From Rhizobium halophilum (lineage in GTDB: Bacteria > Pseudomonadota > Alphaproteobacteria > Rhizobiales > Rhizobiaceae): a stretch of 64,000 nucleotides of DNA. Below, piece by piece: positions 1 to 64,000 of the stretch (the stretch's first letter is position 1; the number at the start of each line of letters is the position of its first letter). The notes under the pieces are model-generated. The model did no database searches. It saw nothing but the letters and a program-made list of their open reading frames with translations, and was not told the origin of the DNA. A program made the position numbers and the translations under genes. The stretch lies in contig NZ_JAKJHS010000001.1 in NCBI RefSeq assembly GCF_021648825.1, positions 496,001 to 560,000 of the forward strand, given 5' to 3'.

Positions 1-466
1 CCTCGTTCATGACCTGTTGGCCATAATCGGCGCGCACCAGCGCAACTGCTCCTGAAACGTCCCCGCTCTCCGCCATCTCGACGGTCTGCCTCAACTCATT
101 GAGCTTCTCGTTGATGAGGAACTCGATTCGGGCGATCGAGTCGCTTACCGATGTCTCCGCTTCCAGCGCTGTCCTTAGCCGCTCCATACGAAGCGGAAGC
201 TCCTGTAGGGACTGCTCGTAAGGCGCCAGGAAGGCGCGATTCTGCGTCAGCAGATACCCGCGCTGCCCCGTCTCGGCCGCATACAGAAGAACCAGCATGT
301 CCGATGATGCCGCGCGGGCATTGCGTAACTGGATGACATTGGTGAAATAGGACTGCGTCATTCGCGCCTGAAACAGCGATGACAGCACGATCCCGATGAG
401 GATGGCGGCGCCGACGAGCAGCATGAGCAGCGACGAGCGGGCAAAGGTATTGGTGTTGAGCGGCAT
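1..466 (-). CDS. CHASE3-domain sensor protein, N-terminal part (runs off the window)
   Basis: The first 155 codons of a minus-strand gene that continues past the left edge. Translation begins MPLNTNTFARSSLLMLLVGA, with one membrane segment at about residues 11-31. It then enters a periplasmic sensing region with the CHASE3 hallmark around residues 60-75 (AAETGQRGYLLT). CHASE3 is known as an extracytoplasmic sensor module of histidine kinases and chemoreceptors. The transmitter domain lies outside the window, so the output type cannot be decided. A hybrid or HWE-type kinase is a reasonable guess. No in-frame start is visible just upstream of this ATG. The gene lies downstream of the 6S RNA on the same strand. 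Confidence 0.75.
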   Translation of the reverse strand, partial: MPLNTNTFARSSLLMLLVGAAILIGIVLSSLFQARMTQSYFTNVIQLRNARAASSDMLVLLYAAETGQRGYLLTQNRAFLAPYEQSLQELPLRMERLRTALEAETSVSDSIARIEFLINEKLNELRQTVEMAESGDVSGAVALVRADYGQQVMNE

Positions 467-552
467 GGGGTCCCGGAAATGTGGAGGCCGGGGGAACCTC
501 GTTTGCGCCAGCTGCAAAGTCAAGCCTCCGGACGTCTTCGCCGGGCGGCGGC

Positions 553-716
553 TTGGTGCGATCCACGCAACCGATGGAGAGTTACGATCCTGGGTGCCTA
601 CAAACGTAGGTGGGCGCCATATGTCCAAGCCCACGGGCCTGGTCAGGGACAGCTCCCTTTGGATCGAGTATGGCCCCAGGGATTGTGGTTCCTGTCGTGA
701 GGCGCAGACCGCACTC
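553..716 (-). ncRNA. ssrS: 6S RNA
   Basis: A noncoding stretch directly downstream of zapA on the same strand, the position ssrS holds in many proteobacteria. On the minus strand a 12-pair closing stem, with three G-U wobbles and no mismatches, forms between 714-703 and 567-556 (GTGCGGTCTGCG with CGTGGATCGCAC). It encloses about 135 nt with further local hairpins, such as GGGAGCTGTCCCT and CCTACGTTTGTAGG. A long, closed, imperfect rod of about 160 nt is the known 6S architecture that mimics an open promoter and binds sigma70-RNA polymerase. A TATATA tract lies just upstream at about 719-725. The ends are estimates from the stem. Confidence 0.8.
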
Positions 717-768
717 CATATATATGCCGGAATCGCGGTCTTCGCCAGAGCTCACAAGCGCATTCCGG

Positions 769-1143
769 CTAATTCACCGGCACGCTCCTTCCCGACAGTT
801 TTCCTGTCAGCGATTCAATGCGGCCCGCCAGCTCACTGAGTGTCGACGCCAACACCATTTCGTTGCTCTGCTGGTGCTCCGTCTCCCCCGCAAGGGTGGA
901 CCTCACCTGGTGGATCTCGGCCTCACGCTCGGCAAGCTTGCGCTTTACTTCCGCCAGTTCATCCATGATCATGATGCCCGCCATGACGGTCAACCTCAGA
1001 TCACCGATCTCACCGAACTGACTCTTGAGGTGGGCGACATATTGGTCGAGACGGCCGGCAAGGTCGGTGAGATGGTCTTCCTGCCCCTCCTCGCAGGCCA
1101 TGCGATAGGCCTTCCCGTCGATCGTAACCGTCACCTGAGCCAT
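769..1143 (-). CDS. zapA: Cell division protein ZapA
   Basis: A 124-residue protein. The N-terminal 45 residues (MAQVTVTIDGKAYRMACEEG) match the ZapA globular domain. A heptad-rich helix fills about 60-115, as expected for the ZapA coiled-coil tetramer. ZapA binds FtsZ in the cytoplasm and bundles protofilaments at the division ring. Length and layout are usual for alphaproteobacterial members. It follows the DUF4164 gene by 17 nt, so the two are probably co-transcribed, with 6S RNA downstream. The start is the only sensible ATG. Confidence 0.9.
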   Translation of the reverse strand: MAQVTVTIDGKAYRMACEEGQEDHLTDLAGRLDQYVAHLKSQFGEIGDLRLTVMAGIMIMDELAEVKRKLAEREAEIHQVRSTLAGETEHQQSNEMVLASTLSELAGRIESLTGKLSGRSVPVN

Positions 1144-1160
1144 AACGTTTCCTTCAACGG

Positions 1161-1433
1161 TTAGCGGTCAAGAACCGCTCTTATCGTCTCCATGGCGGTG
1201 ACGAGCCGGCGCGATACCTCACGGTTTACCTCTTCCAGCCGGTTGGCACGAAACTCGGACTGGTCGAGTTCCTGTGCCAGCCGCGCCCGATCCTCATGGA
1301 CTCTGCGAACTTCGCCCTCGGCATCGGCGCTCTGGCGCTGGTGCTCGATGCGCATGTCGACGGCGTTCTCAAGACCGCCTATGGCACCTCTGAGCTCTGC
1401 AAGCGCCTGATCCAACGTCTTTTCCGCCGGCAT
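1161..1433 (-). CDS. DUF4164 coiled-coil protein
   Basis: A 90-residue protein that is almost entirely helical and charged. It begins MPAEKTLDQALAELRGAIGG and runs as a coiled coil over about 5-85. It resembles the DUF4164 family found beside zapA in rhizobia. No catalytic residues or membrane segments are present. Because it is translated just ahead of ZapA on the same strand and has a similar coiled-coil nature, a structural or cell-division-associated role is plausible, but this is inference and the family has no established function. Confidence 0.75.
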   Translation of the reverse strand: MPAEKTLDQALAELRGAIGGLENAVDMRIEHQRQSADAEGEVRRVHEDRARLAQELDQSEFRANRLEEVNREVSRRLVTAMETIRAVLDR

Positions 1434-1739
1434 TCACGTCTTCCGTTTGAAGTGGCGAATCGGCTTTTGCGCCGATCTGACTGAACCCGCAAACTATTCG
1501 CCGTGCGAAGGCTGGTCAACAAAGCTGCAGTTCCAGCGACGCTCAATCTTGTGAATGACGAAAAACGGGAGAGGATTGCTCTTGGCGGAAGAATTCGCAA
1601 ACCCGCTCGCCTGCAACGGCAAGGGCGCCATCGCGGGGCGCTTTTGTTGACTTGCGCGTTGCACCTGATAAGGATCAGCCGCTTTCACGCGGTCCGTCCG
1701 AAGACCGTGAACGACACTCGGAAAATCAGCGGAATAGTC
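1434..1739. promoter_or_regulatory. Divergent intergenic region between DUF4164/zapA and tkt
   Basis: A 306-nt gap with no credible gene. It should hold the promoters of the minus-strand zapA operon and of tkt. On the plus strand a small GC hairpin (GCGCC at 1625-1629, GGCGC at 1637-1641) followed by TTTT lies directly before a TTGACT -35-like element at 1647-1652. No convincing -10 follows at the usual distance. A second short inverted repeat (ATCGGC/GCCGAT) lies near 1459-1476. The promoter assignment is tentative. Confidence 0.3.
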
Positions 1740-3722
1740 ATGATCTCTCGCGAAAAACACAACCGGATGGCCAATGCGATCCGCTTCCTTTCCATGGATG
1801 CCGTGGAAAAGGCCAACTCGGGTCACCCAGGCCTTCCGATGGGTGCTGCCGACGTCGCGACAGTTCTGTTCACCCGCTTCATGAACTTCGATCCGAAGAA
1901 CCCGCTCTGGCCGGACCGCGACCGCTTCGTGCTCTCCGCCGGCCATGGTTCGATGCTCCTCTATTCGCTGCTCTACCTCACGGGCTACGACGACATCACC
2001 ATCGAGGACATCAAGCAGTTCCGCCAGCTCGGGTCCAAGACCGCCGGCCATCCGGAGTATGGCCATATCTCAGGCATCGAAACGACAACTGGGCCGCTTG
2101 GGCAGGGCATCGCCAACGCCGTCGGTATGGCCATTGCCGAGCGCAAGCTTTCCCAGGAGTTTGGCTCCGACCTGCAGAACCACCACACCTATGTGCTGGC
2201 GGGTGACGGCTGCCTGATGGAAGGCATCAGCCAGGAGGCGATCGCACTTGCGGGCCACCTGAAACTCAACAAGTTGATCCTCTTCTGGGACGACAACTCG
2301 ATCACCATCGACGGCGCGGTTTCCTTGTCCGATTCCACGGACCAGATCGCCCGCTTCAAGTCGGTCAACTGGAATACGATCTCGGTTGACGGCCACGACC
2401 CGGATGCAATCGCCGCAGCCATCGAGACGGCCCATCTTTCCGACAAGCCGACCCTGATCGCCTGCAAAACGGTGATCGGCTTTGGTGCGCCCAACAAGCA
2501 GGGCACGCACAAGGTGCACGGCAATCCGCTTGGCGCAGAGGAAATCGCGGCCGCGCGCGCGTCGCTGGAGTGGGATGCGGAAGCTTTTAGCGTTCCGGCC
2601 GACGTGCTGGATGCGTGGCGCCTCTCGGGTCTGCGTTCGGCCAAGGCGCGCAAGGAGTGGGACGATCGCTTGGCGGCAGCTTCGAACGAAATCCGCGCCG
2701 AATTCGTCCGTCGCTTCGCTGGCGATCTGCCGGGCGGCTTCGATAGCGCGATCGATGCCTTCAAGAAGAAGGTCGCGGAGAACAACCCCACGGTGGCGAC
2801 GCGCAAGGCGTCCGAAGACGTGCTTGAGGTGATCAACGGCCTGTTGCCGGAAACGGTTGGCGGCTCCGCAGACCTAACGCCGTCGAACAACACCAAGACC
2901 AGCCAGATGACGGCGATCACGCCGACAGACTTCAAGGGGCGCTACCTCCACTACGGAATCCGCGAGCACGCAATGGCCGCTGCTCTGAACGGCATTGCCC
3001 TTCACGGTGGCCTCATTCCTTATGCCGGCGGCTTTCTGATCTTCTCCGACTACTGCCGCCCCTCCGTCCGTCTGGCGGCGCTGATGGGGATTCGGGTCAT
3101 CCACGTTTGGACGCATGATTCGATCGGCGTCGGCGAGGATGGACCCACACACCAGCCGGTCGAGCATCTCGCCGCGCTGCGCGCCATCCCGAACCTGCTA
3201 CTCTTCCGTCCTGCCGATGAAACCGAAACAGCCGAGTGCTGGCAGCTCGCACTGAAGGAAAAGCGCCGCCCTTCAGGCCTGGCCTTGACCCGGCAGAACC
3301 TTGCTCCGGTGCGCAAGGAATATGACGAGAAGAACCTTTGTGCCAACGGTGCCTATGACCTCATCTCGTCGAGTGACGCGCCAGTGACGATCTTCGCGTC
3401 GGGCTCCGAAGTCGAAATCGCCGTAAAGGCAGCCGGCATGCTGGAGCAGCGCAATATTGCAACCCGTGTTGTTTCAGTGCCCTGCGTGGAGTTGTTCATG
3501 GAGCAGCCGGATGCCTATCGTGAGGCCATCATCGGCACCTCTCCGATCAAAATTGCGATCGAAGCCGCTGTGCGAGAAGGCTGGGACGCCATCATCGGGT
3601 CCGACGGCGTCTTCATCGGGATGAAGTCCTTCGGCGCCTCCGGCCCGGCGAAAGAACTCTACAAGCATTTCGGCATCACGGCAGAAGCCGTGGTGGAAGC
3701 GGCAGAGAAGCGACTTTCCTGA
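1740..3722 (+). CDS. tkt: Transketolase
   Basis: A 660-residue thiamine-diphosphate enzyme that moves two-carbon ketol units between sugar phosphates in the pentose phosphate pathway (cytosol). The first domain holds the substrate-binding [13 protein letters not shown] near residue 26 and the thiamine-diphosphate motif [13 protein letters not shown] near 155. The middle domain carries [13 protein letters not shown] and the [18 protein letters not shown] segment. The C-terminal domain is complete. The reading frame is open further upstream to 1503, but the ATG at 1740 gives the conserved start [16 protein letters not shown] and the usual length. It is followed 62 nt later by gap and heads the sugar-phosphate cluster. 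Confidence 0.95.
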
Positions 3723-3784
3723 AAGCCGTTCGCTCGTCAGCAGTTCAACCAGACGTTAAGACAGACTAGCGGGAGTATCTGGAA

Positions 3785-4786
3785 ATGACATTGAAAGTGG
3801 GCATCAACGGCTTCGGCCGTATCGGACGCAACGTTCTGCGCGCCATCATTGAATCGGGACGCACCGACATCGAAGTGGTCGCAATCAACGATCTGGGCCC
3901 CGTAGAGACTAACGCCCATCTATTCCGCTACGACTCGGTGCACGGCAGGTTCAACGGGACGGTCACTGTCTCGGGCGATACGATCGACGTAGGACGCGGC
4001 CCAATTAAGGTGACGGCGGTTAAGGACCCGAAGGAGCTTCCATGGGGCGATATCGACATCGCCATGGAATGCACGGGCATCTTCACCTCCAAGGAGAAGG
4101 CTTCGCTGCACCTCGCCAACGGGTCCAAGCGCGTTCTCGTGTCGGCACCTTCCGACGGCGCAGATAAGACCATCGTCTACGGCGTCAACCACGACAGCCT
4201 GACAAGGGATGATCTGGTCGTCTCCAACGCCTCCTGCACCACTAACTGCCTGGCGCCGGTTGCCTATGTTCTCCATCGCGAGTTCGGCATCCAGAAGGGC
4301 TACATGACGACCATCCACTCCTATACGGGCGATCAGCCGACCCTCGACACTATGCACAAGGACCTGCACCGCGCACGCGCTGCGGCGCTCTCGATGATCC
4401 CGACATCGACCGGTGCGGCCAAGGCGGTCGGCCTGGTTCTGCCTGAACTGAAGGGCAAGCTCGATGGCTCCTCCATTCGCGTTCCTACACCGAACGTCTC
4501 TGTCGTAGACTTCAAATTCGTTGCTTCCCGCGATGTGACGAAGGAAGAGGTCAATGCTGCGGTGAAGGCTGCTGCTGAGGGCGAACTCAAGGGCATCCTC
4601 GGTTACACGGAAGAGCCGCTGGTCTCAATCGACTTCAATCACGACAGCCACTCGTCGACGTTCTCGGGCGACCAGACAAAGGTGCTGGAAGGCAACCTCG
4701 TGCGGATCCTGGCCTGGTACGACAACGAGTGGGGCTTCTCCAATCGGATGGCCGATACTGCACTTGCCCTCGGCAAGCTGATCTAA
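3785..4786 (+). CDS. gap: Glyceraldehyde-3-phosphate dehydrogenase
   Basis: 333 residues, standard for GapA. It oxidises glyceraldehyde-3-phosphate to 1,3-bisphosphoglycerate, or the reverse in gluconeogenesis. The Rossmann motif NGFGRIGRN is at 8-16. The catalytic segment [12 protein letters not shown] has the nucleophile at Cys151. The C-terminal [12 protein letters not shown] is intact. The order tkt-gap-pgk-fbaB is a typical alphaproteobacterial sugar-phosphate cluster. A strong terminator follows 28 nt after the stop, so gap ends its transcript rather than continuing into the antiporter. Confidence 0.97.
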
Positions 4787-4813
4787 GACGCTCAGCCAGT
4801 TCCTTCAAACAGA

Positions 4814-4847
4814 TGGCGGTCCGGCTTTCGGGCCGCCATTTCTTTTG
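4814..4847 (+). terminator. Rho-independent terminator after gap
   Basis: An 11-pair stem (ATGGCGGTCCG with CGGGCCGCCAT, one G-U pair), a short loop and a TTTCTTTT tract. It is placed to end tkt-gap transcription. Confidence 0.88.
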
Positions 4848-5014
4848 TGGCCGCCCTTCTGTTGCCCGATTTGTTCCCGCCTTTACTATCTCTGGATCGA
4901 TTCGTCCGCTCGCGGACTTTCAAGATATGATGGCTCTGTCAGCTGGCGGCACCAAGTGCCGTGGGCGAAGGCGATCACGTGATTGTTGAGCCTTAAGGAG
5001 AGGAACAGGCCACG

Positions 5015-6862
5015 ATGGTGGAGGCGTTTTATCTATTTCTGCTGGTGGGCACCATCCTTGTGCTCGCCGCCGCCTTTTCCAGCCTTATCGCCTTCCGCTT
5101 TGGCGCTCCCCTGCTTCTCGTCTTCCTTTCGATCGGGCTCCTCGCCGGTGTCGACGGCTTAGGCATTGCCTTCGATAATTTTGCTCTCGCCTATATGGTC
5201 GGCTCGCTGGCGCTGGCGATCATCCTGTTCGATTCCGGTTTCGGGACCTCTACGCATTCCTTCCGCGTCGCCGCCTGGCCAGCGCTCACCCTCGCCTCGC
5301 TCGGCGTCCTCGTAACGGCCTCCATCTTCGCCTTTGCAGCGATGCTGCTTCTCGACTTCACCTGGCTGGAGGGGCTTCTTCTGGGCTCGATTGTCGGCTC
5401 GACGGACGCAGCCGCCGTGTTCTTCCTCCTGCGCATCGGCGGCATCAACATCCGCGAGCAGGTTCGCTCCACGCTCGAGATTGAATCCGGGACCAACGAC
5501 CCGATGGCAATCTTCCTCACGATTGCACTGGTGGAACTGATCGCCAGCGGCCAAGGCTTTGAAGGGCTGGGTACTCAGTTTGCGCTGCTCTTCATCGAGC
5601 AGATGGCGCTGGGCCTTGTCTTCGGCTTTCTCGGCGGGATGATGATCGTATGGATCCTCAATCACTTCACCCGAGACAGAAGTCTTGCCCCCATCTTCGT
5701 ACTGGCGCTCGCGCTTCTGGTTTTCGCTTTCACCGGAGCCATTGGCGGCAGCGGCTTTCTGGCGGTGTATGTCGCGGGCATCTATTCCGGCAACCGGGAG
5801 ATGTTCGCGCGCGAGTCCATCGCGCGCTTCCACGCCGGGCTGACGTGGCTTGCGCAGATCGTCATGTTCATCGTGCTCGGGCTGCTCGCAACGCCGTCGC
5901 AGTTCCCCTCGATCATCCTGCCGGCTGTCGGACTTGCGCTCTTCCTGGTGTTCGTGGCGCGCCCCCTTGCCGTGTGGCTCAGTCTCCTGCCGTTCCAGAT
6001 GACACAACAGGAAACGGGTTTCATCGCCTGGGTTGGATTGCGTGGCGCTGTCTCTATCCTGCTGGCAATCATGCCCTTGCTGGGAGGTCTGGAGAACGGG
6101 CTCCTTTATTTCAACACCGCCTTTATCGTCGTTCTGGTCTCGTTGTTGCTGCAAGGCTGGACCATTAAGCCTATGGCACAGAAGCTCGGCCTGATCATCC
6201 GTCCACGCATGGGCGAGATCGACAAGATCGAGCTCGACCTGCCGGGCAAGTCGACGCACGAACTTCTGTCCTACCGCGTCATGAAGGACAGTCCCGTGCT
6301 TCGCGGCGAACGGGTGCCTCGATGGGCCATGCCGTCGCTCGTGATCCGCGATGGCCGCAGCATGCGCTACCAGTATGCGGGCCGACTGCAGGAAAACGAC
6401 CAAGTCTATCTCTTCGTCACGCCGACTTACATCCGGCTGCTCGACCGGCTGTTCGCCAGCCGGGTTCCGGTGGAAGATGATGATGAGGATTTCTTTGGGG
6501 CGTTCTCGGTTTCACCATCGCGCCCGGCGCGGGAGCTCGACGCCGCCTATGGGCCCGGCTTGCTTTCCTCGACCGAGCAGAACATGACCATCGCCGACCT
6601 CATGACCCACCGTCTGGGCGGGCGCGCGGAGTATGCCGATCGCGTCCGTTTCGGCTCCGTCGTCCTGATCGTCCGCGACCTCGACGAACATGACGCGATC
6701 GCAGCGGTCGGCGTTTCTCTGGAGCCCGTGGAGCCAGCAACCGCGTTGCCGGTCTTCATTAACATGCGCGAGATCGCGCACCGGGTACGCGATCAGCTGC
6801 GCCGCTACCGGGGCAAGTCGGTCTCCAGCAAAAACACGCCACATACACCTCCGCAGGACTAA
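5015..6862 (+). CDS. nhaP2: Potassium/proton antiporter, NhaP2/CvrA type
   Basis: 615 residues. The first about 390 residues form 12-13 membrane helices of the CPA1 cation/proton antiporter fold, including the ESGTNDPMAIFL motif near 159 with acidic residues expected to line the ion path. The cytoplasmic tail holds a TrkA-C-like nucleotide or ligand-sensing domain (about 400-480) and a final transporter-associated domain (about 510-595), as in NhaP2. Such proteins expel K+ in exchange for H+ across the inner membrane. AAGGAGAGG lies about 11 nt before the ATG. It stands alone between the gap terminator and pgk. Ion selectivity cannot be read from sequence. Confidence 0.85.
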   Translation: MVEAFYLFLLVGTILVLAAAFSSLIAFRFGAPLLLVFLSIGLLAGVDGLGIAFDNFALAYMVGSLALAIILFDSGFGTSTHSFRVAAWPALTLASLGVLVTASIFAFAAMLLLDFTWLEGLLLGSIVGSTDAAAVFFLLRIGGINIREQVRSTLEIESGTNDPMAIFLTIALVELIASGQGFEGLGTQFALLFIEQMALGLVFGFLGGMMIVWILNHFTRDRSLAPIFVLALALLVFAFTGAIGGSGFLAVYVAGIYSGNREMFARESIARFHAGLTWLAQIVMFIVLGLLATPSQFPSIILPAVGLALFLVFVARPLAVWLSLLPFQMTQQETGFIAWVGLRGAVSILLAIMPLLGGLENGLLYFNTAFIVVLVSLLLQGWTIKPMAQKLGLIIRPRMGEIDKIELDLPGKSTHELLSYRVMKDSPVLRGERVPRWAMPSLVIRDGRSMRYQYAGRLQENDQVYLFVTPTYIRLLDRLFASRVPVEDDDEDFFGAFSVSPSRPARELDAAYGPGLLSSTEQNMTIADLMTHRLGGRAEYADRVRFGSVVLIVRDLDEHDAIAAVGVSLEPVEPATALPVFINMREIAHRVRDQLRRYRGKSVSSKNTPHTPPQD

Positions 6863-6953
6863 CGATCGACGCAAAGCCGGCGCTTCGCCTTGCGCCAAAC
6901 ATCAGGAATAGTATGGTCCGCTTCGCAATTTCAAGCTGACGAGAACCCATTCC

Positions 6954-8150
6954 ATGCCTGCGTTCAAAACACTCGACGACCTCAACGACATCGCCGGGAA
7001 GCGCGTTCTGGTGCGCGTCGATCTCAACGTTCCCGTCTCCGAAGGCCGGGTGACGGACGCGACCCGCATCGAGCGCGTTTCTCCGACGATCCGCGAGCTT
7101 TCCGAGAAGGGTGCCAAGGTGATCCTGTTGGCCCATTTCGGTCGCCCGAAGGGCCAGCCGGTTGCCGACATGTCGCTATCGCTGATCGCGCCTGCCGTGG
7201 AAGACGTGCTGGACCACGCGGTCTTCTTCGCCCCCGACTGCATCGGCACGCCGGCCGAGGAGGCGATCGCCAGGATGAACAACGGCGACATCCTGCTTCT
7301 GGAAAACACCCGCTTCCACAAGGGCGAGGAAAAGAACGATCCGGACTTCACCGCGGCTCTGGCAAAGAACGGCGATATCTACGTCAACGACGCGTTCTCC
7401 GCCGCCCATCGCGCCCATGCCTCGACCGAAGGCCTTGCTCGCCACCTGCCCGCCTATGCCGGCCGCACCATGCAGGCGGAACTGGAGGCGCTGGAAAAGG
7501 GACTCGGCAATCCCTCGCGCCCGGTCGTCGCGATTGTCGGCGGCGCCAAGGTTTCAACGAAGATCGATCTGCTGATGAACCTCGTGAAGAAGGTTGATGC
7601 TCTGGTGATCGGTGGCGGCATGGCCAACACCTTCCTGGCGGCCCAAGGGATCGACGTCGGAAAATCGCTTTGCGAGCACGACCTCGCGGACACTGCCCGC
7701 AAGATCATGACAGAGGCGGAAGGCGCCGGGTGCTCTATCGTGTTGCCGGTGGACGGTGTTGTCGGACGGGAGTTCAAGGCCGGCGCAGCCAACGAAATCG
7801 TGGCCATCGACGCCATTCCGTCCGATGCCATGGTGCTGGACGTCGGGCCGAAGTCAGTGGCAAAGGTCAATGACTGGATCGCCAAGGCCCACACGCTCGT
7901 CTGGAACGGTCCTCTCGGCGCCTTCGAGATCGAGCCTTTCGACGCTGCAACGGTCTCTGCAGCGCGCCATGCGGCGGAGCAGACCCGTTCCGGGCTGCTT
8001 GTCTCGGTGGCCGGCGGCGGCGACACGGTTTCCGCCCTCCACCATGCCGGTGTCGCCGACGACTTCACCTATATTTCTACAGCCGGCGGCGCCTTCCTGG
8101 AGTGGATGGAAGGCAAGGAGCTACCTGGAGTCTCCGTGCTCAGCCGCTAG
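6954..8150 (+). CDS. pgk: Phosphoglycerate kinase
   Basis: 398 residues, normal for bacterial Pgk. It transfers the acyl-phosphate of 1,3-bisphosphoglycerate to ADP. The N-terminal substrate domain shows VRVDLNVPV at about 20-28 and AHFGRPKG at about 62-69. The nucleotide domain shows [12 protein letters not shown] near 197 and the C-terminal GGGDTVSAL. It is on the same strand as gap, with the antiporter gene interposed, and is followed by a 218-nt gap before fbaB that holds a large palindrome. Confidence 0.97.
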
Positions 8151-8224
8151 TCGAGGATCTGTCGAAGGCACGAGAAATAGGCCGTTCCGCGCCTTCGTCA
8201 ACAACATCTGAAATATTTAGCCGT

Positions 8225-8257
8225 TTGAAACGATTGAATTGAATTCAATCGTTTCAA
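8225..8257. promoter_or_regulatory. 33-bp perfect palindrome upstream of fbaB (operator candidate)
   Basis: Arms TTGAAACGATTGAATT and AATTCAATCGTTTCAA are exact reverse complements around one central G (16-bp arms). No T-run follows, so it is not a good terminator for pgk. Each arm contains TTGAAACGATT, close to operators of the LacI/Cra family, which centre on a CG step. It lies 111 nt before the fbaB start. I infer a binding site for a sugar-responsive LacI-family regulator. The protein is unknown. Confidence 0.6.
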
Positions 8258-8368
8258 TGACTTACCCCAGGATTTACTTCCGCCCCACATCTGTTATCGG
8301 CCATTGATAGCCTCGGAATACAGTGCAGATGAGCGCATATCGCGCCAATTTTGGGATAGGAGTGGGAC

Positions 8369-9265
8369 ATGGTGGACGCAAAGATGTTGAACAAAATGAG
8401 CTCTGCGCCTGGCTTCATCGCGGCGCTGGACCAGAGCGGGGGGTCAACACCTAAGGCATTGAGCCTCTACGGCGTTTCCGAATCCGACTACCAGAGTGAG
8501 GAGGAGATGTTCCGCCTGATGCACGCGATGCGCGTCCGCATCATGAGCGCGCCGGCCTTCACGGGCGACAAGGTCATTGGCGCCATCTTGTTCGAGCGTA
8601 CTATGGACGGTGATGTCGAGGGACAGGAAGTACCCTCCTACCTGTGGGAAAAGCGCGGCGTCGTGCCGTTCCTCAAGGTCGACAAGGGGCTGGAGGCCGA
8701 AGCAAGCGGCGTCCAGTTGATGAAGCCCATGCCCGAGCTGAATGCTCTCCTGACCCGCGGGCGCGAGAAGGGAATCTTCGGCACCAAGATGCGTTCGGTC
8801 ATCGCTCATGCTGACAAGGATGGGATCGAGGCCGTTGTAAAGCAGCAATTCGAGGTGGGTCGCCAGATCATTGGCCAGGGCCTCGTGCCGATCATCGAAC
8901 CTGAGGTCTCCATCAAGAGCCCCACCAAGCAGGAAGCCGAAGTCATTCTGCGTGATGCAATTGCCGAGCAGCTCGACAAGCTTCCGGCAGGCGAGAATGT
9001 CATGCTGAAACTGACGATCCCGACCGTTGCGGATTTCTATGCTCCATTGGGGGCCCACCAGTCCGTCATCCGCGTCGTTGCACTTTCCGGCGGCTACAGC
9101 ACGGCCGATGCCTGCGAGAAGCTCAGCCACAACCGCGGCATGATTGCCAGCTTCTCGCGCGCGCTGACGGAAAAGCTGCGCGTTTCGATGAGCGACGACG
9201 AGTTCAACACGAGCCTCGCGAAAACAATCGATCAGATCTATGCTGCCAGCGTGAACAAGGCCTGA
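8369..9265 (+). CDS. fbaB: Class I fructose-bisphosphate aldolase
   Basis: A 298-residue protein of the short class I aldolase family (Schiff-base type, metal independent). It cleaves fructose-1,6-bisphosphate into glyceraldehyde-3-phosphate and dihydroxyacetone phosphate. Recognisable segments are AALDQSGGSTPKAL near 20-33, ILFERTMDG near 74, PFLKVDKGL near 99 and IIEPEVSI near 177. The ATG at 8369 has AGGAGTGGG just upstream. It closes the tkt-gap-pgk-fbaB cluster but is separated from pgk by 218 nt with a palindrome, so it is probably regulated on its own. A terminator follows. Confidence 0.92.
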   Translation: MVDAKMLNKMSSAPGFIAALDQSGGSTPKALSLYGVSESDYQSEEEMFRLMHAMRVRIMSAPAFTGDKVIGAILFERTMDGDVEGQEVPSYLWEKRGVVPFLKVDKGLEAEASGVQLMKPMPELNALLTRGREKGIFGTKMRSVIAHADKDGIEAVVKQQFEVGRQIIGQGLVPIIEPEVSIKSPTKQEAEVILRDAIAEQLDKLPAGENVMLKLTIPTVADFYAPLGAHQSVIRVVALSGGYSTADACEKLSHNRGMIASFSRALTEKLRVSMSDDEFNTSLAKTIDQIYAASVNKA

Positions 9266-9330
9266 TCGGGTCACAAGACGCTGCGGCCAGCCGAACCGTT
9301 GGCCGATCAACCACCGCTGCGTTATGAGCA

Positions 9331-9362
9331 AAGGCTGCGCCGGAAACGGAGCAGCCTTTTTT
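9331..9362 (+). terminator. Rho-independent terminator after fbaB
   Basis: AAGGCTGC-GCCG pairs with CGG-AGCAGCCTT around a GAAA tetraloop, with one internal mismatch, followed by TTTTTT. Confidence 0.85.
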
Positions 9363-9385
9363 GGTTGCCTGTAGTGACAGTCGCG

Positions 9386-9547
9386 CTAGGTGAAGTCCCG
9401 CGCTAGAAGCGCCAGCGCCCAGATCACGAAGGCAGCCACCGCGACCTTCCAGAAATCGGCGCGACGCTTCAAGCCAGGCAGGCCGAGCGGCCGGATGATG
9501 TGAACCGCCATGGCAAGGAGCAACAGGATGCCGATCAGCTTCGAGAT
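9386..9547 (-). CDS. Small two-helix membrane protein without a standard start codon
   Basis: A 53-codon minus-strand reading frame with two hydrophobic stretches (KLIGILLLLAMAV and FWKVAVAAFVIWALALLA) joined by a basic, Pro-rich loop (RPLGLPGLKRR). It ends in a single stop. A stop lies 39 nt upstream and there is no in-frame ATG, GTG or TTG before the membrane segment. The codon that sits 6 nt after a GGGAGAG ribosome-binding site is ATC (9547-9545). Alternatives are a TTG at the 10th codon or the internal ATG at the 13th. The composition and two-helix pattern resemble real small membrane proteins of rhizobia. Function unknown. A sequencing error or a rare ATC start is possible. Confidence 0.5.
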   Translation of the reverse strand: MSKLIGILLLLAMAVHIIRPLGLPGLKRRADFWKVAVAAFVIWALALLARDFT

Positions 9548-9730
9548 GTGTTTCTCTCCCGTTCCGTCGTCACAGGCTGGTCACGTTTAGTGGCCACCAA
9601 TGCCGACGCACCGAATCGTATAGGCAGGAATGCGCTACCGGTCGTTAATCCTCAATGGATGCTGCCTGCAACATAAATCCCGATATGCCCCGCGAGGCAC
9701 GTCCCCAGATGCACAAGTTGGCCACTACAT
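9548..9730. other. Gap between small membrane gene and MFS gene
   Basis: No gene, hairpin or recognisable operator is visible. It is expected to contain the divergent promoters of the minus-strand small gene and the plus-strand transporter. Confidence 0.3.
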
Positions 9731-11005
9731 ATGCAACGTAACCTGCTGCCGGTCCTGGCGCTTCTGACGAGCACGCTCTTCCTGTTTCTCGGCAACGGAC
9801 TACAGGGCCTTCTCCTGCCCGTTCGCGGATCGTTTGAAGGTTACTCCAACGAAATCCTCGGACTGATCGGCACCACCTGGGCGACCGGCTTCGTCGTCGG
9901 CTGCTTCGTGGCGCCGAATCTTGTCCGCCGCATCGGCCATGTGCGCGCCTTTGCGGGTTTTGGCGCGCTGATTTGCCTCAACGTCCTGCTGACCGGGCTC
10001 CTGGTCGATCAGACCGCTTGGCTGATCCTGCGCGCGGTGACCGGCTTCTGCACCGCCGGCACCTCCATGATTATCGAAAGCTGGTTGAACGAGAGAGCCA
10101 CGAATGAAAGTCGCGGTGCTATCTTCTCCTTCTACATATCGATCACGCTGTTCGGCGTCGTCGGCGGCCAGATGATGGTACCCTTCGCCGACATTTCCAC
10201 GCCGACGCTGTTCATGATCTGCGGCATTCTCTACTGTTTCGCCATTATTCCGACTGCTGTGTCGAAGGCAGCCTCGCCGCAACCGCTGAAACGGGTTCGA
10301 CTCGACCTGAAAGCACTCTATCGGAATTCTCCGGTCTCCTTCGTGGCCATCCTCCTCGTCGGCACCGCCAACGGCGCCTATGGTACCTTGGTGGCGGTGT
10401 TCGGGGCGCGCGCCGGGCTGCCGGAAGACAGCATCGCGATCATGGTCAGCGTCACCATCCTCGCGGGCGCCATTGCTCAGTTTCCTGCAGGCCGCCTTTC
10501 GGATCGGATGGACCGGCGGTTTGTCTTGGCGGCGCTTGCGGGGCTGGGAGCAATCGCTGGTCTCGGATTGAGCCTTTTTGAACCCGCAAACGTCTATGTC
10601 ATTCTGGTGCTTGTGGCGGTTTACGGTGCGGCTTCGAATGCCCTTTATCCCATTGCCGTCGCGCATGCCAACGATCACGCCGCTCCGGAAGACTTCGTCA
10701 AGGTATCAGGGGGGCTTCTGCTCATCTACGGCGTGGGAACCATCATCGGCCCCACCCTCGGCGGCCCTGTCATGACGTGGCTCGGTCCCTATGCCCTGTT
10801 CGCTGTCACGGCACTAAGCCATGTCCTCGTGACCGCCTATGCCATCTTCCGAAGCCGCCGGCGTGCCCCGGTGCCGGTAGAAGACCGCGACAGCTATGCC
10901 GGTTCTCCGGCACTGGCTCCCTCCTTGACCACGCCTGAAAGCTTGCTGCTTAATCCTCGTGCCACGGAAGGCACCGAGGATGGAGAGGAAAGGCAGCCGA
11001 CATGA
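9731..11005 (+). CDS. Major facilitator superfamily transporter, YcaD-like
   Basis: 424 residues with twelve predicted inner-membrane helices in two six-helix halves, separated by a cytoplasmic loop near 180-200 (SPQPLKRVRLDLKAL). The second half carries the MFS-type GRLSDRMDRR turn near 256. The segment RAVTGFCTAGTSMIIESWLNE near 99 matches the YcaD group. The last 60 residues are a hydrophilic tail. The substrate is not deducible. The stop overlaps the start of the DUF1192 gene by four bases (ATGA), so the two are translationally coupled. Confidence 0.85.
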   Translation: MQRNLLPVLALLTSTLFLFLGNGLQGLLLPVRGSFEGYSNEILGLIGTTWATGFVVGCFVAPNLVRRIGHVRAFAGFGALICLNVLLTGLLVDQTAWLILRAVTGFCTAGTSMIIESWLNERATNESRGAIFSFYISITLFGVVGGQMMVPFADISTPTLFMICGILYCFAIIPTAVSKAASPQPLKRVRLDLKALYRNSPVSFVAILLVGTANGAYGTLVAVFGARAGLPEDSIAIMVSVTILAGAIAQFPAGRLSDRMDRRFVLAALAGLGAIAGLGLSLFEPANVYVILVLVAVYGAASNALYPIAVAHANDHAAPEDFVKVSGGLLLIYGVGTIIGPTLGGPVMTWLGPYALFAVTALSHVLVTAYAIFRSRRRAPVPVEDRDSYAGSPALAPSLTTPESLLLNPRATEGTEDGEERQPT

Positions 11006-11196
11006 GCATCGCCGACGACGACAGGCCAAAGAAGCAGGTAAATTCGCACGAGGTCGGCTGCGACCTCAGTTCACTTTCTGTCGAGGACCTGGATCAGCGG
11101 ATCGACCTTCTACAGAACGAGATCACGCGCCTTCAGGCCGACAGGGAGAAGAAATCGGCCGGTCGCAGTGCTGCCGAAAGTCTCTTTCGCCTTTGA
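11002..11196 (+). CDS. DUF1192 family protein
   Basis: A 64-residue cytoplasmic protein beginning MSIADDDRPKKQVNSHEVGC. It is followed by the conserved DUF1192 core LSSLSVEDLDQRIDLLQNEI and a short coiled coil ending in LFRL. It overlaps the transporter stop by ATGA. DUF1192 proteins are small, widespread in Rhizobiales and uncharacterised. The conserved position directly ahead of rcdA invites a cell-cycle link, but nothing in the sequence proves it. Confidence 0.8.
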   Translation: MSIADDDRPKKQVNSHEVGCDLSSLSVEDLDQRIDLLQNEITRLQADREKKSAGRSAAESLFRL

Positions 11197-11233
11197 TGAA
11201 ACGGAAAAGATTAATGGTAAACCAATTCGGACT

Positions 11234-11248
11234 TTAACCGGATCTTAA
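11234..11248 (+). promoter_or_regulatory. CtrA box (TTAA-N7-TTAA), upstream copy
   Basis: TTAACCGGATCTTAA is an exact match to the CtrA consensus TTAA-N7-TTAA. It lies 38 nt after the DUF1192 stop and about 27-40 nt before the predicted start of the sRNA candidate. That is the spacing expected for CtrA activating from the -35 region. Confidence 0.65.
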
Positions 11249-11274
11249 TCATCAAAGCGGAAGATAAGAAACAT

Positions 11275-11373
11275 CCGGGCCTCCCGGACTCAGACGGTTT
11301 CACCACGTGGCGAAGAGGTCTGACTTTCTCCCTGTTTTACCTTGAGAGCCGCTTTCGCGGCTCTTCTTTTTTT
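11275..11373 (+). ncRNA. Candidate CtrA-controlled small RNA
   Basis: A noncoding, terminator-ended stretch with no gene upstream that needs this terminator except DUF1192, about 150 nt away. Hairpin 1 is TCAGAC (11290-11295) with GTCTGA (11318-11323), enclosing CCACGTGG. A single-stranded CTTTCTCCCTG (11324-11334) resembles an anti-Shine-Dalgarno seed. The terminator is AGAGCCGC-TTTC-GCGGCTCT with TCTTTTTTT (11345-11373). This layout of structured 5' hairpin, pyrimidine-rich linker and terminator is typical of trans-acting rhizobial sRNAs. The 5' end is estimated from the CtrA box. I cannot assign it to a named family. It could instead be the processed 3' UTR of DUF1192. Confidence 0.5.
11345..11373 (+). 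terminator. Rho-independent terminator before rcdA
   Basis: An eight-pair stem AGAGCCGC/GCGGCTCT with loop TTTC and a TCTTTTTTT tract. It ends the sRNA candidate and/or the MFS-DUF1192 operon. Confidence 0.88.
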
Positions 11374-11397
11374 CCAGCACCGTCAAAAGTGTGGGTA

Positions 11398-11412
11398 TTA
11401 ACCCTTCCTTAA
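11398..11412 (+). promoter_or_regulatory. CtrA box (TTAA-N7-TTAA) upstream of rcdA
   Basis: TTAACCCTTCCTTAA exactly matches the CtrA consensus. It lies 115 nt upstream of the rcdA start, with CTATAA about 25 nt further on (11434-11439) as a possible -10. In Caulobacter and Sinorhizobium rcdA is reported as a CtrA target, which this site fits. Confidence 0.75.
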
Positions 11413-11526
11413 TAAACGGCTTGCCGATCGGCGCTATAAACCTCATCTTAACTTACGAGAACACGGACGCGGAACTTTCTTTCCCCGTCATCATTGCCCG
11501 AGTGATGCGTTAGCAAGGTGAACTTC

Positions 11527-12039
11527 ATGTCGGAACAGGGACTGAACACAGTCAACTTCGCAGGCCGCGCTGCCGCCTCCTCGCATTTCAAGGCGCTTTA
11601 TGCCGAAGGGATGTCGTTGGTCGAGGAGACTGCAGCCTATTTGGATGGGCCCGGGCGCACTGCCTCGAAGGTTCTGCCTCGGCTCGCGTCGGTTCTCTAC
11701 GCGGCCGAATCCATGAGACTCACGACACGCCTCATGCAGATGGCGTCCTGGCTTCTGCTACAGCGCGCAGTCAACAACGGCGAGATGAGTCGGGATCAGG
11801 TGCTGGTCGAGAAAAACAAGGTGCGTCTGGACGGCTTCAATGTCGACAAGAACGCCCCGGGTTGGCTGGATCTGCCGGAAGGGTTTCGGGACCTTGTTGA
11901 GCGGTCCCTGCGCCTGCAGAATCGTGTCGCTATCCTCGATCGTGAAATCTATCGACCCAAGGACGCTGTGGTCACCCCTGACAACGAGAACGGCGTGCGC
12001 GCCCAGCTTAACCTGCTACAGACGGCCTTCAGCGCCTGA
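11527..12039 (+). CDS. rcdA: RcdA, regulator of CtrA degradation (DUF1465)
   Basis: A 170-residue helical protein of family DUF1465, which includes Caulobacter RcdA. RcdA is an adaptor that, with CpdR (and PopA in Caulobacter), delivers substrates such as the master regulator CtrA to the ClpXP protease. Recognisable segments are SHFKALYAEGMSLVEETAAY near 20 and the RLTTRLMQMASWLLLQRAVN helix near 72. ATG 11527 is preferred because AAGGTGA sits 6 nt upstream. The GTG at 11518 is part of that site and would add three residues. A perfect CtrA box lies upstream, and the partner cpdR begins at the right end of this window. Confidence 0.85.
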   Translation: MSEQGLNTVNFAGRAAASSHFKALYAEGMSLVEETAAYLDGPGRTASKVLPRLASVLYAAESMRLTTRLMQMASWLLLQRAVNNGEMSRDQVLVEKNKVRLDGFNVDKNAPGWLDLPEGFRDLVERSLRLQNRVAILDREIYRPKDAVVTPDNENGVRAQLNLLQTAFSA

Positions 12040-12066
12040 GGCGAGATTAATCCACCTATCGAAAGG

Positions 12067-12088
12067 GCAGGCTTCGGCCTGCTTTTTT
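12067..12088 (+). terminator. Rho-independent terminator after rcdA
   Basis: GCAGGC-TTCG-GCCTGC stem with a UUCG tetraloop followed by TTTTTT, 28 nt after the rcdA stop. Confidence 0.9.
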
Positions 12089-12102
12089 GTTCGCGGACAA
12101 AG

Positions 12103-12133
12103 AAAAAGGCCCGGTCAAGGATCGGGCCTTTTT
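12103..12133. terminator. Bidirectional terminator between rcdA and rpmE
   Basis: AAAAAGGCCCG and CGGGCCTTTTT flank a 9-nt loop. It has a U-tract on either strand, so it serves rpmE on the minus strand and backs up the rcdA terminator. Confidence 0.85.
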
Positions 12134-12155
12134 ATGAAGGGGACGATCGATCGGC

Positions 12156-12377
12156 TTAGAGGCCGAGACCACCAAAACGCTTGTTGAACTTCGAGACGCG
12201 GCCGCCACGGTCCATCAGTTGCTGGTTGCCGCCGGTCCAGGCCGGGTGCGACTTCGGATCGATTTCAAGGTTCATCGTGGCGCCTTCCGAACCCCAGGTG
12301 GAAAAGGTTTCGTATTCGGTACCATCGGTCATGACGACCTTGATCTTGTGGTATTCGGGATGGATATCAGTCTTCAT
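12156..12377 (-). CDS. rpmE: 50S ribosomal protein bL31
   Basis: 73 residues, beginning [20 protein letters not shown]. Component of the large ribosomal subunit. The zinc-binding CxxC pair of C+ L31 proteins is absent, so this is the zinc-independent C- type usual in alphaproteobacteria. The frame is open 12 codons further upstream, but the start at 12377 gives the conserved N-terminus. It converges with rcdA and shares a bidirectional terminator. Confidence 0.95.
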
Positions 12378-12559
12378 GGCCCTATTCCTGCTGTCCGGGT
12401 CCATATGCCGCAATTGCGATCTCGAACCCTCTTCAATAAATGAAAGCCGCAGACCATAAGGCCACGGCTTCCCAATTCGATGCGGAGCCTATACAGGATG
12501 GGCGCCGGGAGCACAAGGCCCGTCGGCCTCAGAAAGAGGCGGGCGAGTAAGAGGGTAAA

Positions 12560-14356
12560 GTGGCATACGCAGAAGACAAAAAGCCAAGAGGCAAGGCAAT
12601 TGGGCCGTTGGCGAGGCTCCTTCCCTACCTCTCCCGCTATCGCGGTCTTGTTCTCGGTGCCCTCTTTGCCCTGATCCTTTCGGCAGCCACGACCCTGGCC
12701 CTTCCCCTCGCCGTCCGCCGCATGATCGATCACGGATTTGCAATCTCCGACGGCACGTTCATCAACAACTACTTCGGCATGTTGTTTGGCCTCGCTGTCC
12801 TGCTGTCGCTTGCAAGCGCCCTCCGCTACTACTTCGTCATCACGGTGGGTGAACGCGTCGTCGCCGATCTGCGGCGTGACGTCTTTGCGCGGATCACGAG
12901 CCTGTCGCCGGCTTTCTTCGACGTCAACCAGTCGGGCGAGATCGTGTCCCGCCTGACGGCTGACACCACCCAGATCAAGTCCACCTTCGGATCTGCCGCC
13001 TCCCAGGCACTGCGCAACACCATCCTGTGCCTCGGTGCCATGGGGATGATGATCTACACGAGCCCCAGACTTTCCGGCCTGGCGCTGGGGGCGATCCCTA
13101 TCATCGTCTTCCCGCTCGTCGCTTTCGGCCGCTCCGTACGGCGCCGTTCGCGCGCAGCACAAGATACCCTGGCGCGCACCTCAGCCTATGCCGCCGAAAC
13201 GGTCGGCGCGGCTCGAACTGTCCAGGCCTTCAACGGCGAAGCTGCGGCCAGCAGCCGCTATGCAGGAACGGTAGAGGAAGCCTTCGAGGCCGCACGCGCT
13301 GCCATCCGCTCGCGCGCTCTGCTCACGGGTTTTGCGATTCTCATGGTCTTCGGCAGCATTGTCGCGATCCTCTGGTACGGCGCCCAGAACGTGTTGTCCG
13401 GAACGATGACCGCAGGCACGCTCGGCCAGTTCGTTCTCTATTCTGTCATCGGTGCAAGCGCCTTGGGCCAGCTCTCCGAGGTCTGGGGAGAGCTCTCGCA
13501 GGCAGGCGGCGCCGCCGAACGGCTAACGGAGCTCCTGCGCGAAGAACCTGCGGTTAAGGAATCTTCCGACCCCATCAGCCTTCCCGCACCGCCCCGCGGC
13601 GACGTGGTCTTCGATAGGGTCTCCTTCGCCTATCCAACGCGTCAGAACACCATAACGCTGAACGGCCTCTCCTTTCACGTCCACCCTGGTGAGACGGTTG
13701 CCTTCGTCGGACCCTCGGGTGCGGGCAAGAGCACCATCTTTTCGCTCCTGCTGCGGTTCTACGACCCCGTCTCCGGGTCGGTACAGCTGGATGGGATCGA
13801 TATTGGGGAGGCGTCCCTCCAGCAGTTACGCGATCGGATAGCAATCGTCCCGCAGGACGTCACCATCTTCGCTGCCTCGATCCACGACAACATCGCATTC
13901 GGTGCACCGGAGGCAAACCGGGAAGCAGTCAGGGCCGCAGCCATCGCCGCTCAGGCTAACGAGTTCATCTCGAAGCTGGACCATGGATATGAGACCTTGA
14001 TTGGCGAACGTGGCATTACTCTTTCCGGAGGCCAGCGCCAGCGCATTGCGATCGCTCGGGCAATCCTGCGCAACGCGCCGGTTCTGCTTCTCGACGAGGC
14101 GACCTCGGCGCTTGACGCGGAAAGCGAAACACTGGTCCAGAAGGCTCTGGATGGTCTGATGAAGGATCGCACCACACTGGTGATCGCCCACCGTCTGGCA
14201 ACCGTGCTCAAGGCGGACCGCATTCTGGTGATGGATGAGGGGCACATCGTCGAGGAAGGCACGCACCAGACCCTGATCGCCAAGGGCGGACTTTACGCCC
14301 GTCTCGCCCGCCTGCAGTTCCACGATCTAGAGCGCGATACCGTCAGCGCTCTGTAA
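12560..14356 (+). CDS. ABC exporter (fused permease-ATPase, MsbA-like)
   Basis: 598 residues. It has six membrane helices in the first about 320 residues (ABC type-1 exporter domain), then a nucleotide-binding domain with Walker A GPSGAGKST near 379, signature LSGGQRQR near 486 and Walker B VLLLDEAT near 507. It works as a homodimer, exporting a hydrophobic or amphipathic substrate across the inner membrane. Lipid A, glucan and drug exporters all share this layout, so the substrate is not assigned. It starts at GTG after GAGGGTAAA. Its end overlaps the convergent MotB-like gene by 14 nt. Confidence 0.88.
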   Translation: MAYAEDKKPRGKAIGPLARLLPYLSRYRGLVLGALFALILSAATTLALPLAVRRMIDHGFAISDGTFINNYFGMLFGLAVLLSLASALRYYFVITVGERVVADLRRDVFARITSLSPAFFDVNQSGEIVSRLTADTTQIKSTFGSAASQALRNTILCLGAMGMMIYTSPRLSGLALGAIPIIVFPLVAFGRSVRRRSRAAQDTLARTSAYAAETVGAARTVQAFNGEAAASSRYAGTVEEAFEAARAAIRSRALLTGFAILMVFGSIVAILWYGAQNVLSGTMTAGTLGQFVLYSVIGASALGQLSEVWGELSQAGGAAERLTELLREEPAVKESSDPISLPAPPRGDVVFDRVSFAYPTRQNTITLNGLSFHVHPGETVAFVGPSGAGKSTIFSLLLRFYDPVSGSVQLDGIDIGEASLQQLRDRIAIVPQDVTIFAASIHDNIAFGAPEANREAVRAAAIAAQANEFISKLDHGYETLIGERGITLSGGQRQRIAIARAILRNAPVLLLDEATSALDAESETLVQKALDGLMKDRTTLVIAHRLATVLKADRILVMDEGHIVEEGTHQTLIAKGGLYARLARLQFHDLERDTVSAL

Positions 14357-15374
14357 GTTTCAGTTCGATACGCCGATTCTGGTTTCGCGCCTCCGGCGTG
14401 TCTCCCTCGGCGATCGGCTGATACTGACCAAAGCCCGCGGCTGCCAGTCGCTCTGCCGGCACTCCGAGCGAGATCAGATATTTGACGACGGACGTTGCTC
14501 GCGCCGTTGAGAGTTCCCAGTTGTCCGCGTAGCGGCCGGCTCCGGTGAGTGGAGAGGCGTCGGTGTGGCCATCCACACGCAGCACCCAGTTGATCTCGGG
14601 CGGGATTTCCTGCGCCAGCTCCAGAAGAGCCGCAGCGAGCTTGCTCATTTCGTCGCGACCGGCGGCATCGAGCTCTGCGCCCCCCACCGGGAAAAGCACC
14701 TCCGACTGGAAGACGAACCGGTCGCCGACGATGCGAATATTCTCACGGTCGGAAAGAATTTCCCGTAACCGCCCGAAGAAGTCCGATCGGTACCGGTTCA
14801 GTTCCTGCACCCGCTGCGCCAGCGCCACGTTCAAGCGTCGACCAAGATCGGCAATCTGCGCCTGTGATGCCTGGTCCTTCGATTCCGACGCCTGCAACGC
14901 CTGCTCGACCGCCGCGATTTGCGCACGAAGGGCAGCGATCTGCTGGTTGAGCAGCTCGATCTGGTTCATCGCACGCGCGCTGACCTGCTGCTCCTCATCG
15001 AGCTGTTCCGTCAACTGCCCGATCCGACTGTTCGCCGCATCGTTGCTTCCTGCCCCCTGATCGAGAAGCGCCTGAAGGCGTGACCGCTCGGTTTCGGAAC
15101 TCGCGAGGGATGATTGCAGATTTGCAAGGGTGTCTTCGAGGTCCTGGGTGTTCCCCTTTTCCAGCGCAAGGAGTTCAGTGAGTTCAGCGATCTGGCTGTT
15201 GAGTCGGTTAAGCACCTCGTCGCGACCGGTAATTTCCCGGCTAAGGATGAACTGGGCCAGCACGAAGACCGTAAGCAGGAACATGATGGCAAGGAGCAGA
15301 GTGGAAAGCGCATCCACGAAGCCAGGCCAATAGTCGACCCCCCGTTCCCGGCGACGATTTTTCACGAGCGCCAT
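14343..15374 (-). CDS. MotB/OmpA-like peptidoglycan-binding stator protein with long coiled coil
   Basis: 343 residues. A short cytoplasmic tail precedes one membrane helix (about 18-45) that carries Asp21 in FVDALSTLLLAI, aligned with the proton-carrying Asp of MotB/TolR. A long coiled coil follows over about 45-190 and an OmpA/MotB peptidoglycan-binding domain at about 215-340 (VDGHTDASPL, NWELSTARATSVV, NQNRRIELKL). It is translated right after the MotA/TolQ-like gene (3-nt gap), so the pair should form an ion-driven complex anchored to the wall. Flagellar MotB is unlikely because there are no flagellar genes nearby and the coiled coil is atypically long. Confidence 0.8.
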   Translation of the reverse strand: MALVKNRRRERGVDYWPGFVDALSTLLLAIMFLLTVFVLAQFILSREITGRDEVLNRLNSQIAELTELLALEKGNTQDLEDTLANLQSSLASSETERSRLQALLDQGAGSNDAANSRIGQLTEQLDEEQQVSARAMNQIELLNQQIAALRAQIAAVEQALQASESKDQASQAQIADLGRRLNVALAQRVQELNRYRSDFFGRLREILSDRENIRIVGDRFVFQSEVLFPVGGAELDAAGRDEMSKLAAALLELAQEIPPEINWVLRVDGHTDASPLTGAGRYADNWELSTARATSVVKYLISLGVPAERLAAAGFGQYQPIAEGDTPEARNQNRRIELKLTER

Positions 15375-15377
15375 GCG

Positions 15378-16421
15378 TTACTTGCTCCCGATTTTCTCGG
15401 AGAGCCGGTCGAGCGTACGGCGCAGTGCTTTCGCCTCCTCCTGCTGAGCCTCGATCCAGTCGCGCAGCATCTGCTGCTCGTTGCGCATGTTCTTGACGAG
15501 TCCCTGGATGCCTTCAGCAAGATTGGCCATGGCGGACAGCGACTTCTCGTTCTGTCCGCCATCGCTCGCCCTTGCCTGAACTGCCGCCAGCTTGCGCAGC
15601 TGATCGGTGAGTGCCTTCAGCTCCTCCGAGGAAGGCGTGCCCGCACCGCTTGCCGCAGGCGTAAGATCGAAGCCGACATCGGTAAGCGAAGAAAGCCAGT
15701 TTTCGAGTTCCGTATAGAAGCGGTTCTGCGCCCGGCCCGCCTGGATGTCGAGAAAGCCAAGGATAAGCGAGCCGGAAAGGCCGAGGAGCGAGGACGAGAA
15801 TGCCGTCCCCATGCCGGAAAGCGGCGCCGTCAGCCCGCTCTTCAGGGCCGCCAGCACATCATTCGTATCCCCACCATTGGGGTCGAGCGTCTGGATTACG
15901 GTGCTGATCGATCCGATTGTGCCGATCAGGCCCCAGAACGTACCGAGCAGCCCGAGGAAGACCAACAGGCCGATGAGGTAGCGGGATATCTCGCGCGACT
16001 CGTCAAGGCGGGTGCCGATCGAATCGAGGATGGAGCGCTGCGAGGATGGCGAAAGCGACATGGTCTGGCGACGGCCGATCAACGCCCGCATGGGTGCGAG
16101 CAGCCTTGGCTCCCGCCCCACCCGGTCGGCACTGCCCGCAGCTCGATAGGAATTGAACCAGCGCACTTCGGGAATGAGGCTGATCACCTGGTTGAAGACC
16201 AGCACGATGCCAATAATGAGGACGCCAAGGATGAAGCCGTTCAACCCCGGATTTGTCATGAAGGCGCTGTGCGCCTGCCGGTAGAGAATGGCCGCGATGA
16301 ATCCGACGAGGATGAGGAAGATCAACATCGTCCACAGAAAGGGGACGGGATTGGAGAGTTTGTGGCTGTAGCCGCGGCCTGTTTCCGACTCGTCCAGATC
16401 GTCCACTCTCGCATTCGCCAT
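15378..16421 (-). CDS. MotA/TolQ/ExbB-family proton channel protein
   Basis: 347 residues. Two membrane helices lie near 28-48 and 62-85, and a further pair near 148-180 and 215-240 carries the family motifs LGLLGTFWGLIGTIGSI and GMGTAFSSSLLGLSGSL. A basic cytoplasmic loop separates them, and the C-terminal about 90 residues are helical and charged. Members form pentameric channels around a dimer of the MotB/TolR-like partner, here the next gene. What the motor drives is unknown. The pair is known as conserved hypothetical membrane protein plus OmpA-like protein in rhizobia. Confidence 0.82.
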   Translation of the reverse strand: MANARVDDLDESETGRGYSHKLSNPVPFLWTMLIFLILVGFIAAILYRQAHSAFMTNPGLNGFILGVLIIGIVLVFNQVISLIPEVRWFNSYRAAGSADRVGREPRLLAPMRALIGRRQTMSLSPSSQRSILDSIGTRLDESREISRYLIGLLVFLGLLGTFWGLIGTIGSISTVIQTLDPNGGDTNDVLAALKSGLTAPLSGMGTAFSSSLLGLSGSLILGFLDIQAGRAQNRFYTELENWLSSLTDVGFDLTPAASGAGTPSSEELKALTDQLRKLAAVQARASDGGQNEKSLSAMANLAEGIQGLVKNMRNEQQMLRDWIEAQQEEAKALRRTLDRLSEKIGSK

Positions 16422-16517
16422 GTTGTGACTCGGCCTCCTGGTAAGGTTTGGCCCGGAGGCTAGTGGAAAAATGCGACGAATTGAAGTGCCGAAGCGCCCG
16501 CAGCCGCCTCAACCGGC

Positions 16518-17318
16518 CTAGCGCGTCGGCACAGGGCGGTTAACCACCTCAAGCAATGCCTTCTGCACGTATTCGTTGCCGGCAACGACATTGCGGCTGT
16601 CGAAGATATTGGTGGTGCCCCTCATGTCGCTCACAAACCCGCCAGCCTCGCGGATCAGAACCAGGCCGGCGGCCACGTCCCAGGGAGACAGATCCGTCTC
16701 CCAGAAACCGTCCATTCGTCCGGCGGCCACGTAGGCAAGATCCAGGGCCGCTGCGCCGAGACGGCGAATGCCTGCGACCTCGCCCATGACATGACGAAGC
16801 TCAACGAGGAACTTTCCGTGGTTGCCACGGCCAAGATGGGGGACGCCGCAACCGATCACGCAGTCGGAAAGGGCACGGCGTGCGCCTACCCGCAAACGGC
16901 GGTCATTGAGAAAAGAACCGCCGCCACGTTCTGCGGTGTAAAGCTCGTCGGTCGCCGGATTGAAGATGACGCCTGCAACGATCTCGCCGTTCCGTTCCAG
17001 CGCGATCGAGACGGCGAACTGCGGAATGCCGTGCAGGAAGTTGGTCGTGCCGTCGAGTGGATCGACGATCCAGCGATGGGCCCCATCGGTTCCCGTCTCC
17101 TCGCCGCCTTCCTCCCCCAGAAAGCCATAGGTTGGCCGCGCCTTCATCAGTTCGTCGCGCACGATCTTCTCGGCCTTCAGGTCCGCCTGCGAAACGAAGT
17201 CGCTGGGACCTTTCACGGAAACCTGCAGGTTTTGCACCTCCCCGAAGTCGCGAGACAGCGACTTACCGGCCTTGAGGGCAGCCTGGACCATGACGTTAAG
17301 AAGGGCGGAACGAGCCAT
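16518..17318 (-). CDS. suhB: Inositol monophosphatase family protein, SuhB
   Basis: 266 residues, the standard IMPase length. It is a Mg2+-dependent, Li+-sensitive phosphatase of inositol phosphates and related sugars. Metal-binding motifs are intact: the Glu site GEEGGEE near 69-75, WIVDPLDGTTNFLHGIP near 83 and the C-terminal SPWDVAAGLVLIREAGG near 211. In Escherichia coli SuhB also binds RNA polymerase and affects rRNA transcription. It is unclear whether that applies here. It starts at ATG 17318, and a structured noncoding element lies just upstream. A second, more divergent IMPase (HisN-like) lies at 61706-62482. Confidence 0.88.
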   Translation of the reverse strand: MARSALLNVMVQAALKAGKSLSRDFGEVQNLQVSVKGPSDFVSQADLKAEKIVRDELMKARPTYGFLGEEGGEETGTDGAHRWIVDPLDGTTNFLHGIPQFAVSIALERNGEIVAGVIFNPATDELYTAERGGGSFLNDRRLRVGARRALSDCVIGCGVPHLGRGNHGKFLVELRHVMGEVAGIRRLGAAALDLAYVAAGRMDGFWETDLSPWDVAAGLVLIREAGGFVSDMRGTTNIFDSRNVVAGNEYVQKALLEVVNRPVPTR

Positions 17319-17414
17319 ACAGGAAATTCCTTGAAGTGCGGAAGCTTGCCCCGCACTGAGTTGCGGCGGGACGGATCTCTTGGCTTATGCAGTGATGGGC
17401 GGCTTCAAGACCAT

Positions 17415-17475
17415 AAAACCGGGGCAAGTTCAAGTCTTGCACGGGAACCGGATTGTCATTTGCGCAATCCGTCGG
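17415..17475 (-). ncRNA. Structured RNA element upstream of suhB (possible suhB/mmgR-type sRNA 3' end)
   Basis: Reading the minus strand, a GGATTG-CAATCC hairpin (17470-17450) is followed by a GCAAG-ACTTGAA-CTTGC hairpin (17440-17424) set between CCGG repeats and a TTTT tract (17418-17415). This looks like two hairpins ending in a weak terminator. Rfam defines a suhB/mmgR RNA motif from alphaproteobacteria near suhB genes. I recall this only in outline and cannot confirm a match. Alternatively it only terminates the Sel1-repeat gene upstream. The 5' end is not defined. Confidence 0.35.
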
Positions 17476-17591
17476 CGCTTTCGGCGTCGACGATAGAGCC
17501 AGGCACCGCCCATCCAGTTCGCGACACTGTCGTTGGCAATCTGTGTCCCCTCGGCCTGACAGCCCTTTGCGGGCTGCCAAGACCCCGCGGT

Positions 17592-18713
17592 TCAGCGGCT
17601 GCGCTGGAACAGATTTGCGGCTTCGATCGCCTTTTTCTGCAACTCCTCGCTGATCCCCAGGTAGAAATCCTCCAGTTCGGGATCCTTGAGGCCCGCGCGG
17701 CGGGACAGCACATACCACTTGGCCGCCTGGACTGGGTCAGGCCGCGTTCCCAGCGCGTTGATGTAAAGGTGCGCAAGCTTGTTCTGCGCCACGACATTGC
17801 CCCGTAAGGCGGCAATGCGCATCCACTGAAAACCCTCCTCGTAGTCTCGCTCGCCGCCTGTGCCATTCACCAGCCATACGCCCATGTCGAGCTGAGCGGT
17901 ATCGAAGCCGGCCTTCGCCGCCCGCTCAAGCCATAGACGCGCCTTGCTCTTCTTCTCCTCCGGCAATCCGCTGACGTAGACATAAAGCTGCGCCACGGCA
18001 TACTGCGCATCCGCCAGTCCCTGCGCAGCCGCCTTCTCGTAGAACGGAAGCGCGAGCTTGAGCCCCTTTTCTCCCGGGTTGTCGGAAACGAGGATCTGCG
18101 CCCAGTTGAACTGCGCGGAGGCATTGCCGGCTTCGGCGGCCTTGCGCATGAACTCGTCGGCCTTCGCCTTGTCGCGCTCCACATGGCGGCCGGACATCAG
18201 CAGGAGCGCGTACTGAAACATGGCCGCCGGGTCGCCCTGCTCCGCGGCCTGCCCGTACCAGAAGGCAGCCGCCTTGGGATCGCGCTTGATACCGAGCCCC
18301 TTGGTCACCATCTCGGCGACCAGTGTCTGCGCCGCCGGATCTCCCTCTTCCGCACGCGGCAACGCCTTGGCAAGAGCGGTCACGTAGAGGCCCCGCTGAT
18401 AAGCTCCATAGGCCTCATCGATCGGACCGTCGTAAGGCTTTTCGGGCGGCGCCGGCGGAAGCGTGACGCCCATTCTCTGATAAAGCTGCACCCCGCCGGA
18501 TGCATCGAGGTCATCGGCTTGCTCCTCGGACGCCTCGCCTTCCCCTACCCGCCCCTTCTTCATGGGCTCGGTTCCGCGCTCGAGCGGCCGCGTTACCGCC
18601 GGCGGCGACTGCTGGGCGAAGACCGGCGGAACCGCCAGAGCGCCCGCAAGGGCGGTGACCAGAATGGCTATACCAGGACGAAGAGGGTGGGATGTGGACC
18701 GCATACGGGCCAT
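17592..18713 (-). CDS. Secreted Sel1-like repeat protein
   Basis: 373 residues. A cleavable signal peptide spans about 1-33, ending in VPPVFA. An acidic linker is followed by at least five Sel1 repeats of about 36 residues over 110-345 (AAFWYGQAAEQGDPAAMFQYA, AQFNWAQILV, ADAQYAVAQLY, AQLDMGVWLV, AQNKLAHLYI). Sel1 proteins are periplasmic or cytoplasmic scaffolds. ExoR of rhizobia is a known member, but this one is longer and distinct. The ATG at 18713 overlaps the ThiE-like stop (TGATG), so translation is probably coupled. A TTG one codon earlier is less likely. Confidence 0.8.
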   Translation of the reverse strand: MARMRSTSHPLRPGIAILVTALAGALAVPPVFAQQSPPAVTRPLERGTEPMKKGRVGEGEASEEQADDLDASGGVQLYQRMGVTLPPAPPEKPYDGPIDEAYGAYQRGLYVTALAKALPRAEEGDPAAQTLVAEMVTKGLGIKRDPKAAAFWYGQAAEQGDPAAMFQYALLLMSGRHVERDKAKADEFMRKAAEAGNASAQFNWAQILVSDNPGEKGLKLALPFYEKAAAQGLADAQYAVAQLYVYVSGLPEEKKSKARLWLERAAKAGFDTAQLDMGVWLVNGTGGERDYEEGFQWMRIAALRGNVVAQNKLAHLYINALGTRPDPVQAAKWYVLSRRAGLKDPELEDFYLGISEELQKKAIEAANLFQRSR

Positions 18714-19366
18714 CAAGCCTCAAACCGTGGCGCTTTTTCGTCCAAGAGAGCATTGACGGTTGCCACTGCCGCGGCAGTCCCGTCCGGATGGTTGAAGACA
18801 GCCGTTCGCAAAGCCACGAACTCGGCGCCCGTTTCCGCCACGGCCAGCACAGAGGAAACGTCGCTGCCACCCATGACGATACAAGGGATCTCCACCATGG
18901 AAGCCCACCATTCGCCAAGCCCCAGGTTCTTGGGGTGGGGCTCCGGCTTGATGTCGCCGTCGAGCTTGCCAAAGAAGATGTAGTCCGGCTGTGCCTCACC
19001 GATCTCCAGCGCCCGGTGGCGATCAGGCGCCCCTCCGGCGCCCACGATCATCTTTGGCGTGTGCTTAGCCAAGGTGTCGCGCAGATCCTCGATGCCGCCT
19101 TCGAAATGCAATCCGTCGGCCTTCGCGCGTCCTGCGATCCGGCTGTCGCCGGCAATCAGCGCCGCAGCACCATGGGCCTGGACGATCGGCACGAGGCGCT
19201 CAGCCACATTCTGGAACTGCTGGTCGTCCCGATCATATTGCGGCAGGATCACTGTGGCCACGTCGCCGGCGGCGAGCGCGTCTTCGAGTTGCGTCGCCTG
19301 CTGATCGAGGTTGTCGCTCGGGGGCAGGATCAAAACGACTCTGCAACGGTCGTCGGGTTCTCTCAT
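18713..19366 (-). CDS. thiE: Thiamine-phosphate synthase-like protein
   Basis: 217 residues with the TIM-barrel layout of the ThiE/TenI family: VLILPPSD at strand 1, IAGDSRIAGRAKADGLHFEG near 91 (the ALIAxxxxxAxxxxADGVHLG signature) and VMGGSDVSSVLAVAETGAEF near 164. True ThiE joins hydroxymethylpyrimidine diphosphate to thiazole phosphate. The match to conserved ThiE residues is partial, and no other thi genes are nearby, so a TenI- or ThiE-like paralogue is possible. It is co-directional and overlapping with the Sel1 gene. Confidence 0.7.
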   Translation of the reverse strand: MREPDDRCRVVLILPPSDNLDQQATQLEDALAAGDVATVILPQYDRDDQQFQNVAERLVPIVQAHGAAALIAGDSRIAGRAKADGLHFEGGIEDLRDTLAKHTPKMIVGAGGAPDRHRALEIGEAQPDYIFFGKLDGDIKPEPHPKNLGLGEWWASMVEIPCIVMGGSDVSSVLAVAETGAEFVALRTAVFNHPDGTAAAVATVNALLDEKAPRFEA

Positions 19367-19458
19367 GGTGTTTCCTGTTCGGCATTTTTGTGAGACGAGT
19401 ATCGGTCGCCCCTCCTCCGATCGATAGACCGGACCGATACTTGGATCAACTGCCCGTC

Positions 19459-20220
19459 ATGCATCTGGATCTTGCGTTCTTCGCCGCGGCTATCCCCGCC
19501 GTGCTTCTTGTCGGATTGTCGAAGGGAGGTTTGGGAGGCGCATTCGCACTGATGGGCGTGCCGATCCTGGCGCTGGTGGTTGACCCGCTGCAGGCCGCAG
19601 CCATCTTCCTGCCGATCCTGATCATCATGGACATCGTCGCACTCTGGGCCTGGCGCAACCACAATGATCAGCGCACGCTGCTGATGATCCTACCCGGCGG
19701 CATCATCGGCATTGCGTTGGGCTGGGCAACTTCGGCCTATGTCTCGCCGAATGCCCTCAAATTCGTGATAGCCGTGTGTACCATCCTCTTCGCCGCCCGA
19801 TATTTCTATCAGGTCTACGGGCCTCATTCCGCAAGGGAGCAAGTTCCCAAGGAGCATCGACCCGTCGCGGCGACTGCCTGGGGGACGCTCGCCGGATACG
19901 CAAGTTTCGTTGCCCACGCGGGTGGGCCGCCCTTCCAGATCTACACCTTGCCGCTCAAACTCGACCCCAAGTCCTATACCGGTGCAAGCGTTCGTTTTTT
20001 CGCGCTGGTCAATGCGATCAAGCTGATCCCCTATTTTGCGTTGGGTGCTCTGGACTTCGAAAACCTTGTCGCGTCAGCAACACTGTTTCCCATTGCGCTC
20101 GCCGCAACCATGATGGGCGCCTGGGTCATCCATCACCTGAAAACAGAGGTTTTCTACCCGCTGACCTACGGCCTCGCGCTTGTGACGGGCTTGAAGCTCC
20201 TCTGGGACGCAGTGATCTAA
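19459..20220 (+). CDS. TauE/SafE-family sulfite or anion exporter
   Basis: About 253 residues with eight hydrophobic segments, beginning MHLDLAFFAAAIPAVLLVGL and followed by the family glycine-rich GLSKGGLGGAFALMGVPIL in the first repeat and GYASFVAHAGGPPFQIYTLP at the start of the second. TauE/SafE permeases move sulfite, sulfoacetate or related anions across the inner membrane. An upstream GTG at 19390 would add 23 polar residues that members normally lack, so the ATG at 19459 is preferred although its ribosome-binding site is weak. It is divergent from the ThiE-like gene. Substrate unknown. Confidence 0.82.
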   Translation: MHLDLAFFAAAIPAVLLVGLSKGGLGGAFALMGVPILALVVDPLQAAAIFLPILIIMDIVALWAWRNHNDQRTLLMILPGGIIGIALGWATSAYVSPNALKFVIAVCTILFAARYFYQVYGPHSAREQVPKEHRPVAATAWGTLAGYASFVAHAGGPPFQIYTLPLKLDPKSYTGASVRFFALVNAIKLIPYFALGALDFENLVASATLFPIALAATMMGAWVIHHLKTEVFYPLTYGLALVTGLKLLWDAVI

Positions 20221-20585
20221 GGGCGAGACTCCAGATCGGTCTCCGGCGGCTCACCAAACCGACGACCGCCGACGTGGCGCCCGATCTCGAGATAGAACAC
20301 GAGGCGGCATAACCCGTAGATCAGGGCGGTCAGGGCAAAGAGGCTGCCCGCGACGACCAGTCCCAGGCTCAACGACTGCGGCAGGTCCAGCAGATAAACA
20401 GGCAGCAGGACCACCAGTGATGAAATGGCGAGCGAAATCCGCATGAAGACGCCCCCGATGCCGTCCCAAAGCACCCCTTCCAAACGAAGGAGTTCCCGGC
20501 GCAAGACGGCTGCATCTCTTGCACCGGTGATTTCGCGGCACGCTTCTTCGAAGATCTGATGGTATTCCCGTCCGGCAAGGCTCAT
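20217..20585 (-). CDS. Two-helix membrane protein, unknown function
   Basis: 122 residues. The amphipathic N-terminal about 40 residues (MSLAGREYHQIFEEACREIT) precede two membrane helices near 50-72 and 78-100, then a basic cytoplasmic tail. I do not recognise the family. GGAGG stands 7 nt before ATG 20585, which is why this start is preferred over 20600. The stop overlaps that of the convergent TauE gene. It is divergent from the arsR gene, which could regulate it, but no operator is evident. Confidence 0.65.
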   Translation of the reverse strand: MSLAGREYHQIFEEACREITGARDAAVLRRELLRLEGVLWDGIGGVFMRISLAISSLVVLLPVYLLDLPQSLSLGLVVAGSLFALTALIYGLCRLVFYLEIGRHVGGRRFGEPPETDLESRP

Positions 20586-20705
20586 CCCACTTCCTCCCAC
20601 GCGAGCTTAGGACGGGCAGCATGGCGACACAAGAATGGCTCGCGGCCTCATGCTGCATCGCACAATCCGCTTGATGGGTTTTCACCTTTGCCTTAGCTTG
20701 AAGCA

Positions 20706-20966
20706 ATGAGCAGCACCGACCCCTTCAATGCCATCGCCGATTCGAACAGGCGCCATTTGCTGGAGGAGCTTCGGCGCGGTCCGAAGACGGTCAACGAGCT
20801 GGCGAAGGGCCTGCCAATCAGCCGTCCCGCCGTATCTCAACATCTCAAGGCTCTGTTGGATTGCAAGCTGGTTACGGTCAGCAATGCCGGAACGCGGAGG
20901 GTCTACTCCGTCAACAACCAGGGCTTTGACCGGCTCAATCTTTGGCTGGATCAATTCTGGTCGTGA
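20706..20966 (+). CDS. ArsR-family transcriptional regulator
   Basis: An 86-residue winged-helix protein. It begins MSSTDPFNAIADSNRRHLLE, then KTVNELAKGLPISRPAVSQH as helix-turn-helix, then the wing LVTVSNAGTRRVYSV. It lacks the metal-binding ELCVCDL motif of ArsR/SmtB sensors, so it probably responds to something other than thiol-bound metal. It belongs with the SdpR/PhlF-like short ArsR proteins that often precede SRPBCC-domain genes, but no such partner follows here. A long inverted repeat covers its stop codon. Confidence 0.85.
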   Translation: MSSTDPFNAIADSNRRHLLEELRRGPKTVNELAKGLPISRPAVSQHLKALLDCKLVTVSNAGTRRVYSVNNQGFDRLNLWLDQFWS

Positions 20967-20983
20967 CCGGAGCCACGACCAGA
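20956..20983. repeat. Inverted repeat across the arsR stop codon
   Basis: TCTGGTCGTG and CACGACCAGA are exact complements around an 8-nt loop. The arsR TGA lies at the base of the loop. No T-run follows, so it is a 3'-end stabilising hairpin or an operator rather than a classical terminator. Confidence 0.6.
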
Positions 20984-21063
20984 GAAGTCGGGAAGGATCA
21001 ATAAAACCGCGTTGTGCCAGGAACTGGGTTACACGCTGGCGAGCGGCAGGACGTATCCACGCC

Positions 21064-21240
21064 TTAGTGGCGCGTGGAGGCCTTCAGACGCTCCAACTCG
21101 TCCTTGAGACGGAGCTTGCGACGCTTGACCTCGGCGATCTCGCGATCGTCAGAGGAAGGAGAGGACAGGATGGTCTGCAATTCGTCCTCCAGAGCACCGT
21201 GCTTCTTTTCAAGCGATGCAATATGAGCCTGAATGGTCAT
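21064..21240 (-). CDS. YdcH family (DUF465) small protein
   Basis: A 58-residue coiled-coil protein beginning MTIQAHIASLEKKHGALEDE and ending RLKASTRH, with the DUF465 pattern of a first helix (SLEKKHGALEDELQ), an SSPSSDD turn and a second basic helix (EIAEVKRRKLRLKDEL). It is cytoplasmic and of unknown function. GGAGGACA stands 6 nt before the ATG. It is transcribed divergently from a second DUF465 gene at 21470. Confidence 0.8.
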   Translation of the reverse strand: MTIQAHIASLEKKHGALEDELQTILSSPSSDDREIAEVKRRKLRLKDELERLKASTRH

Positions 21241-21469
21241 GTCGGCATGTCCTCCTTAGATAACCTGCCCGGCCATCCCTATGGCCGAAGCTTGGGGTTT
21301 GCGAAGGAAGTGTGACACGATCGAACTGGTTTGTCGAAGGTGGAATCATGACTTGATTGGGGCAAATTGGTGGCCCTGCATAACTTCCAGTTAATGCCGA
21401 TTGATGGTAGGAGCTTGCGCACATCGGCAGCAGTCGACAGAAGGTTTGAGTGGAATGGGGACAGCGATC

Positions 21470-21673
21470 ATGGCGGACCAGGAACAGGCGGATATTCGGC
21501 TGGCACTGGCAAGACTTCGCCAGGAGCATGAAGATTATGATGCCGCGATCAACGCGATGATCCAGGTCGGGTGCGAGGCGCTGCGCATCCAGCGAATGAA
21601 GAAGAAGAAGCTTGTGATCAAGGACAAGATCACCCAGCTCGAAGACCAAATTCTTCCCGACATCATCGCCTGA
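21470..21673 (+). CDS. YdcH family (DUF465) small protein, longer paralogue
   Basis: 67 residues, [20 protein letters not shown] followed by a basic second helix [20 protein letters not shown]. This is the DUF465 helical-hairpin layout with a longer first helix than the divergent neighbour. Upstream in-frame ATGs exist at 21455 and 21401. ATG 21470 has GGGGA 8 nt upstream and gives the family-like N-terminus, but 21455 cannot be excluded. It ends 13 nt before purE and may be co-transcribed with purEK. Confidence 0.75.
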
Positions 21674-21686
21674 GGAGGATGCACCC

Positions 21687-22187
21687 ATGGCCTCCGACCG
21701 CCCCGCCGTCGCTATCATCATGGGAAGCCAGTCCGACTGGGACACCATGAAGAATGCCGCCGACACGCTTGACCAGCTCGACGTGGACTATGAAGCGCGA
21801 ATCATCTCCGCGCATCGTACGCCGGACCGACTCTTCGACTTCGCAAAGAGGGCTCGCGACGAAGGCTTCAAGGTTATCATCGCCGGAGCGGGCGGCGCTG
21901 CCCACCTCCCGGGCATGGCGGCTTCCATGACACCCCTCCCGGTGTTTGGGGTGCCCGTGCAGTCAAAGGCCCTTTCCGGACAGGACAGCCTCCTCTCGAT
22001 CGTCCAGATGCCTGCCGGTATCCCCGTCGGGACGCTGGCAATCGGCAAGGCGGGCGCAGTTAACGCGGCGCTGCTGGCCGCCGCTGTTCTGGCGCTCACC
22101 GACGACGATCTGGCCGAGCGACTCGATGAATGGCGGGCGGCTCAAAGTGCTGCCGTTGCGGAATATCCCATGGACAAGGAAGCATGA
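21687..22187 (+). CDS. purE: N5-carboxyaminoimidazole ribonucleotide mutase
   Basis: 166 residues, class I PurE. It converts N5-CAIR to CAIR in purine synthesis. Motifs include [12 protein letters not shown] near 11, the ISAHRTPDR loop near 40 with the catalytic His, and [16 protein letters not shown] near 71. TGAGGAGG stands 8 nt before the ATG. The stop overlaps the purK start by four bases (ATGA), the usual purEK arrangement. Confidence 0.95.
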
Positions 22188-23263
22188 ACGTCACCACCAT
22201 CGGAATTATCGGCGGTGGCCAGCTTGGTCGCATGCTCGCCATGGCAGCTGCGCGCCTGAACGTCCGCACCATCATTCTTGAGCCGCAATCGGACTGCCCG
22301 GCAGCACAGCTTGCGAGCGAACAGATCGTGGCGCAATACGACGACCCTTCGGCGCTCGAAGCGCTTTCACGGGCCTGCGACGTCGTCACCTATGAGTTCG
22401 AAAACGTGCCGGTATCGGCGGCAGAACACCTGCAGGCGACCGTTCCTGTCTACCCACCGCCCAAGGCGCTTGAGGTGGCGCAGGATCGGCTGACCGAAAA
22501 GCGATTCCTCAACGACTGCGGCATTGCCACCGCGGACTTCCGGGCCGTCGACAGCCAGCAGGACCTCGACCTCGCGCTTGCCGACTTCGGCGGACGCGGA
22601 GTGTTGAAAACCGGCAGGTTCGGCTATGACGGCAAGGGACAGCGCGTCTTCCGCTCGTCCGCCGACATGCCGACCGGCGTCTTCCATGCCATGGGTGGCG
22701 TTCCTCTGATTCTCGAAAGCCTCGTCCCCTTCGAGCGAGAGATCTCCATTATCGCGGCGCGTGCCCGGGACGGAACTGTCCTGGCATATGATCCTGCTGA
22801 GAACGTCCACCGAAACGGCATCCTTCACACCTCCGTGGTTCCCGCGACTGTTTCCGAATCGACGGCGGCTGCGGCACAAGACGCCGCCAAGCGTCTCCTC
22901 GACGCGCTCGGCTATGTTGGCGTGATTGGCATCGAGTTCTTTGTCATGGCCGACGGCGGCCTCATTGCCAACGAGATCGCCCCACGGGTCCACAACACAG
23001 GCCATTGGACGGAAGCAGCCTGCGTGGTTTCGCAGTTCGAGCAGCACATTCGTGCTGTTACAGGCCTGCCGCTCGGTGATCCCTGCCGCCATTCCGACTG
23101 CCGGATGACCAACCTCATCGGCGATGAGATCGAGGATGTCGCGTCATGGCTCCAGCGCCCGGACGTGCTCGTCCATCTCTATGGCAAGGCCGAGGCCCGG
23201 CCGGGCCGCAAAATGGGGCATGTTACGGAGCTCACAGGACCGAAAACGCCGTCCAATGGTTGA
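22184..23263 (+). CDS. purK: N5-carboxyaminoimidazole ribonucleotide synthase
   Basis: 359 residues. ATP-grasp enzyme making N5-CAIR from AIR, ATP and bicarbonate, feeding PurE. The N-terminal [16 protein letters not shown] is at 6-21. The ATP-grasp core has [15 protein letters not shown] near 142 and the metal site [13 protein letters not shown] near 264. The start at 22184 overlaps the purE stop. Upstream in-frame codons would extend into purE and are rejected. A terminator-like hairpin follows. Confidence 0.95.
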
Positions 23264-23302
23264 CAGGCTGTATGGCTCGGGTTATCAGCACGGCCAACAT
23301 CG

Positions 23303-23340
23303 AGCGCGCCCTTCTCCTCGGGAAAAAGCGGCGCGCTTTT
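23303..23340 (+). terminator. Terminator-like hairpin after purK
   Basis: AGCGCGCC (23303-23310) pairs exactly with GGCGCGCT (23330-23337) across a 19-nt loop and is followed by TTT. The loop is long, so confidence is moderate. Confidence 0.5.
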
Positions 23341-23393
23341 CAATGTAAGAGACAAGCGGGCCAAGTCGCTCGTAAAATTTGCGGACGAGAACA

Positions 23394-23519
23394 ATGAAGA
23401 TCAAGAATTCGCTGAAAGCGCTGAAGGCCCGTCACCGCGACAACCGCCTGGTTCGCCGCAAGGGCCGCATCTACATCATCAACAAGCAGAACCCGCGCTT
23501 CAAGGCCCGCCAGGGCTGA
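23394..23519 (+). CDS. rpmJ: 50S ribosomal protein bL36
   Basis: 41 residues, starting [20 protein letters not shown] and ending PRFKARQG, very basic. This is the zinc-free bL36 variant common in alphaproteobacteria, as the usual C-x2-C...C-x4-H cluster is absent. Part of the large ribosomal subunit. It is a short single gene with a 16-bp hairpin terminator starting 65 nt after its stop. Confidence 0.93.
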
Positions 23520-23583
23520 TCGGCAGCGACTGGCGCACCCGCGCCATTCACATTGTCGAAAGTTCGGATTTTCCGGTTTGATC

Positions 23584-23629
23584 TTCGGCGCATGCGGATT
23601 ACCTATATCCGCATGCGCCGAATTGTTTT
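23584..23629 (+). terminator. Large hairpin terminator of rpmJ overlapping the next gene's start
   Basis: TTCGGCGCATGCGGAT (23584-23599) and ATCCGCATGCGCCGAA (23607-23622) are exact complements, giving a 16-bp stem with a 7-nt loop, followed by TTGTTTT. Both plausible ATG starts of the following TPR gene (23592 and 23613) fall inside the stem. Confidence 0.8.
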
Positions 23630-24194
23630 GACCTCAGCCCTGCTGGCAGCCTTTTTCGCTGCACCTGCTGCCCTATCGCAGCAAGGGCCTCAAGCAGCAC
23701 CCGCGGTCGTTGCCGACGATGCTCTCGACACTCTCTTCGATGCGCTGAAACGGGAGCGCGATCCAGGCAAGGCTCGCGGTCTTGCGCAGGAGATCATGAC
23801 GGAGATCAGCGCCTCCGGCAGCGCCACCATCGATCTGCTCATGCAGTGGGCGGCCACCGCAATCGGCGAGAAGCGGAATGCCGCTGCGCTTGATTTCCTC
23901 GATCAGGTGACCCTGCTTCAGCCGGATTATGTTGAAGGTTGGAACCGTCGCGCCGGCCTGCACTATGGAATGGGCGACAAGCGCAAGTCCATGGCTGACA
24001 TCAATCAGGTCCTGCAGCGAGAGCCGCGTCACTTCGGCGCCATTGCCGGCATGGCCGCAATTCTCTCCGACGCCGGCCAGGACGAACTGGCACTCAAGGC
24101 ATGGCAGCGATATCTAGAGGTCTACCCAGCCGATCGCGACGCGCAGGAAGCGGCCATCAAGCTCTCCGAAAAACTTGCAGGCAGCCGAACCTGA
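23613..24194 (+). CDS. Secreted TPR-repeat protein
   Basis: About 193 residues. A signal peptide MRRIVLTSALLAAFFAAPAA with cleavage near ALSQ is followed by a helical region with two to three tetratricopeptide units (about 90-185: FLDQVTLLQPDYVEGWNRRA, MADINQVLQREPRHFGAIAG, ALKAWQRYLEVYPADRDAQE). TPR proteins are periplasmic interaction scaffolds. Starts further upstream (23592, 23553) are open, but 23613 places the signal peptide at the N-terminus. It is separated by 2 nt from the following hydrolase, so the two are probably an operon. The start codon is buried in the rpmJ terminator stem. Confidence 0.75.
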   Translation: MRRIVLTSALLAAFFAAPAALSQQGPQAAPAVVADDALDTLFDALKRERDPGKARGLAQEIMTEISASGSATIDLLMQWAATAIGEKRNAAALDFLDQVTLLQPDYVEGWNRRAGLHYGMGDKRKSMADINQVLQREPRHFGAIAGMAAILSDAGQDELALKAWQRYLEVYPADRDAQEAAIKLSEKLAGSRT

Positions 24195-24196
24195 TC

Positions 24197-25243
24197 ATGC
24201 TGAATTTTGCCATTGCCGTATCCGTCGTTATCGTCGGGCTGATCCTCGCTGCCATGGGTTTCTCCGCCTGGAAGGCTCATGCAATAGAGCAAAGGTTTCC
24301 CAACCGCGGCGAGTTGACCGACGTAGGCGGCTTTCAGATGAACGCGCTGCACATACCGGCTGGTCCCGACGCCGATCTGCCGCCGATCGTCTTCATACAC
24401 GGCGCCGGCGGTAATTTGCGCGATCAGGAGGCGGCCTTTCGCCCTACACTCGAGGGTCGTGCCGAGCTCCTGTTTGTCGACCGCCCGGGCCACGGCTATT
24501 CCGAACGTGGCGGCGAGGAGAATGCATGGCCCGATGGCCAGGCGGCAGCCATCGGGAGCTTGATGGAGGCCCGCGGCATCGACAAGGCAATCATCGTCGG
24601 CCACTCTTTCGGAGGCGCCGTCACGGCGAGCTTCGGCCTCTACCATCCCGAGAAGACACTCGGGCTGATCTTCCTCGCGCCGGCGAGCCACCCTTGGCCG
24701 GGCGGCGTCGACTGGTACTACGAACTTGCAGCAACGCCCTATCTCGGCTGGCTCTTCACCCGCACCGTGCTCGTGCCTGCGGGCCTGATGCGGCTCGACA
24801 AGGCGACGAAGAGCGTGTTTGATCCAAACCCGCGTCCAGACGAGTACATGGAGCATGGCGCGCCGGCTCTGGCAGTCCGGCCTCGCAGTTTCCGCAACAA
24901 TGCGATCGACGTCGTTAATCTAAACGACTATGCCCGCCGCGTGGCGCCAAGCTATCGCACAATCGAGGCCCCAACCGTCATCATCAGCGGTAGCCGCGAC
25001 GGCGTCGTGGCCGAGGAAATCCACTCGGTCGGTCTCAAGCTCGACATCGACGACGCGGAATTGGTGTGGATCGACAAATGCGGCCATAAGCCGGATTATG
25101 TGGCGACGGATGTTGCCATCGCGGCAATCGAGAAGCTGGCTGGCCGCGAGCGTGATCTGCAAGGCACGGCCAGCCGACTTGACGTCCGCGTCACAAGTGA
25201 CCGCGCCGTGACAGAGCCGCCCGGCGCACCCCTGGAGCCCTAG
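24197..25243 (+). CDS. Membrane-anchored alpha/beta hydrolase
   Basis: 348 residues. An N-terminal membrane helix (about 3-22) precedes an alpha/beta hydrolase fold: oxyanion strand FIHGAGGN near 71, nucleophile elbow GHSFGGA with Ser137, acid SGSRDGV near 273 and His GHKPDY near 300. It is inferred to be a serine hydrolase anchored in the inner membrane. The substrate is unknown. It starts 2 nt after the TPR protein stop, suggesting joint function. A stop overlap of four bases with convergent pykA closes the unit. The C-terminal 30 residues are charged and Pro-rich. Confidence 0.8.
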   Translation: MLNFAIAVSVVIVGLILAAMGFSAWKAHAIEQRFPNRGELTDVGGFQMNALHIPAGPDADLPPIVFIHGAGGNLRDQEAAFRPTLEGRAELLFVDRPGHGYSERGGEENAWPDGQAAAIGSLMEARGIDKAIIVGHSFGGAVTASFGLYHPEKTLGLIFLAPASHPWPGGVDWYYELAATPYLGWLFTRTVLVPAGLMRLDKATKSVFDPNPRPDEYMEHGAPALAVRPRSFRNNAIDVVNLNDYARRVAPSYRTIEAPTVIISGSRDGVVAEEIHSVGLKLDIDDAELVWIDKCGHKPDYVATDVAIAAIEKLAGRERDLQGTASRLDVRVTSDRAVTEPPGAPLEP

Positions 25244-26679
25244 ATCCCGCTCTGGCCGTCGCTGCCGATATAGGCGATGCGCAGCATGTTGGTCGCCCCA
25301 GGCGTACCAAGCGGCACCCCGGCCGAGATGATGATTCTGTCGCCTGCCTTGCCGAAGCCTTCCGACACGACGATGCGGCAAGCGCGGTTCACCATGTCGT
25401 CGAGATCCTCGGCGTCCTTGGCAACCACGCAGTGCAGGCCCCAGCAGACCGAAAGCCGGCGGGCTGTCTGGACGATGGGCGAGAGCGCGATGATCGGCAC
25501 CTGCGGCCGCTCGCGCGACGCACGTAGGCCCGTCGTTCCCGAAGAGGTGTAGGTGACGATGGCCGACAGCCTCAGCGTTTCCGCAATCTGCCGCGCCGCA
25601 AGTGAGATGGCATCGGCGCCGGTGGCTTCCGGTGTCGGACGCTGGGCGTAGATGATGTTAGAGTAATATGGGTCACGCTCAACGGTGCTGGCGACCGAGG
25701 CCATGGTGGAGATCGCTTCCACCGGATAGTCGCCGGAGGCCGATTCTGCCGACAGCATGATGGCATCCGCGCCTTCGAAGACGGCCGTCGCAACGTCGGA
25801 CACTTCGGCGCGTGTCGGCACCGGCGACGTGATCATCGATTCCAGCATCTGGGTTGCAACCACGACCGGCTTGCCGGCCCGGCGACAGGCGCGCGTCAGC
25901 TGCTTCTGCAGCCCGGGCACTGCCTCGAGCGGCATCTCCACGCCGAGGTCTCCACGGGCGACCATCAGCGCGTCGGAAAGCTCGATGATCTCCTCGATGC
26001 GCTCAATTGCCTGCGGCTTTTCGATCTTGGACATGAGACCAACGCGGCCGCGGGCGATTTTGCGCACCTCCGCAAGGTCTTCCGGGCGCTGCACGAAGGA
26101 TAGCGCCACCCAGTCGATCTCGTTCGTCGCCAACGCCGCATCGAGATCGGCACGGTCCTTGTCTGTCAGAACGCCGACCGGCAGCAGCGTGTCGGGTAGG
26201 CTGATGCCTTTGCGATCCGAGATCTTGTTGCCGGAGACGACGGTGCAGACGATCTTCTTGCCGTCGGCCTTCTCGGCCCGCAGAAGAAGCTTTCCGTCGT
26301 CGATCAGCAGCCGGTGGCCCGGCTTCACTGCTTCCAGGATTTCCGGATGCGGCAGGAAAACGCGCGTGGAATCACCCGGCTCCTCACGATTGTCGAGCGT
26401 GAAGGTCTGCCCGGGCTCCAGGGTCACCTTCGTTTCGGCGAACTTGCCAACGCGGAGCTTCGGCCCCTGAAGGTCCGCGAGTATCCCGATCGGACGGCCG
26501 CAACGTTCCTCGACAGAGCGAATGCGCTGAATCAGCGTGCGCATCATCTCATGGCTGGCATGGCTCATATTGATGCGGAACAAATCCGCGCCTGCCTCAT
26601 GCAGCTTCTGGATCATATCCTCTTCGGAAGATGCCGGGCCAAGTGTGGCGAGGATCTTCACCTTGCGGTTACGCTTCAT
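25240..26679 (-). CDS. pykA: Pyruvate kinase
   Basis: 479 residues. It converts phosphoenolpyruvate and ADP to pyruvate and ATP. The N-terminal KVKILATLGPASS is at 6-18. The catalytic MSKIEKPQAIERIEEII near 218 holds the active Lys, followed by ARGDLGVEMPLE and the MLESMITSPVPTRAEVSDVA segment. The C-terminal allosteric domain is complete. The ATG at 26679 overlaps the stop of the DUF1036 gene (TGATG), so the two are translationally coupled, an order known in rhizobia. It completes lower glycolysis together with gap and pgk of this window. Confidence 0.96.
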   Translation of the reverse strand: MKRNRKVKILATLGPASSEEDMIQKLHEAGADLFRINMSHASHEMMRTLIQRIRSVEERCGRPIGILADLQGPKLRVGKFAETKVTLEPGQTFTLDNREEPGDSTRVFLPHPEILEAVKPGHRLLIDDGKLLLRAEKADGKKIVCTVVSGNKISDRKGISLPDTLLPVGVLTDKDRADLDAALATNEIDWVALSFVQRPEDLAEVRKIARGRVGLMSKIEKPQAIERIEEIIELSDALMVARGDLGVEMPLEAVPGLQKQLTRACRRAGKPVVVATQMLESMITSPVPTRAEVSDVATAVFEGADAIMLSAESASGDYPVEAISTMASVASTVERDPYYSNIIYAQRPTPEATGADAISLAARQIAETLRLSAIVTYTSSGTTGLRASRERPQVPIIALSPIVQTARRLSVCWGLHCVVAKDAEDLDDMVNRACRIVVSEGFGKAGDRIIISAGVPLGTPGATNMLRIAYIGSDGQSGI

Positions 26680-27212
26680 CAATTCTGGCCTTCCTGCGTA
26701 TTTGGAGTGCCCGGGCTTGGGGCATTCGCGCTTGGTGCGTCCGAAAGCTGCACCATCCAGCTGCCCTGGCGCCCCGTGTCATATTCCTTGAAGCCCATGC
26801 GTTGATGGCCGCGCGTGAAGCAGTCTTCGACGCCGACGATTTTGAATTCGTTCTCGGCGACACACATGTTGACGTCGCCCGTCCAGCGACCGCCCCGTGC
26901 GGCGTCCTCGGCATAGAGATAATAATAGCGGGACTGAAGCTCGCCCTCGATCAGGGTAGCGCAGGTCGAGGCAGGGACCTGCCACCAGCCTTCCGTCGTC
27001 CATCCCTCCTGCGCGCGATAGCCGATAGCAACCCCGACGAGGTTCTGGGTGCCATTGCAGACGCGGAAATCCGCATGCGCCGCTCCGGCGGCAAACATGG
27101 GCGCACCGAAAGCGGCGACTAGGGCAATCGCCGGCATTAGGCTGAAGGAGCGGGAAAGAGAGAAATGGGATAATTTCGTCACGGCTTCCGATGGGACCCC
27201 ATGGTTATTCAC
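26679..27212 (-). CDS. DUF1036 secreted protein
   Basis: About 177 residues starting at GTG 27212, with GAGAAGG 7 nt upstream. A long N-terminal region contains a signal sequence (SLMPAIALVAAFGAPMFAAG) cleaved near AAHA. The DUF1036 core follows (DFRVCNGTQNLVGVAIGYRA, EGWWQVPASTCATLI, CFTRGHQRMGFKEYDTG) with four Cys that could form disulfides. A Pro/Ala-rich tail ends the protein. It is a periplasmic protein of unknown role, conserved ahead of pyruvate kinase in rhizobia. A TTG or GTG further upstream is open but lacks a ribosome-binding site. Confidence 0.8.
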   Translation of the reverse strand: MNNHGVPSEAVTKLSHFSLSRSFSLMPAIALVAAFGAPMFAAGAAHADFRVCNGTQNLVGVAIGYRAQEGWTTEGWWQVPASTCATLIEGELQSRYYYLYAEDAARGGRWTGDVNMCVAENEFKIVGVEDCFTRGHQRMGFKEYDTGRQGSWMVQLSDAPSANAPSPGTPNTQEGQN

Positions 27213-27370
27213 GAAGCACCTTCTCACCCGGCAGGGGGGGAAAGTCAACGCGGGTTTAATCGATTGTACCGGCCCGACGCCGGCGCGAAAGAGACCAAGC
27301 TTGCACCTTCAGACGTCGCATGCGATCAACCGAGGCTTCTCCGCAACATACCAGAATAAGCTGACCGACC

Positions 27371-28162
27371 ATGCAAGACTTCGTTCCGTTCGAGATAGTA
27401 GAAGGCGATTATGACGGCGGAATGGTCTTGCTGGCCGACCACGCCATGAACCGCCTGCCGCCGCAATACGGGAACCTCGGCCTGCCCGACAGCGCATTTG
27501 GTCGACATATCGCTTTCGACATCGGGATCGAGGGATTGACGCGCAGGCTTGCCGCACGCCTCAACATACCTGCCGTCCTCGGCTGCTTCTCCCGGCTGCT
27601 GATCGATCCCAATCGCGGCGAGGACGATCCGACGCTGATCATGAAGATTTCCGACGGTGCTATCGTGCCGGGCAACTATCCCATAACAGAGGATGAATGG
27701 AACCGGCGGCTCGACACCTATCACCGCCCCTATCACCGTGCGGTGGAGCGGACGCTCGCAAAAGCCGGCGCGTCGGGACGTGCCCCTCTCGTCATTTCGC
27801 TACATTCCTTTACGCCCGCGTGGAAGGGTGTGCCGCGTCCCTGGCACGCCGCGGTGCTGTGGGACACGGACCATCGGGTCGTTCATCCTCTCCTCGCGAT
27901 GCTGCGCGAAGACGAGAAGCTGGTGATCGGCGACAACGAGCCTTATGATGGTGCGCTGCGTGGCGACACCATGTATCGTCATTGCATGACGTCCGGCACC
28001 CCGCATGCGCTGATCGAGGTACGCCAGGATCTGATCGGCAGCGATGCGGGCATCGAAGACTGGACTGAGCGCTTCGCCCCTATCTTGACCCGCCTGAATG
28101 AAGATCCGCTTCTTCACCGCTACGAGCGCTTCGCCTCGCGCACAGGCCCCTATTCCACCTAA
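27371..28162 (+). CDS. N-formylglutamate amidohydrolase family protein
   Basis: 263 residues of the FGase/HutG2-like fold. Candidate metal or catalytic residues include ADHAMNRLP near 22-30, LIDPNRGEDDP near 77, ISLHSFTPAWKG near 142 and VIGDNEPYDG near 188. Family members hydrolyse N-formylglutamate in histidine breakdown, but no hut genes are nearby. Many members, including this shorter type, have unproven substrates. It is followed 22 nt later by DUF1244, probably co-transcribed. A paralogue lies at 62721-63605. Confidence 0.8.
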   Translation: MQDFVPFEIVEGDYDGGMVLLADHAMNRLPPQYGNLGLPDSAFGRHIAFDIGIEGLTRRLAARLNIPAVLGCFSRLLIDPNRGEDDPTLIMKISDGAIVPGNYPITEDEWNRRLDTYHRPYHRAVERTLAKAGASGRAPLVISLHSFTPAWKGVPRPWHAAVLWDTDHRVVHPLLAMLREDEKLVIGDNEPYDGALRGDTMYRHCMTSGTPHALIEVRQDLIGSDAGIEDWTERFAPILTRLNEDPLLHRYERFASRTGPYST

Positions 28163-28184
28163 CCCTAAGGATCGGAGCACGACA

Positions 28185-28493
28185 TTGACCAAACTCGGCG
28201 ACCCTCAGAAAACGGAACTCGAGGCGGCAGCCTTCCGCCGTCTTCTGCAACACCTGCGCGAGCGAACCGATGTGCAAAACATTGACCTGATGAACCTTGC
28301 CGGTTTCTGCCGCAACTGCCTCTCGAACTGGTACCGCGAGGCCGCAATGGACAGTGGCCTCGATGTCAGCAAGGAGCAGTCTCGCGAGATCGTCTATGGC
28401 ATGCCGTATGAAGAGTGGAAGAGACTCCACCAGAACGAGGCCAATGGCGATCAAAAAGCCGCATTCGAGCGAAACAAGCCTGTTGATCACTAA
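28185..28493 (+). CDS. DUF1244 family protein
   Basis: 102 residues starting from TTG 28185 with CGGAGC 8 nt upstream, as no ATG is available between the upstream stop and the conserved region except inside the preceding gene. The core has GFCRNCLSNWYREAAMDSGL with two Cys, then EIVYGMPYEEWKRLHQNEA. DUF1244 is a small cytoplasmic alphaproteobacterial family of unknown function. The CxxC could bind a metal or be redox active. It lies between the amidohydrolase and gapR on the same strand. Confidence 0.78.
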   Translation: MTKLGDPQKTELEAAAFRRLLQHLRERTDVQNIDLMNLAGFCRNCLSNWYREAAMDSGLDVSKEQSREIVYGMPYEEWKRLHQNEANGDQKAAFERNKPVDH

Positions 28494-28579
28494 GACCTGG
28501 GTCGATTCGACTTGACCTTCGGCGCCCTTCGCGGCAGGTGACACGACAATCTCAGAACCCGCACTAGAGGAGACCCTCG

Positions 28580-28852
28580 ATGTCTGATGCTCATGGCGTC
28601 GCCCGCGACCAACTCCGCGCATTTGTCGAGCGCATCGAACGACTGGAAGAAGAAAAGAAGACGATCGCCGACGACATCAAGGATGTCTACGGCGAAGCCA
28701 AGTCCATGGGCTTCGACACGAAAATCCTCAAGAAGGTGATCGCGCTGCGCAAGAAGGACGAGCAGGAGCGGATGGAAGAAGACCTGATCCTCGACACCTA
28801 CCTGCAGGCTCTCGGTATGATCGAGGGCGCTCCGGAACAGGACGCCGCATAA
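28580..28852 (+). CDS. gapR: GapR, nucleoid-associated protein (DUF2312)
   Basis: 90 residues, family DUF2312/UPF0335. It begins [20 protein letters not shown], with a long coiled-coil helix (about 8-60) and a basic patch [20 protein letters not shown]. Caulobacter GapR is the studied member. It dimerises and tetramerises around overtwisted DNA, marks positive supercoils ahead of replication and transcription and is needed for normal cell cycle progress. The layout and length fit. AGAGGAGA precedes the ATG. A strong bidirectional terminator ends the transcript. Confidence 0.85.
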
Positions 28853-28873
28853 GCGACCCGGCCAGCCGGCACT

Positions 28874-28904
28874 AAAAAAACCCGCCTTCAAGGCGGGTTT
28901 TTTT
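28874..28904. terminator. Bidirectional terminator between gapR and DUF882 gene
   Basis: AAAAAAACCCGCC-TTCAA-GGCGGGTTTTTTT. A perfect stem with seven-base A/U flanks works on both strands. Confidence 0.95.
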
Positions 28905-28918
28905 CTGGAGAGTTTACG

Positions 28919-30745
28919 TTACCGCGTGGTCGGAGGTGCACTGAAGCGGTTGAGGTCGATCGCAGCAGCCCGCGTCACCGGCTTGAAGGCACCGGCCGCA
29001 TAGGCAGCGGAATACTCGCTGTTCAACGTCCGCGTCACAACCCGAGGCGCCTTGACGGATGCGACCTCTGCGACCCGGTTGTTGCTGACCGCCCACTTGG
29101 TGAGCAGATCGCCCGTCAATGCCGGCGCAGCCGCCTGATGTGCTGCCGCTGCGGCGCGGCCGCCCTTCATAGGTGTCGTCACGTCCTGCGCTGTCGGTGC
29201 GGGAGCATCGAAGCCGTCGCCGAAGCGCATAGCCTCGACGGCGTTCTGGGTGGCCGGGATAGCTGCCATCTCGAACGGCTTTTCCTGTGCAGGAGCTGCC
29301 GGCGCTTGCACGGCCGAGCGGGCGTAAGCCCCGCTTTCCGCCAGTGCCGCGACGATTTCAGGGGTCAGTTGCTGCTGCTCTTCAAGAGCTGTCTCGCCTT
29401 CCGTATCGACAGTCACCGCCGCGACCAGAGGCTCCGCCACGGATGGCCGTGACACGGGCAGCGGAATGGAGGCAAACACTTCCTCTGGCAGCTCGGCGGT
29501 GGCCGACGCGGTCATGATGCCGCCTTCGCTGTCGCCTTTCATGCCCCGGTTGCCGAGGAGCGTCGGAACAGGGATCGCGTATTGCTGCAGATCCGCGAAT
29601 CCATCGCCTTCTGGCGCCACCAGCGTTTCACCCGGCCGCGGAGTTGGCGGAAGTGCGGCCTGCAGGGCCTCCTGCGCCGCGTTGCGCGCAGGTGAATAAA
29701 GGGCCGTCGCCAGGCCACCGGGTCCGCCATCCTGGCGGAAGGCGGGGCGCGACTCGGGAACAGGTGCGGCAATCGTCTCCACGCCCGGAAGCCCCTCTGG
29801 CTCCGCGGCGGCCACCATGACGGGCTCCTGCGCCCTTGCTGCGGGAGCGACGGGGGTCGGACGATCGGCCGGAGCCGGAGCCGGCGCCGCGATTGCATCG
29901 GCATCCTCGTCCTCGTCGCCTCCGCCAAAGAGCATGGCAAAGAGGTTAGGACGCTTCTTCTCCTGCGAGCGGCTGCTGCCGCCCGCCGTGCTGGCAATCT
30001 CGATGCTGCTTCCGCTGACGCGCTTCTTGTAGTCGGCCAGCGCCTGCTGGTAGCCGGGCAAAGGCTTACCGTCGGCCGGGAGATGAACCGTGTTGCCTTT
30101 AGGGAAGAGCTTGACGAGCTCCTGGCGGCTCATGCGTGGCCATGCACGCACACCGCCAACGTCCAGATGCACGAATGGCGAGCCGGACGTGGGGTAATAG
30201 CCGACGCCGCCAACCTGCATCTGCATGGCAAGCGCGCGCAATGTGGCAAGCTTGACACCCGGGATGTAGAAGTCCATCGCCCTGCCGAGCATATGCTGGC
30301 TGTTTTTCGCCACGCCCTTGCTACGCGACCGCAACATGCCGTTCGTGGCCGGGGAGCGATAAGCGGAAACGACGTGGATGTAATCTCTTGCCCCGCTGCG
30401 CCGATAAACCTCCCAGACGAGGTCGAACAGCCGCGGGTCCATCTTCGTCGGCTCGTTGCGGCGCCAGTCGCGCAACAGCTGACTGATCTGCTGCAAACCC
30501 TTCTGGTCGTAGCGGCCGTTGCGCTTGAAGACGATCTCGGCCCGCTCTTTCGTGTGGATGAAGTAGAGTTTCAGGCTGCGCGTCTCTGCGGCGGCCTCCG
30601 AGGAGGCGGCGAGCACGAGTGGCGCGGCCACGCAGAAGGCGGTTGCAATCGAAACGGCAGCCGCCCTCAGCGACTTCAGAAGACGGGCCGAACGAAGCCA
30701 TATGCTCCCGTCTGGCGGCGTCTTCTGTTCATTCAGATCCGGCAA
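28919..30745 (-). CDS. DUF882/YcbK-like murein peptidase family protein with long tail
   Basis: 608 residues. An N-terminal signal or anchor segment lies near 24-50 and a DUF882 (peptidase M15-like) domain at about 58-215, with HVVSAYRSPATNGMLRSRSK, SQHMLGRAMDFYIPG and SPFVHLDVG supplying the zinc ligands of this fold. About 380 residues of low-complexity Ala/Pro-rich sequence follow, ending near LNRFSAPPTTR. DUF882 proteins act on or bind peptidoglycan in the periplasm. TTG 30745 is the only usable start (GGGGA 5 nt upstream) and no in-frame ATG precedes the domain. The tail is far longer than in the about 180-residue YcbK. Confidence 0.78.
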   Translation of the reverse strand: MPDLNEQKTPPDGSIWLRSARLLKSLRAAAVSIATAFCVAAPLVLAASSEAAAETRSLKLYFIHTKERAEIVFKRNGRYDQKGLQQISQLLRDWRRNEPTKMDPRLFDLVWEVYRRSGARDYIHVVSAYRSPATNGMLRSRSKGVAKNSQHMLGRAMDFYIPGVKLATLRALAMQMQVGGVGYYPTSGSPFVHLDVGGVRAWPRMSRQELVKLFPKGNTVHLPADGKPLPGYQQALADYKKRVSGSSIEIASTAGGSSRSQEKKRPNLFAMLFGGGDEDEDADAIAAPAPAPADRPTPVAPAARAQEPVMVAAAEPEGLPGVETIAAPVPESRPAFRQDGGPGGLATALYSPARNAAQEALQAALPPTPRPGETLVAPEGDGFADLQQYAIPVPTLLGNRGMKGDSEGGIMTASATAELPEEVFASIPLPVSRPSVAEPLVAAVTVDTEGETALEEQQQLTPEIVAALAESGAYARSAVQAPAAPAQEKPFEMAAIPATQNAVEAMRFGDGFDAPAPTAQDVTTPMKGGRAAAAAHQAAAPALTGDLLTKWAVSNNRVAEVASVKAPRVVTRTLNSEYSAAYAAGAFKPVTRAAAIDLNRFSAPPTTR

Positions 30746-30933
30746 GGCGATCCCCGTCCTGTCGACAACATCCCTGGTTGCCGTCTATGTCTGTCAATTG
30801 CGGTCAGACGATGGCAATTTTGCCACACAATCACGACTCTCTTCATCAGAGTCAATAATTCGCTACCGAGTGATTGACAGAAGCTGACAGAACATCCTTG
30901 CGTGAAAGTTAACGCTCGCTAATGGACATTCGA
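30746..30933. promoter_or_regulatory. Gap between the DUF882 gene and the regulator gene
   Basis: Both flanking genes are on the minus strand. The AT-rich stretch 30825-30905 probably carries the DUF882 promoter. No clear operator or terminator is seen. Confidence 0.3.
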
Positions 30934-32514
30934 TTATGCGGCCTCCTTCAGCGGGTCGTCGGGGTCGATGCCATAGTCCTTCAGCTTCCTGTAGAGGGTG
31001 GAGCGGCCGATGCCGAGCTTGCGCGCGACCTGGCTCATCTGGCCCCGGTAGAACTTCAGCGCGAACCGGATAAGCTCTTCTTCCACCTCGGAAAGCTTGC
31101 GGACTTCGCCGGAGGGGTCCACCGTAGGAATGGCGTTCTCCGGAGCCGCTGCAGCGGGATAGGCGGCTGCCAGAAGGGCACGCGGGTCAGGACGGGTGGT
31201 CCGTGGCACCAGATGACCGAAGGCCTCACGCGCAAGACCAGACACCGATAGAGACGAAGCCTGCTCAAGGGGCGACGGCGGCGAGCTTGCCGTCAGTCCA
31301 GAGATGAAGCCATCGCCCCGCCCTGTTGTGGGACGCATCATCTGCGACATTTGGGCGGCAATTTGTGGAAAATCTGTTTCGCGGAGCACCTCCCCCTGCG
31401 CCAGGACAACGGCACGGAACAGGACGTTTTCGAGCTCCTTGACGTTCCCCGGCCAGTCATATGCGGTGAGCAGTGCCATTGCCGCGGGCCCGACAGTCAC
31501 GTTGCGCGGCAACTTCTGCTCGGACGCGAAGCGCTCTGCAAAAACCCGCGCTAGGTGGGGCACGTCTTCTTTGCGCCGGCGCAGCGCCGGGATGGTGATG
31601 GGAAACACATTCAGGCGGTAGTAGAGGTCCTCGCGGAACCGCCCTTCCCGCACCTCCTCGATCAGATCCTTGGTCGTCGCCGAGATGATCCGTACATCGA
31701 CCTTCCGCGGTGCGGAGGAGCCGATCGGTTCGATCTCCCCTTCCTGGACGGCACGCACAAGCTTTGCCTGTACATCCAGCGGCAGATCGCCCACCTCATC
31801 GAGGAAGAGTGTGCCCCCTTCGGCCTCGGCGAGCTTGCCGGAAAGCTCAGAACCGCCCCTCACGCTGCCAAACAGCGCCTGCTCTATGTCTTCGGCTGCA
31901 ACAGCATTGCAATCGAGCACTACAAAGGGCTTCGCTGAGCGGCCGCTCGCCGTATGAATGGCGCGCGCCACCAATTGCTTGCCGACGCCCGTTTCTCCTT
32001 CCAGAACGACCGGAATTGAAGCATCTGCAGCCCGTTGGGCAAGATCCACCACCCGGAGCATGTCGGAGCTCGCCGAAACGATGTCGGCAAACGTGATGGC
32101 GCCGGAACGAGAGCGGCGTGCGGTCCTACCGCTCGCATCCAACCGACCAAGCTTCAGCGCGTGGGCAACCGAGGCGGCTATCCGCTCGGGGGAGACCGGG
32201 CGCACCAGAAAGTCAAAGGCACCTGAGCGGACCGCCTGCACCATTGCCTCGCCGTCGGGCTGGCTGGTCTGCACCACCACCGGTGTCTCAACACCCAGTG
32301 CACGGATCGCCTCGATGATGCTCTCGCCGTTGATGCCTCCCATCTCAAGGTCGAGGATGATCACATCCACCTGCTTGCTGCGCTGGCGCAGGAACTCAAG
32401 GCCAGCAGGGCCGTTTTCGGCCACATGCACGACATGTTCATAGGCTTCCAGCGTGCTTTTCAACAAGCGGCGCTGGATCGGATCGTCATCGATCAGAAGG
32501 ATTTGCGCAGTCAT
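30934..32514 (-). CDS. NtrC-family response regulator lacking GAFTGA
   Basis: 526 residues. Receiver domain 1-120 with acidic pocket DDD at 9-12 and phospho-acceptor Asp55 (ILDLEMGG). The usual invariant Lys is Arg105 (FLVRPVS). AAA+ domain about 145-375 with Walker A GETGVGK at 173-179, Walker B GGTLFLDE at 233-240 and Arg finger REDLYYRLNVF near 294. The sigma54-contact loop GAFTGA is missing: LFGSVRGGSELSGK stands at 214-227. Linker 390-475, then a Fis-type helix-turn-helix (VARKLGIGRSTLYRKLKDYG). Regulators without GAFTGA, such as TyrR, work on sigma70 promoters. No cognate kinase is adjacent. Target unknown. Confidence 0.88.
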   Translation of the reverse strand: MTAQILLIDDDPIQRRLLKSTLEAYEHVVHVAENGPAGLEFLRQRSKQVDVIILDLEMGGINGESIIEAIRALGVETPVVVQTSQPDGEAMVQAVRSGAFDFLVRPVSPERIAASVAHALKLGRLDASGRTARRSRSGAITFADIVSASSDMLRVVDLAQRAADASIPVVLEGETGVGKQLVARAIHTASGRSAKPFVVLDCNAVAAEDIEQALFGSVRGGSELSGKLAEAEGGTLFLDEVGDLPLDVQAKLVRAVQEGEIEPIGSSAPRKVDVRIISATTKDLIEEVREGRFREDLYYRLNVFPITIPALRRRKEDVPHLARVFAERFASEQKLPRNVTVGPAAMALLTAYDWPGNVKELENVLFRAVVLAQGEVLRETDFPQIAAQMSQMMRPTTGRGDGFISGLTASSPPSPLEQASSLSVSGLAREAFGHLVPRTTRPDPRALLAAAYPAAAAPENAIPTVDPSGEVRKLSEVEEELIRFALKFYRGQMSQVARKLGIGRSTLYRKLKDYGIDPDDPLKEAA

Positions 32515-32670
32515 GCTCGGCTCCCGACATCAATCATAATGTGGCAGTTGGGTCTTCAACGATGTCAGGTGTGACAGACAGGCTTGAACATGATGTTTTC
32601 AGAAAGGCTTGCATTTTAACGGCTTCCACGGAATGACAGCCGTTGATGGAACGACCAGAAGGGAAATGTG

Positions 32671-34524
32671 ATGAGACGCCCCGAGACCTCCGTGACCGCT
32701 GTACGATCGCCGGCGCAGCAAGGCGCAGCCGTGCTCCCACCCCTCGGCGACCTGCCGGTCTGGAAGCTCTCTGATCTCTATCCCTCGCGCGAATCCGCCG
32801 AGTTTCGCTCCGACATGGAACGGGCAGCCACACTGTCCCGGGAGTTCGAGGCGAAGTGGAAGGGCAAGCTAGCCGACGCTGCCAAAAAGACCGGCGCCGA
32901 GGGTCTCGGTCAGGCATTGGCTGACTATGAGGAACTGGAAGACCTTCTCGGCAAGATCGGCTCCTTTGCCGGGCTCACCTATTTCTCCGACACCTCAAAT
33001 CCGGCCAACGGCAAGTTCTACGGCGATGTACAGTCGAAGCTGACAGATCTTTCCGCCCACCTGCTGTTCTTCGCGCTGGAGCTCAACCGGATCGAGGATG
33101 CTGTCGTGGACGCGGCCATGGAGCGCGATCCGCAGGCGGGGCATTACCGTCCCTGGATCATCGACCTGCGCAAGGACAAGCCCTTCCAGCTCGACGACAA
33201 GCTCGAGCAGCTCTTCCTCGAAAAGTCGATGACCAGTGCCGCCGCCTTCAACCGCCTGTTCGACGAAACCATGGCGGAGCTTCGCTTTGAGATCGACGGC
33301 GAGAAGCTGCCGCTGGAGCTCACGCTCAACATGCTTCAGGAGCCGGAGGAGGAAGTGCGTCGCAAGGCGGCAGAGGCGCTATCCAAAACCTTCCAGCAGA
33401 ATATCCGCGTCTTCACGCTGATCACCAACACGCTGGCCAAGGACAAGGAAATCTCCGATCGCTGGCGCGGCTTCGAGGACATCGCCGACAGCCGCCACCT
33501 CGCAAACCGGGTGGAACGAGAAGTGGTCGATGCGCTGGCGGCCGCCGTCCGCGAAGCCTATCCGCGCCTGTCGCACCGCTACTACGCCGTGAAGGCCAAG
33601 TGGCTCGGCATGGATGAAATGAACTTCTGGGATCGAAATGCGCCGCTGCCGGAAACGCCAAAGGCGCTCATTCCCTGGCCGGATGCGAAGGAGACGGTGC
33701 TCTCCGCCTATGCCGGCTTCGCCCCTGAAATGGCGGACATCGCCCGCCGTTTCTTCGACGAGGAGTGGATCGATGCGCCGGTCCGTCCCGGCAAGGCTCC
33801 GGGCGCCTTTGCTCATCCGACCGTGCCGTCGGCTCACCCCTACGTTCTGGTCAACTACATGGGCAAGCCGCGCGATGTCATGACGCTCGCCCATGAACTC
33901 GGCCATGGCGTGCATCAGGTGCTGGCCGGCGAACAGGGCGCCTTGATGGCGCAGACGCCGCTGACGCTGGCGGAAACCGCCTCCGTCTTCGGCGAAATGC
34001 TGACCTTCCGCGCGCTTCTGGAGAAAATCAAGGACAAGCGCGAGCGCAAGGCTATGCTCGCCCAGAAGGTGGAGGACATGATCAACACGGTCGTGCGCCA
34101 GATCGCTTTCTACGAATTCGAGCGCAAGCTCCACACTGCGCGCAAGGAAGGCGAGCTGACCTCAGAGCAGATCGGTGAGCTGTGGCTTTCAGTGCAGGAG
34201 GAAAGCCTCGGGCCGGCGATCCGCATCTCGGAAGGCTACGAGACGTGGTGGGCCTATATCCCCCACTTCATCCACTCGCCCTTCTATGTCTATGCCTATG
34301 CCTTCGGCGATTGCCTGGTGAACTCGCTTTATGCGGTCTACCAGAACGCCGAACCAGGCTTCCAGCAGAAGTACTTCGATCTCCTCAAGGCCGGTGGCAC
34401 GAAGCACCACTCGGAACTGCTGGCGCCCTTCGGGCTCGATGCCACCGACCCCTCCTTCTGGTCGAAGGGCCTGTCGATGATCGAGGGGCTGATCGACGAA
34501 CTGGAGGCGCTGGACAAGGCTTGA
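32671..34524 (+). CDS. pepF: M3-family oligoendopeptidase F
   Basis: 617 residues. Cytosolic zinc metallopeptidase that trims oligopeptides. The HEXXH site is HELGH at 408-412, followed by the downstream Glu in TLAETASVFGEML near 432. The N-terminal helical lobe (about 40-190) is complete. ATG 32671 (AAGGGAAAT just upstream) is preferred over the GTG one codon earlier. It is followed 33 nt later by pabB. It stands divergent from the NtrC-like regulator gene, which might control it, but there is no visible operator. Confidence 0.92.
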   Translation: MRRPETSVTAVRSPAQQGAAVLPPLGDLPVWKLSDLYPSRESAEFRSDMERAATLSREFEAKWKGKLADAAKKTGAEGLGQALADYEELEDLLGKIGSFAGLTYFSDTSNPANGKFYGDVQSKLTDLSAHLLFFALELNRIEDAVVDAAMERDPQAGHYRPWIIDLRKDKPFQLDDKLEQLFLEKSMTSAAAFNRLFDETMAELRFEIDGEKLPLELTLNMLQEPEEEVRRKAAEALSKTFQQNIRVFTLITNTLAKDKEISDRWRGFEDIADSRHLANRVEREVVDALAAAVREAYPRLSHRYYAVKAKWLGMDEMNFWDRNAPLPETPKALIPWPDAKETVLSAYAGFAPEMADIARRFFDEEWIDAPVRPGKAPGAFAHPTVPSAHPYVLVNYMGKPRDVMTLAHELGHGVHQVLAGEQGALMAQTPLTLAETASVFGEMLTFRALLEKIKDKRERKAMLAQKVEDMINTVVRQIAFYEFERKLHTARKEGELTSEQIGELWLSVQEESLGPAIRISEGYETWWAYIPHFIHSPFYVYAYAFGDCLVNSLYAVYQNAEPGFQQKYFDLLKAGGTKHHSELLAPFGLDATDPSFWSKGLSMIEGLIDELEALDKA

Positions 34525-34557
34525 GACGCGTCGGGGCAGCTCCGGCATAATACTTAC

Positions 34558-35712
34558 ATGAAGCACAGCCCCTACGTCCTTTTCCGCGACGACAAACGGT
34601 CGCAAAGCCTGCTGTTCCGCAAGCCGCTCGACCTCGTCATCGCCCGGACGGCGGACGAGGTTCTCCCGGCGCTGGCCCGGCTCGAACAGGCGCGGCAGGA
34701 CGGTTGCTGGCTTGCCGGCTACCTCTCCTATGAGGCCGGCTTTGTCTTCGAGGAGAAGCTGAAGCCGCTGATCATCGACGATCGGGAAACGCCGCTGCTG
34801 GCGATCGGCATCTTCGATGGCCCGGCCGGCGCTGGCCAGCCCTTGGCGGCACCCGAGGTTCGATTGGAGGAATCGTTCTTGACCGACCCCCGCGCCGCCT
34901 GGGACTTTGCCGCCTACCGCGTCCGCTTCGACAAGCTGCACGAGCACCTGCGCCGTGGCGACTGCTACCAAGCTAACCTCACCATGCCGGTGACCGCTCG
35001 CTGGGCTGGCGAACCATGGAACGCCTTCTGGTCCCTCGTTGCACGCCAACCGGTCCATTACAGCGCGCTGGTCGATCTCGGCGGGCCCATCATCCTGTCA
35101 CGCTCACCCGAACTCTTTTTCCGCGTCGACAAGGACCGCTTCATCGAGACGCATCCGATGAAGGGAACCGCACCGCGGGGGTCCACGCCACAGGAGGACG
35201 CGGCCATCGTCGCCGCCATGCTGGCGGACGAGAAGACGCAGGCTGAGAACCGCATGATCGTCGACCTCCTGCGCAACGACATCTCGATCATCAGCGAGGT
35301 CGGCACGCTCTCGGTCCCGAAGCTCTTCGCGATCGAGACCTATCCGACCGTCCACCAGATGGTGAGCCATGTGCGCGCCAGGCTGCGGCCGGAGATCGGC
35401 CTGCCGGAGATCATGGCGGCTCTGTTTCCCTGCGGCTCCATCACCGGCGCGCCGAAGATGTGGGCGATGAAGATTCTACATGATCTGGAAGCCGGACCGC
35501 GCGACGTATATTGCGGCGCGATCGGCTGGTGCGATCCGGAAGGCCCCATGCAGTTTTCAGTGGCGATCCGAACGCTGAGCCTTTTCAACGACGGAAAGGC
35601 CGTCTTCAATGTCGGCGGAGGGATCGTGTTCGATTCGACGGCCGAGGCGGAATATCAGGAATGTCTTCTAAAAGCACAGTTCGCAGTCGGCAAACAGGCG
35701 ATCTCGCACTGA
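34558..35712 (+). CDS. pabB: Aminodeoxychorismate synthase component I
   Basis: 384 residues. It converts chorismate and ammonia to 4-amino-4-deoxychorismate for folate synthesis. Chorismate-binding motifs are intact: THPMKGTAPRG near 198, AENRMIVDLLRNDI near 229, FPCGSITGAPKMWAMKI near 287 and the GGGIVFDST end. It is shorter than E. coli PabB because the N-terminal domain is reduced, which is common in alphaproteobacteria. The 3' end overlaps pabC by 52 nt in another frame. Confidence 0.92.
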   Translation: MKHSPYVLFRDDKRSQSLLFRKPLDLVIARTADEVLPALARLEQARQDGCWLAGYLSYEAGFVFEEKLKPLIIDDRETPLLAIGIFDGPAGAGQPLAAPEVRLEESFLTDPRAAWDFAAYRVRFDKLHEHLRRGDCYQANLTMPVTARWAGEPWNAFWSLVARQPVHYSALVDLGGPIILSRSPELFFRVDKDRFIETHPMKGTAPRGSTPQEDAAIVAAMLADEKTQAENRMIVDLLRNDISIISEVGTLSVPKLFAIETYPTVHQMVSHVRARLRPEIGLPEIMAALFPCGSITGAPKMWAMKILHDLEAGPRDVYCGAIGWCDPEGPMQFSVAIRTLSLFNDGKAVFNVGGGIVFDSTAEAEYQECLLKAQFAVGKQAISH

Positions 35713-36320
35713 TCGAGACACTGCGCTGGGAGCCCGAGCAGGGTTTCCTGCGTCTCAACCAGCACCTGAGGCGCCTGAACCGTTCGATCGACGCCTTGGG
35801 TTTCTTGCCTCCTGCCGATCCGGCCATGGCACTCAAGCTCGCCGTCAGCGGCGACCAGCCGTTGCGGGTTCGCCTCTCCGTCAGCTACCGCGGCAAGACG
35901 GAAGTCACCGCGGCTCCCTTCGAACCGGAGCCGGAAGGAAAGATCTGGCGGCTGCGCATTGCCGCGCAAAGCCTCTCTTCCGACGACGCCTTCCTGCGCC
36001 ACAAGACGACCCGGCGCGATTTCTACGAGGCGGCCCGCGCCGAATTTCCTCTGGAGGAGGCCGACGAGGTGCTCCTGCTGAACGAGCGCGGCGAACTCTG
36101 TGAAGGCACCATCACCAATCTATTCATCGAGACCGGGGACGGCATCCTTCTCACCCCGGCCATCTCCAGCGGCCTCCTGCCCGGCATCCTGCGCGCCGAG
36201 CTGATCCGCGAGGGCAAGGCTCGTTCGGAGGTCCTGAAGCCGGCCGCCCTTTCGAACCGCCGGCTCTTCGTCGGCAATGCCCTGCGCGGGCTGATCCCCG
36301 CCGAGTTGGTCGAAGGTTAA
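35661..36320 (+). CDS. pabC: Aminodeoxychorismate lyase (class IV aminotransferase fold)
   Basis: 219 residues. PLP enzyme releasing pyruvate from aminodeoxychorismate to give 4-aminobenzoate. Lys115 in RHKTTRRDFYE is the expected Schiff-base residue. LLLNERGELCEGTITNLFIE near 136 and TPAISSGLLPGILRAEL near 168 are family motifs. The ATG at 35661, with CAGGA directly upstream, lies 52 nt inside pabB. That overlap puts the conserved LIETLRWEP at the N-terminus. Related class IV aminotransferases cannot be fully excluded, but adjacency to pabB supports PabC. Confidence 0.85.
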   Translation: MSSKSTVRSRQTGDLALIETLRWEPEQGFLRLNQHLRRLNRSIDALGFLPPADPAMALKLAVSGDQPLRVRLSVSYRGKTEVTAAPFEPEPEGKIWRLRIAAQSLSSDDAFLRHKTTRRDFYEAARAEFPLEEADEVLLLNERGELCEGTITNLFIETGDGILLTPAISSGLLPGILRAELIREGKARSEVLKPAALSNRRLFVGNALRGLIPAELVEG

Positions 36321-36655
36321 CGCTGCCGCCGCAGGATCATGCCTGCGTGGTGCAGCGTGTCCTCGTCCACGAACTCGCCGTCCGCGGTGAATCCAGTGTC
36401 GTCCCAGTAGTCGACGTGATTGCCGGTGACGACATAGCGGCCCTGGTAGGCGCTTTCACGCGTGCCGCGGGCCTCATCGTAGCGGCCGTTGGGCAGAAGT
36501 TCGTGACGGATGCGGTTATCATCCGTCACCCACATGCCGACATAGGGATGGGTCTGCACTTCAACCTGATTGGTCATCTGTTCCTCGGCAGTTGCCGTGT
36601 TGGGTGCCGCGCCCGCAAGCGCGGCGGCGAATAGAATCGAGTGCCGGTTTGCCAC
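36317..36655 (-). CDS. Atu4866-type secreted protein
   Basis: 112 residues from GTG 36655, with GAGGAGA upstream. An N-terminal signal sequence (ILFAAALAGAAPNTATA) is followed by the beta-rich core YVGMWVTDDNRIRHELLPNG, YQGRYVVTGNHVDYWDDTGF and DTLHHAGMILRR. It matches the small Agrobacterium Atu4866 family, a compact beta-barrel of unknown function. It converges with pabC (4-nt overlap) and is read in the same direction as, and just after, the SDR gene, so it may share that operon. Confidence 0.78.
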   Translation of the reverse strand: MANRHSILFAAALAGAAPNTATAEEQMTNQVEVQTHPYVGMWVTDDNRIRHELLPNGRYDEARGTRESAYQGRYVVTGNHVDYWDDTGFTADGEFVDEDTLHHAGMILRRQR

Positions 36656-36665
36656 CTATCTCTCC

Positions 36666-37388
36666 TCAGGTCGTCGACCGCGTCGGCCTCACGACGATCT
36701 CGTTGACGTCCACGTCGTCAGGCTGCTCGATGGCGAAGCGGACGGCGCGGCCGATGGCATCGGGCGTGAGCGCGATGGCGCGATAGCTCTTCATCGCCTC
36801 GGCGGCGGTCGGATCGGTGATGGTCGAGGCAAGCTCGCTTTCCACGACGCCTGGGTGGACGCAGGTGACACGGATGTCCTCCCGCTCCTGGCGCAGACCG
36901 TCGGAGATCGCCCGGACGGCAAACTTGGTGGCGCAATAGACTGCGGCCGTCGGGGCAACGCTGAGAGCACCGATCGAAGCGATGTTGATGATGTGGCCAG
37001 AGCCTCGCTCCGTCATCTCCGGCAGAACGGCCGCAATGCCGTAGAGCACGCCCTTGATGTTGACATCGACCATCTGGTTCCACTCGTCGACCTTCAGCGA
37101 GGCCATGAGCGACAGCGGCATGACGCCCGCATTGTTGATCATCACGTCCACGCGGCCGAACTGCTGTCTGGCCGCTTCCGCGAAGGCGGCAACGTCTTCG
37201 CGATCCGTCACGTCCAGCCGGCGGATGGCGACCCTCGCGCCATCCCCGTGGATTTCCGCCGCCAGTTCCTCAAGCCGGTCGGTCCGCCGGGCACCGAGCA
37301 TCAGCGTCGCACCGGCCTTTGCCAGTTCACGGGCGATGCCTGCTCCGATGCCGCTTGATGCGCCTGTGATGAGGACAATCTTTTCCAT
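36666..37388 (-). CDS. Short-chain dehydrogenase/reductase
   Basis: 240 residues. NAD(P)-binding TGASSGIGAGIAREL at 8-22, with an Arg-rich GARRTDRLEEL near 32 that suggests NADPH. NNAGVMPLSL is near 84 and the catalytic triad is Ser in NIASIGALS with YCATK (Tyr-x3-Lys) near 150-154. The substrate is not readable. ATG 37388 has AAGGAGAAAG 6 nt upstream. An in-frame extension upstream reaches into the promoter and is rejected. It is transcribed away from a LysR gene, whose product probably controls it, with the Atu4866-type gene immediately downstream. Confidence 0.88.
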   Translation of the reverse strand: MEKIVLITGASSGIGAGIARELAKAGATLMLGARRTDRLEELAAEIHGDGARVAIRRLDVTDREDVAAFAEAARQQFGRVDVMINNAGVMPLSLMASLKVDEWNQMVDVNIKGVLYGIAAVLPEMTERGSGHIINIASIGALSVAPTAAVYCATKFAVRAISDGLRQEREDIRVTCVHPGVVESELASTITDPTAAEAMKSYRAIALTPDAIGRAVRFAIEQPDDVDVNEIVVRPTRSTT

Positions 37389-37477
37389 CGTTCTTTCTCC
37401 TTCCGCGAAGCTTCGTTGAGCTTGATCGAAAGGTAAGGACGCGCGATTGTCAGCGATAGCCAACTCGACGTTTCCAG

Positions 37478-37500
37478 ATTGGTAAGGAAAGCTAACCAAT
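37478..37500. promoter_or_regulatory. LysR-type operator (ATTGGT-N11-ACCAAT)
   Basis: ATTGGT and ACCAAT are exact complements with an 11-nt spacer, the T-N11-A geometry of LysR boxes. The right half touches the lysR start codon, which would allow autorepression as well as control of the divergent SDR gene 90 nt away. Confidence 0.65.
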
Positions 37501-38395
37501 GATAGTCGACCTCAATGCGCTTGCAGTCTTCGCCACCGTTGCGGAGCAGAAGAACTTCCGCGCTGCCGCAGACGCGCTTGGCGTCACGCGCGCCGCCGTC
37601 AGCCAGACCATGCGCAAGCTGGAAGAGTCGATGGGCATTGCGCTGGTCAATCGGACCACCCGCAGCGTGTCGCTGACTGAAGCAGGCGAGCGGCTCTACG
37701 TCGATGCGGCACCTGCGCTCGCCGGCCTCCAGGCTGCGGTCGAGGCCGCGGGCAACATCAGCGGCCGTCCTCGCGGGCAATTGAATCTGGCGGTCTCGTC
37801 CATCGCCGAAAGCTTCCTGTCAGGCACGCTCCTTGCGTCCTTCGCCGAGGCGAATCCCGAGGTGAAAGTCCACGTTACCGTCACAGATGAAGAGTTCGAC
37901 ATCGTCGCGGAAGGATATGATGCAGGGGTGCGGCTCGGGGAGGTGATCGCCCAGGACATGATCGCACTCCCCGTCTCAGGCGACCAGCGCCAGCTCGCGG
38001 TAGCATCTCCCAGTTACGTCGAACGCCACGGCGCACCCAGCCACCCGCGCGAACTCGCGTCGCACCGCTGCATCGGCTGGAGAACTGCCGCCGGCATTGC
38101 GTCCTATCGCTGGGAATTTGCAGAAGATGGAAAGGAGTTCTCCGTCGCCGTCGGCGACGAGATAACCACAACCCATATGGCGCTGATGATCCGCCTGGCG
38201 ATCGCCGGGGCCGGCATCACGTTCGGTATGGAAGAGTCTTTTCGCGCGCCAATAGAGCGTGGCGAACTGGTGCCGCTCCTGGAAGACTACTGCCCCCGCT
38301 TCCCCGGCTTCTATCTTTACTATCCAAGCCGCCGCAATATGGCGCCGAAGCTGCGGGCGCTGGTGGATCACCTGCGCCGCCACCGGCGACCGTGA
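37499..38395 (+). CDS. LysR-family transcriptional regulator
   Basis: 298 residues. N-terminal winged helix (LNALAVFATVAEQKNFRAAA, GVTRAAVSQTMRKLEESMGI) and a C-terminal periplasmic-binding-like effector domain (about 90-295). It is of the CrgA/AaeR-like subgroup, whose members usually sit next to and regulate an oxidoreductase. Here it is divergent from an SDR gene across 110 nt, with a LysR-type palindrome at its own start. Effector unknown. Confidence 0.88.
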   Translation: MIVDLNALAVFATVAEQKNFRAAADALGVTRAAVSQTMRKLEESMGIALVNRTTRSVSLTEAGERLYVDAAPALAGLQAAVEAAGNISGRPRGQLNLAVSSIAESFLSGTLLASFAEANPEVKVHVTVTDEEFDIVAEGYDAGVRLGEVIAQDMIALPVSGDQRQLAVASPSYVERHGAPSHPRELASHRCIGWRTAAGIASYRWEFAEDGKEFSVAVGDEITTTHMALMIRLAIAGAGITFGMEESFRAPIERGELVPLLEDYCPRFPGFYLYYPSRRNMAPKLRALVDHLRRHRRP

Positions 38396-38464
38396 GACGC
38401 TGCAACATCCAAGCGGCGTCTCTGGACAGGCGCCGGAGAGGCTTTGGCGCCTTGCCCTGATGCT

Positions 38465-38489
38465 CGGCAAAGCCGCATCTGCCGTTTTT
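38465..38489 (+). terminator. Weak terminator after the LysR gene
   Basis: CGGCA/TGCCG five-pair stem with a 10-nt loop followed by TTTTT, 70 nt after the stop. The short stem lowers confidence. Confidence 0.4.
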
Positions 38490-38629
38490 CCGAGCGCCCT
38501 CTGCAACCTCTTTATTGTGACGGGGATTTATGATCTAGAGCGCGCGAATTTGCGATCGAGCGCTCTCATCCGCACCCTGTCAGCCCAGCGGCGCAGCGGC
38601 GTGATGCCGCGGCTCTGAAGGAGAAGCAT

Positions 38630-40078
38630 ATGAGTGAAATGACATATCCGGTTCATGGCGAAATCACCGGCCCGATCGTGATGATCGGCTTCGGCTCCAT
38701 CGGTCGCGGCACACTGCCGCTGATCGAGCGCCATTTCAAGTTCGACAAGAGCCGGATGGTCGTGATCGATCCGCGGGACGACGAGGCGGACCTGCTGGCC
38801 AAGCATGGCGTCAAGCACATCAAGGAACACGTCACCAAGGAGAACTACAAGGAACTCCTGAAACCTCTGCTCGACGACGGCAAGGGTGGCCAGGGCTTCT
38901 GCGTCAACCTGTCGGTCGACACCGGATCTCTCGACCTCATGAAGTTCTGCCGCAAGCTGGACGTTCTATATATCGATACGGTGGTCGAGCCCTGGCTCGG
39001 CTTCTATTTCGATACCTCCGTTGAGAATGCCGATCGCACGAACTACGCGCTGCGCGAAACGGTGCGCCAGGAAAAGGCGAAGAACCCGGGCGGCACCACC
39101 GCCGTTTCCACCTGCGGCGCAAACCCAGGCATGGTCTCCTGGTTCGTCAAGCAGGCGCTGCTCAACATCGCCAACGACCTCGGCATCAAGTACGACGAGC
39201 CCTCGGTCGATGATCGCGAAGGCTGGGCCAAGCTGATGAAGAAGGTCGGCGTCAAGGGCATCCACATCGCCGAACGCGACACGCAGCGGACCAAGAACCC
39301 GAAGCCGCTGGACGTCTTCTGGAACACCTGGTCCGTCGAAGGTTTCATCGCCGAAGGCCTGCAGCCGGCCGAACTCGGCTGGGGCACCCACGAGGAGTGG
39401 ATGCCGAAGAACGCCAAGAAGCACAAGAAGGGTTGCAAGGCGGCAATCTATCTGGAGCAGCCGGGTGCCAACACGAGAGTTCGCAGCTGGTGCCCGACAC
39501 CGGGGCCGCAATACGGCTTCCTCGTCACCCACAACGAGTCGATCTCGATCGCCGACTACTACACCGTCCGCGACAAGCACGACGATGTTTCCTATCGGCC
39601 GACCTGCCACTATGCCTACCACCCTTGCAACGATGCCGTCCTTTCGCTGCACGAGATGTTCGGCAACGGCGGCAAGGCACAACCGGTCCAGCACGTGCTG
39701 GACGAGGACGAACTGGTGGATGGCGTAGATGAGCTCGGTGTTCTGCTCTACGGCCACGACAAGAACGCCTACTGGTACGGCTCGCGTCTGTCGCTGGAAG
39801 AAACCCGCCGCATTGCCCCTTACCAGAACGCGACGGGCCTGCAGGTAACCTCGGCTGTTTTGGCCGGCATGGTCTGGGCGCTAGAAAACCCGAAGGCCGG
39901 CATCGTCGAGGCCGACGAGGTCGATTACAAGCGCTGCCTGGAAGTCCAGTCGCCCTATCTCGGGCCGGTAGAAGGCCACTACACCGACTGGACGCCGCTC
40001 GATGGCCGTCCGGGCCTCTTCCCAGAGGACATCGACACCTCTGATCCTTGGCAGTTCCGCAACATCCTGGTGCGCTGA
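38630..40078 (+). CDS. hss: Homospermidine synthase
   Basis: 482 residues, bacterial Hss of the saccharopine-dehydrogenase-like superfamily. It makes sym-homospermidine from two putrescines using NAD+ as a catalytic cofactor. Rossmann motif VMIGFGSIGRG near 17, then VVIDPRDDEADLLAKHG, STCGANPGMVSWFVKQAL near 160 and PTCHYAYHPCNDAV near 324. Homospermidine is the characteristic polyamine of rhizobia. AAGGAGAAGC precedes the ATG. It appears monocistronic, with a long hairpin 20 nt after the stop. Confidence 0.95.
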   Translation: MSEMTYPVHGEITGPIVMIGFGSIGRGTLPLIERHFKFDKSRMVVIDPRDDEADLLAKHGVKHIKEHVTKENYKELLKPLLDDGKGGQGFCVNLSVDTGSLDLMKFCRKLDVLYIDTVVEPWLGFYFDTSVENADRTNYALRETVRQEKAKNPGGTTAVSTCGANPGMVSWFVKQALLNIANDLGIKYDEPSVDDREGWAKLMKKVGVKGIHIAERDTQRTKNPKPLDVFWNTWSVEGFIAEGLQPAELGWGTHEEWMPKNAKKHKKGCKAAIYLEQPGANTRVRSWCPTPGPQYGFLVTHNESISIADYYTVRDKHDDVSYRPTCHYAYHPCNDAVLSLHEMFGNGGKAQPVQHVLDEDELVDGVDELGVLLYGHDKNAYWYGSRLSLEETRRIAPYQNATGLQVTSAVLAGMVWALENPKAGIVEADEVDYKRCLEVQSPYLGPVEGHYTDWTPLDGRPGLFPEDIDTSDPWQFRNILVR

Positions 40079-40099
40079 TCCTGCCGGTGCAGCATCGGA

Positions 40100-40131
40100 T
40101 TTCCGGCGTTTCCTTGTTGAAACGCCGGAAA
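40100..40131. repeat. 13-bp inverted repeat after hss
   Basis: TTTCCGGCGTTTC and GAAACGCCGGAAA are exact complements around CTTGTT. No U-tract follows on either strand. It is probably an mRNA 3'-end hairpin of hss. Confidence 0.6.
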
Positions 40132-40212
40132 AGGGCTGTGCAACCGGCAAGACTGCGTTAGATAGATTTTCGATCAGCACCCAGACGGTTGAACTGCGGG
40201 AGACTAACGACC

Positions 40213-40578
40213 ATGAAACTGAAAGCGAGCATTGCGCTCATTGCCGCCGCCACGCTGACTGCCTGCGTTTCATCCCCGCAGCCATCGCGCCTTCCGCCGC
40301 AGCGCGCACAGCCGCAGGGCGTCGAAGGCACCTGGGCGGACCCGAACGGAATAGTCTCGACCTTCCAAGGCGGAACCTTCAATACGCGCTCGACCGACAG
40401 CAACACCCTGCTGGCCTCGGGCACCTATGTCAGCCTTTCGCCCACGCTGGTGGAAATCAACATGACGTCGCTTGTCCGCAACACCCAGTCCCGCGTCAAC
40501 TGCGCGCTTGTAACGCCCAGCCAGTTGAACTGCACGCAAGACAGCGGAGCACAGTTCTCCCTGACCCGCCGAACCTGA
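40213..40578 (+). CDS. Omp10-type outer-membrane lipoprotein
   Basis: 121 residues. Lipoprotein signal [18 protein letters not shown] with the acylated Cys at 18. The mature part is [56 protein letters not shown] and LNCTQDS. This pattern closely recalls Brucella Omp10, a surface lipoprotein of the Rhizobiales, and two Cys in the mature part may pair. Start 40213 is preferred over 40189, which would precede the signal peptide. A terminator follows 23 nt after the stop. Confidence 0.82.
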
Positions 40579-40601
40579 TCGCAGCATCAGGCTCCATTCC
40601 G

Positions 40602-40624
40602 AACCCCGCTCCGGCGGGGTTTTT
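40602..40624 (+). terminator. Rho-independent terminator after the Omp10-type gene
   Basis: AACCCCGC-TCCG-GCGGGGTT stem followed by further T residues. Confidence 0.85.
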
Positions 40625-40779
40625 CCGTTTGGGAACAGCCGCAGCGGACGTCCTCTCGCACCGCACATTTCTCCTTGCAGTCGCCACCCCCTTGGTGGAA
40701 ACATGCTCTCGGCGCCGGTCGAGGGTGATGCTACCTGGCGCGCAGGACCGCCAATCCAAAGCGAAACGGAGAGACCAAG

Positions 40780-42708
40780 ATGATGAAGACATTCAGGCTG
40801 GGGCTGATGACCGCTTCGGCGTTTGCCCTTCTTGCCGGGACGGCCCTGGCCGACTACGAGCTCAACATCCTCCACATCAACGATCTCCATTCGCGCATCG
40901 AGGCCATCAACAAATACGACTCCACCTGCTCGGAGGAAGAGGCATCCAAGAACGAGTGTTTCGGCGGCATCGCTCGCGTGAAGACGGCGATCGACACCCG
41001 TCGCGGCGAATTGCGGGACGCAAACCTTCTCGTGCTCGACGCTGGCGACCAGTTCCAGGGCTCGCTCTTCTACAGCATGTTCAAGAGCGGCCCCATTGCC
41101 GACTTCATGAACGGCATCCGCTTCGATGCCATGGCAATCGGAAATCACGAGTTTGACGACGGCCCTGAGGAACTGCTGAAGTTCATCGAGGCATCGGACT
41201 TCCCGATCATCTCTGGCAACACGATTGCCGCCGAGGGCAGCCCCGTCGCTGGCAAGTTCGAGCCCTACATCATCAAGGAGATGGGTGGCCAGAAGGTCGC
41301 CGTCGTCTCCGTTCTCGCGACCGACACCGATGAGACCTCCTCGCCAGGAGATCAGATCCGGTTCGAGGACGAGGTGGAGTACCTGAAGAAGGCCGTGGCC
41401 GACCTCGAGGGTCAGGGCATCAACAAGATCGTCCTGCTTTCCCATGTCGGCTACGAGCGGGACAAGGAGATCGCCGCAGCCGTGGACGGCATCGACGTCA
41501 TCGTTGGTGGCCATAGCCACACCCTCCTCTCCAGCACGGATGAAAAGGCCGCCGGTCCCTACCCGACCCTGGTGAAGAACCCGGGAGGCACGGATGTGCC
41601 GATCGTGCAGGCCTATGCCTATTCCAAATACCTCGGCGACTTGAAGGTCGTCTTCGACGACAACGGCGTGGTGAAATCCGCCGAAGGCGCTCCCCAGTTG
41701 CTGGATTCCTCCGTCGTGCCCGATGCCGGCTATTCCGCCAAGGTGGAAGAACTCGGCCAGCCGCTGGAAGAGCTGAAGCAGAAGGTGGTGGGCTCCACAA
41801 AGGAGGTCATCGTCGGAGACCGAGACGTGTGCCGCGTCGAAGAGTGCTCCATGGGCAACCTCGTCGCCGACGCGCAGCTCGACCGCGTCAAGGATCAGGG
41901 CATTACCATCTCCATCGCCAACAGCGGTGGTTTGCGGGCCTCCATCGACGCGGGCGAGGTCACCATGGGCGAGATCCTGACCGTCCTGCCCTTCCAGAAC
42001 ACGATTGCCACCTTCCAGCTCAAGGGCACCGACCTTCGCGCCGCGCTTGAGAACGGCGTCAGCCAGATTGAGGAGGTGGCCGGCCGCTTCCCGCAGGTCG
42101 CCGGCATGAAATATTCGTTTGATAAGTCCAGACCGGCTGGCGAACGTATCGTCGACGTGCAGGTCAAGGAAGGCGATGCCTTCGTGCCGCTTGATCCGGA
42201 GAAGATCTACGGTGTTGTGACCAACAACTACGTCCGCGGCGGTGGTGACGGCTACAAGACCTTCGCGACCAGCGCTATCAATCCCTACGATTTCGGACCC
42301 AACCTCGAGCAGGCGGTGGCCGATTATCTGTCGGCCAACAGCCCCTATGAACCCTTCACCGAAGGACGGGTCACGGAGGTGACATCGGCGCAGGAAACGG
42401 CGAAGGCCGATGCCCCGGCCACCGAGGCGCCTGCAACCCCTGCCCCGGCGTCACCGACAGAACCTGCCGCTCCTGCAAATACCGCTCCAACGCAGGCGCC
42501 TCCCGCTGCCGACGCAACTGTGCCTGCCGCTGCCGAAAGTACCACGACAGCACAGACCCACGTGGTTGCCCGCGGCGACTCCTTGTGGAGGATCTCCGAG
42601 GCCGTCTATGGCGACGGCACCATATGGGCACGAATCGCTGAGCAAAACGAACTCCGCAATCCCGATCTCCTTGAGATCGGGCAAGAGCTTCAACTTCCTG
42701 CGAGATAA
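40780..42708 (+). CDS. Periplasmic 5'-nucleotidase/UDP-sugar hydrolase fused to LysM
   Basis: 642 residues. Signal peptide to about 24 (LLAGTALA). Metallophosphoesterase domain about 27-300 with ILHINDLHSR, VLDAGDQFQGS, AIGNHEFDDG and VGGHSHTLL metal motifs. 5'-nucleotidase C-terminal substrate domain about 330-520 (ANSGGLRASID, LPFQNTIATF, VTNNYVRGGGDGYKTF). An Ala/Pro-rich linker (540-590) leads to a single LysM domain (TTTAQTHVVARGDSLWRISE...). The catalytic part is the UshA/NT5E type that dephosphorylates nucleotides in the periplasm. LysM binds peptidoglycan, so the enzyme is probably tethered to the cell wall. A strong terminator follows. Confidence 0.88.
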   Translation: MMKTFRLGLMTASAFALLAGTALADYELNILHINDLHSRIEAINKYDSTCSEEEASKNECFGGIARVKTAIDTRRGELRDANLLVLDAGDQFQGSLFYSMFKSGPIADFMNGIRFDAMAIGNHEFDDGPEELLKFIEASDFPIISGNTIAAEGSPVAGKFEPYIIKEMGGQKVAVVSVLATDTDETSSPGDQIRFEDEVEYLKKAVADLEGQGINKIVLLSHVGYERDKEIAAAVDGIDVIVGGHSHTLLSSTDEKAAGPYPTLVKNPGGTDVPIVQAYAYSKYLGDLKVVFDDNGVVKSAEGAPQLLDSSVVPDAGYSAKVEELGQPLEELKQKVVGSTKEVIVGDRDVCRVEECSMGNLVADAQLDRVKDQGITISIANSGGLRASIDAGEVTMGEILTVLPFQNTIATFQLKGTDLRAALENGVSQIEEVAGRFPQVAGMKYSFDKSRPAGERIVDVQVKEGDAFVPLDPEKIYGVVTNNYVRGGGDGYKTFATSAINPYDFGPNLEQAVADYLSANSPYEPFTEGRVTEVTSAQETAKADAPATEAPATPAPASPTEPAAPANTAPTQAPPAADATVPAAAESTTTAQTHVVARGDSLWRISEAVYGDGTIWARIAEQNELRNPDLLEIGQELQLPAR

Positions 42709-42730
42709 GACAATTTGCGCGCAACAATGT

Positions 42731-42759
42731 GCGGCCCGGGCTTTCCCGGGCCGCTTTTT
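42731..42759 (+). terminator. Rho-independent terminator after the nucleotidase gene
   Basis: A ten-pair stem GCGGCCCGGG/CCCGGGCCGC with CTTT loop, followed by TTTTT. Confidence 0.93.
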
Positions 42760-42822
42760 GTTTCTAGATAGTGCCAGCCTCCGAGGGCGCCCTGCTCTCG
42801 CAACAACAAGCGGAATCGTCAG

Positions 42823-43857
42823 ATGGACGTAACAGCCAGTTACATGCCGCCAGGTCACCCCCAGATCAAATTCGGAAAAGTCGGCGTTCTTCTCGTCAAC
42901 CTCGGCACGCCGGATGGCACTGACTACTGGCCGATGCGCCGCTATCTCGCCGAGTTCCTCTCTGACCGGCGCGTGATCGAATGGTCCAGGCTCTACTGGT
43001 ATCCGATCCTCTACGGCATCGTGCTGAACAAGCGCCCTCAAAAGGTCGGCAAGGCCTACGAAGAGATCTGGAACAAGGACCTGAACGAGAGCTATCTGCG
43101 CACCTATACCCGCAACCAGGCGGAGCTGATGGCAGCCGCGATGAAAGATCTGCAGAACGTCGTCGTCGACTGGGCGATGCGCTATGGCACCCCCTCCATC
43201 GCCTCCAAGATCGATGAACTCTACGCGCAGGGCTGCGAGCGGATCCTGCTCTTCCCGCTTTATCCGCAGTATGCCGCTTCGACGACGGCGACCGTGAACG
43301 ACAAGGCCTTCGAGCACCTGATGAAGATGCGTTGGCAGCCAGCGCTTCGGACCGTCCCGCCCTATCACGACGATCCGACCTATATCGATGCGCTTGCGGT
43401 CTCGGTAGAGAAGGCCCTGGCGCAGATCGACTGGGAGCCGGAAATGCTGGTCGCTTCCTTCCACGGCATCCCGCAATCCTACTTCAAGCAGGGGGATCCC
43501 TACCACTGCCATTGCCAGAAGACCGGCCGGCTGCTGCGCGAGCGCCTCGGCCTGCCGAAGGAGAAGTTCATGGTTACCTTCCAGTCCCGCTTCGGGCCGG
43601 AAGAATGGCTCCAGCCCTACACGGACAAGACGATGGAGAAGCTGGGCGACGAAGGCATCAAGCGCATCGCCGTCATCAACCCCGGCTTCGTGTCCGACTG
43701 TCTCGAAACACTGGAGGAAATCGCCGGCGAGGCTGGGGAAATCTTCCAGCACCACGGCGGCGAGAAGTTCCTCCACATCCCCTGCCTCAACGACAGCCCG
43801 GAGGGCATGCACGTGCTGGAAAAGGTCGTACGCCGCGAGATTCAGGGCTGGGTCTGA
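42823..43857 (+). CDS. hemH: Ferrochelatase
   Basis: 344 residues. It inserts Fe2+ into protoporphyrin IX, the last step of haem synthesis. Conserved GVLLVNLGTPDGTDYWPMRR starts near 21. The active-site SFHGIPQSYFKQGDPYHCHC near 206 carries the catalytic His, and TFQSRFGPEEWLQPYTDKTM near 247 and NPGFVSDCLETLEEI near 287 complete the family pattern. Inner-membrane associated or cytosolic. It has its own promoter region after the upstream terminator. Confidence 0.96.
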   Translation: MDVTASYMPPGHPQIKFGKVGVLLVNLGTPDGTDYWPMRRYLAEFLSDRRVIEWSRLYWYPILYGIVLNKRPQKVGKAYEEIWNKDLNESYLRTYTRNQAELMAAAMKDLQNVVVDWAMRYGTPSIASKIDELYAQGCERILLFPLYPQYAASTTATVNDKAFEHLMKMRWQPALRTVPPYHDDPTYIDALAVSVEKALAQIDWEPEMLVASFHGIPQSYFKQGDPYHCHCQKTGRLLRERLGLPKEKFMVTFQSRFGPEEWLQPYTDKTMEKLGDEGIKRIAVINPGFVSDCLETLEEIAGEAGEIFQHHGGEKFLHIPCLNDSPEGMHVLEKVVRREIQGWV

Positions 43858-43927
43858 CCTCCTTCGTTTCATCCCGGGCGGGAACATGATACTCCAGTCT
43901 CAAATTTCTTGAGCTGGAGGGTCAGCC

Positions 43928-44977
43928 ATGCTGGGCGGCTTCGATATCGTCGTGATTGTCATCGTTCTCCTTGTCATCCTGGTCCTGTTCGCCGGGATCA
44001 AAACGGTGCCGCAGGGTTATCGCTATACCGTCGAAAGATTCGGGCGCTATACGCGCACGCTCGATCCGGGCCTGAACCTGATCACGCCGTTCATCGAGCG
44101 CATCGGCGCCCGGATGAACGTGATGGAGCAGGTGCTCGACATTCCGACTCAGGAGGTCATCACCAAGGACAACGCGAGTGTTTCGGCGGATGCCGTGGCG
44201 TTCTACCAGGTGCTGAACCCGGCCCAGGCCGCCTATCAGATTTCCGATCTCCGCAATGCGATCCAGAACCTGACCATGACCAACATCCGCTCGGTCATGG
44301 GATCGATGGATCTCGACGAGCTCCTCTCCAACCGCGAGGTCATCAACGAGCGACTTCTACGCGTCGTGGACGAGGCTGTTGGTCCTTGGGGGATCAAGGT
44401 AACCCGCGTCGAGATCAAGGACATCCAGCCGCCGGCCGACCTTGTTCAGTCCATGGGCCGCCAAATGAAGGCGGAGCGGGAGAAGCGCGCTCAGGTCTTG
44501 GAGGCGGAGGGCTCCCGCAACGCACAGATCTTGCGCGCGGAAGGGGCGAAGCAGGCTGCCGTCCTCCAAGCTGAAGGCGAGCGTGAAGCCGCCTTCCGTC
44601 AGGCCGAGGCACGCGAGCGTTTGGCCGAAGCCGAGGCCAAGGCGACCCAGTCGGTTTCGCAAGCCATTGCCCTTGGCGACGTTCAGGCCATCAACTACTT
44701 TGTCGCCCAGAAATACACCGAAGCCCTCGCCGAAATCGGCAAGGCGCCGAACTCCAAGATCGTCCTGATGCCGATGGAGGCCTCTTCGCTCATCGGCTCG
44801 CTCGGCGGTATCGGCGCGATTGCGAAGGAAGTGTTCGGCGACGGTGACGGGCCTGCGCGTGTTAGCTTAACGGTGCCGCAACAGCCGGCCTCGCCATCGT
44901 CTTCGCGACAGGCGCCCTTGGCCGCGCCCCGCACCACGCCGCCCGTCAACCCATTCGCGCCGCGAAGCGAGACTTGA
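43928..44977 (+). CDS. SPFH/stomatin-like membrane protein (QmcA type)
   Basis: 349 residues. An N-terminal membrane helix (about 6-26) is followed by a band-7/SPFH domain at 28-190 ([40 protein letters not shown]) and a coiled coil rich in Ala/Glu at 190-260 ([20 protein letters not shown]). These proteins form large oligomers in membrane microdomains and partner with NfeD proteins, and an NfeD gene follows directly. Often annotated QmcA or paraslipin. GGAGGG stands 6 nt before the ATG. Confidence 0.9.
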
Positions 44978-44979
44978 CC

Positions 44980-45435
44980 ATGCTAAAGACCCTCGCCGCC
45001 AATCTCGGCCCCTGGAGTTGGTGGATCATCGGCATCGTTCTGCTCGCCGCCGAACTGGCGGCGCCGGGCGTCTTCCTGATCTGGATCAGTGCCGCCGCGA
45101 TCGTGGTCGGCGCGCTGTCCTTGCTGCTCTGGGATGCGGCCTGGTGGTCATGGCAGTTGCAGTTCGTGCTCTTTGCAGCCTTTGCCGGAGCTTTTGCCCT
45201 TGCTGGACGCCGCTTCTATGGCAAGCCGCACACCAGCGACGAGCCCCATCTCAACCGCCGTGGCGAAAGCCTTGTCGGCCGCACCGCGACCTTGCGTGAA
45301 CCGATCAGCGAGGGACGAGGCAGGATTCGCCTCGACGACACTTGGTGGCCGGTCCTGGGGCCGGACTTGCCGGCGGGAACACGGGTCAAGATCGTTTCTG
45401 CGGACGGCCGCGATCTTCGGGTCGAGATGATCTGA
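44980..45435 (+). CDS. NfeD family membrane protein
   Basis: 151 residues. Two to three membrane helices (about 13-75) are followed by a small OB-fold domain (about 88-150: GESLVGRTATLREPISEGRG, WPVLGPDLPAGTRVKIV), which is the short NfeD1b layout without a protease domain. NfeD proteins act with SPFH partners in membrane organisation. The ATG at 44980 lies 3 nt after the SPFH stop. A TTG at 44974 overlapping that stop is an alternative. Its stop abuts the stop of convergent kdsD with no gap. Confidence 0.88.
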   Translation: MLKTLAANLGPWSWWIIGIVLLAAELAAPGVFLIWISAAAIVVGALSLLLWDAAWWSWQLQFVLFAAFAGAFALAGRRFYGKPHTSDEPHLNRRGESLVGRTATLREPISEGRGRIRLDDTWWPVLGPDLPAGTRVKIVSADGRDLRVEMI

Positions 45436-46440
45436 TCAGGCCACGCCGACACGCAGCAGGTCGTGGAAATGCACGATCCCCACGGGGCGATTGTCATCGT
45501 TCACAACAATAAGGGCCGAGATGTTGTACTGATTGAGGATGGCCATGGCCGTGGTGGCAAGAGTTTTCTCCTGCACCGTCTTTGGGCTCTGGCTCATGAT
45601 GTCATCAACGATCATGGCGCTGAGGTTGAGATTGAGCCCACGCGCCAGATCCCCATCGGTGACGACCCCGCACAGGCAGCCATCTTCGTCCACAACGCCG
45701 ACACAACCGAAGCGCATTTCGGAGAGCGTCATCACGGCGGTCGGCAGCGGGGTACCTTTCGGCACGAGAGGCACCCGGCTGCCGGTATGCATGATGTCGC
45801 TGATGTGGCTGAGCATGGCGCCCAGGTTGCCGCCAGGATGAAAAACGCGGAAATCCAGTGCCGTGAAACCGCGCGCCTCCAGAAGTGCCACGGCCAGCGC
45901 ATCCCCGATCGCGAGTTGCATCATCGTGGAGGTGGTTGGCGCCAGCCCGTGGGGGCAGGCTTCCTGCTCCTTTGGGAGCAGCAAGACAATGTCCGCTTCC
46001 CGTGCAAGGGTGGAGACCTCTCCTGAGGTCAGAGCAATAAGCGGGATCGAAAACCTTCGACAATAGGCAACGATGCTCTGCAGTTCGGCCGTCTCGCCGC
46101 TCCAGGATACGGCAATCACCGCATCCTTTCGAGAGATCATGCCAAGATCGCCGTGATTGGCCTCCGCTGCATGAACAAAGGATGCCGGGGTCCCAGTCGA
46201 GGCAAGCGAGGCCGCAAGCTTCGCACCGATGTGCCCGCTCTTGCCGACACCGGTAACGATGACGCGGCCGGCCAGGCCGAGAATGAGGTCGACAGCGTGC
46301 TGGAACGGCTCAGCGAGAGCACCCTGCAGTGCCTGCTCAAGCGCAGCTAGTCCGTTTTTCTCGATCCCGATGGTCCGCAGAGCCGACTGCAGGATGTCGA
46401 AGTCTGTAGGTTTGATGGCGCTCTTGATCATGACTTGCAT
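45436..46440 (-). CDS. kdsD: Arabinose-5-phosphate isomerase (KpsF/GutQ family)
   Basis: 334 residues. SIS domain about 45-190 (GRVIVTGVGKSGHIGAKLAA, AVSWSGETAEL, HGLAPTTSTMMQLAIGDALA) followed by two CBS domains (about 215-330). It isomerises ribulose-5-phosphate to arabinose-5-phosphate, the first step of KDO synthesis for lipopolysaccharide. Start 46440 has GAAGGGA 5 nt upstream. A further in-frame ATG at 46503 lacks a ribosome-binding site. It is divergent from an outer-membrane barrel gene, a fitting envelope context. Confidence 0.92.
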   Translation of the reverse strand: MQVMIKSAIKPTDFDILQSALRTIGIEKNGLAALEQALQGALAEPFQHAVDLILGLAGRVIVTGVGKSGHIGAKLAASLASTGTPASFVHAAEANHGDLGMISRKDAVIAVSWSGETAELQSIVAYCRRFSIPLIALTSGEVSTLAREADIVLLLPKEQEACPHGLAPTTSTMMQLAIGDALAVALLEARGFTALDFRVFHPGGNLGAMLSHISDIMHTGSRVPLVPKGTPLPTAVMTLSEMRFGCVGVVDEDGCLCGVVTDGDLARGLNLNLSAMIVDDIMSQSPKTVQEKTLATTAMAILNQYNISALIVVNDDNRPVGIVHFHDLLRVGVA

Positions 46441-46556
46441 GTAATCCCTTCGCAGGATCGAGTCCACCGTTTCGGCTCGTTCGCCCTCGTGCTTCACAAG
46501 CATCTGTTAACCAAGAAGCTTTACCATCAGGCAACGATCGTGGGACCGACAGTGGG

Positions 46557-48161
46557 ATGATGGCAATGGAGCAGCAAGGCCGGCAGCGCGCCCCGCGGCG
46601 AACCGTCCTGGCACTTTTGCTGGCATGCTCGGCCTTGATCAACCCAGAGAACGGACTGGCCCAGACGCTCTATCCGGCCCGCGCCAGCCAGGAACTCGAA
46701 CCCGCCTCTTCGATCCAGAGCCGCCCCGCGGATGGAACCTGGGCCTCTGCTTCACCGGTTGGCGTGACCCCGCTTGGCAGCCGCTCCGCCGCCGCGAGCA
46801 GTTCGACCTCCCTCGCGATCGGCCGTGCCGAGCCCGCCCCTGGATCTGAGGGCGCAACAGTCCCTGAGACGGTCTTGACCTCTGCGTCCCCTCCAGATGG
46901 CCAAGTCATAACCGGAGCCACCAGCGCGGGGAATGGTACGCCGATCAACGATCCCCCTTATGAGGAGGATCTCACTCCTTCCTTCGAGGATCTGCGCGAT
47001 CCGGCGGAAGAAGAGTTTGCGTTAGAAGAAGCAGCTACGGCGCCAGACGATCCCGGCGGCATTCGCCTGGGGACCCTCCTGCTGCGCCCGTCGATCAGCC
47101 AGTCGATCAATCGGGAGCTAATCAAGGACGGCGCGGCAGATACCAGGCGCAACTACCTTGGCACAACCATCCGCGGGACGCTGAGCTCTGACTGGTCTCG
47201 ACATCAGCTTTCCGTGACCGGCGAAGCGATGATCGAACGCAATATCGGCGACGGTGACAGCCCTGATCCCGAGGGACAGTTCGATGCTGATCTTCGGCTC
47301 GACCTCAGCGACACCACCGTTGCGAACATCTCCGCCGGCTACGATTTCGAGCGCGAAGACAACAGCGATCCGAATGCCATCGGAGGAGCATCCTCCCAAT
47401 CGACAGTTCATCAATTCCGCAGCGGCATCACTCTCGAGCGCGACGCTGGCATCCTTCGGGGTCTGGCCGGGCTTGGTGTCAATCGCGAGATCTACGGAGA
47501 CGCAAAGCTTCAGGACGGTTCGAGCCTCGATCTCAGCGACCGCGATCGCACCACGGTGGATGGCCGGCTGCGCCTGGGTTACGAGATCTCTCCCGCCCTA
47601 ATCCCCTTCGTTGAGATCCGCGGTGGTCGCACATTCTACGATGAACGGCAGGATGCGGGAGGCTACGAAAGGTCCTCATGGATCTATGGCGCGCGTGGCG
47701 GTGTCGAAGTCGATCTTGGAGAGAAGCTGAGAGGCGAGCTTGGCGCCGGATACGAGTGGGTCGACTATATCGACCGGCGCCTTGAGACACTCGATGGCGT
47801 AGCGCTTGACGGGCGTCTGAACTGGTCTCCCCGCCGCGGAACAGATCTCGACCTTGCCTTGCGCACGACTCTGCAGGATGCCGCAAGCGCAGGTTCTAAC
47901 GGCTGGGTCGAGTATAATCTCGCCGCCACCTTGACGCATCAGTTGCGACACAATCTCGTCGGCCGGCTCACAGGAGGCGCAACGCAGCGCGAGTTCCCGC
48001 ACACGGCCGACGAAACCACCTGGACCACCGGCGCCGGCCTGACCTGGAACGTGAGCCGCTATCTGGAGATGACGACGGCGGTGGAATACGAGCTGACTGA
48101 CCGCGTCGGCACAGACACCAGGACGCTTCGGGCCGGTCTCGGCCTTACCCTTCGCCGATAG
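46557..48161 (+). CDS. Outer-membrane beta-barrel protein
   Basis: 534 residues. Signal peptide region about 16-37 (LALLLACSALINPENGLAQ). A low-complexity Ser/Ala/Pro-rich stretch runs to about 150 and ends in a very acidic segment (EEDLTPSFEDLRDPAEEEFA). A C-terminal barrel (about 165-534) has alternating hydrophobic/polar strands separated by Asp/Gly turns and ends in ...RAGLGLTLRR. It resembles the rhizobial outer membrane beta-barrel family (formerly DUF2320 type). No plug or known substrate motif. Likely a surface protein of unknown role. ATG 46557 is followed by in-frame ATGs at codons 2 and 4. Confidence 0.72.
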   Translation: MMAMEQQGRQRAPRRTVLALLLACSALINPENGLAQTLYPARASQELEPASSIQSRPADGTWASASPVGVTPLGSRSAAASSSTSLAIGRAEPAPGSEGATVPETVLTSASPPDGQVITGATSAGNGTPINDPPYEEDLTPSFEDLRDPAEEEFALEEAATAPDDPGGIRLGTLLLRPSISQSINRELIKDGAADTRRNYLGTTIRGTLSSDWSRHQLSVTGEAMIERNIGDGDSPDPEGQFDADLRLDLSDTTVANISAGYDFEREDNSDPNAIGGASSQSTVHQFRSGITLERDAGILRGLAGLGVNREIYGDAKLQDGSSLDLSDRDRTTVDGRLRLGYEISPALIPFVEIRGGRTFYDERQDAGGYERSSWIYGARGGVEVDLGEKLRGELGAGYEWVDYIDRRLETLDGVALDGRLNWSPRRGTDLDLALRTTLQDAASAGSNGWVEYNLAATLTHQLRHNLVGRLTGGATQREFPHTADETTWTTGAGLTWNVSRYLEMTTAVEYELTDRVGTDTRTLRAGLGLTLRR

Positions 48162-48211
48162 CAAAACGCCCGACACTGGGCCGGGCGCTCGTTCCTTCAG
48201 GTGATATCGGC

Positions 48212-49096
48212 TCAGCCGAGCCTGCCGACCATGTCCTTTAGCGGGCCCTCGATCGCGGGACGGATGTCGCCGCGCTGCAGGGCGAAGGCTAGGTTGGCAA
48301 GAATGAAGCCATCCTTGGCGCCGCAGTCGAAGGTCTGCCCTTTGAAATGGTAGGCGGCGAAGTCCTGTTGATTGGCGAGCGCGAGCATGCCGTCGGTGAG
48401 CTGGATTTCGTTGCCGGCACCTCGCTCCTGCGTCTCCAGGATATCGAAGATTTCCGGTTGTAGGATGTAGCGGCCATTGATGTAGAAGTTCGAGGGTGCC
48501 GTCCCCTTGGCCGGTTTCTCGACCATCTGGGTGATCTTGAAGCCTTCTCCGACTTTGTCACCCACGCCCACGATGCCGTATTTATGAGCCATCTCGGGAT
48601 CGCACTCCTCCACCGCCAGAACATTCCCGCCGGTTTGCTCGTAGATCTCCACCATGCCCTTGAGGCAGCTCTTCTGCGACGACATGATCATGTCAGGAAG
48701 CAGGACGGCAAAGGGTTCGTTGCCGACGATGTCGCGAGCGCACCACACGGCGTGCCCGAGGCCGAGCGGCACCTGCTGGCGCGTGAAGCTCGCCGTCCCG
48801 GCCGTCGGCAGCAGGTCCGCGAGCAGGCTGAGTTCAGCGTTCTTGTTGCGCTCGCGCAGCATCTGCTCCAGTTCGTACTGGATGTCGAAATAGTCTTCGA
48901 TGACGCCCTTGCCGCGGCCCGTGACGAACACGAAGTGTTCGATGCCGGCTTCCGCTGCCTCGTCCACGACATACTGGATGACCGGCTTGTCGACGACAGT
49001 CAGCATTTCCTTCGGTACGGCCTTTGTGGCCGGAAGGAACCGGGTGCCCAACCCCGCCACTGGAAAGACCGCCTTACGAATCTTCTTCTGTGCCAC
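48212..49096 (-). CDS. galU: UTP-glucose-1-phosphate uridylyltransferase
   Basis: 294 residues. It makes UDP-glucose for exopolysaccharide, lipopolysaccharide and glucan synthesis. Nucleotidyltransferase motif [20 protein letters not shown] at 11-30, then [22 protein letters not shown] and VEKPAKG near 195. GTG 49096 is chosen because a perfect AGGAGG lies 5 nt upstream. A longer in-frame extension to 49183 has no such site. It is convergent with the outer-membrane barrel gene; a short CGCCCG/CGGGCG hairpin lies between the two stops. Confidence 0.95.
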
Positions 49097-49293
49097 GCAC
49101 ACCTCCTGAGCACATTTCGATGTGCTAATCACAATCCCGTCATTTTGGGCTGATTTACGTTCGGATACAACCGGTGACGCCATCTTGTAGAATATGGTAA
49201 AGGGTTTGTTGACCCTGTGCTGTTATCCATTCGTTAAGCCGGACACCATGCTCGGTGAAGTATGAACTTGATGAGCAACGGACACGACTGCCG

Positions 49294-50514
49294 ATGACAC
49301 TCTTTTCTACCAATCGCATTCGCGGCCTCGCCCTCGCCCTGATCGCAGGGGCTGCCCTCGCGACCACTCCGATACATGCCCGCGCCGATGCGGGTTTCAA
49401 GTCTTGGATTGCAGATTTCTACCCGACTGCGGCCAAGGCCGGCATCAGCCGTTCAACCTATGACAAAGCGTTCGCAGGCATTACCGGACCGGACAGGGCG
49501 GTGCTTGAGAAAGCCGCCTACCAGCCGGAGTTCAAGTCCCAGGTCTGGGACTATCTCGATTCCCGCGTGAACCCTTATACCGTGCAGATCGGCCAGCAGA
49601 TGCTGTCGAAGCATGGGCGTACGCTGTCTGCCCTCGAACGCCATTTTGGCGTGGACAAACATGTTCTTCTGGCCATCTGGTCCATGGAATCCAATTACGG
49701 AGCCGTCCTGGAGAAGCCGGATCGCCTGCATCATGTCCCGCAAGCCTTAGCCACGCTTGCCTGGGGCGATCCGAAGCGGGCCAAGTTTGCACGTACGCAG
49801 CTTGTCTCTGCGCTGAAGATCCTTCAATCGGGTGACATCACGCCGGGCCATCTCACCGGCTCCTGGGCAGGCGCCATGGGCCACACACAGTTCATCCCGT
49901 CGAGCTATCTCCTCTACAAGTTCGATGCCGACGGCAATGGCAGTGCCGATATCTGGAACTCCATTCCGGACGCGCTTGCGACCTCCGCCAACCTGCTGGC
50001 CAAGAACGGTTGGCAGACGGGCAAGACCTGGGGCTATGAAGCGGTCCTGCCGCGTGGCGCTGCAAAGTACGACGGCCAGACCAAGACCTTGGCACAGTGG
50101 GCGGCGCTCGGCTTCGCGCGCCCCAACGGCAAGCCCTTTCCTCGCCCGAGCGATCGCGCTGAACTGAAGCTGATGGCCGGCGCCGGTGGTCCCGCCTTCC
50201 TCATGACGCGCAACTTCTTCGTGATCAAACGTTACAATGCAGCTGATACCTACGCTCTTGCGGTGGGCCTGCTCGCCGACCAGATCGCCGGCTTTGGCGG
50301 GATGCAGCAGCGCTGGCCGCGACCGGATGGCACCCTCGACGTGGCGGAGAAGTTCGAACTGCAGACGAAGCTCAAGCAACTCGGTTACTACCAGGGTGAA
50401 ATTGACGGAAACTTCGGCTCCGGCTCGAAGGCGGCCATTTCCGCGATCCAGCAGCGGCTGGGGATGGAAGCCAATGGTGAGCCGTCGCATCACCTTCTCA
50501 AGGCGCTGCGCTGA
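49294..50514 (+). CDS. Lytic murein transglycosylase, MltB type, with peptidoglycan-binding domain
   Basis: 406 residues. Signal peptide to about 32 (GAALATTPIHARA). SLT-2 catalytic domain about 36-330 with Glu132 in IWSMESNYG as catalytic acid, plus GAMGHTQFIPSSYLLY and DADGNGSADIWNSIPDALAT. The C-terminal peptidoglycan-binding-1 domain is at about 345-402 (LQTKLKQLGYYQGEIDGNFG). It cleaves the glycan strand to anhydro-muropeptides in the periplasm. ATG 49294 gives a clean signal peptide, while 49255 adds 13 polar residues. The next gene, a secreted SGNH protein, follows 70 nt later. Confidence 0.92.
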   Translation: MTLFSTNRIRGLALALIAGAALATTPIHARADAGFKSWIADFYPTAAKAGISRSTYDKAFAGITGPDRAVLEKAAYQPEFKSQVWDYLDSRVNPYTVQIGQQMLSKHGRTLSALERHFGVDKHVLLAIWSMESNYGAVLEKPDRLHHVPQALATLAWGDPKRAKFARTQLVSALKILQSGDITPGHLTGSWAGAMGHTQFIPSSYLLYKFDADGNGSADIWNSIPDALATSANLLAKNGWQTGKTWGYEAVLPRGAAKYDGQTKTLAQWAALGFARPNGKPFPRPSDRAELKLMAGAGGPAFLMTRNFFVIKRYNAADTYALAVGLLADQIAGFGGMQQRWPRPDGTLDVAEKFELQTKLKQLGYYQGEIDGNFGSGSKAAISAIQQRLGMEANGEPSHHLLKALR

Positions 50515-50584
50515 GTTGACAACAACATCCTCTCGCCCCAGATCGCGCTCTTGAGCTCCTGCGGCGAGAACAGACGGCAAAAGC

Positions 50585-51799
50585 ATGAAGGTTTTGCAGA
50601 ATATGGGCGGTCTCCGCATCTTCCGCCGGTGCATGGTGATCTTCCTCACCCTGTTGCTGGCATGGCCCATGCATTGGGACAGAGCTTCCGCGCAGGAGCC
50701 GGCTCCGCGTCGCAACCTTCTTGATATGATCTTCGGCGGTGGCCGGCGCTACATCGATCCGCCGCCGCCGATGCGGGAAGTCGCTCCACGGCGTCAGCGG
50801 CAACGCGAACAGAGGCCGCCGAGACGCAACCGTGCTCCAGCAGCACGAGCCTCGGCTCCGCGGCCTGCACCACCCCCAGCGCCTGCAAAGCCAGAACCGG
50901 TCGAAAAGCTCGAGAATGCGCGGTCGATCCTGGTGGTCGGAGATTTCCTCGCCGGCGGTCTCGGCAGCGAACTCCAGACAGCTTTCGAGCAGTCACCGGG
51001 TGTGGTCGTGGAAGAGAGAAGTAACGGCTCTTCCGGCCTCGTGCGCCAGGACTACTACAACTGGCCAGAGCAATTGCCGACGGCCTTGGACGAGGTCAAA
51101 CCAGCGCTGGTGGTTGTGATGATCGGGGCCAACGACCGGCAGCAGATGAAGACGCAAGGGGGCCAACTTGATTTCCCCGCTGATGACTGGTTCAGGGAGT
51201 ATGAGCGCCGCGTGCGGGAAATCGGCACCATTGTCACCGACCGAGGCATTCCGCTTTTGTGGGTTGGTCTGCCATCCTTCCAGTCGCCGTCGCTGATGCG
51301 CGACGCCGTGAAGCTCAATGGGATTTACCGCGCCGAGATGTCCAAGATCGGCGGAGAGTTCGTGGATATCTGGGATGGCTTTGTCGATGAGGAAGGCAAG
51401 TTCGTCATCACGGGGTCTGATATGAACGGCCAACAGGCCCGCCTGCGGGGTTCTGACGGCATCGGCTTTACCACCGCCGGCAAGCGCAAGCTTGCGTTCT
51501 ACGTCGAAAAATATGCCCGACGGCATCTTGGGGAAATGGCCAGCCCGGAACTGGTGGAGCTTGATGCCAGCAACCTGCCGGAACTGCAGATCCTGCCGCC
51601 CTCACCCACGGCCGCGGTTCCTGTGCAGCCCATCAGTCTGACGGACCCGGAGTTGGACGGTGGCAGCGAGCTGCTCGGCGCAGCCCCACTCCCGGCCCCC
51701 ATCGTCGAGTCACCGCGCGACATGCTGGTCAAGCGCGGCGAACTTCCGCCCGCCCCAACGGGAAGGATAGACGACTACAGGCGTTCGGAAGAGCGCTGA
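50585..51799 (+). CDS. Secreted SGNH/GDSL hydrolase (DUF459)
   Basis: 404 residues. N-terminal hydrophobic signal (about 13-30), then a Pro/Arg-rich linker (about 40-105). The DUF459 SGNH domain is at about 115-310, with VVGDFLAGGLGSELQTAFEQ (block I in which Asp replaces the usual Ser position of GDS), MIGANDRQQM (block III), and SDGIGFTTAGKRKLAFYVEK, which should supply the final His-equivalent region but shows none in clear position. Catalysis is therefore uncertain. It follows MltB on the same strand, so a role in modifying peptidoglycan or wall polymers is plausible. Confidence 0.75.
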   Translation: MKVLQNMGGLRIFRRCMVIFLTLLLAWPMHWDRASAQEPAPRRNLLDMIFGGGRRYIDPPPPMREVAPRRQRQREQRPPRRNRAPAARASAPRPAPPPAPAKPEPVEKLENARSILVVGDFLAGGLGSELQTAFEQSPGVVVEERSNGSSGLVRQDYYNWPEQLPTALDEVKPALVVVMIGANDRQQMKTQGGQLDFPADDWFREYERRVREIGTIVTDRGIPLLWVGLPSFQSPSLMRDAVKLNGIYRAEMSKIGGEFVDIWDGFVDEEGKFVITGSDMNGQQARLRGSDGIGFTTAGKRKLAFYVEKYARRHLGEMASPELVELDASNLPELQILPPSPTAAVPVQPISLTDPELDGGSELLGAAPLPAPIVESPRDMLVKRGELPPAPTGRIDDYRRSEER

Positions 51800-51949
51800 A
51801 AATGGGTTCCCAAGACCGCGCCTTGCCGTAGTCGCCCCCGATGGCGGCCATTGCCGGTCTCCGCTCGATATGCTCTGCGAAAACCTTTAGGACGCCAATG
51901 GTCCGCGACCCCGTGTCGACTGGGATGCGCCGGTTGACGCCAGCGCCCA

Positions 51950-53404
51950 CTATACGGGCAGCACAGACGCCCCCATCAGCGCTTCGTCGATCGCGCGCGC
52001 TGCCTGGCGCCCCTCTCGGATTGCCCAGACAACCAGGGACTGGCCACGGCGCACGTCGCCAGCAACCCAGAACTTGTCGACCGATGTCCGGTAGTCGCGG
52101 TCGTTTGCGACGACATTGGTCGAGCCCCGACGGTCGACATTCAGCGTCAGCTTGCCTTCCAGTTCGCTCAGGACGCCCTCCTGCAGAGGCCCGGAGAAGC
52201 CGATGGCGATAAAGGCGAGGTCCGCCTTGATGATGAAGTCGGTGCCGGCGATTGGCCTACGACGCTCGTCCACCTCGCAGCAACGGACGCCCGTGAGATG
52301 CCCGTCTTCGCCGACGAACTCGAGTGTCGCCACCTGGAATTCGCGTTTAGCCCCCTCTGCTTGGGACGAGGAGGTGCGCATCTTGGTGGCCCAGAAGGGC
52401 CAGACGGCAAGCTTGTCTTCCTTTTCGGGAGGCTGTGGGCGGATGTCGAGTTGGGTGACCTTCACGGCCCCCTGGCGGAAAGCCGTGCCGACGCAGTCGG
52501 ACGCCGTGTCGCCGCCGCCGACGACTACGACATGCTTGGCACCGGCGATGATCGGATCCGCCGGCCAGCCGACGCTGTCGATATTCTCGCGACCGACGCG
52601 GCGGTTCTGCTGCACCAGATAGGGCATGGCGTCATGGACGCCCTGCAGGTCGACGCCGGGGATGCCGGCGGCGCGGGGCGTTTCCGACCCGCCGCAGTAG
52701 AGCACCGCGTCATGCTCGGCGAGCATCTGTTCGACCGGCATGTCGACACCGACGTTGACGCCGCAATGGAAGGTGACGCCCTCGCCCTTCATCTGCTCGA
52801 TGCGGCGGTCGATGAAGTTCTTCTCCAGCTTGAAGTCCGGGATGCCGTAGCGCAGCAGGCCGCCGGGCTTCGTCTCGCGCTCGTAGACATGCACGTCGTG
52901 GCCGGCGCGGCCGAGTTGCTGAGCCGCCGCCATGCCGGCGGGTCCGGAGCCGATGACCGCGACCTTTTTGCCGGTCTTTTCCGTCGCCGGCTGCGGGCCG
53001 ACCAGGCCAAGCTCATAGGCCTTGTCGGCAATCGCCTGCTCGATCGTCTTGATCGCGACCGGCGAGTCCTCAAGGTTCAGCGTGCAAGCCTCCTCGCAAG
53101 GGGCCGGGCAGACGCGACCCGTGAACTCCGGGAAGTTGTTGGTGGAATGCAGGTTGCGGATCGCCTCTTCCCACTTGCCGCTGTAGACGAGGTCGTTCCA
53201 GTCCGGGATCTGGTTGTGTACCGGACAGCCGGTCGGGCCGTGGCAGTAGGGAATGCCGCAATCCATGCAGCGTGCCGCCTGCTTGGTCACTTCCGCATCC
53301 GACATCGGGATGGTGAACTCGCGGAAATGGCGGATACGGTCCGATGCCGGCTGGTACTTCATGACCTGCCGGTCGATTTCCATGAAACCCGTTACCTTGC
53401 CCAT
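51950..53404 (-). CDS. gltD: Glutamate synthase small subunit
   Basis: 484 residues. N-terminal cysteine region ([20 protein letters not shown] near 42) for the 4Fe-4S clusters, an FAD site [19 protein letters not shown] near 147, an NADPH site [20 protein letters not shown] near 290 and a closing FAD segment near 450. It passes electrons from NADPH to the large subunit GltB. Together they make two glutamates from glutamine and 2-oxoglutarate. It lies 13 nt after a 55-residue membrane protein gene that separates it from gltB. Confidence 0.96.
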
Positions 53405-53417
53405 GTTTCGTCCCTTT

Positions 53418-53581
53418 TCAAAGCGAGGTGCCTGTCGGCCCCCAGTACCAGTAGGCGAAACCCATGGTCGCCCCCAGCACCCAATGTTCTACTGCGATAG
53501 TGCCACTCGCCACGAACACAGCCGCCGGCACGGCGACTGCTGCTGCCATGGCAAACAGCCAATGAATAAGGCGAAGGCGGT

Positions 53582-53585
<4 letters not shown>
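53418..53585 (-). CDS. 55-residue membrane protein between gltB and gltD
   Basis: Starts at GTG 53585 overlapping the gltB stop (GTGA). It reads [20 protein letters not shown] and ends [11 protein letters not shown]. Two hydrophobic helices (about 7-27 and 30-47) with a basic N-terminus predict two inner-membrane passes, N-in. It stops 13 nt before gltD, so all three genes form one transcript with coupled translation. I do not recognise a named family. The codon use and tight spacing favour a real gene. A regulator or membrane tether for glutamate synthase is conceivable but unsupported. Confidence 0.72.
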
Positions 53586-58303
<4,718 letters not shown>

Positions 58304-58670
58304 CGTCGTTTCCTCCTTCGGTCCCGCAGGACAAGGTGGTTGAGTTGTATCAGGGGCAATTTAGCGCCGGCACCGTCGGCGTCCTCCTCGCAAGAAGGGG
58401 ATCAGCAGATCGAAATAGGACAGCAATTATGACCTATTTCGCATCGATCTATGCCATAGCTTACCGGGCATCACAAGAGCGGGAGCCCCACAATCGGAAG
58501 TGAGCCGACAGAAGATTAGCACTGCCGCGCGATTCACGTAATTTTCTTACCTCCGCCCGCGGCTTAACAATCTCTTTTTGCTACCAGTCGAACAACGGGA
58601 ACCGCGGATTGATCCGCCTCTAAAAAACGTTAAGGTCCCAGCTCTCCCAAACACCAAGGAATTCCTCCCG
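58304..58670. other. Divergent intergenic region gltB / ltaE
   Basis: 367 nt without a credible gene. It holds the 31-bp inverted repeat at 58411-58441 and AT-rich tracts near 58540-58580 and 58620-58640 that may include the ltaE promoter. On the minus strand CATAAT (58432-58427), inside the repeat, is a -10-like hexamer for gltB. No consensus -35 is evident. Confidence 0.4.
58411..58441. promoter_or_regulatory. Inverted repeat CGAAATAGG-N13-CCTATTTCG upstream of gltB
   Basis: Nine-base arms that are exact complements, 13 nt apart. The spacer contains a CATAAT -10-like hexamer on the gltB strand. A bound dimer there would block or tune gltB. Lrp/AsnC- and LysR-type regulators control glutamate synthase in other bacteria. 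The actual binder is unknown. Confidence 0.5.
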
Positions 58671-59717
58671 ATGTTCTTTGCCTCAGACAACTGGGCCGGC
58701 GCGCACCCGGCCATCAATGAACGGCTTTTGCGTGAATCCACCCGCTTCGCCGCTGCCTATGGCACCAGTGAACTGGACCGGTCCATCGAGCAGCGCTTCA
58801 ACGAGATCTTCGAACGGGAGGTCGCCGTATTCTTCGTCGCGACGGGAACCGCCGCCAATTCGCTGGCGCTTGCCAGCATCGAACGCCCCGGCGGCGTGGT
58901 TTTCGCCCACAGCGAGGCTCATGTGATCGAGGACGAATGCGGCGCGCCCGACTTTTTCAGCGGCATGCGGATGATACCCGTCGAAGGCGCAGAAGGAAAG
59001 ATCAACCCTCTCAATCTCAAGGCGCGCATGGCCCGCTACCCTCAGGATGCCGTCCATCACGGCCGCGCCGCCGCCATTACCCTGACCCAGGCAACTGAAG
59101 TGGGCAGCATCTACAGCCTCGATGAAATCCAGGTCATTGCCGACATCGCCAAGGGAGAAAGTCTTCCGCTCCACATGGACGGCGCTCGCTTTGCCAACGC
59201 ATTGGTGGGGCTGGACGCGACGCCGGCTGAGATGACCTGGAAGCGCGGCGTCGACATTCTCTCCTTCGGTGGCACGAAGAACGGCTGCTGGTGCGCCGAG
59301 GCCATCGTCTTCTTCGACCCCGATATGGCCAGGGAACTACCCTTCATCCGCAAGCGCACAGCCCAACTCTTCTCCAAGTCGCGATTCATCGCGGCACAGT
59401 TCGAGGCTTACTTGAAGGATGGCCTGTGGCTGGAACTGGCCGCCCATGCGAACGCAATGGCCGACCGGATGCGTCAGGGCTTATCGGCATCCAACAGCGC
59501 CCGGATGGCGTGGCCGACCCAATCGAACGAGGTTTTCGCCATCATACCGAAGGGTTCCGCAAAGGCTGCCGGCGAAAAGGGCGCGAAATTCTACGACTGG
59601 CTCCAGCCGAGGGACATGCAGGAGGCGGTATCGGAAGACGAGACACTCGTGCGCCTTGTGACCAGCTTCGCGACGACGCCAGACGACGTCGACGCCTTTC
59701 TGGACGCGATTGCTTAG
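58671..59717 (+). CDS. ltaE: Low-specificity L-threonine aldolase
   Basis: 348 residues of the PLP-dependent beta-eliminating lyase/threonine aldolase family. It splits threonine to glycine and acetaldehyde. Conserved FVATGTAANSLAL near 62, AHSEAHVIEDECGAP near 84, the PLP-contact LPLHMDGARFANALVGL near 165 and the PLP-Lys segment LSFGGTKNGCW near 200. ATG 58671 has AAGGA 9 nt upstream. An in-frame ORF start at 58578 adds 31 non-conserved residues. It is divergent from gltB. A related beta-eliminating lyase activity cannot be excluded. Confidence 0.88.
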   Translation: MFFASDNWAGAHPAINERLLRESTRFAAAYGTSELDRSIEQRFNEIFEREVAVFFVATGTAANSLALASIERPGGVVFAHSEAHVIEDECGAPDFFSGMRMIPVEGAEGKINPLNLKARMARYPQDAVHHGRAAAITLTQATEVGSIYSLDEIQVIADIAKGESLPLHMDGARFANALVGLDATPAEMTWKRGVDILSFGGTKNGCWCAEAIVFFDPDMARELPFIRKRTAQLFSKSRFIAAQFEAYLKDGLWLELAAHANAMADRMRQGLSASNSARMAWPTQSNEVFAIIPKGSAKAAGEKGAKFYDWLQPRDMQEAVSEDETLVRLVTSFATTPDDVDAFLDAIA

Positions 59718-59820
59718 CCCTCGCAAAGCCCCTGCCTTCCTCTTATCGCTCGAGACGATCCGTGATGGTCGACTGTTCGCGACCGCCGGTCAGGCGAGGA
59801 AGGGCATGGTGTTCAAATGG

Positions 59821-59849
59821 AAACGGCCCCTCCGGGAGGAGGAGCCGTT
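59821..59849 (-). terminator. Rho-independent terminator of hsp20
   Basis: On the minus strand AACGGCTCCTCC pairs with GGAGGGGCCGTT (one G-U pair), loop TCCC, followed by TTTCCATTT. Confidence 0.75.
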
Positions 59850-59873
59850 GGATGCGGGACAGGAAGGCAGACG

Positions 59874-60356
59874 TTAGTTGATCTGCTGCGGAGCGACCTG
59901 CGCCTCGATGGTCTTCGGCGCATCGGATGCCTCGGCGGCGATCGCAATGCGGCGCGGCTTCATAGCTTCCGGGATGTTGCGCAGAAGGTCGATGTGAAGC
60001 AGGCCGTTCTTGAGAGACGCTGCCTGAACTTCCACATGGTCGGCCAGCTGGAAGCGGCGCTCAAACGCGCGCTTGGCAATACCACGGTAAAGATATTCGC
60101 TCTGCTCGGTGGTTTCCTCTTCGCCCTTTTCACCCTTCACCGTCAGTACATGCGCATGGGCCTCGATCGAGAGTTCCTTCTCGTCGAAGCCGGCAACCGC
60201 CATGGTGATGCGATAGGTGTTTTCGCCGGTGCGCTCGATGTTGTAGGGCGGATAGCTCGGCGCCTGTTCGGTCTGGCCACGCGTATCAAGCAGGTTGAAA
60301 AGACGATCGAAACCGACCGTGGAGCGGTAGAGGGGGGAGAAGTCGACGTGACGCAT
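59874..60356 (-). CDS. Hsp20 small heat-shock protein (IbpA type)
   Basis: 160 residues. An N-terminal arm MRHVDFSPLYRSTVGFDRLF leads to the alpha-crystallin domain (about 38-130: YNIERTGENTYRITMAVAGF, ELSIEAHAHVLTVKGEKG, YLYRGIAKRAFERRFQLADH) and an IxI-like tail (PRRIAIA). ATP-independent holdase that binds unfolding proteins. ATG 60356 follows AGGAGGA. The open frame upstream runs through the thermometer leader and is not coding. Expression is predicted from an RpoH promoter plus a ROSE leader. Confidence 0.93.
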   Translation of the reverse strand: MRHVDFSPLYRSTVGFDRLFNLLDTRGQTEQAPSYPPYNIERTGENTYRITMAVAGFDEKELSIEAHAHVLTVKGEKGEEETTEQSEYLYRGIAKRAFERRFQLADHVEVQAASLKNGLLHIDLLRNIPEAMKPRRIAIAAEASDAPKTIEAQVAPQQIN

Positions 60357-60455
60357 AAGTGTCCTCCTGGGAAGCGACGTTGCGATTGGTTTGGTGATCT
60401 CCACATCCCGAAAAGGCGATGCGGCGACCGTTTGACGAGCCCGTTTGGCGCCCGC
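60357..60455 (-). promoter_or_regulatory. ROSE-type RNA thermometer in the hsp20 leader
   Basis: About 99-nt leader. Its 3' hairpin pairs GTCGCTTCCC (60378-60369) with the ribosome-binding site GGAGGAC (60367-60361), leaving one bulged G, the hallmark of ROSE elements that hide the Shine-Dalgarno site at low temperature and melt on heat shock. Further GC-rich hairpins lie upstream, near 60420-60452. ROSE elements are known ahead of hsp20 genes in rhizobia. Confidence 0.78.
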
Positions 60456-60462
60456 AGAAGTT

Positions 60463-60491
60463 AGATGGGAATTGCAATTTTCGGCGTCAAG
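60463..60491 (-). promoter_or_regulatory. RpoH (sigma32) promoter of hsp20
   Basis: Minus strand: -35 CTTGAC (60491-60486), 17-nt spacer, -10 CCATCT (60468-60463). It agrees with the alphaproteobacterial RpoH consensus CTTGAC-N17-CCYATNT. Confidence 0.75.
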
Positions 60492-60574
60492 ACCTCGCAT
60501 TGCCGCTGCGTGGACCGCTGAATGATACATGAATGGGACGGTCAAACCGGGTTCAGCCGGAACCACTATAACCA

Positions 60575-60673
60575 CAGCGATCGACGGCCAGAGTGTCGTC
60601 GTCGACTGAAGCCACGTCCCTTCTCTTCAGTCCTGCTGCCGGAGCAAGGCTTTCTGCCTGCTCCGGCTTTTTT
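60575..60673 (+). ncRNA. Candidate small RNA between hsp20 and the lipase gene
   Basis: A plus-strand stretch with no coding sequence ends in a strong terminator. Hairpin 1: GACTGAAG (60604-60611) with CTTCAGTC (60625-60632), displaying the loop CCACGTCCCTTCT. Terminator: GCCGGAGC-A-AGGC with GCCT-GCTCCGGC and TTTTTT (60638-60673). A CTATAA -10-like hexamer at 60566-60571 fits a start near 60575, with GTCAAA 18 nt upstream of it as a weak -35. The C-rich loop could act as a seed against ribosome-binding sites. No family name can be given. Confidence 0.55.
60638..60673 (+). terminator. Strong rho-independent terminator before the lipase gene
   Basis: Twelve base pairs with one bulged A, followed by TTTTTT. 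No plus-strand coding gene upstream of it would need it. Confidence 0.88.
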
Positions 60674-60731
60674 CCTTGACCTTGCCAGCCCAGCGCCTAT
60701 CGCTTGGCGAAACCTCGCGAGCCCAGGACCG

Positions 60732-61700
60732 ATGGACGACATCCTTCACCTCACGCCGGACAATCCGCCACCCGCAAACTACACCGCCGGATATTTCAGC
60801 GGCTACAAGGGCGTTAGGCTTCGCTATGCGATCTTCCGCTCCGACGGCGCACCTGCGAAGGGCACCGTCGTCCTCCTCCACGGTCGTAACGAGTTCATCG
60901 AGAAGTACTTCGAAACCATCCGTGACCTGAACGCGATGGGGCTGTGGGTTGCAACCTTCGATCTGCGCGGCCAGGGCGGCTCTGATCGCTTGCTGAAAAA
61001 TAAGCGCAAGGGCCACGTGCGGCGGCTGGCACATTACGAACGGGATCTGGAGATCTTCCTGGAGCAGATCGTCCTTCCGGATACCCGCCTTCCCTTCTTC
61101 CTGGTCGCTCATTCAACCGGCGCGCTTATCGCTCTGTCGGCGGCGCCCCGTCTTTCCAATCGGATCAGTCGCATGGCGCTTGCGGCACCCTACGTCGGCC
61201 TGCGGCATGAGCGCCTGCCGATCGGACTGATCCGGCCGCTCGCCGCCCTCGCCTGTTGGACGGGTTTGGGCAATCTCTCCACCGGAGGTAACCGCAGCCA
61301 TCGGCCCTTCGAGGGCAACCCGCTCACGTCGTCGAAAGAGCGTTTCGCTCGCACCGCAAACATCATGGAGGCGCATCCGGAACTCACCGTCGGCGCTCCG
61401 ACGTTTCGCTGGCTGCACGAGACGCTGAAGGGCGCGAAACGGGTGTCTCAGCAGGAGCACCTGACCCACATCACCATCCCGACGCTCCTGCTGGCGCCCG
61501 TTCTCGACGGCGTCATCCCCTATGTCGAGCAAGAAAAACTGTCCCGCAACTTCCGTGCCGGCCAGTTGGTGACGATCAACGGCGCCCGCCATGAACTCTT
61601 CCACGAGCGCGATATCTACCGCGTTCAGGCCCTTGCCGCGATCGAAGCGTTCATGCCGGGATTGGACGGCGGGATGGACCTTTCCGAGACAGCGGCCTAA
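60732..61700 (+). CDS. Alpha/beta hydrolase, lysophospholipase (PldB-like)
   Basis: 322 residues. VVLLHGRNEFIEKYFETIRD near 46, ATFDLRGQGGSDRLL near 75, nucleophile elbow VAHSTGA with Ser128, an acid in APVLDGVIP near 258 and His in ARHELFHERDIYR near 283. This matches the PldB/monoglyceride lipase (Hydrolase_4) group. It is predicted to be cytosolic or membrane-peripheral and to cleave lysophospholipids. The start at 60732 is preferred, as the open frame further upstream contains the sRNA candidate terminator. It is convergent with hisN. Confidence 0.82.
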   Translation: MDDILHLTPDNPPPANYTAGYFSGYKGVRLRYAIFRSDGAPAKGTVVLLHGRNEFIEKYFETIRDLNAMGLWVATFDLRGQGGSDRLLKNKRKGHVRRLAHYERDLEIFLEQIVLPDTRLPFFLVAHSTGALIALSAAPRLSNRISRMALAAPYVGLRHERLPIGLIRPLAALACWTGLGNLSTGGNRSHRPFEGNPLTSSKERFARTANIMEAHPELTVGAPTFRWLHETLKGAKRVSQQEHLTHITIPTLLLAPVLDGVIPYVEQEKLSRNFRAGQLVTINGARHELFHERDIYRVQALAAIEAFMPGLDGGMDLSETAA

Positions 61701-61705
61701 ATCCC

Positions 61706-62482
61706 TCAGCCGCCGCGCAGGATGCTGATCGCTTGCGCGTGCAACTCACCCGTCGCTGCCGCTATGATATTGCCGCCCGTCTCGGGCCGGCCACCATCCC
61801 AGGTCGTGATGACGCCGCCCGCTTGTTCGATCAAAGGAATGAGCGCACCGACGTCGTAAGGCTTCAGACCGCTTTCAATCACCAGGTCCACATGTCCGGC
61901 GGCAAGCAGGGCGTAGGCATAGCAATCGGTACCATAGCGGAAAAGCCGAACATGTCGTTCAACGGCGTGATAACGCTCCGCCTCCTCCTCCAGGAAGATG
62001 TGCGGCGAGGTCGTAAATAGGATCGCGTCCGACAGCGTGGTGCAGGCGCGTGTTCGGATCTGCCGCTCCCCATCCGGGCCGCTATACCAGGAGCGCTCCC
62101 CGTCGGCGAAATACCGTTCTCCGGTGAAAGGTTGGTCCATCAGCCCCATCACCGAACGGCCACCGCTCTGGAGACCGATCAGCGTCCCCCAGACCGGCAC
62201 GCCGGAAATAAAGGCGCGCGTGCCGTCGATCGGGTCGATGACCCAGATGTGCTCGCGATCCAGGCCGATGCTGTCATGTTCCTCGCCGAGGATGCCGTGC
62301 TCGGGAAAGCGCTCTTCGATCAGCCGGCGGATAGCCGTCTCCGCCGCCCGGTCTCCTTCGGTCACCGGATCGAATCCGCCTTCCAGCTTGTTTGTGACAT
62401 AGGCGCCGGTCCGGAAGCGCGGCAGCGTCTCCGCCATTGCGGCGTCGGCGAGGGCACAGAAGAAGGCGCGATCGGGAACCAT
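61706..62482 (-). CDS. hisN: Histidinol-phosphatase, IMPase type
   Basis: 258 residues. Inositol-monophosphatase fold with metal motifs GILGEEHDS near 63, WVIDPIDGTRAFISGVPVWG near 79 and LKPYDVGALIPLIEQAGGVI near 209. The RAF rather than TNF after DGT is typical of HisN-type histidinol-phosphatases (histidine synthesis) rather than SuhB. ATG 62482 has GAGGT 6 nt upstream. ATG 62494 is a possible alternative. It stands alone, convergent with the lipase gene. Activity on other phosphates cannot be excluded. Confidence 0.82.
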   Translation of the reverse strand: MVPDRAFFCALADAAMAETLPRFRTGAYVTNKLEGGFDPVTEGDRAAETAIRRLIEERFPEHGILGEEHDSIGLDREHIWVIDPIDGTRAFISGVPVWGTLIGLQSGGRSVMGLMDQPFTGERYFADGERSWYSGPDGERQIRTRACTTLSDAILFTTSPHIFLEEEAERYHAVERHVRLFRYGTDCYAYALLAAGHVDLVIESGLKPYDVGALIPLIEQAGGVITTWDGGRPETGGNIIAAATGELHAQAISILRGG

Positions 62483-62563
62483 AAAAGACCTCATGACGGA
62501 AATGGTCCGGCCGTTCTAACCGGGATAGGGCAAGATGCAATGTGGGAGAACTGCAACAGCCGC

Positions 62564-62580
62564 TGTCTAAAATATAGACA
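62564..62580. repeat. Short palindrome TGTCTA-N5-TAGACA
   Basis: Exact six-base arms, 14 nt upstream of the TTGACA -35 of the sRNA candidate. A possible operator for it. Confidence 0.4.
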
Positions 62581-62594
62581 TGGCGTCTGCGTGC

Positions 62595-62623
62595 TTGACA
62601 ATTGTGCAACGCAAACGTAGCGT
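62595..62623 (+). promoter_or_regulatory. Promoter candidate for the sRNA at 62630
   Basis: A perfect -35 TTGACA at 62595-62600 and, after 17 nt, a poor -10 (TAGCGT, 62618-62623). The start would fall at about 62630, at the base of the first hairpin. Confidence 0.5.
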
Positions 62624-62629
62624 CACATC

Positions 62630-62702
62630 ACAGTCTTTGACTGTAATGCCCTCCTTGGGTGTTTCCTCCCTAGACTAGCCGCGCCTCGGCGCGGTTTTTT
62701 TT
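62630..62702 (+). ncRNA. Candidate trans-acting small RNA with anti-Shine-Dalgarno motifs
   Basis: About 73 nt. Hairpin ACAGTC-TTT-GACTGT (62630-62644). A C/U-rich single strand contains CCCTCCTT (62649-62656) and TTTCCTCCC (62662-62670), each complementary to ribosome-binding sites. A terminator CCGCGC-CTCG-GCGCGG with eight T (62679-62702) follows. It lacks any coding potential, and neither flanking gene reads into it on this strand. The paired CCTCC motifs recall the rhizobial alpha-r sRNA families (alpha-r14/NfeR1-like), but the match is from memory and needs a covariance search. Confidence 0.65.
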
Positions 62703-62720
62703 GCCCGCCTTGTCGGCGAC

Positions 62721-63605
62721 CTACTCCGCGGCCAGCGCGGTGGTGCTGCCGAATTCCTCGGCGAATTGCGCCATGCCGCGCATGAAGGTGGACAGGGCTC
62801 CGACCATCGACTCAAAGTCAGGCCGCTTTTCAAGCGTCACCTCGTCCATGTAGAGCGCCCGGCTGATCTCGATCTGCAGGGCGTGGAGGCCGCGAACGGG
62901 TCGTCCATAATGTTCGGTGATGAAGCCCCCGGCATAGGGCTTGTTGCGCACCGACGTGAACCCCAGTTCCGTCAGCAGACTGATCGCGGCCCGGGACAAG
63001 TCCGCCGAGGCGCTCGTGCCGTAGCGATCGCCGATGATGATGTCGGGGCGGATGTCCGACCCAGAGACGCGGATGTTGCCCGGCATCGAGTGGCAGTCAA
63101 TGAGGACACTGAAGCCGAAGCGTGCGTGAGTGCGCGCGATAAGACGACGCAATGCGGCATGATAGGGCTTGTAGATCTCCTCGATGCGCGAAAGCCCCTC
63201 GTCCACGCTTAATCTGCGCCGGTAGATCTCCATATTCTCCGCCACGATGCGCGGGATGGTCCCTAGGCCGCCCGCCACACGCAGCGAACCGATGTTGACG
63301 AACGGCGGCAGCGGGCCGTCGAACATCTTCGGGTCCAGTTCATAGGGCTCGCGATTGACGTCAAGATAAGCACGCGGGAAATGAGCTGCGAGCAGCGGCG
63401 CGCCAAGAGCCGGCGCGGCAGCGAACAATTCATCAACATAATGGTCGGCGGAGCGGCGAATCGCAATCGAGTCCAGCCTAGCATCATTCAGGAAGGAGGT
63501 CGGATAGTGGCGCCCGCTATGAGGGGAATTGTAGACGAAAGGCAGTGTCTGAGCGGTCGGTTCTGTGATTTCGAAATGATGATAATCGCCCGCTGCCCGA
63601 TCCAT
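62721..63605 (-). CDS. N-formylglutamate amidohydrolase
   Basis: 294 residues of the FGase family, a longer paralogue of the gene at 27371. Expected active-site parts are YNSPHSGRHYP near 25, AYLDVNREPYELDP near 79, VLIDCHSMPGN near 166 and FITEHYGRPVRGLHALQIEI near 225 (metal ligand and substrate segment). It hydrolyses N-formyl-L-glutamate to formate and glutamate in the HutG-type reaction. No hut genes are nearby. It is divergent from cpdR. The start MDRAAGDYHHF at 63605 is plausible. Confidence 0.88.
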   Translation of the reverse strand: MDRAAGDYHHFEITEPTAQTLPFVYNSPHSGRHYPTSFLNDARLDSIAIRRSADHYVDELFAAAPALGAPLLAAHFPRAYLDVNREPYELDPKMFDGPLPPFVNIGSLRVAGGLGTIPRIVAENMEIYRRRLSVDEGLSRIEEIYKPYHAALRRLIARTHARFGFSVLIDCHSMPGNIRVSGSDIRPDIIIGDRYGTSASADLSRAAISLLTELGFTSVRNKPYAGGFITEHYGRPVRGLHALQIEISRALYMDEVTLEKRPDFESMVGALSTFMRGMAQFAEEFGSTTALAAE

Positions 63606-63708
63606 CTAGCCTTTACCATGTCGCGAACTTCCCGATGCGGCATGTTGCCAGTTGCCTCTGGTGAAGTCCATACTATCTATCTGTTCTAGTGAACTGCGTC
63701 TGCCGCCA

Positions 63709-63723
63709 TTAAATGGGCGTTTA
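63709..63723 (+). promoter_or_regulatory. Near-consensus CtrA box upstream of cpdR
   Basis: TTAA-ATGGGCG-TTTA matches TTAA-N7-TTAA in 7 of 8 positions and is followed by CC. It lies 60 nt before the preferred cpdR start. Confidence 0.4.
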
Positions 63724-63783
63724 CCCTGATTTGGCTAGGCTGCATGCTCCAACTTTCTCGTGATGATGGACGACGACCCACGG

Positions 63784-64000
63784 ATGATACAGAAAATTCT
63801 TCTCGCGGAAGACGACAACGACATGCGGCGCTTTCTGGTCAAAGCGCTTGAGAAGGCTGGCTATGAAGTATCCTCCTTCGACAACGGCGCAAGCGCCTAT
63901 GACCGGCTGCGCGAAGAGCCTTTTTCGCTGCTCCTGACCGACATCGTCATGCCCGAAATGGACGGTATCGAACTCGCCCGGCGCGCCACCGAGCTCGATC
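63784..64000 (+). CDS. cpdR: CpdR, single-domain response regulator (cut by the window end)
   Basis: The first 72 residues of a receiver-only protein: KILLAEDDNDMRRFLVKALE, acidic pocket Glu9-Asp10-Asp11, phospho-acceptor Asp53 in LLLTDIVMPEMDGIELARRA. The sequence pattern is that of CpdR. Unphosphorylated CpdR docks on ClpX and primes ClpXP for degradation of CtrA with RcdA, while the CckA-ChpT relay phosphorylates and silences it. Two in-frame ATGs upstream (63763, 63766) would add 6-7 acidic residues. 63784 gives the usual N-terminus. The 3' end lies outside the window. Confidence 0.88.
   Translation, partial: MIQKILLAEDDNDMRRFLVKALEKAGYEVSSFDNGASAYDRLREEPFSLLLTDIVMPEMDGIELARRATELD

Follow-up and report, generated by a model that had tools for sequence, protein, structure and literature searches.

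What occupies the interval between the DUF1192 gene and rcdA in Rhizobium halophilum, and is it under the control of CtrA? We analyzed a stretch of 64,000 nucleotides, referred to here as the window, in which an MFS transporter gene, the DUF1192 gene, a candidate small RNA (sRNA), and rcdA follow one another on the plus strand, with rpmE on the opposite strand. The DUF1465 gene is presumably rcdA, in keeping with the function of this domain and with the name given both by the sequence-only reading that preceded this analysis and by papers on the rcdA locus. We think it likely that the candidate is a trans-acting sRNA that is activated by CtrA from its own promoter and exposes an anti-Shine-Dalgarno stretch, CUCCCUGUU. 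The features of the locus are as follows.

9731-11005, plus strand: MFS transporter gene
11002-11196, plus strand: DUF1192 gene (Pfam PF06698, E 1.9e-23), the upstream neighbor, found upstream in distant loci as well
11234-11248, plus strand: TTAA-N7-TTAA box, putative CtrA site in the promoter of the sRNA, from the sequence and its conserved position
11260-11265, plus strand: possible, weak -10 region, with A at 11261 in 99% of 80 aligned rows
11272-11371, plus strand: predicted small RNA of ~100 nt (R1 match of 114.7 bits, fold, conservation), with predicted ends
11274-11288, plus strand: stem-loop 1, from the fold, with two-sided changes in 3 of 6 pairs
11290-11323, plus strand: stem-loop 2 (TCAGAC/GTCTGA), from the fold, with outer pairs kept and one-sided changes only; another hairpin takes its place in RF02356-type members
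11324-11343, plus strand: stretch CTTTCTCCCTGTTTTACCTT, unpaired in the fold, the proposed pairing region; 11328-11343 is invariant in 80 rows
11344-11373, plus strand: intrinsic terminator, stem 11344-11365 and then a T run (sequence, scan, fold, column changes)
11398-11412, plus strand: second TTAA-N7-TTAA box, putative site in the rcdA promoter, without mismatch in 79 of 79 named loci (best 80 of 531)
11527-12039, plus strand: rcdA (DUF1465; Pfam PF07323, E 2.2e-57, scanned from 11533), with the ATG at 11527 read from the sequence

We compared this locus with 80 named loci fetched by RcdA similarity (the best 80 of 531 confirmed, with positions counted from the third codon of rcdA), the closest of which is that of P. 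pelagicum (Pseudorhizobium) at 95% identity; L098 was left out because its contig ends 129 nt upstream of rcdA. Of the 80, 79 have the unit ahead of rcdA, in agreement with the sequence-only reading, which had placed next to rcdA a noncoding unit with a 5' hairpin, an exposed stretch, and a strong terminator. TCAGAC (11290-11295) does pair with GTCTGA (11318-11323) around CCACGTGG, and the terminator, a stem at 11344-11365 with a T run, was both read from the sequence and found by a scan, whose three terminator-like sites compare with 2.0 expected by shuffling. The exposed stretch CTTTCTCCC is likewise present and conserved between the hairpin and the terminator stem, but its invariant part is longer than had been described and spans 11328-11343 (CTCCCTGTTTTACCTT). 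All 79 of 79 named loci (best 80 of 531) share this 16-mer without change, and the same positions are invariant across the 80 aligned rows, which include the window.

The predicted fold has three hairpins and leaves CUUUCUCCCUGUUUUACCUU unpaired; its energy of -38.8 kcal/mol (z -3.99) was reached by 0 of 200 shuffles. Stem-loop 1, absent from the earlier account, is the only one to show two-sided pair changes in close relatives; the number of such pairs was matched by 41 of 500 shuffles and the number of cells by 0 of 500. In these relatives, changes in stem-loop 2 and the terminator are confined to one side of a pair. In a wider alignment, itself fitted to the model, two-sided changes affect 13 of 20 pairs, and 0 of 500 shuffles reached as many. 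A consensus scan of 10500-12500 found no sigma70-type -10/-35 promoter, which fits an activator-dependent promoter and proves nothing. At the level of sequence, conservation in close and distant relatives confirms that this RNA unit is more than a chance arrangement.

We next asked which family this RNA belongs to. An Rfam scan at cut-off gave no match for it, and a permissive scan aligned RF02356 (BjrC1505, "Alphaproteobacterial sRNA") at full length over 11226-11370 with 16.2 bits against a cut-off of 50, so that Rfam misses the window copy; RF00519 (22.5 bits) and SorY (21.8 bits) also fell below their cut-offs. A model built from the window and 46 relatives (R1; 47 sequences) matches the window's own genome once, at 114.7 bits; in two sets of 297 genomes each, it finds the RNA in 229 from the GTDB family and in 55 from the order. 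RF02356 has no match at E 0.001 in the window's own genome and matches 119 of 151 GTDB-family genomes at that threshold, 84 of them over the cut-off, which therefore misses the branch of the window; in the class, it matches 24 of 240 genomes, 11 over the cut-off. Neither model matches any of the family genomes of ≤2.0 Mb among those listed (G064, G065, G103, G130, and G134).

Where both models match, they mark the same places, as at G105:C1 437016-437117 (R1) and 437018-437159 (RF02356, 53.4 bits) or, in the genus of the window, at G027:C7 8444-8547 (R1) and 8446-8589 (RF02356, 34.8 bits), and RF02356 passes its cut-off in 17 of 18 more distant R1 loci scanned. These R1 loci and shared coordinates establish homology to members that pass the cut-off. 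The window RNA shares with BjrC1505 its place upstream of rcdA, the box in the 5' part of the model, a similar stem-loop 1, the CUCCCUGUU stretch, and the terminator type (GAGCCGC/GCGGCUC). It differs in its second hairpin, where TCAGAC/GTCTGA takes the place of the family's GAGUGG...CCACUC, and ahead of the stretch, where CUUU stands instead of UUUGACGC. The hairpins, whose conservation the sequence-only reading had named as a check, are kept in close relatives, and stem-loop 2 is exchanged in RF02356-type members. Since the RNA is homologous to RF02356 but scores below the gathering score of 50 bits (16.2 in the window, 27.2 in the Sinorhizobium meliloti copy) and has another second hairpin, we place it on a diverged branch within the RF02356/BjrC1505 lineage rather than count it as a member by the Rfam rule. 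The earlier interpretation is supported in part and needs correcting here: by this sequence comparison the RNA is not a new family, and RF02356 members occupy the same place relative to rcdA. The ~100-letter RNA gene is ancient, and its comparison with RF02356 leaves us almost certain both that it is real and that the two are homologous.

The weak RF00519 match raises the possibility that the candidate is instead a copy of MmgR (suhB), with which it has in common a CUCCCU stretch before a GC-rich terminator. Its 22.5 bits lie below the gathering score of 41, however, MmgR has another locus and other neighbors, and the box, place, and stem-loop 1 of the candidate follow RF02356; the window moreover contains a separate RF00519 match at 62641-62709 on the plus strand (54.5 bits, above the Rfam cut-off). 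We regard this identity as extremely unlikely. In the RF02356 lineage itself, the Rfam match begins 6 to 7 nt before the box in three loci (L163, L148, and L146), where the model consensus reads UUuA-N7-UUaa. Because the model begins at the conserved box, the 5' part of it probably represents promoter rather than RNA.

Literature searches found no publication for RF02356 as a term or for six short pieces of the RNA sequence or its complement, and BjrC1505 turned up in one paper only, within a list for Herbaspirillum. Expression in Bradyrhizobium was reportedly verified in the paper that first described BjrC1505 (Madhugiri et al. 2012). No link of the family to CtrA was found in these searches, and no sRNA at the rcdA locus was found in the searches and main texts; the RNA may have a numbered entry in supplementary tables. 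For a catalogued sRNA family whose function we did not find in the literature, the present comparison supplies a probable regulator, a consistent locus, and a revised 5' boundary.

The proposed regulator rests on the box upstream of the RNA. The sequence-only reading had reported a perfect CtrA box here, and the box is exact: TTAA at 11234-11237, seven bases, and TTAA at 11245-11248. Only two perfect TTAA-N7-TTAA boxes occur in the window, at 11234 and 11398, and the second, between the terminator and rcdA, was missing from that account. In the interval from 105 to 69 nt ahead of the CTCCCTG anchor, the first box is perfect in 66 of 79 named loci and has at most one mismatch in 78 of them (best 80 of 531), compared with 0 and 0 in two windows of the same width further upstream and 0.22 expected from shuffles. 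Elsewhere in the named loci (best 80 of 531), outside the 700 nt that precede rcdA, a perfect box occurs at 2 of 453,976 positions.

The same arrangement of box and RNA is found in other families and orders. Among 60 distinct, more distant loci it is perfect in 48, has one mismatch in 9, and is worse in 3, against 0, 2, and 58, respectively, in a control window. From this count, 15 of 75 loci were dropped (14 without the anchor by the filter and 1 duplicate); the anchorless loci include L202 and L215, which have a box with one mismatch and a perfect box, respectively, in another survey, as well as L211 and L213. No CTCCCTG is in reach in L181, L197, L198, L211, and L213, and L114, L134, and L204, which show no box, each have two, the first of which was taken as the anchor. 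In 12 distant loci without rcdA within 900 nt (defined as no tblastn match at E 1e-3, which a strongly diverged rcdA might escape), 8 boxes are perfect and 4 have one mismatch. Because the box is kept with the RNA where rcdA was not found nearby, it belongs to the RNA; comparison of sequences thus shows this linkage, along with the RNA unit and its RF02356 homology.

These loci bear on whether the RNA is instead a 5' leader or attenuator of rcdA, transcribed from the box toward rcdA, with the terminator deciding read-through. Such a leader would suit the 79 of 80 named loci (best 80 of 531) in which the unit immediately precedes rcdA and the presence of rcdA in 75 of the 76 loci L111-L186 (R1 matches, some of them repeated), but it leaves aside the second perfect box, which in 79 of 79 loci (best 80 of 531) follows the terminator and precedes rcdA at a variable distance, and the persistence of RNA and box where no rcdA was found nearby. 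We consider a leader quite improbable.

The upstream side of the locus offers another origin, in which the RNA is a 3'-end product of the DUF1192 mRNA, made by read-through and processing, and the box acts elsewhere. DUF1192 ends 38 nt before the first box, neither sequence reading nor the terminator scan found a terminator between the two, and DUF1192 is kept as the upstream neighbor in distant loci where rcdA was not found. Across 18 distant loci, 10 of 10 short upstream ORFs scanned proved to be DUF1192, 8 of them in loci without an rcdA found (the 10 were picked for a DUF1192-like look; L191 looked alike and was left out); no DUF1192-like upstream ORF was seen in L157, L202, L203, L206, L210, L214, and L216. 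The fixed spacing between box and RNA would be unexpected for a processed 3' end, however, and we give this origin little credence.

Relative to the predicted start at 11272, the box runs from -38 to approximately -24, which fits the earlier proposal that it stands at promoter distance from the unit. In Caulobacter, according to excerpts of PMC4287350, the 5' base of the full CtrA site lies near -35 at CtrA-activated starts, and CtrA half sites over the -10 repress. Here, a full TTAA-N7-TTAA motif is predicted near -35, a placement that depends on the predicted start. A real RNA with its own promoter might still be one at which CtrA uses the box mainly as a repressor or for the control of rcdA, as repression from half sites over the -10 (PMC4287350) and the closeness of the two boxes could suggest; but the site is of the full type, is predicted near -35, and is kept in loci without rcdA, and we judge this use of the box unlikely. 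Despite members without a box within one mismatch (L152, L179, and L180; 3 of the 60 distinct distant loci), we hold with high confidence that the sRNA is driven by CtrA through this putative site.

Under CtrA activation, phosphorylated CtrA would bind the box at about -38 to -24, where full sites activate in Caulobacter, and would switch on the RNA while CtrA is active. The product, transcribed from its own promoter with a predicted 5' end near 11272, would be a three-hairpin, terminator-ended RNA of ~100 nt. Through the exposed CUCCCUGUU(UUACC) it would pair with target mRNAs at their purine-rich ribosome-binding regions and lower their translation.

The published CtrA binding evidence concerns the rcdA promoter region as a whole (PMC4433202). 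In S. meliloti, the excerpted text reports that CtrA binds this region, that rcdA expression is unchanged upon CtrA depletion, that rcdA is essential, and that RcdA depletion raises CtrA, and it describes a CtrA depletion strain and CtrA ChIP-seq (PMC4433202). The S. meliloti record CP090106.1 has the same gene order, the RNA at 110.7 bits (R1), and both boxes, at 2464-2478 and 2638-2652 of the locus L288 taken from it. On the rather doubtful reading in which the sRNA pairs with rcdA, discussed below, CtrA at the "rcdA promoter" would partly serve the sRNA, which could account for the unchanged rcdA mRNA upon CtrA depletion. Multiple start sites, with possible CtrA sites, are reported for the rcdA orthologues of three agrobacteria (PMC10469942, in part); one such CtrA site or start, in S. 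meliloti and the agrobacteria, may serve the sRNA. CP090106.1 is a 3.7-Mb record titled pSymB that contains rcdA and rpmE and is chromosome-like.

Few sRNAs have been linked to the CtrA circuit. EcpR1 and GspR of S. meliloti are also sRNAs that act on the cell cycle circuit (PMC4414408 and PMC5928217), but they have loci of their own, divK-pleD/rpmG and SMc03844/SMc03845, which rules them out as the identity of this RNA; in the excerpts, no promoter signature is known to precede the 5' end of GspR. They are the only sRNAs named for the S. meliloti cell cycle in the excerpted text of a 2020 review (PMC7143759). PmaR was rejected as well: it lies on the Agrobacterium circular chromosome between two hypothetical ORFs, and the passages describing it do not mention rcdA. 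CcnA of Caulobacter crescentus is likewise a noncoding RNA with CtrA boxes, presumed to be CtrA activated, but is located at the replication origin, and its authors report no clear detection of a CcnA-like homolog in S. meliloti (PMC8959179, in part).

With regard to function, we lean toward a trans-acting anti-Shine-Dalgarno regulator, a mode that, like the targets, we infer. CUCCCU is complementary to the purines of the Shine-Dalgarno sequence, and such pairing is a common mode of sRNAs. In the window's own genome, AACAGGGAG-N2-12-ATG occurs 9 times, against once for the reversed pattern. Our target search found no target site conserved across lineages. The most recurrent AACAGGGAG site over 18 genomes, among the matches listed, lies before a CarD-family gene; in a survey of 62 fetched loci, 10 of them without a start by tblastn, the site was present in 24 of 41 same-genus loci read and in 0 of 11 from other families, and carD was rejected as a widely conserved target on the latter count.

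Of five genes, rcdA gave the strongest predicted duplex at its start region, with a mean of -14.35 versus -10.73 for shuffled sequences in 79 loci (best 80 of 531; single letters shuffled). Duplexes also exceeded shuffles for rpmE (-11.92 versus -9.39) and somewhat for DUF1192 (-12.14 versus -10.42), which makes the Shine-Dalgarno sequence a confounder; those of the MFS and ABC genes did not. In the closer loci (89 distinct), the rcdA duplex reached -14.28 versus -9.72, and in the remaining 45, among them loci from more distant members of that GTDB family, -13.72 versus -12.50, with the assumed start codon often off. Among 91 distinct rcdA sequences (3 further starts were not located), [AG]CAGGGA occurs in the leader in 45, in the first codons in 10, in both in 0, and in neither in 36. 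This pairing signal is suggestive and confounded by descent, and rcdA is a weak, rather doubtful candidate target that may apply in closer lineages. If the sRNA, which is conserved in many Alphaproteobacteria, did pair with the rcdA start in lineages near the window, it would lower RcdA, the adaptor for CtrA destruction, and CtrA would protect itself via the RNA, a loop that we consider rather doubtful.

Additional observations were made at and around these loci. Between the sRNA end and the rcdA-side box, ~80 to 120 extra bases are present in L032-L042, L044, L072, L081, and L084, mostly Neorhizobium and neighbors. In the genus of the window, a conserved hairpin-like leader (CTCATCCGGGCCTG...CCCGG) precedes the CarD-family gene (L226-L255). 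Finally, the window carries a 6S RNA at 556-713 on the minus strand, above the Rfam cut-off.
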